The notes under the pieces are model-generated. The model was not told the DNA's origin. It saw nothing but the letters and a program-made list of their open reading frames with translations, and ran no database searches. Shown here piece by piece: positions 1 through 27,485 of a stretch of 27,485 bases of DNA; position 1 is the stretch's first letter; each line of letters opens with the position of its first letter. The stretch covers positions 245,275-272,759 of the forward strand of contig NZ_CP034870.1 in the NCBI RefSeq assembly GCF_005081185.1, given 5' to 3'. The DNA is from Buchnera aphidicola (Lipaphis pseudobrassicae) (GTDB lineage Bacteria; Pseudomonadota; Gammaproteobacteria; Enterobacterales; Enterobacteriaceae). A program made the translations under genes and the position numbers.

Positions 1-1631
1 GCGCCTCCATAATATTCTCCTCTCTTGGGATTATCAATCATTATTATTAATGAAAATTTTGGATTACTAGCCGGAGCTATTCCTGCTGTATAGGCAATAT
101 ATTTATTAATATAAGATCCATGAATACCAACTTTTTTTACAGTTCCTGTTTTAATAGCAACACGATATCCTTGAATAGCTGCTTTGGTTCCTCCACCTCC
201 TTTTTTAGCAACGCTTTCCATCATTTTAATTACATTTTGTACATATTTTTTAGGGAAAACTCTTGTTCCTTTTACTGGTGTATTAATTTTTATAATTGAA
301 AGTGGACGATAAATTCCATAACTTCCAATGGTTGCATATAATCGTGCCAGTTGAAGAGGGGTTACCATAAAACCATATCCAAATGAAAATGTAGCTTTTT
401 CTAAGTCAGACCAATTGGTTTTTTTTGGAAAAAAACCTTTTTTTTCTCCGATTAGTCCTAATTGAGTTGGTTGACCCAATCCAAATTTTAAATAACTTTC
501 AATTAATTTTGTCGTTGGTATAGATAATGCAACTTTTGATATTCCAACATTGCTTGATTTTTGTAATATTCCTGTTATAGAAAGTTTTTCATGATACGAT
601 ACATCTTTGATTTTGTGTTTTTTTATTAAGTATGGTTTGGTATTTATAATTGAGTTTTCTTTGATTACTCCTAGTTTTAAACCCTCCATTATTACTATTG
701 GTTTTATTGTAGATCCAGGTTCAAACATATCTGTAATAGCTTTATTACGAATATTTTTTTTAATAGCATTTGTTATATTGTTTGGATTGTATGCAGGGCT
801 ATTAGCCATAGCTAAAATTTCACCAGTTTTAATATCAATTAAAACAGCAGTTCCTGAATCGGCATCGTTTTTCTTTACCGCTTCATATAATTTGTAATAT
901 ACTATTGTTTGAAGTTTTTGATCTATACTTAAAGTTAAATTATTAGAGGCAAATTTATCTATTAAAGGGATTTTTTCAATAACTTGTCCTTTTTTATCTT
1001 TTCTTATTTTGATTTTTCCTGGTTTTCCCATTAATAACTTATTAAAGCTTTTTTCTATTCCTTCGATTCCTTGTCCATCTATATTAGTTATTCCTATTAG
1101 TTGAGCAGCAATTTTTCCAGAAGTATAGTATCTTTTTGATTCTTTTAGCAAAAATATTCCAGATAATTTTAGTTTTTTAATATATTCCCCTATTTCAGGA
1201 GTAATTTGTCGAGCTAAATAAATAAATTTTGATTTTTTATGCTTGTTAATATCAAAAATTATTTTTTTTAGTGGAATAGAAATAGCTTCTGATAAAGCTT
1301 TCCATTTTAAATCATGACTGATATTTTTTTGATTAATTACCACTGTAGGATCTGCACATACAGCGTTCATTAATACAGTGACTGCTAACGGATATCCTAA
1401 TCGATCATTAATAATTCCTCTTGTGCTAAGTAGTGATTGTATTCTTAGAGTTCTTCTATCTCCTTCATTAATCAGCTCATTTGTATTAATAATTTGCAAG
1501 AAAAAAACACGAAATATTAAAATAACTAGAGATAAAAAAATAAAACTATATAATGTAAAAAAACGATAATTCATATGAAATTTTTTTTTTAACTTTTTTG
1601 TTCTTGAAATATTATTTTTTTTTTTATACAT
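1..1631 (-). CDS. ftsI: FtsI (PBP3), septal peptidoglycan transpeptidase, 3' end outside window
   Basis: Penicillin-binding protein 3, the division-specific transpeptidase that cross-links septal peptidoglycan as part of the divisome (with FtsW and FtsQLB). I read 543 codons on the minus strand from ATG at 1631 to the window edge; about 45 C-terminal residues are missing. A short basic N-terminus and one membrane segment (about residues 24-45) precede the periplasmic part. All three penicillin-binding motifs are visible: STIK with catalytic Ser307 and Lys310, SSN at 359-361, and KTG starting at Lys494. With this start they fall on the E. coli residue numbers, which supports ATG 1631 over an in-frame ATG at codon 20 (1574). 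The visible part ends in the conserved YYGGA stretch. It lies 139 bp downstream of the ftsL reading-frame stop in the usual dcw order. The first 20 codons carry A11 and A10 tracts that are in frame. Confidence 0.95.
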
Positions 1632-1720
1632 AATTTTTTTTGTACATTTATTAGGTAATATCTATATATTTATATTGTTAACTAAGTTTTTTTCAAGGTA
1701 TCAAATTTAATTGATGGAAA

Positions 1721-1786
1721 TTATTTTTTTGAAGTGTAATTTGGGATAGATAAAGCATTTTTTTCAATTATTAAATTTCTCCATTC
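1721..1786 (-). other. ftsL: Out-of-frame continuation of ftsL
   Basis: Downstream of the A10 tract, in a different frame from the 67-codon ORF, 21 codons read [12 protein letters not shown] then SIPNYTSKK and a TAA at 1723-1721. E. coli FtsL, as I recall it, has EWRNLILEENAL here. One extra A in the tract (A11) joins the two frames; 16 residues then separate TRLL from EWRNL, as in E. coli. The joined product would be about 84 residues, still lacking the last third of E. coli FtsL. Confidence 0.8.
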
Positions 1787-1974
1787 ATTTTTTTTTTGTT
1801 TTTTTTTAAAATAAGATTTTCTTCTTTTGTAATTAATAGACGAGTTTTATAAACCGTAATTACAACAAAACTTGCTGATATTATAATTGCTATAAATAAA
1901 ATTAAATGTATTTTCCAATTTAAAATAAAATCACTTTTAATAATTTCAAATAAATCATAACGTTTAGTATTCAT
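1771..1974 (-). CDS. ftsL: FtsL, divisome protein, apparently truncated by a frameshift
   Basis: Small bitopic division protein that forms the FtsQLB complex and activates FtsWI. The open frame is 67 codons, against about 121 in E. coli. It shows a short cytoplasmic N-terminus, one membrane segment (about residues 22-41, [19 protein letters not shown]), then KTRLL followed by the start of the periplasmic coiled coil. The frame then runs through A9-C-A10 and ends after MNGEI. The shift is probably not a true end: in the next frame the sequence continues [12 protein letters not shown], the FtsL signature segment (see 1721-1786). Its ATG overlaps the end of rsmH by 11 bases, so translation is probably coupled. 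Identity rests on position between rsmH and ftsI plus the TRLL and EWRNL landmarks, recalled from E. coli FtsL. Confidence 0.88.
1788..1807 (-). repeat. A9-C-A10 homopolymer tracts in ftsL
   Basis: Read on the minus strand this is nine A, one C, ten A, directly before TGAATGG. The A10 run (1788-1797) is where the ftsL frame is lost. Runs of this length are known sites of RNA-polymerase slippage in AT-rich endosymbionts. Confidence 0.9.
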
Positions 1975-2911
1975 TTTTATTTTTTTCTGCAGTACGTAGT
2001 ATTGAGCTTCTTGATCTAGGATTATTTTTTACTTCATATTTTGTTGGAAAAATGCGATTAATAATCTTTAATTGAGGTTTTTTTAATTTATTTAATTGTT
2101 CTTCTGTTATTGGAACACCATGTGGAACAATTGCTTTTTTACTATGTTTTACCATAAATTGTTTTACTATTCTGTCTTCTAAAGAGTGAAAACTAATAAT
2201 TGATATACGTCCTCCTGATTTTAATATTTTTAATGTGCTGTCCAAAGATTGTTTAAGCTCTTCTAATTCTTTATTGATATGAATTCTAATTGCTTGAAAA
2301 CTTCTTTTTGCCGGATGTTTAAATCTGTTTTTCATGGGTATTGATTTTTTAATAATCTCAGATAATTCTCTAGTACTAGTTATTTTTTTTATTTTATTTC
2401 GATAATTAATAGAGCGAGCTATTTTTTGTGAAAAAATTTCTTCTCCAAAATTTTTTAAAACTCGAGCTATTGTTTTAACATCACTTTTAAATAACCAATC
2501 TGATGCAGAAATTCCATAATTAGGATTCATTCGCATATCCAAAGGACCGTCATTTTTAAATGAAAAACCTCTTTTATTATCGTCAATTTGTAATGAAGAA
2601 ACCCCTAAGTCAAATATAATTCCATTGACTTTTCCTATTATTTTTTTACATTTTGCATAATGTAATAAATTTGAAAAGGTTTCATGAATTATACAAAAAC
2701 GTGCATCTTTAATTTTTTTTCCTATGGAAACAGAGTTAGGATCTTTATCAAGTGCATATAATTTTCCATTTTTTCCTAAATTTTTTAGAATTTCGTTTGA
2801 ATGTCCTCCCATACCAAATGTACTATCAATATAAATACCATTTTTATTTATTTGTAAAGATTGAATTGATTCTTCCATCATTACTGGAATGTGTTTGATT
2901 TTATTATTCAT
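1964..2911 (-). CDS. rsmH: RsmH, 16S rRNA m4C1402 N4-methyltransferase (formerly MraW)
   Basis: SAM-dependent methyltransferase that modifies C1402 of 16S rRNA in the decoding centre. The 315 residues match the family length (E. coli 313). The N-terminal HIPVMMEE stretch and the SAM-binding loop [10 protein letters not shown] (about residues 29-38) are visible, with [10 protein letters not shown] and RGFSF further on, and the C-terminal [12 protein letters not shown] box. In E. coli this gene follows mraZ. Here mraZ is absent and ilvH lies upstream, with a hairpin only 30 bases before the start codon. No Shine-Dalgarno-like sequence precedes the ATG. The 3' end overlaps ftsL. Confidence 0.96.
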
Positions 2912-2941
2912 TTTTGGTGCTTATGAATATTTATTTTTGAT

Positions 2942-2976
2942 AAAACACGGTCATATTAATAATACGACCATGTTTT
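2942..2976 (-). terminator. Hairpin between ilvH and rsmH, possible terminator or attenuator
   Basis: Arms 2942-2952 and 2966-2976 pair over 11 bp. On the minus-strand RNA the only imperfection is a U-G wobble. The loop can extend the stem by about five more pairs. On the minus strand it is preceded by an A-rich run and followed by only four U, so it would be a weak intrinsic terminator for ilvIH. It could instead be a read-through or regulatory element, because rsmH begins only 30 bases downstream. Confidence 0.5.
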
Positions 2977-3110
2977 AAAAAAATTTGTAGTATGTTTAAG
3001 ATAAAAATAACAATTTTTAATAAAAATAAATATTTTTTAGTATTTATAAGTAAGTAATTAATTTTATTTATGAATCAAAAAAATAGTTATTTTTTATTAA
3101 ATATAATAAA

Positions 3111-3587
3111 TTATCCACGTGAAATACCAATAATACCAGAACGAGTTACTTCAATAATTTCTGATATATTTCGTATAATTTTCAAAAAAGAATCTAATTT
3201 TTTTGTGGTACCTGACAATTGAAGTATATATGTTGTAGATGTGATATCTACAATTTGTCCTCTGAATACTTCAGTGGTATGTTTGATATCATCTTTTTTA
3301 GAATTATTTGTTCGTACTTTTAACAACATAATTTCACGTTCTATATGAGAGGATTGTCCAATTTGTATTACTCTTAATACGTCTATTAATTTATGAAGTT
3401 GTTTTTCAATTTGCTCTATATTTTTTTCATCTCCAATTGTTTGTATAGTCATTTGTGATAAAGAAGGATCTGGAGTTGGTGCTACCGTTATAGTTTCTAT
3501 ATTATATCCTCTTTGCGAAAATAGTCCAATAACTCGTGATAGTGCACCTGATTCATTTTCTATTAAAATAGATAAAATTCTTCGCAT
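3111..3587 (-). CDS. ilvH: IlvH, acetohydroxyacid synthase III regulatory subunit
   Basis: Small ACT-domain subunit that activates the IlvI catalytic subunit and confers valine feedback inhibition, for valine, leucine and isoleucine synthesis. The 158 residues compare with 163 in E. coli; only a few C-terminal residues are missing. The N-terminal ACT domain (about 1-76) is highly conserved. It includes Asn11, Gly14, Ser17 and Asn29, at or near positions where valine-resistant mutants are known in E. coli. The C-terminal domain follows ([13 protein letters not shown]). It starts 6 bases after the ilvI stop. The nearest ribosome-site-like GAGGA (3601-3605) lies within the end of ilvI, about 13 bases before the ATG. 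Co-transcription with ilvI is near certain. Confidence 0.97.
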
Positions 3588-3593
3588 ATTTTT

Positions 3594-5306
3594 TTATTTA
3601 TCCTCTTTTTTCCTTAGCCACATTTCATTCATGCCACCACCTTGAATTTGCATAGGATAAACATGCTCAGAAGTATCTACTTGGATATCGACAAAAACTA
3701 AATTTCCATGAGATAATTCATCTAATGCTAGTATTAATTTGTTTTCAAGTTCTCTAAATTGAGTAATTTGAATACCAACATGTCCGTAAGATTCTGCTAG
3801 TTTTACGAAATCTGGAAGTGAATCCATATAAGAATGGGAATGTCGTCCAGAATAAATCATATCTTGCCATTGTTTAACCATACCTAGAGAAGAATTATTA
3901 AGATTTAATATTAATATAGCTAAATTATATTGTCTTGCAGTAGATAGTTCTTGAATATTCATTTGTATACTACCATCTCCAGTTATACAAATGACAGTTT
4001 CTTTGGGTAGTGCTAATTTTACACCTAAAGCTGCTGGAAATCCAAATCCCATTGTACCTAATCCACCTGAATTGATCCAACGTCTTGGTTTGTCAAAATG
4101 ATAATATAATGCAGTAAACATTTGATGTTGTCCAACATCTGAAGTTATGTAAGCATTTCCTTTTGTTAACTTAAAAATAGTTTGAATGACTGTTTGAGGT
4201 TTAATCTTATTATTGTTTTGATAATATTTTAAACTATTGACTTTTTTCCATTTTTTAATAACATCCCACCAATCTTTTAAATCTAGAAGATTTTTTTCTT
4301 CTTTGAGTAATTGAAGCATTTTTTGTAAAACATATTTTGCATCTCCTACAATAGGTATATTGGCTGAAACAGTTTTAGAAATAGAGGTAGGATCAATATC
4401 AACATGTAGAATAATAGCATTTGGACAATATTTATTTAGATTATTTGTTGTTCTATCATCAAATCGAACACCGATCGCAAAAATTACATCTGCATGATGC
4501 ATACTCATATTTGCTTCATAAGTACCATGCATTCCTAACATAGAAATACTTTGAGGATGATTGCCTGGAAAAGCACCTAATCCCATTAAAGAAGTTGTAA
4601 CAGGACAATTTATTTTTGTTGCAAATAAAAATAACTCTTTATTACTTTGAGAGCTAATTACTCCACCACCAGCATAAATTACAGGCTTTTTAGCTTTTAA
4701 TAGTGTATGAAGAGCTTTTTTAATTTGTCTTTTATGTCCCTTTGTTATTGGGTTGTATGAACGTATAGAAACATTTTCTGGCCATTTATATTTATTTTCT
4801 TTCTTTAATATATCTTTTGGCACATCGATTACCACAGGTCCTGGACGTCCACTTCCTGCTAGCCAAAAAGCTTTTTTAAAAACTATTGGTATATCTTCTG
4901 TTTTTTTTACTAGAAAACTATGTTTAACTATTGGACGGGAAATACCAATCATGTCACATTCTTGAAAAGCATCGTAACCAATTAATGAAGAAGGAACTTG
5001 ACCCGATATTACAACCATAGGAATGGAATCCATGTATGCAGTAGCGATTCCAGTAATAGCATTAGTTGCGCCTGGTCCAGAAGTAACTAATACTACACCG
5101 GTTTTACCAGTAGAACGAGCATATCCATCGGCCATATGAGTTGCTGCTTGCTCGTGTCTTACCAAAATATGTTCAATTCCACCACCAATAGTTTTTAGAG
5201 CATCATAAATATCTAGTACGGCGCCACCAGGATAACCAAAGATATGTTGTACTCCTTGATTAATTAATGATCTAACGACCATTTCGGCTCCTGATAATAT
5301 TTCCAT
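3594..5306 (-). CDS. ilvI: IlvI, acetohydroxyacid synthase III catalytic subunit
   Basis: Thiamine-diphosphate and FAD-dependent enzyme that condenses pyruvate with pyruvate or 2-oxobutyrate, the first common step to valine, leucine and isoleucine. The 570 residues compare with about 574 in E. coli. The N-terminal pyrimidine-binding domain carries [15 protein letters not shown] and the catalytic Glu52 in [15 protein letters not shown]. The middle domain follows, then the C-terminal pyrophosphate domain with GDGS at 443-446 and the NN end of the ThDP motif (NLNNSSLG). It lies just upstream of ilvH. A strong GGAGGAGA ribosome site (5309-5316) precedes the ATG, unusual for this window. These are precursors of essential amino acids supplied to the aphid host, an inference from known Buchnera biology. 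Confidence 0.98.
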
Positions 5307-5308
5307 TG

Positions 5309-5334
5309 TCTCCTCCAGGATACTAATTTAGTAT
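5309..5334 (-). promoter_or_regulatory. Strong ribosome-binding site with adjacent inverted repeat before ilvI
   Basis: On the minus strand GGAGGAGA (5309-5316) sits 2 bases before the ilvI ATG. Immediately upstream, 5320-5334 is an inverted repeat with perfect 7-base arms (ATACTAA and TTAGTAT) around one central base. It is the closest match to the anti-Shine-Dalgarno in the window. The repeat may fold beside the ribosome site or act as a DNA operator; neither is shown. Confidence 0.55.
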
Positions 5335-5503
5335 TAGGTTTAGTTTCCTATTTCGCTATCTATCAGTTTATCCTGTAGTTTATCTAGATAAAATTAGCGC
5401 TATTTAATGTAGAGATTTTAAAAATAATTTTAATATCTTTAAAAATATTAGTTTTATTTGAATTAATATTATTTGTTTTTTAAGTAAATAATAAACAGTA
5501 TTT

Positions 5504-5532
5504 ATTATTACAAATATATCGGATATTATCAA
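5504..5532 (-). promoter_or_regulatory. Candidate sigma-70 promoter for ilvIH
   Basis: Minus strand: TTGATA (5532-5527), 17 bases, AATAAT (5509-5504), each five of six to consensus. It would give a leader of about 190 bases before ilvI. The AT-rich background makes chance matches common, so this is only a candidate. The remainder of 5307-5576 holds nothing else I recognise; leuO, the E. coli neighbour, is absent. Confidence 0.35.
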
Positions 5533-5576
5533 TTAGTAGATTCTATTAAATTTATATTCATTGAATTTTCATTTGT

Positions 5577-6629
5577 TTAAAAATTGTTTTCTTTAATTAG
5601 AAATTTTTTAAATTTAGGAGACATCCATGTTAAAAAAATATTTTTTTTCTTCGTTATAAGACAAACAGACAGTTTTTCTTTTAATATTAATTTTTTAGCT
5701 TTTTTAAAGCCCATTATAAGTAATCCTGTATCCCAACTATCCGCTTCTAAAGCAGTATGAGCAATAACACTGACTGATACCAAGTTATGTGTTATAGGTT
5801 TTCCAGTATCAGGATCAATTAAATGTGAAATACGTTTTCCTTGAAGATAATAATAGTTGCGATAGCTTCCTGCTGTACTGATTGAGTTATTTTTGAGATA
5901 AATTAGTAAATGTGCCGATTGGTATTGATCAATGGGTTTTTGAATTGCGATTATTTTAGGTTTTTCTTTATTGTTTTTTGTTTTAACTAATACTGTTCCT
6001 CCGACGGAAATAGTATAATTTTTTATTTTTTGTTTATTTAGAACGTATGATAAATGATCTACAGCAAAACCTTCTCCTAAAGTAGAAAGATTAATTTTTA
6101 TACTATCGATGTCTTTTTTTAAGTAGATAAAAAACTTTTTTTTTATAATTTTTAAGTGTTGAATTCCTGAAATAGCAATATTTTTTTTTATTTTAATAGC
6201 AGAAGGATATCTATTAGGTTTTGATGTGTTTCCAAATCCCCATATATTAATTAATGAACCAATTGTAATATCTAATTTTCCATTAGTTTTTTTATTTATT
6301 TCTATTGCTTTTGAAATGATATGATAAAAATTTTTGTTAATAATTTGCAGTTCATTTTTTTTTCGTTTATTAAATTGAGATACTATCGATTTTTTCTTCC
6401 AAGAAGAAAGCATTGTTTCATCTTTATTTAAACATGTTTGAATTAAATGTTTAATATATATTTTTTTTTTTAAATTAGGAATTTTAACTTGCCAATATGT
6501 TCCCATAGTTTTTCCTTGTAATACTGTAATATTTTTTTTTTCTTTAGTTTTTATTAAAGATTTATTATAAAAAATAATTAAGAAAATAATAGAACACAAA
6601 AAAATATTAAAAATGATTTTAAAAGACAT
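5577..6629 (-). CDS. apbE: ApbE, FAD:protein FMN transferase
   Basis: Transfers FMN from FAD to a threonine of client flavoproteins such as the RnfG/RsxG subunit of the Rnf electron-transport complex, on the periplasmic side. The 350 residues match E. coli (351). Visible landmarks: GKTMGTYWQVK (39-49), LDITIGSLINIWGFG (119-133), STLGEGFAVDHL (182-193), SVGG (208-211), STAGSYRNYY (251-260), IDPDTGKPI (271-279) and ALEADSWDTG (293-302). The N-terminus is hydrophobic (about residues 5-21). Its only cysteine there (Cys12, after Phe-Leu) does not form a proper lipobox, so the protein looks membrane-anchored by an uncleaved helix rather than a lipoprotein. An A11 tract (6461-6471) lies in frame near codons 53-57. 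In E. coli apbE is far from ilvIH, so its placement here is a rearrangement. Confidence 0.93.
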   Translation of the reverse strand: MSFKIIFNIFLCSIIFLIIFYNKSLIKTKEKKNITVLQGKTMGTYWQVKIPNLKKKIYIKHLIQTCLNKDETMLSSWKKKSIVSQFNKRKKNELQIINKNFYHIISKAIEINKKTNGKLDITIGSLINIWGFGNTSKPNRYPSAIKIKKNIAISGIQHLKIIKKKFFIYLKKDIDSIKINLSTLGEGFAVDHLSYVLNKQKIKNYTISVGGTVLVKTKNNKEKPKIIAIQKPIDQYQSAHLLIYLKNNSISTAGSYRNYYYLQGKRISHLIDPDTGKPITHNLVSVSVIAHTALEADSWDTGLLIMGFKKAKKLILKEKLSVCLITKKKNIFLTWMSPKFKKFLIKENNF

Positions 6630-6801
6630 AAATAGTTCTAATCCTTGTTTTATAAAACGTTTTCTTAGTAAAAAAATAAAATTATTTGTTTTTTAAAGTA
6701 TAATAATTATTATTTTTTTGATTTTTAAAAATAATTTTTTATAGTCAATTTTTTAAAAATATATATTAATACTAATATGTATAATTAGATATAACGATTC
6801 A

Positions 6802-6830
6802 TGGAGTTAAAGAGTGATGAAGTGTATAAT
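6802..6830 (+). promoter_or_regulatory. Candidate promoter for degP
   Basis: A perfect TATAAT (6825-6830) lies about 80 bases upstream of the degP start. A poor -35 match (TGGAGT, 6802-6807) stands 17 bases before it. I see no sigma-32 or sigma-E type signature. The rest of the 283-base divergent apbE/degP gap is AT-rich, with a 12-base palindrome at 6647-6658 near the apbE start. Confidence 0.3.
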
Positions 6831-6912
6831 AAAAAATGTTTTGTTTTTATAATAATTATCATAAAAAATAAATTTTATTTATAGATTAGATTGTAATAAC
6901 GAGAAAGAAACA

Positions 6913-8346
6913 ATGAAAAAAGTAAAGATGATAATATTAAACAAAGTAATATTACTTTTAACACTATCGCTAAGCTTTGGAATGTCTTCAGGAAATTTTA
7001 GTAAAAATACTAATTTTTCTCAGCAAATAGCTCCTAGTTTAGCACCAATGCTAGAAAAAGTCATGCCTTCAGTAATTAGTATTAACATAGAAGGAAGTAC
7101 TGTTGTACGTACTTCTCGTTTACCTCATCAATTTCAACCATTTTTTGGAGATAATTCTCCTTTTTGTCAAGGTAATTCACCATTTCGACATTCCCCTTTT
7201 TGTGGTGTTAGCCCAAATTCTGAAAATAATACAAATGAAAAGTTTCATGCGTTAGGTTCTGGAGTTATTATTGATGCAAACAAAGGATATGCAGTAACTA
7301 ATAATCATGTTGTAGAACATGCAAATAAAATTCAAGTACAGTTAAGTGATGGACGTCGGTATGAGGCTCAAATAATCGGAAAAGATGCTCGTTCTGATAT
7401 TGCTTTAATACAATTAAAAGATGCAAGTAATCTTAGTGCAATAAAAATTGCTGATTCTGATACTTTACGAGTTGGAGATTATACTGTTGCTATTGGTAAT
7501 CCTTATGGTCTTGGTGAAACTGTCACTTCAGGTATTATTTCTGCTTTGGGTCGTAGTGGATTAAATATTGAGCATTATGAAAATTTTATTCAAACTGATG
7601 CTGCAATTAATAGAGGAAATTCTGGTGGAGCATTAGTCAATTTAAATGGTGAGTTAATAGGAATTAATACTGCTATTTTAGCGCCAGATGGTGGAAATAT
7701 CGGAATAGGTTTTGCTATCCCTGGAAACATGGTAAAAAACTTAACTTCGCAAATGGTTCAATTTGGACAGGTAAGACGAGGAGAATTAGGAATAATAGGT
7801 ATGGAGTTAAATTCAGATTTAGCAAAAGTTATGAAGATAAATGCACAAAAAGGTGCTTTTGTAAGTCAAGTTTTACCTAATTCTTCTGCGTTTGAATCAG
7901 GTATTAAAGCTGGTGATATTATTATTTCTTTAAATAAAAAACCAATTTCTAGTTTTTCTGCATTACGTGCTGAGGTTAGTTCTTTACCAGTTACTACAAA
8001 AATGGAATTAGGAATATTTAGAGAAGGAAAAATTAAAAATATTATTGTAGAATTAAAGCATTCTTTAAAAAATAATATTAATTTAAATAACAATTATATA
8101 GGTATTGAAGGAGCAAATTTAAGTAATTATGTATTAAATGGAGAAAAGGGTGTAAAAGTAGAAAATGTAAAATTAAATACTGAAGCATCAAAAATTGGTT
8201 TTAAAAAAGATGATATTATCATTGCAGTAAATCAAAAATCCATAACAAATTTAGAAGAATTAAGAATAATTTTGAACACGAAACCAAAAATATTAGTGTT
8301 TAGTGTAAAAAGAGGAATCCATAATATATACTTAGTAAGCGAATAA
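6913..8346 (+). CDS. degP: DegP (HtrA), periplasmic serine protease/chaperone
   Basis: ATP-independent protease and chaperone for misfolded periplasmic and outer-membrane proteins. The 477 residues compare with 474 in E. coli. An N-terminal signal sequence (about 1-27) has a basic start and a hydrophobic core, but no clear AXA cleavage site. The trypsin-like domain has the triad His132 (TNNHVV), Asp162 (SDIALIQLK) and Ser237 (GNSGGALVN). The LA loop keeps two cysteines (Cys85, Cys97), as in the E. coli enzyme. Two PDZ domains follow (about 290-375 and 390-477). Conservation is very high through the protease and PDZ1, lower in PDZ2. The gene is monocistronic, divergent from apbE and closed by a hairpin shared with dapD. 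Confidence 0.98.
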   Translation: MKKVKMIILNKVILLLTLSLSFGMSSGNFSKNTNFSQQIAPSLAPMLEKVMPSVISINIEGSTVVRTSRLPHQFQPFFGDNSPFCQGNSPFRHSPFCGVSPNSENNTNEKFHALGSGVIIDANKGYAVTNNHVVEHANKIQVQLSDGRRYEAQIIGKDARSDIALIQLKDASNLSAIKIADSDTLRVGDYTVAIGNPYGLGETVTSGIISALGRSGLNIEHYENFIQTDAAINRGNSGGALVNLNGELIGINTAILAPDGGNIGIGFAIPGNMVKNLTSQMVQFGQVRRGELGIIGMELNSDLAKVMKINAQKGAFVSQVLPNSSAFESGIKAGDIIISLNKKPISSFSALRAEVSSLPVTTKMELGIFREGKIKNIIVELKHSLKNNINLNNNYIGIEGANLSNYVLNGEKGVKVENVKLNTEASKIGFKKDDIIIAVNQKSITNLEELRIILNTKPKILVFSVKRGIHNIYLVSE

Positions 8347-8363
8347 TTTAGTAAGTGAATAAT
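8332..8363 (+). repeat. Tandem 16-base duplication across the degP stop codon
   Basis: Units 8332-8347 and 8348-8363 (TTAGTAAGCGAATAAT and TTAGTAAGTGAATAAT) differ at one base. The first unit contains the last codons and the stop of degP; the second is untranslated. Confidence 0.85.
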
Positions 8364-8372
8364 TACTAATCA

Positions 8373-8398
8373 TTCCGCCCGAGTTAAATTGGGCGGAT
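8373..8398. terminator. Bidirectional terminator between degP and dapD
   Basis: CCGCCC (8375-8380) pairs perfectly with GGGCGG (8391-8396) around a 10-base loop that can add two pairs. It is the most GC-rich hairpin in the window and sits between two convergent genes. The U-tracts on either side are interrupted. Confidence 0.75.
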
Positions 8399-8409
8399 TG
8401 TATTAAAAT

Positions 8410-9219
8410 TTATTTTATATTTCTTAATAATTGATTGATTTCTGTTTTACTTAATGTTTTTGAATCAACTTTTTTTACAATAACAGCAGCGTAAAGATTA
8501 TAATTTTTATCTTTTGATGGTAAACTTCCAGAAACTACCACAGAATTATCAGGTATTTTCCCATAAAAAATATTACCAGTTTCTCTATCATATATTTTAG
8601 TGCTTTTTCCAATAAAAACACCCATAGAAATTACTGATCCTTTTCCTACAATCACTCCTTCTACAATTTCAGAACGTGCTCCGATAAAGCAATTATCTTC
8701 AATGATTGTAGGATTATTTTGTAATGGTTCCAATACGCCTCCTATTCCAACACCACCAGATAAATGTACATTTTTACCAATTTGAGCACAAGAACCTACC
8801 GTAGCCCAAGTATCAATCATAGTTCCTTCATCAATATACGCACCAATATTTACATAAGAAGGCATAATCACTGTATTATGATTAATAAATGAACCATATC
8901 TAACTGTTGCTGGTGGTACAATTCTAACTTTTTCTTTTTGAAATCTTTTTGCATCGTATTTTTCATATTTTAATGGAATTTTATCGTAATAATTTGTATG
9001 ATTACCTGATATAAGATTATTTCGTTTTATATACATATACAACAAAACTGCTTTTTTTAACCATGTATGCGTGATCCATATATTATCTTTTTTTTCTGCA
9101 ACTCTTACAGTTCCACTGTTTAATAATTGTATGACATAATCAATTTTGTTTAAAATATCATTATTTATATTATGTTTTTTTTTATATGCTTCTTCAATAA
9201 TTTTTTTTAATGAGTACAT
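8410..9219 (-). CDS. dapD: DapD, tetrahydrodipicolinate N-succinyltransferase
   Basis: Transfers succinyl from succinyl-CoA to tetrahydrodipicolinate in the diaminopimelate/lysine pathway, supplying both peptidoglycan and lysine. The 269 residues compare with 274 in E. coli. An N-terminal helical region (1-100) is followed by the left-handed beta-helix of hexapeptide repeats (about 105-230). Conserved runs include [47 protein letters not shown] and [16 protein letters not shown]. It is transcribed in the same direction as map, 44 bases downstream of it. E. coli has glnD between the two, and that gene is missing here. A9 at 9175-9183 is in frame. Confidence 0.97.
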
Positions 9220-9263
9220 TTTGTTATTTGACCTAATGTATTATTAATCAAGTAAAAGTATTT

Positions 9264-10064
9264 TCAAATTTCATTTTTATTAAATAATTTTTGAGAAATT
9301 TTTTCGTCTTTACGCCATGTTAAAATATCGCATCCATGTTCTGTAACTAATATAGTATGCTCATATTGTGCTGATAAAGAACGATCTTTAGTTTTTACTG
9401 TCCATCCATCTTTCATACATCGAACTTGAGGATTTCCAGCATTAATCATAGGTTCAATAGTAAAAATCATTCCTTTTTTTAAAATCATATTATTTTCTTT
9501 GTTTTTATAATGCAAAATATGTGGTTCTTCGTGAAACCGACGACCAATACCATGACCACAATATTCTCTTACAACAGAAAAATTATTTTTTTCAACGTGT
9601 TTTTGAATAGTTTCACCAATTTTATACAAGTTCATTCCAGGTTTCACTAATTTTAAAGAAAGGTAAAGGCTTTCTTGAGCTATCTTACATAGACGTTTAG
9701 ATAAAATACTTGTTTTTCCTATTAAGAACATTTTTGAAGTATCGCCATAATAACAATCTTTAATAATTGTAATATCAATATTAATTATGTCACCTTCTTT
9801 TAATATTTTTTTTTTACTTGGAATTCCGTGACATACGACATCGTTAACAGAAGTGCAAATAGATTTTGGAAACCCATGATATCCTAAACATGCTGAAGTA
9901 GCTTTTTTTTGATGAACAATGTAATCATGGCAAATTTGGTTTATATCTTCTGTACTTATGTTGGGTTTAAGATGCTGTTCTATCATTTCAAGAACCTCAG
10001 CTGCTAATTTCCCAGATATTCGCATTTTTTTTATTTCTGATTTTGTTTTAATTATATAGCTCAT
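9264..10064 (-). CDS. map: Map, methionine aminopeptidase type I
   Basis: Cytosolic metalloprotease that removes the initiator methionine from nascent proteins. The 266 residues compare with 264 in E. coli, with a pita-bread fold. The substrate histidine His79 and metal ligands Asp97, Asp108, His171, Glu204 and Glu235 are all present at the E. coli positions (contexts NIDITI, YYGDTS, GHGIGRRFHEEPH, FTIEPM, YEHTIL). The gene is divergent from rpsB, as in E. coli, and probably co-transcribed with dapD. An A10 tract at 9806-9815 (in the KKK stretch after the GIPS motif) is in frame. No clear ribosome-binding site is seen. Confidence 0.97.
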   Translation of the reverse strand: MSYIIKTKSEIKKMRISGKLAAEVLEMIEQHLKPNISTEDINQICHDYIVHQKKATSACLGYHGFPKSICTSVNDVVCHGIPSKKKILKEGDIINIDITIIKDCYYGDTSKMFLIGKTSILSKRLCKIAQESLYLSLKLVKPGMNLYKIGETIQKHVEKNNFSVVREYCGHGIGRRFHEEPHILHYKNKENNMILKKGMIFTIEPMINAGNPQVRCMKDGWTVKTKDRSLSAQYEHTILVTEHGCDILTWRKDEKISQKLFNKNEI

Positions 10065-10171
10065 AATATTTAGCCATTTTTTATATCAATTTGTAAAATT
10101 TAGGATATATTAAAATTATATTTTTTTAAATTTGTTAACTTGTGTTTTAATTGATGTTAAATTTTATATAT

Positions 10172-10187
10172 TATCAATATATTGATA
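10172..10187. promoter_or_regulatory. 16-base perfect palindrome in the map/rpsB divergent region
   Basis: TATCAATATATTGATA is an exact palindrome. Each half contains TTGATA, a -35-like hexamer, one per strand. On the plus strand TATGAT (10203-10208) follows at 15 bases, a possible rpsB -10. It could be an operator, back-to-back promoter elements or chance in AT-rich DNA. Confidence 0.35.
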
Positions 10188-10240
10188 TTTTTATTATAAA
10201 AATATGATATATATTATACATATGAAAATACAGAATTAAC

Positions 10241-10281
10241 ATTCTAATTATTAGAATATTTATTTAGAATATTTATTCTAA
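10241..10281 (+). promoter_or_regulatory. rpsB leader with two alternative hairpins
   Basis: Four 7-base arms occur in order: ATTCTAA (10241-10247), TTAGAAT (10251-10257), TTAGAAT (10264-10270), ATTCTAA (10275-10281). Either ATTCTAA can pair with either TTAGAAT, so two small hairpins compete with a long-range fold. It includes a 13-base tandem repeat (10251-10263, 10264-10276). It ends 14 bases before the GAGGT ribosome site (10296-10300). In gammaproteobacteria the rpsB leader is the target of S2 autoregulation, so a regulatory role is plausible but inferred. Confidence 0.5.
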
Positions 10282-10304
10282 CTTTTTTTATTACAGAGGT
10301 AGTT

Positions 10305-11039
10305 ATGAAAATAGTGTCAATGCAAGATATGTTAAAAGCAGGAGTTCATTTTGGTCATCAAACACGATATTGGAATCCAAAAATGAAACCTTTTATTTTT
10401 GGTATTCGTAATAAAGTACATATTATTAATTTAGAAAAAACTTTACCAATGTTTAACTTTGCTCTTAACGAATTAAAAAAAATCGCTTCTAAAAAAGGTA
10501 GAATACTTTTTGTTGGAACTAAAAGAGCTGCAAGAAATGGAGTAAAAGAAGTTGCTACTAATTGTGATCAATTCTATGTAAATCATCGTTGGTTAGGGGG
10601 TATGTTAACTAATTGGAAAACAGTTCGACAATCTATAAAACGTTTGAAAGATTTAGAAATAGAATCTAAAGATGGTACTTTTGCTCAATTAACTAAGAAA
10701 GAAGCATTAATAAGATCTCGAGAATTATCTAAATTAGAAAATAGTTTAGGTGGTATTAAAAATATGGGAGGTTTACCTGATTGTTTATTTGTGATTGATG
10801 CTCTTCATGAGCAGATTGCAATAAAAGAAGCGAATAATTTAGGTATTCCTGTTTTTTCTATCGTTGATACTAATTCCAATCCTGATGGTGTAGATTATGT
10901 GATACCGGGAAATGATGATGCTATTAGATCAGTAACTTTGTATTTAAAATCTGTATCACTTAGTATTGCAAAAGTTAATCATCAAAATTTACTAGATCAA
11001 TCATTAGTAAAGTATCAAAAAGATATAGATCTTCAATAA
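10305..11039 (+). CDS. rpsB: RpsB, 30S ribosomal protein S2
   Basis: Small-subunit protein bound late in 30S assembly near the 16S platform; it interacts with S1. The 244 residues compare with 241 in E. coli. Landmarks include [21 protein letters not shown] at 9-29, [33 protein letters not shown] and [29 protein letters not shown] ribosome site stands 4 bases before the ATG. tsf follows 49 bases downstream, the standard rpsB-tsf operon. Confidence 0.99.
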
Positions 11040-11088
11040 AAAAAATATATTGATTTGCAAATTAAAAAAATGAATTAGGAAATAAAAT

Positions 11089-11892
11089 ATGAAAAGTAAT
11101 ATTAGCATTAGTCTAATAAAAACACTTCGATCTCGTACTGGAGCTGGTTTTTTACAATGTAAAAATGCACTAGTTCAAGCAAATGGAGATATAGAATTAT
11201 CAATTGATAATCTTCGAAAATCAGGGCAAATGATCGCTGAAAAAAAGATTAATAACATTACAAATCAAGGCGCAATATTCTCAAAAGTTAAAAATAACAT
11301 TGGTGTTATGATTGAGTTAAATTGCGAAACTGATTTTGTTTCTAAAGATAATTTATTTACTTTTTTTGGAAACGAAATTATATTAACTGCATTAAATGAA
11401 AAAATAGATAATATTGAAGATTTAAAAAATATTTTTGAAGAAAAAAGAACAAATTTAATTTTAAAAGTAGGCGAAAATATTAATATACGTCGTTTTTGTT
11501 TTATAAAAGGGCAAAATATTTTTTCTTACATTCACGGTATTAGAATTGGTGTGTTGGTTAATGCCAATCAATTAAATAGCAATATACTTAAAAATATTGC
11601 TATGCATATAGCTGCAAGCAAACCGTTATATTTAAATCCAGAAGATGTTTCTGATACAGTTTTTCAACGGGAATACCAAATTCAATTAGAATTAGCCAAA
11701 AAATTAAAAAAACCTGATAATATTCGAGATAAAATTATAAAAGGAAGAATGAATAAATTTATTAATAATATTTCTTTAACAAGTCAAAGTTTTGTTATGG
11801 ATACTAATAAAACAGTACAAGATATATTAAATGAGTATAATGGACATATTCAATCTTTTTTTAGATTTGAATTAGGTGAAATAATTTTTTAA
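11089..11892 (+). CDS. tsf: Tsf, elongation factor Ts
   Basis: Nucleotide exchange factor for EF-Tu. The 267 residues compare with 283 in E. coli, so the core and C-terminal part are somewhat reduced. The N-terminal UBA-like domain has [16 protein letters not shown] (13-28). The TDFV motif that intrudes into EF-Tu is at 81-84 (CETDFVSKD). Later landmarks are [10 protein letters not shown] and the C-terminal [22 protein letters not shown] (11077-11080) stands 8 bases before the ATG. The middle domain is divergent and Asn/Lys-rich, typical of drift in this genome. Confidence 0.98.
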
Positions 11893-11938
11893 AATATAGG
11901 ATATACAAATTATACAAAATACACTTAGGTTTAAAAAT

Positions 11939-12664
11939 ATGTCTGCAAATAAAAAACTGATATATCGACGTATTTTATTAAAAATAAGCGGAGAAGTATT
12001 ACAAGGAATTAGTGGATTTGGTATCGATATAGTTTCTCTACAAAAAATTGCTAAAGAAATTGAATCTATAGTTAAAATTGGTGTTCAAGTAGGTTTAGTA
12101 ATTGGAAGTGGAAATTTATTTCGTGGAGCTACTTTGTCTAAATTAGGTTTAAATAGAGTGGTATCAGATCATATAGGTATGTTATCTACAGTTATTAATA
12201 GTTTAGCTATGAAAGATGCAATAAATTCCATTTCCTGTATTAATGCTTATTTAATGTCTGCAATACCATTAAATGGTATTTGTGAAACATATAGTCATGT
12301 AAAAGCCATGCATCTATTATCTAATAATTGTGTTGTTATTTTTTCTGCGGGAACTGGAAATCCTTTTTTTACAACTGATTCAGCTGCATGTTTACGAGGT
12401 ATTGAGACAGAATCTGATATTTTTTTAAAAGGTACAAAAGTGGATGGGGTATATTCAAGAGATCCAAAAAAAGATTCTAATGCCATCTTATATGAACAAT
12501 TAACATATAAAGATGTTCTTCAACAGGAATTGCAAGTTATGGATTTATCTGCGTTTATACTTGCTCGAGATTATCATTTGCCTATTCGAGTTTTTAATAT
12601 AAATAAACCTGGATCTTTATATCGTATTATTCTTGGTAGTAATGAAGGTACGCTTATCAATTAA
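11939..12664 (+). CDS. pyrH: PyrH, UMP kinase
   Basis: Amino-acid-kinase-family enzyme that phosphorylates UMP to UDP, essential for pyrimidine nucleotides. The 241 residues equal E. coli. It shows the phosphate-binding KISGEVLQG near the start, GSGNLFRGA, the [15 protein letters not shown] helix and the [16 protein letters not shown] nucleotide site, then [13 protein letters not shown]. It lies between tsf and frr, as in E. coli; AGGT (11927-11930) precedes the start. Confidence 0.98.
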
Positions 12665-12714
12665 AACAATTTAATTTACAAACTACATAGTTTTTAAAAT
12701 TAGTAGTTTTAAGT

Positions 12715-12755
12715 TAATATAAAAACACAATTAAAGCTAATATAAAAACATAATT
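12715..12755 (+). repeat. Imperfect direct repeat upstream of frr
   Basis: TAATATAAAAACACAATT (12715-12732) recurs as TAATATAAAAACATAATT (12738-12755), 17 of 18 identical with a 23-base period. It lies in the pyrH-frr spacer just before the frr ribosome site (AGG, 12759-12761). It looks like a simple tandem duplication. Confidence 0.75.
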
Positions 12756-12768
12756 TATAGGTAAAAAT

Positions 12769-13326
12769 GTGATTAATCAAATCCATTCAAATAGCGATGA
12801 ACGAATGAAGACGTGCATACAAACGTTTCAAAATAATTTAAACAATATTCGAGTAGGTCGAGCATCTCCTTTATTGCTACACAATATTTCTATTGAATAT
12901 TTCGGTTCTAAAACTAATTTGCGTCAAGTTTCTAATATAATCGTCGAGGATTCTCATACTCTTAGAATTAATGTTTTTGATCAATCTGTGACACCTTTGA
13001 TTACTAAAGCTATTTTAAATGCTAAACTTGATTTAAACCCAATTGTAAATGGTAAAGATATAATTATAAAAATACCAGTATTGACAGAAGAAAGAAGAAA
13101 AAATTTAATTAAAGTTATTCGCCATGATGCTGAAAATAGTCGTATTTGTATTCGTAATATTCGTAGGGATTCAAATGATAAAGTTAAGAGACTAATTAAA
13201 GACAAGATTATCAGTAAAGATGAAGAGCATAGTGCACAAATAAAAATACAAAAAATCACTAATGAATATATTAAAGAAATAGAATCTATTTTACTAAAAA
13301 AAGAAAGAGAACTAATGAAGATTTAG
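12769..13326 (+). CDS. frr: Frr, ribosome recycling factor
   Basis: With EF-G it splits post-termination ribosomes. The 185 residues equal E. coli. It has the triple-helix-bundle family pattern: NIRVGRASPLLL (about 28-39), LRQVSNIIVEDSHTL, the domain II linker, then LTEERRKNLIKVIRHDAE and IRNIRRDSNDKVK. The start is GTG at 12769; the preceding overlapping ATG runs straight into TGA. E. coli frr also begins with GTG, to my recollection. AGG at 12759 supports this start. Confidence 0.98.
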   Translation: MINQIHSNSDERMKTCIQTFQNNLNNIRVGRASPLLLHNISIEYFGSKTNLRQVSNIIVEDSHTLRINVFDQSVTPLITKAILNAKLDLNPIVNGKDIIIKIPVLTEERRKNLIKVIRHDAENSRICIRNIRRDSNDKVKRLIKDKIISKDEEHSAQIKIQKITNEYIKEIESILLKKERELMKI

Positions 13327-13333
13327 TTATTTT

Positions 13334-13373
13334 TTATTTTAAAACAATAAGTTCTTTGATTTATTTAAAATAA
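13334..13373 (+). other. Inverted repeat in the frr-dxr spacer
   Basis: TTATTTTAAA (13334-13343) and TTTAAAATAA (13364-13373) are perfect 10-base inverted repeats around a 20-base loop. They are pure A/T with no following U-run, so I do not call a terminator. A TATAAT at 13382-13387 just after could serve a dxr promoter, but no -35 at suitable spacing is seen. Confidence 0.35.
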
Positions 13374-13426
13374 AAATATTTTATAATATATTTATGATGA
13401 AAATTTATTTATAAAGCAAAATATTC

Positions 13427-14623
13427 ATGAAAAAAATAACTATTTTAGGTTCTACCGGTTCTATTGGTACTAATACTTTATCTATCGTAAAACACCACCC
13501 TAATTTATTTAAAGTAATTGCTTTAGTTGCAAATAAAAATGTTACTAAAATGTTACAACAATGTGAACTATTTCTTCCTGATTGGGTAGCAATGAGCCAT
13601 GAAAAATCTGCTAATTTATTAAGACAAAAATTAAAAGATAGAAAAATAAAAACTCGTGTTTTTTTTGGAGAAAAAGCAATTTGTGAACTTGCTTCTTTAT
13701 CAGAAGTAGATCAAGTAGTTGCTGCTATTTCTGGAATAGCAGGTTTATTGCCAATATTATCTGCAATACGTGCTGGGAAGACGATATTATTAGCTAATAA
13801 AGAAGCTTTGATTACATGTGGTAGATTATTTATGAAAGCATTATCTTCTAGTAAAGCTAAAATTTTACCTATTGATAGTGAACACAATGCTATTTTTCAA
13901 TTATTACCTATAGAAATGCAAAAAAATTTAGGTGATTCTAATCTAAAAAAATATGGTATAAAGAATATCATTTTAACTGGTTCTGGTGGTCCTTTTTATG
14001 ATCTTTCTTTATCTGATTTATCAGCTGTTACTCCGATAGAAGCGTGTTCTCATCCTAATTGGTCAATGGGGAAAAAAATATCGGTAGATTCTGCTACTAT
14101 GATGAATAAAGGTTTTGAATATGCGGAAGCAAGATGGTTATTTAATGCACTAGATTCAGAGATTAAAATTGTAATTCATCCTCAATCGATAATTCATTCT
14201 ATGGTTGAATATCATGATGGTTCTGTATTAGCACAATTATCCATTCCTGATATAAAAATTGCTATTTCCTATGCAATGAATTGGCCCAATCGTATTTATT
14301 CAAAAATTGATTTTTTGACTCTTTTGAAAAAAAAGAACCTATCTTTTTTTGAACCTGATTTAGTAAAATTTCCATGTCTTAAATTAACTATTGATGCTTT
14401 TTCTGAAGGTCAAGCTGCCATGATTGTTTTAAATGCAGCAAATGAAATTGCAGTTTCAGCTTTTCTTGATTTTAAAATTTCTTTTAATAAAATTTTTGAA
14501 GTCAATATTGCAACATTAACGTCTTCTTCTTTTTCAGAACCTAATTCTATTGAAGATATCTTAGAAATTGATAAAGTTTCTAGAATATTAGCTATAAATC
14601 AAGTATTATCTTTGTCATTATAA
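13427..14623 (+). CDS. dxr: Dxr, 1-deoxy-D-xylulose 5-phosphate reductoisomerase
   Basis: NADPH-dependent second enzyme of the MEP isoprenoid pathway, making 2-C-methyl-D-erythritol 4-phosphate; the fosmidomycin target. The 398 residues equal E. coli. The nucleotide-binding GSTGSIG is at 8-14. The metal and substrate residues Asp150, Glu152 (PIDSEHNAIFQ) and Glu231 (MMNKGFE) all match the E. coli numbers. ANKEALI, LTGSGGPF and HPNWSMGKKISVDSATM are also present. It lies upstream of uppS, which consumes isoprenoid units. No clear ribosome-binding site precedes the ATG. Confidence 0.98.
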   Translation: MKKITILGSTGSIGTNTLSIVKHHPNLFKVIALVANKNVTKMLQQCELFLPDWVAMSHEKSANLLRQKLKDRKIKTRVFFGEKAICELASLSEVDQVVAAISGIAGLLPILSAIRAGKTILLANKEALITCGRLFMKALSSSKAKILPIDSEHNAIFQLLPIEMQKNLGDSNLKKYGIKNIILTGSGGPFYDLSLSDLSAVTPIEACSHPNWSMGKKISVDSATMMNKGFEYAEARWLFNALDSEIKIVIHPQSIIHSMVEYHDGSVLAQLSIPDIKIAISYAMNWPNRIYSKIDFLTLLKKKNLSFFEPDLVKFPCLKLTIDAFSEGQAAMIVLNAANEIAVSAFLDFKISFNKIFEVNIATLTSSSFSEPNSIEDILEIDKVSRILAINQVLSLSL

Positions 14624-14683
14624 ATAAATATTTTCAGTTGATTTTTATTTGCGTAAATTTTTTAAGAGAAATCTATAAGTATC

Positions 14684-15430
14684 ATGCTTTATAACTTTTC
14701 ATTAAAATATAAAGAACAATTAAAAGAAAAAAATCCTCATCATGTAGCAATTATTATGGATGGCAATAGACGTTGGGCTAAAAAAAAAGGAAAAGTTTGT
14801 ATTGCAGGTCATCAAGAAGGTTTCAAGGCATTAAAAAAAGCAGTAAAATTTGCTATAATAAATAATATGAAAATATTAACATTATATGCATTCAGTACCG
14901 AAAATCGTAATCGTTCGACTTTTGAAATTAATGCATTAATGGAATTATTTTTATTTGCATTGAACAATGAAGTTAAAAATTTAAAAAAGTATAATATTCA
15001 ATTAAAAGTTATTGGTGATATAACATATTTTAATAATAATTTACAAAAAAGAATTAATCAGATAGAAAAAATGACTTTAAAAAATAGTGGTTTAATTTTA
15101 AATATAGCTGCAAATTATGGTGGAAGATGGGATATAATTCAAAGTGTTAAAAAAATTATTCAAAAAGTTCAAAAAGGGATATTAAATATAGAACAAATTC
15201 AAGAAAATACGCTTTCTAAATACTTGTCTACTAGTAATCTTTTACCAGTAGATCTAGTTATTAGAACAGGTGGAGAAAAAAGAATTAGTAATTTTTTATT
15301 ATGGCAAATAGCCTATTCAGAATTGTATTTTACTGATGTATTATGGCCTGATTTTAATCAGTATGTTTTTCAAAATGCTATAGATTTTTTTATATCTCGA
15401 GAACGTCGTTTTGGGGGATGTAAGAAATAG
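14684..15430 (+). CDS. uppS: UppS, undecaprenyl diphosphate synthase
   Basis: cis-Prenyltransferase that extends farnesyl diphosphate to the C55 lipid carrier for peptidoglycan precursors. The 248 residues compare with 253 in E. coli. The catalytic Asp26 sits in IIMDGNRRWAK at the E. coli position, which supports the ATG at 14684. Further family motifs: LTLYAFSTENRNR, NIAANYGGRWDI, DLVIRTGGEKRISNFLLWQ and the C-terminal FISRERRFGG. It follows dxr by 60 bases. E. coli has cdsA and rseP next; both are missing here. Confidence 0.97.
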   Translation: MLYNFSLKYKEQLKEKNPHHVAIIMDGNRRWAKKKGKVCIAGHQEGFKALKKAVKFAIINNMKILTLYAFSTENRNRSTFEINALMELFLFALNNEVKNLKKYNIQLKVIGDITYFNNNLQKRINQIEKMTLKNSGLILNIAANYGGRWDIIQSVKKIIQKVQKGILNIEQIQENTLSKYLSTSNLLPVDLVIRTGGEKRISNFLLWQIAYSELYFTDVLWPDFNQYVFQNAIDFFISRERRFGGCKK

Positions 15431-15644
15431 TTTTTTATTAAATACATTTCAGATATTTTTTTTTATTGAATAAAATTTAAATGAATTATTAAAAATAATA
15501 TTTTTTTAATACATTTTTTAGAGATTTTAGAGAAAATTTATATTTGAGTATTTAATAAAACTTATAAATAAAAAAGTATTTTTTAAATTTTATTTCTCTA
15601 TAATAATTTTTTCTTTCTTTTTAAAAATTTTATTTTTATATAGA

Positions 15645-18083
15645 ATGAAATGTTTTCTAGGAAAAATTTTGATAATAATGTTAATAAAGAAAATTTGTAT
15701 ATATTTTTTCATGTTTTTTAGTGTTTCTGTTTTTGCAGAAAACACAAGAATTGTAAAATATATAGAATTTGAAGGATTAGAAAATACTTCAAAACATGAG
15801 GCGCTTCAAAATATTACTTTTAAAGTTGGTAGTAAAATATCTCAAAATGATGTTAAAGATAGCATTAAATCTTTATTTAAAACTGGAAAATTTGAAGATA
15901 TAAAAGTAGTTTTTTCAACACAAAAAATAATTTTTAACGTTTATGAAAGACCTATTATTTCTAGTGTTTTCATTTTTGGTAATAATATTATTAATAGTAC
16001 TCTACTAGATAAGTACTTAACAGAATTAAATATGAAAAAAGGTGATATATTAAGCGCTTTTACAGAAAATATATTTATTAAAACAATAAAAGATTTTTAT
16101 TATAATATAGGTAGATACAAATTTAATGTTAAAATTTTAAAAAAATTTGGTACTAACAATACAGTTGATTTACAAATAATTATCGATGAAGGTTTACCAA
16201 TAAAAGTAAATAAAATTAAAATTTTTGGTGCGAAAAAGGTTTCTGAAAATAAGATTATTTCATTTTTTAAATTGAAAAGCAGATCTTCTTGGTGGAATTT
16301 TTTTCATAAAACTACTTATTCTCCTCAAGAATTAGAGAATGACTTAAATAGGTTAAATAAATTTTATTTAAATCAAGGTTATTTTTATTTTAATATAGAT
16401 ACTAAAAAAGTACACTATTTTAAAGATAAAAATTTTGTAGATATTGAAATTTATATTTCTGAAGGTGAGAAATATAAAATTTCTGATATTTTTATTAATG
16501 GTGAATTGCTAGAATATAGACCTTTAATTTCGAATATTATCAACATTAATCGTAATGAATTATACAACAAAGAAAAAATTAATAGTATCTTAAATAAGAT
16601 TAAAAGATTTCTATCTGAACATGGTTATATTGATTCTGAAATTATTGTTATTCCAGAAATCAATCATGAAAAGAAAAAAATTATTTTAAACTTCAATATT
16701 AATATTAAAAAAAAATTTTTTGTAAAAAGAATTTTTTTTCAAGGAAATGAATTAACTAAAGATAAAGTTTTACGACGTTTAATAAAACAAATAGAAGGAA
16801 AATATTTCAATTTAAAACTTATAGAATCTGGTAAAGAATTATTAGAAAACACAAAATATTTTAATAATGTAGAAATTATACAAAAAAAAATTTCTCCTGA
16901 TTCTAATAAAGTTAATATTACTTATAAAGTCAAAGAGCAACCTACTGGTTCTATAAATTTTGGCTTAGGATATGGTATAGATAGCGGTTTGAGTTTTAAC
17001 ACTGCTTTTTCTCAAGATAATATATTCGGTTCTGGTAATTCTTTAAATTTTAGTGTTGTTAAAAATAAAAATCAAAAATATACTGATATATCAATAAATT
17101 ATCCTTACTTTTTTTTTGATAAAACAGATTTGAACACTAGATTTTTTTACAATGATTTTAAATATAATTTAAATACTATTTCTAATTTAACAAAAAATAC
17201 TTATGGTTTTGAAAGTAACTTAGGATTTGCAATTGATGATGTTAATAAAGTAAATTTTGGTTTAGGATATAGCCATAATGGAGTTGTTCATACAGAAAAA
17301 AAAATTGAAGATTCTTTTTTAAATAAAAAATTATTACTTAATAAACATTTATTCAAAAATAGTTTAGTTAACGATTTTACTTTAAATTATTCCTGGATTT
17401 ATAATACTTTCAAATATATTTATTTTCCTATATCTGGAAACCAAACCTATATAACTGGAAAAAACACAATTCCTGGTTCCGATAATAGCTTTTATAAAAT
17501 AATATTAGATAGTGAGCAATATATTCCATTAGATAAAGAAAAAAATTTTATATTTTTAAGTCATGTTCATATGGGTATAGGAGATAGTCTTAATAAAGAT
17601 AAATTACCTTTTTATGAAAATTTTTATGCCAATAGCGTGAACAATATTAGAGGTTTTCGTTCCAATACAATAGGACCTAAAACAATTTATGACAATACTG
17701 ATTTAGAAAATTGTATTGGATATAAGAATAATAATATATGCGAATCAATTGATTCTATTGGTGGAAATGCTACTTTTTCTACTAATTTAGAACTTATCAC
17801 ACCAATTCCTTTTTTAGACGAAGTATATTCTAAATTTTTTCGATCTTCTATATTTTTTGATGTTGGTAATATTTGGGATACCAAGCTAAATAATATAAAC
17901 AGAATGAATTTATCAAATTATTTAAAAAATAATATACTAGATGATCTTTATTCATCGTTTGGTCTCTCTCTACAATGGTTTTCTCCCATTGGTCCATTAG
18001 TTTTTTCTTATGCTATTCCTGTTCAAAAAAATAAACATCATCAGTTAGAAGCATTTCAATTTAATATTGGGAAAAATTGGTAA
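15645..18083 (+). CDS. bamA: BamA (YaeT), outer-membrane beta-barrel assembly protein
   Basis: Omp85-family core of the BAM complex that inserts beta-barrel proteins into the outer membrane. The 812 residues compare with 810 in E. coli. A signal peptide ends in SVSVFA before ENTRIVKYIEFEGL. Five POTRA domains (about 30-430) precede the C-terminal 16-stranded barrel, which opens at about GSINFGLGYGIDSG. The loop-6 motif IRGF is at 668-671, and the last residues end in the aromatic pattern FQFNIGKNW. An in-frame ATG at 15678 (codon 12) would give a more typical signal peptide (MLIKKICIYFF) and may be the true start; neither start has a clear ribosome site. POTRA sequence is very diverged (Lys/Asn/Ile-rich), while the barrel landmarks are kept. 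Confidence 0.96.
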   Translation: MKCFLGKILIIMLIKKICIYFFMFFSVSVFAENTRIVKYIEFEGLENTSKHEALQNITFKVGSKISQNDVKDSIKSLFKTGKFEDIKVVFSTQKIIFNVYERPIISSVFIFGNNIINSTLLDKYLTELNMKKGDILSAFTENIFIKTIKDFYYNIGRYKFNVKILKKFGTNNTVDLQIIIDEGLPIKVNKIKIFGAKKVSENKIISFFKLKSRSSWWNFFHKTTYSPQELENDLNRLNKFYLNQGYFYFNIDTKKVHYFKDKNFVDIEIYISEGEKYKISDIFINGELLEYRPLISNIININRNELYNKEKINSILNKIKRFLSEHGYIDSEIIVIPEINHEKKKIILNFNINIKKKFFVKRIFFQGNELTKDKVLRRLIKQIEGKYFNLKLIESGKELLENTKYFNNVEIIQKKISPDSNKVNITYKVKEQPTGSINFGLGYGIDSGLSFNTAFSQDNIFGSGNSLNFSVVKNKNQKYTDISINYPYFFFDKTDLNTRFFYNDFKYNLNTISNLTKNTYGFESNLGFAIDDVNKVNFGLGYSHNGVVHTEKKIEDSFLNKKLLLNKHLFKNSLVNDFTLNYSWIYNTFKYIYFPISGNQTYITGKNTIPGSDNSFYKIILDSEQYIPLDKEKNFIFLSHVHMGIGDSLNKDKLPFYENFYANSVNNIRGFRSNTIGPKTIYDNTDLENCIGYKNNNICESIDSIGGNATFSTNLELITPIPFLDEVYSKFFRSSIFFDVGNIWDTKLNNINRMNLSNYLKNNILDDLYSSFGLSLQWFSPIGPLVFSYAIPVQKNKHHQLEAFQFNIGKNW

Positions 18084-18170
18084 TTGTAAAAAATTTAAAA
18101 TATTTTTAAGATTATAACTTAACAACATTAAAAATGTTTTTATTAGTTTTTACTAGAAAATTTTTAAGAT

Positions 18171-18184
18171 AGGAAAGTATTTTG
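18171..18184 (+). promoter_or_regulatory. Ribosome-binding site deciding the fabZ TTG start
   Basis: AGGAAAG (18171-18177) is placed 4 bases before a TTG at 18182. No ATG or GTG lies between this site and the conserved HTLDIKKILKILPHR sequence, so TTG is the start. Confidence 0.7.
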
Positions 18185-18634
18185 GATATTATAAAACACA
18201 CTTTAGACATCAAAAAGATTTTAAAAATTTTACCTCATCGTTATCCTTTATTACTTATTGATCGAGTTATAAAGTTGAAAGTATTCAAATATTTAACAGC
18301 AATAAAAAATTGCACGTATAATGAGTTTGGTTTTCAAGGACATTTTCTAAATAATCCGATTTTTCCTGGTGTATTAATCGTTGAATCTATGGCTCAAGCA
18401 GCAGGGATTTTAATATATGAAAGTACAGGAAAATTAAATATAAACGTTTTATACCATTTTGTAGGTATAGATCAGACTCGTTTTAAAAAAACTGTAACTC
18501 CTGGTGATCAAATTTTAATAGAAGTGTTTCTTATAAAATTAAATAAAAATATTTTACAATTCAAAACTACTGCTTTAGTTGATAATCATATTGTTTGTCG
18601 GTCAAGAATAATTTTTGCTAAAAAATTATTTTAG
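18182..18634 (+). CDS. fabZ: FabZ, (3R)-hydroxyacyl-ACP dehydratase
   Basis: Hot-dog-fold dehydratase of the fatty-acid elongation cycle. The 150 residues compare with 151 in E. coli. Active-site His54 (FQGHFLNNPIFPG) and Glu68 (VLIVESMAQAAG) are at the E. coli positions; LPHRYPLLLIDRV, FVGIDQTRFKK and PGDQ are also present. The start is TTG with a good AGGA site; E. coli fabZ, as I recall, also starts with TTG. In E. coli it lies in skp-lpxD-fabZ-lpxA-lpxB-rnhB-dnaE. Here all the lipid A genes around it are gone and it sits alone between bamA and dnaE. Confidence 0.97.
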   Translation: MDIIKHTLDIKKILKILPHRYPLLLIDRVIKLKVFKYLTAIKNCTYNEFGFQGHFLNNPIFPGVLIVESMAQAAGILIYESTGKLNINVLYHFVGIDQTRFKKTVTPGDQILIEVFLIKLNKNILQFKTTALVDNHIVCRSRIIFAKKLF

Positions 18635-18667
18635 ATTAAAATTTTTATATCCATTTTGGAAAATCGA

Positions 18668-21600
18668 ATGAATGAACCAAAATTTATTCATCTTCATGTA
18701 CATAGTGATTATTCAATTGTTGATGGATTATCTAAACCTGAAGATTTAGTTAAAAAATCAGTATTTTTAGATATGCCTGCTCTTGCAATAACAGATTATT
18801 GCAATTTATATGGTGTAATTAAGTTTTATAATACAGCTCATAAATTAGGTGTAAAACCTATCATTGGAGCAACAGTTAAATTTTTTTCTAATTTAGCTAA
18901 TAATGAATTGACAACGTTAACTTTATTAGCTGCTACTCAAGAAGGTTATAAAAATTTAATTTTATTAATTTCTCGTGCATATCAAAAAGGATATATTAAT
19001 AGTTATAATATAACCATACAAAAAAAATGGTTATTAGAGCTAAACAAAGGATTAATATTACTTTCTGGTGGATGTAAAGGTGAAATTGGTAAAGTTTTAC
19101 TTCGTGGTAATTCATCTTCAATATTTTCCTGTTTGTCTTTTTATCAAAAATATTTTCCAGAATCTTATTATTTAGAAATATTGCGTACTAATAGAGAAAA
19201 CGAAGAAAAATATTTGCATTTAGCAATAGACTTATCTTTATCAAAAGGTATTCCAGTTGTAGCAACTAATGATGTATGTTTTTTAAATAAAGAAGATTTT
19301 AAGGTTCATAAAATTAGAATTGCGATTAATGAAGGTCAAATACTAAAAAATTCAAAAATTCAAGATGATTACAGCGATCAACAATTTTTAAAAAGCACAT
19401 CAGAAATGTATGATCTCTTTTCTGATATTCCAGAATCTCTTGAAAATAGTGTAGAAATAGCAAAACGGTGTAATGTATTTATAAATTCTGGTAAATATTT
19501 TTTACCTCAGTTTTTTACAGGAACAATAAGCGTTAAAAAATACTTAATTATGAAATCATATCAAGGGATTAAACGACGTTTGAGTACATCTTATCCTGAT
19601 TTAAAAAAATATCAATATATTTATGATAAATACAAATGTCGTTTGGATATGGAACTAAATGTAATTAATAAAATGGGATTTCCAGGATATTTTTTAATTG
19701 TTATGGAATTTATAAAATGGGCAAAAAATAACAATATACCAGTAGGTCCGGGACGAGGTTCTGGTGCTGGTTCTCTTGTTGCATATGCATTAAATATTAC
19801 AGAAGTAGATCCGTTATGTTTTAATCTTTTATTCGAGCGGTTTTTGAATCCAGAACGTATATCATTACCAGATTTTGACATCGATTTTTGTATGGAAAAA
19901 CGGGATCAAGTTATTGATCATGTTGCAGATATATATGGTAGAGAATCAGTAGCTCAAATTATTACTTTTGGAACAATGACAGCAAAAGCTGTTGTTAGAG
20001 ATGTTGGTAGAGTATTAGGATATCCATATGGTTTTATAAATAATTTATCTAAATTAATCCCTTTAGATCCTGGAATAACTTTAAAAGAAGCTTTTTCAAA
20101 AGAATCTGAATTATCTAATCTTTATAAAAATAATGAAGAAATTAAAACTCTAATTAATATTGCTAAAAAATTAGAAGGAGTTAATAGAAATCTTGGAAAA
20201 CATGCAGGAGGCGTAGTTATTTCACCTACTAAAATTATTGATTTTTGTCCTTTATATTGTGATGAGAAGGGAAATAATCCTGTAACTCAATTTGATAAAA
20301 ATGATATAGAGTATGTAGGATTGGTTAAATTTGATTTTCTTGGTTTACGTACTTTAACAATTATTAATTGCGCAGTAAATATGATAAATGCAAAACTAAA
20401 ATTTTACAATAAAAAATTAATTAACATTAATTCTATTGTTCTGAATGATGATGAATGTTTTAATATGTTAAAAAAATCTCAAACTACAGCTATATTTCAA
20501 TTAGAATCTTATGGCATGAAAGATTTAATTAAAAGACTTCAACCTGATTGTTTTGAAGACATAATTGCTTTAGTAGCTCTTTTTAGACCTGGACCATTAC
20601 AATCTGGAATGGTAGATAATTTCATCAACCGTAAACATGGACGTGAAAAAATTGCATATCCTGATCATAAATGGCAACATATATTATTAAAACCAATATT
20701 AGAATCAACATATGGCATTATTTTATATCAAGAACAAGTCATGCAAATAGCACAAACTTTAGCAGGTTATACCTTAGGTAGTGCAGATATTTTAAGACGA
20801 GCTATGAGTAAAAAAAACATTAAAGATATGTCAAAGCAACGTGCTATATTTGAATATGGAGCTTTAAAAAATGGTATTAATAAAACATTAGCAGTAAAAA
20901 TATTTGATTTGTTAGAAAAATTTGCAGGATATGGATTTAATAAATCCCATTCAGTAGCTTATGCTTTACTTTCTTATCAAACTTTATGGTTAAAAGTACA
21001 TTATCCTGCGGAGTTTATGGCTTCTACAATGACTTCTGATATAGATAATACAGAAAAAATTATTATTTTAGTAAATGAATGTTTTCATATGGGAATTAAA
21101 ATTGTACCTCCTAATATTAATTTAAGTAGATATGAGTTTTATGTAAATAAATCTAATCATATAGTTTATGGTATTGGCGCTATTAAAGGAATAGGCGAAA
21201 ATTCAGCTCGTGATATCGTTATAGAACGAGAGAAAAACGGTAATTTTAATGATTTATTTGATCTTTGTATACGTTTTGATTCTAATAAAATTACTCGTCG
21301 AATATTAGAAAAATTAATAATGTCTGGAGCTTGTGATTGTTTTGATAAAAATAGACATTATTTGCTTAGTTTAATTGATGATGCTTTAAATGCTTCAAAA
21401 GAAGCTTTTAAAGTTAGACATTTTAAACAAGATAGTCTTTTTGGTTTATTTCAAGATGAACTAAATCAAGTAAAAGAGAATAATTTAATTCGTTTTTCTA
21501 ATGTAAAGACAAATGTATTAGATGATGAATACCAAGTATTAGGATTGTATCTTACAGGACATCCTATTGATAAATATAGAGAAGAATTAAAAAACTATTT

Positions 21601-22156
21601 TCCAAATAATATAACATTATCGCAATTAGATAAAATTAAAAAAAATAAAAAAATTTTAATTATGGGAATAATCGTTTCTATTAAAATCAAAAAAACTAAA
21701 AATAACAATAAAATAGCGATCTTAATGTTAGATGATGGTACCAGTCGTTTAGAAGTATTAGTATTTACAAGTTTATTAGATTTACATAGATCTTTTTTAA
21801 CAATAAAAACACTTTTGTTTGTAAAAGGAATAGTCAATCTTAATTTCATTAGTAAAAACATTAAAATGACGGCTTATGAATTAATGAATTTACAAATAGT
21901 AAGGAAAAAATATTTACATAAGTTAATGATTATATTAAATGAAAAAAAAATAGATGTAAATTTCATCAAAGATTTATTTCAATTTTTAGAAAAACAGCCT
22001 ATAGGAAATGTTTCAGTTTTTATTTGTTCTTGCGAAAAAAAACTTTTTTTAAATTCAAAAATATCTAAAAAATGGTTAGTTGAAATTAACAATGAATGTT
22101 TAAATAAGTTGCAAAAATTATCAAAATTAAAAAAAATAAAATTAAAATATAATTAA
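18668..22156 (+). CDS. dnaE: DnaE, DNA polymerase III alpha subunit
   Basis: Catalytic subunit of the replicative polymerase (C family). I choose ATG 18668 (1162 residues; E. coli 1160): MNEPKF aligns with the E. coli start MSEPRF, and GGA (18658-18660) can serve as its ribosome site. A TTG at 18656 would add four residues. The N-terminal PHP domain begins HLHVHSDYS. Palm aspartates Asp402 and Asp404 (PDFDIDFCMEKRDQ) and Asp556 (KFDFLGLRTL) are one residue off E. coli numbering. GPGRGSGAGSLVAYAL and FNKSHSVAYALLSYQTLWLK are near identical. The clamp-binding motif QDSLF begins at Gln921. An OB-fold (about 990-1070) and tau-binding region follow and are less conserved. The gene ends at a hairpin before the convergent proS. 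Confidence 0.98.
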   Translation: MNEPKFIHLHVHSDYSIVDGLSKPEDLVKKSVFLDMPALAITDYCNLYGVIKFYNTAHKLGVKPIIGATVKFFSNLANNELTTLTLLAATQEGYKNLILLISRAYQKGYINSYNITIQKKWLLELNKGLILLSGGCKGEIGKVLLRGNSSSIFSCLSFYQKYFPESYYLEILRTNRENEEKYLHLAIDLSLSKGIPVVATNDVCFLNKEDFKVHKIRIAINEGQILKNSKIQDDYSDQQFLKSTSEMYDLFSDIPESLENSVEIAKRCNVFINSGKYFLPQFFTGTISVKKYLIMKSYQGIKRRLSTSYPDLKKYQYIYDKYKCRLDMELNVINKMGFPGYFLIVMEFIKWAKNNNIPVGPGRGSGAGSLVAYALNITEVDPLCFNLLFERFLNPERISLPDFDIDFCMEKRDQVIDHVADIYGRESVAQIITFGTMTAKAVVRDVGRVLGYPYGFINNLSKLIPLDPGITLKEAFSKESELSNLYKNNEEIKTLINIAKKLEGVNRNLGKHAGGVVISPTKIIDFCPLYCDEKGNNPVTQFDKNDIEYVGLVKFDFLGLRTLTIINCAVNMINAKLKFYNKKLININSIVLNDDECFNMLKKSQTTAIFQLESYGMKDLIKRLQPDCFEDIIALVALFRPGPLQSGMVDNFINRKHGREKIAYPDHKWQHILLKPILESTYGIILYQEQVMQIAQTLAGYTLGSADILRRAMSKKNIKDMSKQRAIFEYGALKNGINKTLAVKIFDLLEKFAGYGFNKSHSVAYALLSYQTLWLKVHYPAEFMASTMTSDIDNTEKIIILVNECFHMGIKIVPPNINLSRYEFYVNKSNHIVYGIGAIKGIGENSARDIVIEREKNGNFNDLFDLCIRFDSNKITRRILEKLIMSGACDCFDKNRHYLLSLIDDALNASKEAFKVRHFKQDSLFGLFQDELNQVKENNLIRFSNVKTNVLDDEYQVLGLYLTGHPIDKYREELKNYFPNNITLSQLDKIKKNKKILIMGIIVSIKIKKTKNNNKIAILMLDDGTSRLEVLVFTSLLDLHRSFLTIKTLLFVKGIVNLNFISKNIKMTAYELMNLQIVRKKYLHKLMIILNEKKIDVNFIKDLFQFLEKQPIGNVSVFICSCEKKLFLNSKISKKWLVEINNECLNKLQKLSKLKKIKLKYN

Positions 22157-22190
22157 AAATAAAAATATGAAAATATAATTTTTTTAATTT

Positions 22191-22232
22191 ATAACTCGCG
22201 AAAATACAATCTTACTAAATACTGCGAGTTAT
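22191..22232 (+). terminator. Intrinsic terminator downstream of dnaE
   Basis: ATAACTCGC (22191-22199) and GCGAGTTAT (22224-22232) form a perfect 9-bp stem around a 24-base loop. It is followed on the plus strand by a T-rich run (TTTATTTTTTATTTTTG). The opposite side lacks a T-run, so it mainly serves dnaE. Confidence 0.7.
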
Positions 22233-22239
22233 TTATTTT

Positions 22240-23955
22240 TTATTTTTGAATTTTTTCTAGTATAAATGTTATGATATTGTTTATGTTAATTAACATAGTA
22301 TTTTTATTTTTTCTTTCTATATATTCAACATTATTATTATTAATTAAATTTTGGCTAATTATAATTTGATGGGGTATCCCAATTAAATCCATTTGATTTA
22401 ACATTATACCTGTTCGTTCGTTTCGATCATCTATCATAACATCTACATTATTTTTTTTAAAATTTTCATATAAAAATTCTGATATATTTTTTACATCATG
22501 ATATTTTTGTATATTAATAGGTAATAGGACCACTTCAAAGGGAGCGAGAGAAGTAGGCCAAATAATACCTTTTTCATCATGATTTTGTTCTATTACTGCA
22601 GCTATTACTCTACTAATTCCTATACCATAACATCCCATATGTATATTTTCTTGATTACCATTTTTTAATTTAACACAAGCTTTCATTAATTCAGAATATT
22701 TTTTACCAATTTGAAATATATGTCCAATTTCAATGCTTTTCTTAGTTGTGAAAGATTTTTTTTCGTTGGAACTGAAATCATTTTGTGTTACTTTTCTGAT
22801 ATCTTGAATTATTGGAATAGGTAAATCTATATTCCAATTTACATTAATAAAAAAACGATTATTAATATTTGCTCCTATAGTAAAATTTTTCATTTTATAA
22901 GTAGAAATATCTGCAATAATTGGAACTTTTAATCCTATAGGTCCAAGAAATTTTTTACTTACTCCTAAAAACGAAATAGTTTCGTTTTCGTTAAGGAATA
23001 CTAAAGGTTTTTGAAGAATTTCAATCTTTTCTACTTTGAATAAGTTTAATTCATGATCTCCACGTATTAATAACGCAGCTATTGAATGAGTATTATTTTT
23101 TTTAGTACGTACTAAAATAGTTTTAATCTGATTAGTTATTGGTATATTTGTATTAGAAACAATGGTAGTTTTTTTAGTTTTTTTCTCTTTTATAATAGTT
23201 TTTATTATGTTTTTATTTTTTGAAAAATCAAGTTTTTCTATCGATTGAGTAGTGTTTATATGTGATGAATATAACATATTTTCTGAAACAACAACTTGAT
23301 CTTCTCCATTTTGAGAAAAAGCTTGAAATTCATGGGAAATATTGCCTCCCATAAAACCTGAATCAGCTTTTACCACACAAAAGTTTAATTTCATTTTATT
23401 AAATATATTTATATAACTTTCATAAAATGTATTATAAGTTTTTTTTAAACAATTTTCATCAGTGTGAAAAGAATAAGCATCTTTCATAAGAAATTCACGT
23501 GCTCTAATAACTCCAAAACGAGGTCGTATTTCATCTCTAAATTTTGTTTGTATTTGATATACTATTAATGGCAGTGCTTTATAGGAATGAATTTCTCCTT
23601 TTATAAAATTAGTAGCTACTTCCTCATTAGTAGGACCTAAGATAAACGAGTTTTTATGACGATCATAGAATTTTAATAGTTCTTTACCATAAATATTTAA
23701 ACGTCCACTTTTTTTCCAAAAATATTCTGGTTGGATTATGGGCATACAAATTTCTAATGCTTGTATTTTTTGCATTTCTTTTTCAATAATTTTTTTTACT
23801 TTTTTTACAACTCTTATACCAGTTGGGAGCCAAATATATAAACCTGAAGATATTTTTCTAATCATTCCACTTCTTATCATTAATTGATGACTGATAATTT
23901 CTGTATCATATGGTTTTTCTTTTAAAGTTGATAATAAATATTGACTTGCTCGCAT
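22240..23955 (-). CDS. proS: ProS, prolyl-tRNA synthetase
   Basis: Class II aminoacyl-tRNA synthetase that charges tRNA-Pro. The 571 residues compare with 572 in E. coli, the bacterial-type architecture. The N-terminal catalytic part has RSGMIRKISSGLYIWLPTG (motif 1 region), GPTNEEVAT, and motif 2 FRDEIRPRFG followed by REFLMKDAYSFH. An inserted editing domain (about 225-400) is well diverged. Motif 3 is GCYGIGISRVIAA. The C-terminal anticodon-binding domain has VMIDDRNERTG and MNQMDLIGIPH. Editing residues cannot be judged by eye. The gene is convergent with dnaE and divergent from flhB; a weak GAG precedes the ATG. Confidence 0.97.
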   Translation of the reverse strand: MRASQYLLSTLKEKPYDTEIISHQLMIRSGMIRKISSGLYIWLPTGIRVVKKVKKIIEKEMQKIQALEICMPIIQPEYFWKKSGRLNIYGKELLKFYDRHKNSFILGPTNEEVATNFIKGEIHSYKALPLIVYQIQTKFRDEIRPRFGVIRAREFLMKDAYSFHTDENCLKKTYNTFYESYINIFNKMKLNFCVVKADSGFMGGNISHEFQAFSQNGEDQVVVSENMLYSSHINTTQSIEKLDFSKNKNIIKTIIKEKKTKKTTIVSNTNIPITNQIKTILVRTKKNNTHSIAALLIRGDHELNLFKVEKIEILQKPLVFLNENETISFLGVSKKFLGPIGLKVPIIADISTYKMKNFTIGANINNRFFINVNWNIDLPIPIIQDIRKVTQNDFSSNEKKSFTTKKSIEIGHIFQIGKKYSELMKACVKLKNGNQENIHMGCYGIGISRVIAAVIEQNHDEKGIIWPTSLAPFEVVLLPINIQKYHDVKNISEFLYENFKKNNVDVMIDDRNERTGIMLNQMDLIGIPHQIIISQNLINNNNVEYIERKNKNTMLININNIITFILEKIQK

Positions 23956-24004
23956 TTTTTAATATCTCAAAAAATAAAGTGTTTTTATTAATGAATATAA
24001 TCAT

Positions 24005-24022
24005 ATTATATTATAATATAAT
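24005..24022. repeat. 18-base A/T palindrome between proS and flhB
   Basis: ATTATATTATAATATAAT is a perfect palindrome of A/T only. It contains TATAAT, and could include a -10 element for proS on the minus strand, but no convincing -35 is present. Chance is possible given base composition. Confidence 0.35.
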
Positions 24023-24089
24023 GTTTAAAACCTTTTTTTAAAATATGAAAGAATATTTTTAAATCTAAAATTTTTAATTTTTTCAAAAA

Positions 24090-24133
24090 ATTAAATCAAA
24101 TTGATTAAATCAAACTATAAGATTATATCTTAT
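24090..24133 (+). repeat. 14-base tandem repeat followed by an inverted repeat upstream of flhB
   Basis: ATTAAATCAAATTG (24090-24103) is followed directly by ATTAAATCAAACTA (24104-24117). The inverted repeat ATAAGAT-TAT-ATCTTAT occupies 24117-24133. It lies upstream of the candidate flhB promoter; function unknown. Confidence 0.6.
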
Positions 24134-24168
24134 AAAGATATATTAACATTTATTAAAATCTTTAAAAA

Positions 24169-24197
24169 TTGACTCGATTGTTTATGATAGAGATATT
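24169..24197 (+). promoter_or_regulatory. Candidate sigma-70 promoter for flhBA
   Basis: TTGACT (24169-24174), 17 bases, GATATT (24192-24197), five and four of six to consensus respectively. It would start transcription about 40 bases before flhB. I see no FlhDC or sigma-28 type element. Confidence 0.4.
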
Positions 24198-24242
24198 TAA
24201 TAAGTTTTTTTATGAATGAGATAATGGTTAAAGATATTTAAA

Positions 24243-25394
24243 ATGAATTATAATGAAAATGAAGAAAAAACAGAAAATCCTACGGAACATCGTATTAAAA
24301 AATTTCGAAAAAAAGGAACAACAAGATATTCTAGGGAATTAAATTCTATACTAATTTTATTAGTAGGATTTCTAAATTTATGGTGCTATAAAGATTTTAT
24401 CTTATCAAGTTTTATAAAAATAATGTCTAACAGTTTTTCTTTTAATACAAATATTATTATAAATAATGATAATATTTTTTTGCAAACATTTAAATCTTTA
24501 AAAGAAATATTATCTATTTTTTTACCGTTTTTAATAACTTTATTATGTATAGTAGTTATACCGCAAATCTTATTAAGCGGTATTAACTTGAATTTTAAAT
24601 CATTAAAATTTAGTTTAAAAAGATTACATCCATTTGATGGTTTAAAAAGAATATTTTCTTTTCGAATAATAATAGAGTTTTTCAAAATAGTATTGAAATT
24701 ACTTGTAATTATAAGTATATCTTTTTGGTATTTATATTATTTTCTTTCTGAAATACTATCATTAGTATATGAACGTTTTACATCTTCTTTATTTCATGGC
24801 TGTTATATCATTGCTAAATGTTGTATCTTAGTTGTACTAGGATTGGTTCCTATTGTTATTTTTGATATAATTGTTCAGCAAATGAAATATTATAAAAAAT
24901 TAAAAATGACTCATCAAGAAATAAAAGATGAATTTAGAGAAAGAGAGGGAAATCCAAATATTAAAATCCGAATTCGTCAAGAGATGAAAGCTACTATACG
25001 TAGAAGAATAATATCAGATGTACCTAAAGCTGATGTGATTATTAATAATCCTATACATTATTCAATTGCACTTCAATATGATGAAAAAAAAATGAATGCC
25101 CCTAAGGTGATTGCAAAAGGTATAGGTGAAATGGCGGTTAAAATTCAAAAATTAGCTCTCAAGCATGATATTGCTATGATTTCTGCTCCATCTTTAGCTC
25201 GTTCATTATACCGTTATTCTGAAATAGGACAATATATTCCTGGTCCTCTTTATAAGGCTGTTGCAGAAGTTTTAGCATGGGTATGGAAGGTAAGAAAATG
25301 GAAAAAAGAAGGCGGTGTTTTTCCTGATAAACCTATAAATATAATAGTTCCATCAGAATTAACTTTTAGAGGAGAACATAAAAATAATGATTAA
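24243..25394 (+). CDS. flhB: FlhB, flagellar type III export switch protein
   Basis: Export-gate membrane protein that, after autocleavage, switches substrate class from rod/hook to filament. The 383 residues compare with 382 in E. coli. A charged N-terminus (ENPTEHRIKKFRKKG) is followed by four membrane segments (about 30-210). The linker (MTHQEIKDEFREREGNP) leads to the cytoplasmic domain RRRIISDVPKADVIINNPIH. Autocleavage normally uses NPTH at 269-272; here the codons are AAT CCT ATA CAT, so residue 271 is Ile. The downstream part (APKVIAKGIGEMAV, YRYSEIGQYIPGPLY) is well conserved. Its stop overlaps the flhA start by 8 bases, indicating coupled translation. In E. coli flhBA is far from proS, so 23956-24242 spans a rearrangement boundary. 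Confidence 0.97.
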   Translation: MNYNENEEKTENPTEHRIKKFRKKGTTRYSRELNSILILLVGFLNLWCYKDFILSSFIKIMSNSFSFNTNIIINNDNIFLQTFKSLKEILSIFLPFLITLLCIVVIPQILLSGINLNFKSLKFSLKRLHPFDGLKRIFSFRIIIEFFKIVLKLLVIISISFWYLYYFLSEILSLVYERFTSSLFHGCYIIAKCCILVVLGLVPIVIFDIIVQQMKYYKKLKMTHQEIKDEFREREGNPNIKIRIRQEMKATIRRRIISDVPKADVIINNPIHYSIALQYDEKKMNAPKVIAKGIGEMAVKIQKLALKHDIAMISAPSLARSLYRYSEIGQYIPGPLYKAVAEVLAWVWKVRKWKKEGGVFPDKPINIIVPSELTFRGEHKNND

Positions 25395-27474
25395 TTTTTC
25401 TTCTTTTTTAAGTATTATGAAAAAGTTAAGAATATCCCAATGGCAAATACTTGCTGGACCTATATTGATTTTAATGATTCTCGCGATGATGATTTTGCCG
25501 TTAGCACCTTTTGTTCTAGATATTTTATTTACTTTTAACATTGCTTTATCAATAATAATTTTACTTGTGTCAATGTTTACTCGTCATACATTAGAGTTTA
25601 CTGCATTTCCTACTATTTTGCTATTTTCTACATTATTACGTTTAGCGTTAAATGTAGCTTCTACTCGTATTGTGTTCTTAAATGGGCATACTGGAACCAG
25701 TGCTGCAGGAAAAGTAATTGAATCTTTTGGTTATTTTCTAGTTGGTGGAAATTTTGCTATTGGAATAGTTGTATTTATAATTTTAGTTATTATTAATTTT
25801 ATAGTTATTACTAAAGGTGCTAGTCGTATTGCGGAAGTAGGTGCTCGATTTATATTAGATGCAATGCCAGGAAAACAAATGGCAATTGATGCTGATTTAA
25901 ATGCTGGATTAATTGGCGAAGAAAAAGCGAAAAAACGTCGTATAAAAATAACACAAGAGGCTGATTTTTATGGTTCTATGGATGGTGCTAGTAAGTTTGT
26001 TCGAGGTGATGCTATTGCTGGAATTTTAATCATGGTTTTAAATATATTTGGAGGTTTAATTATTGGTTTAGTACAACATCATATGCCATTAAGTACAGCT
26101 ATAGAAGTTTATACTCTATTAACTATTGGAGATGGATTAGTTGCTCAAATTCCAGCTTTAGTGATTTCTACTGCTTCTGGTGTAATTGTAACACGTGTTA
26201 GTACTAATCAAAATGTTGGAGAACAGATGATTGGTCAGTTATTTTATAACCCTCAAGTTATTTTATTAAGTGCAGGAGTGTTAGGTGTATTAGGACTAGT
26301 TCCAGGAATGCCAAATATCATTTTTTTAGTATTTACATTTTTGCTATTCATTCTTTCTTGGTGGTTATATGAAATAAAACATGCACAAGACAGTAATATT
26401 TCAAACAGTAAAAAAGAATATAAGTTAATACAAGAATCCATTTCAGAAGCTTCTTGGAATGATGTACAATTAGAAGATCCTATCAGAATAGAACTAGGAC
26501 AAAATTTAACATCAATGATTGATGTTAATAAACAATCAGATTTAGTAGATAAGATTCGTATGGTTCGAAAAAAAATTGCTCAAGAAATTGGATTTTTGCC
26601 TCCATTAGTACATATTAAAAATAATATAAATTTATTAAAAAATACTTATTGTATGCTAATAAAAGGTGTAGAAGTAGGAAGAGGAGAATGTTTTCCAGAT
26701 CTTTTTATGGCTATAAAAACAGGACGAGAAGTAGAATCGTTACCATTTAAAAAAGTATATGAACCTACTTTTGGTTTATCTGGTTATTGGATTAATAAAC
26801 ACTTTAAAAAAGAAGCTCAAAAAAAAGGTTATTCTGTTGTAGAACCTAGTACTATAATTTCTACACATGTAAATTTTTTAATTTCTAATTATATTGATGA
26901 ATTGTTTGGTCGTCAAGAAGCTCAACAATTATTAGAATATGTTTCTATCAATATGCCAAAATTAACTGAAGGGTTGATTCCAAATATAATTAATTTAACA
27001 ATTTTACATAAAGTTTTAAAAAACTTACTATCAGAAAATATTCCTATTCGTGATATGAGGACTATTTTAGAAACATTATCAGAACATGCAGAACATCAAA
27101 AAGATGTAAATGAATTAACTAGTATTGTTCGTGTTTCACTAAAAAAAATTATTGTACAAAAATTATTTAATGATAAAGATACTATTGAAGTAATTGGATT
27201 AGAATCTAATTTAGAAAAATTACTATTAAATAGCATGAAAGAAGGTTCTAATGCTATTGAGCCTAATTTATCTCAAACTTTATTGATAAAAACAAAAGAA
27301 GCTATTGAAAAACAATTATCAATAGGTTCTCCTCTTGTATTATTAGTAAGTCATCCTCTTCGGTTTTTTCTATCTCAATTTTTACGAGCAAATTTTCCAG
27401 AATTGACTGTTTTGTCTTATTTTGAAATTACACATACTAAAACAATTAAAATGAGTAGTATTATTGGAAATTGA
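25387..27474 (+). CDS. flhA: FlhA, flagellar type III export gate protein
   Basis: Large export-apparatus protein whose nonameric cytoplasmic domain receives substrates and chaperones. The 695 residues compare with 692 in E. coli. The N-terminal half has about eight membrane segments and the FHIPEP-family signature RIAEVGARFILDAMPGKQ. Asp208 in KFVRGDAIAG, important for proton-driven export in Salmonella, is kept at the same number. The C-terminal cytoplasmic domain (about 330-695) contains RMVRKKIAQEIGFLPP and NIPIRDMRTILETLSEH. The start overlaps the end of flhB; GGAGA (25371-25375) is 11 bases upstream. A second in-frame ATG (codon 11) is possible. The stop at 27472 falls 11 bases from the window end. 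Confidence 0.98.
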   Translation: MINFSSFLSIMKKLRISQWQILAGPILILMILAMMILPLAPFVLDILFTFNIALSIIILLVSMFTRHTLEFTAFPTILLFSTLLRLALNVASTRIVFLNGHTGTSAAGKVIESFGYFLVGGNFAIGIVVFIILVIINFIVITKGASRIAEVGARFILDAMPGKQMAIDADLNAGLIGEEKAKKRRIKITQEADFYGSMDGASKFVRGDAIAGILIMVLNIFGGLIIGLVQHHMPLSTAIEVYTLLTIGDGLVAQIPALVISTASGVIVTRVSTNQNVGEQMIGQLFYNPQVILLSAGVLGVLGLVPGMPNIIFLVFTFLLFILSWWLYEIKHAQDSNISNSKKEYKLIQESISEASWNDVQLEDPIRIELGQNLTSMIDVNKQSDLVDKIRMVRKKIAQEIGFLPPLVHIKNNINLLKNTYCMLIKGVEVGRGECFPDLFMAIKTGREVESLPFKKVYEPTFGLSGYWINKHFKKEAQKKGYSVVEPSTIISTHVNFLISNYIDELFGRQEAQQLLEYVSINMPKLTEGLIPNIINLTILHKVLKNLLSENIPIRDMRTILETLSEHAEHQKDVNELTSIVRVSLKKIIVQKLFNDKDTIEVIGLESNLEKLLLNSMKEGSNAIEPNLSQTLLIKTKEAIEKQLSIGSPLVLLVSHPLRFFLSQFLRANFPELTVLSYFEITHTKTIKMSSIIGN

Positions 27475-27485
27475 AAAAATAAATT

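Follow-up and report, generated by a model that had tools for sequence, protein, structure and literature searches.

The ftsL locus described here raises the question of whether a cell division gene whose reading frame is broken at a run of adenines is a dead gene or one that still yields its full-length product. The window, by which we mean the whole 27,485-nucleotide stretch of DNA that was analyzed, is part of a 641,221-base contig of a Buchnera genome of 652,461 bases in three contigs, and ftsL lies in it on the minus strand, flanked by rsmH and ftsI, the placement expected of FtsL. A piece of plasmid from this genome had matches to 43 plasmid records, every one of them from Buchnera. Among named relatives the nearest is the Buchnera of Brevicoryne brassicae, which gave the best plasmid match, at 85.8%, and has an FtsL identical to that of G006.

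RESULTS

The split frame in the window

The open frame of ftsL ends in MNGEI after 67 codons (Table 1). Read on the minus strand, the split consists of an A9 run, a C at position 1798, and an A10 run followed by TGAATGGAG; one base away, a tail continues open to its stop. A sequence-only reading of this locus had placed the displaced tail one base off after A9-C-A10, and the ORF listing and the translation agree with it on this and on the 67 codons. It had further held that one added base leaves 16 residues between TRLL and EWRNL; this was borne out, since the distance from TRLL to EW is 47 nt in the window as against 48 or 45 nt in intact Buchnera genes, and 16 residues separate the two motifs in the FtsL of Enterobacter (L073). 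The lesion is one frameshift, lying at a long homopolymer (A9-C-A10), and the gene is otherwise intact, its tail staying open as far as the stop at 1721. Profile PF04999 (FtsL) gave the 67-residue ORF a score of 33.0 bits, above its cut-off of 22.9, and aligned with it over profile positions 2 to 53 of 97; two intact FtsL proteins of other Buchnera matched it over positions 1 to 69. The segment that activates FtsWI, EWRNL..E, is present in the ftsL of the window but out of frame.

Table 1. Features of the ftsL locus, in window coordinates
Feature	Position	Strand	Basis
Zero-frame ORF of ftsL (67 codons), spanning the cytoplasmic end, the membrane segment, and the greater part of the coiled coil	1771..1974	-	ORF listing and PF04999
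A9 run	1799..1807	-	Sequence reading
A10 run, after which the frame is lost	1788..1797	-	Sequence reading; the same place is A-rich in other Buchnera
Displaced tail, 21 residues and stop, one base out of frame	1721..1786	-	Translation; under constraint in the 18 split genomes
Codons corresponding to R82 to E87 of E. coli FtsL (AWI residues)	1763..1780	-	Residue names as reported in PMC7733951, placed by alignment
Lysine corresponding to E. coli E88	1760..1762	-	34 of 34 Buchnera tails

Recurrence of the split across Buchnera

The interval from rsmH to ftsI was compared in 36 Buchnera genomes. In 18 of them ftsL was one base short (G029, G002, and G026 among these), in 16 it was in frame, in one (G022) it was displaced by the other step, and in one (G024) it was absent; G016 and G001 were not split. 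Of the 35 Buchnera ftsL genes, 18 have the same tail one missing base off, and the out-of-frame tail of the window is therefore not a product of chance. The 16 in-frame genes include that of G003, a genome that keeps ftsI and ftsW, carries an FtsL tail degenerate to the point of lacking the tryptophan, and has no FtsB-family match (L005). The absence of ftsL goes together with that of ftsI and the mur genes: G024 has no match to ftsI, ftsW, or mur genes either, and in the Buchnera of Periphyllus aceris (L090) rsmH is directly followed by ftsA, with ftsL, ftsI, and the mur genes absent between them. The sequence-only reading had called ftsL essential, which is accurate only in a relative sense, because the gene, although kept in 35 of 36 genomes, has been lost in one together with ftsI, ftsW, and mur genes and is degenerate in its tail in another.

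The tract itself varies among the split genomes (A9-C-A10, A9-G-A7, A4-C-A10, A17, A18), yet the total spacing is constant at 47 nt in 17 of the 18 (G002, G030, and G032 counted by hand, the other 14 and G018 by computation); the exception, G018, has 41 nt and is again one short. Five related split genomes (G002, G010, G020, G032, and G035) have an A9-G tract in common. On a quick tree built from IlvI, IlvH, RsmH, FtsA, and FtsZ, in which 11 of 33 inner branches are open, ftsL changed state at least 12 times, and the states were unclustered (12 changes for the one-short group against a shuffled mean of 12.3).

These comparisons bear on the possibility of a sequencing or assembly error in the homopolymer. 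Long A-runs are hard to sequence, and 454 data are unreliable in poly(A) regions (PMC3890641), but the one-short state is shared by 18 of 35 genomes, G029 among them, and is found even where the tract is short and interrupted (for example, A9-G-A7). A relative of 67 amino acids (P0005) was also present in other data, as was a two-member cluster with the ORF of the window on four contigs, the longest of 646,221 bases. Errors would moreover be expected in both directions, yet 78 of the 83 splits counted in the survey below go one way; we regard error as extremely unlikely.

Selection on the displaced codons

For the first 12 codons of the tail, pN/pS was 0.182 in the split genomes (n = 18) and 0.153 in the intact genomes (n = 15); shifted-frame controls gave 0.49 and 4.18 for the split group and 0.43 and 26.5 for the intact group. 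Variants in the tail were distributed over codon positions 1:2:3 as 8:1:14 in split and 6:1:13 in intact genomes. Seven pairs of split genomes, with a dS of 0.18 to 0.47 in five intact genes, showed 7 nucleotide differences in the tail where 69.2 were predicted from that dS, and 6 of the changed codons were synonymous and 1 was nonsynonymous; these pairs are not independent, because four of them share G010. Judged by this codon pattern, the displaced ftsL codons are under purifying selection while the gene is split. The sequence-only reading had looked to a comparison of strains for such a signal past the split, and the comparison provides it for the split genomes, at the level of the genus rather than of a single species.

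True truncation, in which the tail would have ceased to be made and would be in decay, would be consistent with the stop in the open frame and with the dispensability of ftsL where the cell wall cluster has been lost. Against it stand the 7 differences counted between split genomes where 69.2 were expected and the pN/pS of 0.18 in those genomes; real decay also has another appearance, as in apbE of G035 and G018, which is broken into short frames, unlike ftsL and murF. As far as codon patterns can tell, this constraint refutes truncation for the genus as a whole, and we consider it very improbable.

Splits in the neighboring genes

The survey of splits covered 31 genes in a stretch of 39.8 kb from the 36 genomes; flhA was partly tested, as far as the stretch reaches, because the end of the stretch cuts this gene in many genomes. 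Fourteen of 96 survey rows (five in frr, five in degP, three in dnaE, and one in flhB) were dropped because they lie at runs of 5 to 7, in terminal parts of the gene where the reference frame extends too far. The count of directions adds ftsL of G022, by hand, and ftsW of G004, and unflagged cases, including murF of G022, were counted as intact. It also removes uppS of G012, a false split in which an intact frame of 245 amino acids is present.

The gene most often affected was murF, which was split in 29 of 35 genomes and one short in 28 of these; in the genome of the window (L037) it lies outside the window and is one short at an A11 run. A one-short murC, broken at about residue 99, was present in 10 of the 35 genomes and requires seven or more changes on the tree. 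Further splits occurred in murE (7/35), ddlB (7/35), and apbE (6/32), and there was one each in ftsI, mraY, murD, fabZ, and ftsW, the last being one short at a T10 run in G004. No splits were found in the 36-genome survey in ilvI, ilvH, ftsA, ftsZ, rsmH, rpsB, tsf, pyrH, map, dapD, dxr, murG, proS, or bamA, or in the covered part of flhA. In G029 (L161), a single open frame of 629 codons has a bamA-like start and a fabZ-like end, as if the two had been joined.

Over the 31 genes, 78 splits were one base short and 5 showed the other step, which was carried by five genomes; the binomial test of this direction assumes independence across related genomes, and its p value is too small. The minimum number of changes on the tree was 39 in all for six genes. 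The frequency of splits rose with the length of the A-run, from 0 of 7,531 at A6 to A8 through 8 of 560 at A9 and 31 of 199 at A10 to 22 of 57 at A11, in a count that leaves out four genes and in which one of the 31 A10 splits was later judged false. Although 75 of the 78 one-short splits lie at A-runs and 3 at T-runs, we gave up the idea of a preference for A-runs over T-runs, which had a small p value as long as run length was left uncontrolled: with length controlled, 3.4 T-run splits were expected and 1 was seen (2 with ftsW). At constant run length, splits were only modestly concentrated by gene (38 of 2,000 permutations were as extreme), and this concentration forms only a moderate argument against sequencing error. 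It is the constraint on the tail together with the one-short bias that argues strongly against both sequencing error and truncation, the alternatives that the sequence-only reading had itself named.

The murF gene serves as a parallel test, since it supplies the power that ftsL lacks. In the 28 one-short genomes (378 pairs), the median dN/dS was 0.266 in the downstream, out-of-frame part and 0.249 in the upstream part; in six intact genomes (15 pairs) the corresponding values were 0.242 and 0.199, and shifted-frame controls gave 0.877 and 1.972. An internal stop was present in the displaced part of 2 of the 28 split genes. All 14 genomes of one large clade have murF out of frame.

A further explanation does without any rescue: the splits would be young and short-lived, the tail would be kept by a mostly in-frame history, and the 67-residue FtsL would be enough in the meantime. 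The 12 or more unclustered changes of state on the tree fit this explanation, as does the survival of G003 with a degenerate tail. On the other hand, half of the genomes were caught in the split state, the A9-G tract of five related split genomes is what would be expected of an old split, and murF is out of frame throughout a clade of 14 genomes, with a dN/dS near that of the intact part. We find this explanation improbable.

DISCUSSION

Probable restoration of the frame

Five observations form the basis for the view that full-length FtsL is very probably still made, through slippage while the gene is being read: the split itself, its presence in 18 of 35 ftsL genes, repeated switching between states, selection on the tail, and a bias toward one missing base at long runs. 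The rescue by slippage that the sequence-only reading had suggested gains support from the constrained tail and from the 78 of 83 splits that are one base short; the comparison does not separate slippage of the polymerase from a ribosome slipping by minus one, as both restore a one-short gene. We hold recoding of one kind or the other, by polymerase or by ribosome, to be highly likely. The best explanation, and in our judgment a probable one, is that ftsL is live but one base short and that slippage of RNA polymerase restores the frame in some of its mRNAs. According to this model, the DNA of the live gene would lack one base within the long A-tract, and RNA polymerase would slip backward on the run, so that a fraction of the mRNAs gains one A. 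The corrected mRNAs would give rise to full-length FtsL with the FtsWI-activating tail, and the remaining mRNAs to a 67-residue FtsL that ends before it. The restoration of the frame, its placement at transcription, its efficiency, and the tolerance of the short product are what we infer.

A survey of Buchnera transcripts reported 157 insertions and 70 deletions, with 80% of the insertions being of a single base; the insertions lay mostly in A/T runs and rose exponentially with run length (PMC5574713). One added A would rescue one-short genes only, and this is the state tolerated in the genomes. Counter-evidence comes from the same study, which states that it detected no restored frame; per nucleotide, it gives an insertion rate of 1.30e-5 and a deletion rate of 1.75e-5, and in Buchnera homopolymers deletions also rise with run length (PMC5574713). 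In reporters, moreover, E. coli RNA polymerase is described as slipping little on A-runs and preferring T-runs, with a threshold of at least seven T or of more A (PMC6260861). The report of no deletion on poly(A) in that work covers short runs only, of about 8, and in an in vitro report that it cites, deletion was the predominant event on A11 (PMC6260861). The one-short bias may in part reflect a bias of replication slippage: a deletion bias in replication could give part of the 78 against 5, but not the constraint on the tail.

The bias also fits a slip of the ribosome, in which the mRNA would stay one base short and the ribosome would move back by one base on the A-rich lysine codons and so enter the tail. 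A minus-one shift restores exactly those genes that are one short, and the slippery heptamers A_AAA_AAC and A_AAA_AAA were read by eye in the zero frame of ftsL; the small amount of slippage by E. coli RNA polymerase on A-runs also removes part of the case for transcription (PMC6260861). The RNA past the tract showed nothing unusual and no stimulatory stem-loop in the one sequence folded (z, 0.57; 139 of 200 shuffles folded at least as well), and by eye no internal Shine-Dalgarno-like stretch was seen about 10 nt upstream. There were no splits at 7,531 runs of A6 to A8, where a heptamer of A should suffice, although short runs mutate less. Corrected transcripts, finally, have been measured for Buchnera mur genes, at 12 to 50% of the message (PMC5009743). 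The reports of corrected transcripts from cell wall genes and the lack of structure after the tract place the ribosome second; the preference of the E. coli enzyme for T-runs and a direction that fits both mechanisms weaken the polymerase reading and raise that of the ribosome, which we consider unlikely.

Relation to known systems

In the E. coli dnaX gene, an A-rich slippery run gives rise to two product lengths. The event there is a minus-one ribosomal frameshift (PMC3017870); ftsL shares the A-rich run but has no hairpin and no visible internal Shine-Dalgarno-like stretch. The interrupted tssM gene of Citrobacter rodentium is reported to be read by transcriptional frameshifting (PMC4256274), and slippage yields two length variants in that gene, as proposed for ftsL; tssM, however, is a secretion gene with experimental proof.

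Rescue by slippage at poly(A) is established in cell wall genes of Buchnera and in Blochmannia (PMC5009743, PMC3164680, PMC3017870, PMC6260861). Transcriptional slippage that rescues poly(A) frameshifts in Buchnera mur genes goes back to Tamas et al. (2008), as cited in the same four papers. Those mur genes resemble ftsL in belonging to the same genus, in having an A-run of about 10, and in being otherwise intact, whereas for ftsL about half of the 35 species-level genomes show the split in their DNA. Ancient homopolymer frameshifts kept by selection were described by Wernegreen et al. (2010), cited in PMC3017870. Here too the frameshift lies at a homopolymer, is conserved between species, and affects a gene that is not degrading, but Buchnera ftsL toggles between the in-frame and one-short states. 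Degnan et al. (2011) interpreted recurrent homopolymer frameshifts in Buchnera murF as four independent inactivations, some of which could regulate expression (PMC3164680). The tract type and the occurrence in several lineages are the same in our data, in which, unlike theirs, murF is one short in 28 of 35 genomes with constrained downstream codons. Rescue by slippage at poly(A) is already known; searches of open-licence PMC papers yielded no mention of ftsL as a member, of genus-wide toggling, or of the lysine at position 88 (see below).

For Aphidinae Buchnera, murF has been listed in 29% and ftsL in 84% of genomes (PMC10591338). In another study, frameshifted genes were removed as likely pseudogenes, and the Rhopalosiphum maidis symbionts, which "lack" murC, murE, and murF, were found to have walls (PMC9116674). 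Where frameshifted genes are left out, Buchnera murF, murC, murE, and ftsL come to be called lost, and the building of a wall then needs explaining. The codon constraint found for murF and ftsL suggests that many "lost" genes may be one base short and still under selection. The problem of missing enzymes would then become a measurable question, namely, what share of the message or protein is restored to frame. The bias toward one missing base might likewise serve as a sign of rescue, readable from the sequence only, in other symbionts with AT-rich genomes, provided that a bias of replication has first been excluded.

The displaced tail and the division machinery

With a first residue equivalent to E80, the displaced tail holds all AWI (activation of FtsWI) residues and position 88. 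In E. coli FtsL, the substitutions R82E, N83K, L84K, L86F, and E87K are reported to be dominant negative and mark the AWI segment, and E88K is an activation allele in the CCD, which overlaps it; CCD activation mutations reduce the dependence on FtsN (PMC7733951). The positions of W81, R82, L84, and E87 were invariant in 34 of 34 Buchnera tails, and position 88 was lysine in all 34. Among 80 comparison loci, 54 had a match to the motif, which was not confirmed as FtsL locus by locus, and lysine occupied position 88 in none of 57 instances (Q in 31, E in 22, L in 2, and D and M in 1 each). Neither a SPOR domain of the FtsN type nor FtsQ was found in the 36 Buchnera genomes, with a positive E. 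coli control, and ftsN and ftsQ have been put at 0% in Aphidinae Buchnera (PMC10591338). The FtsB family had a match in 31 of the 36 genomes, 26 of them over the cut-off.

By analogy with E88K, the break might remove a tail that is permanently switched on. We speculate further that the split could act as a dosage valve, with slippage setting the ratio of tailed, activating FtsL to tail-less, blocking FtsL and so replacing the lost trigger; this idea seems doubtful to us, and, if it were true, toggling between the in-frame and one-short states would tune division. An E88K-like lysine in a genus without FtsN offers a testable idea for division that lacks its usual trigger. Intact Buchnera FtsL proteins (80 to 84 amino acids) are still about 30 C-terminal residues shorter than the FtsL of Enterobacter.
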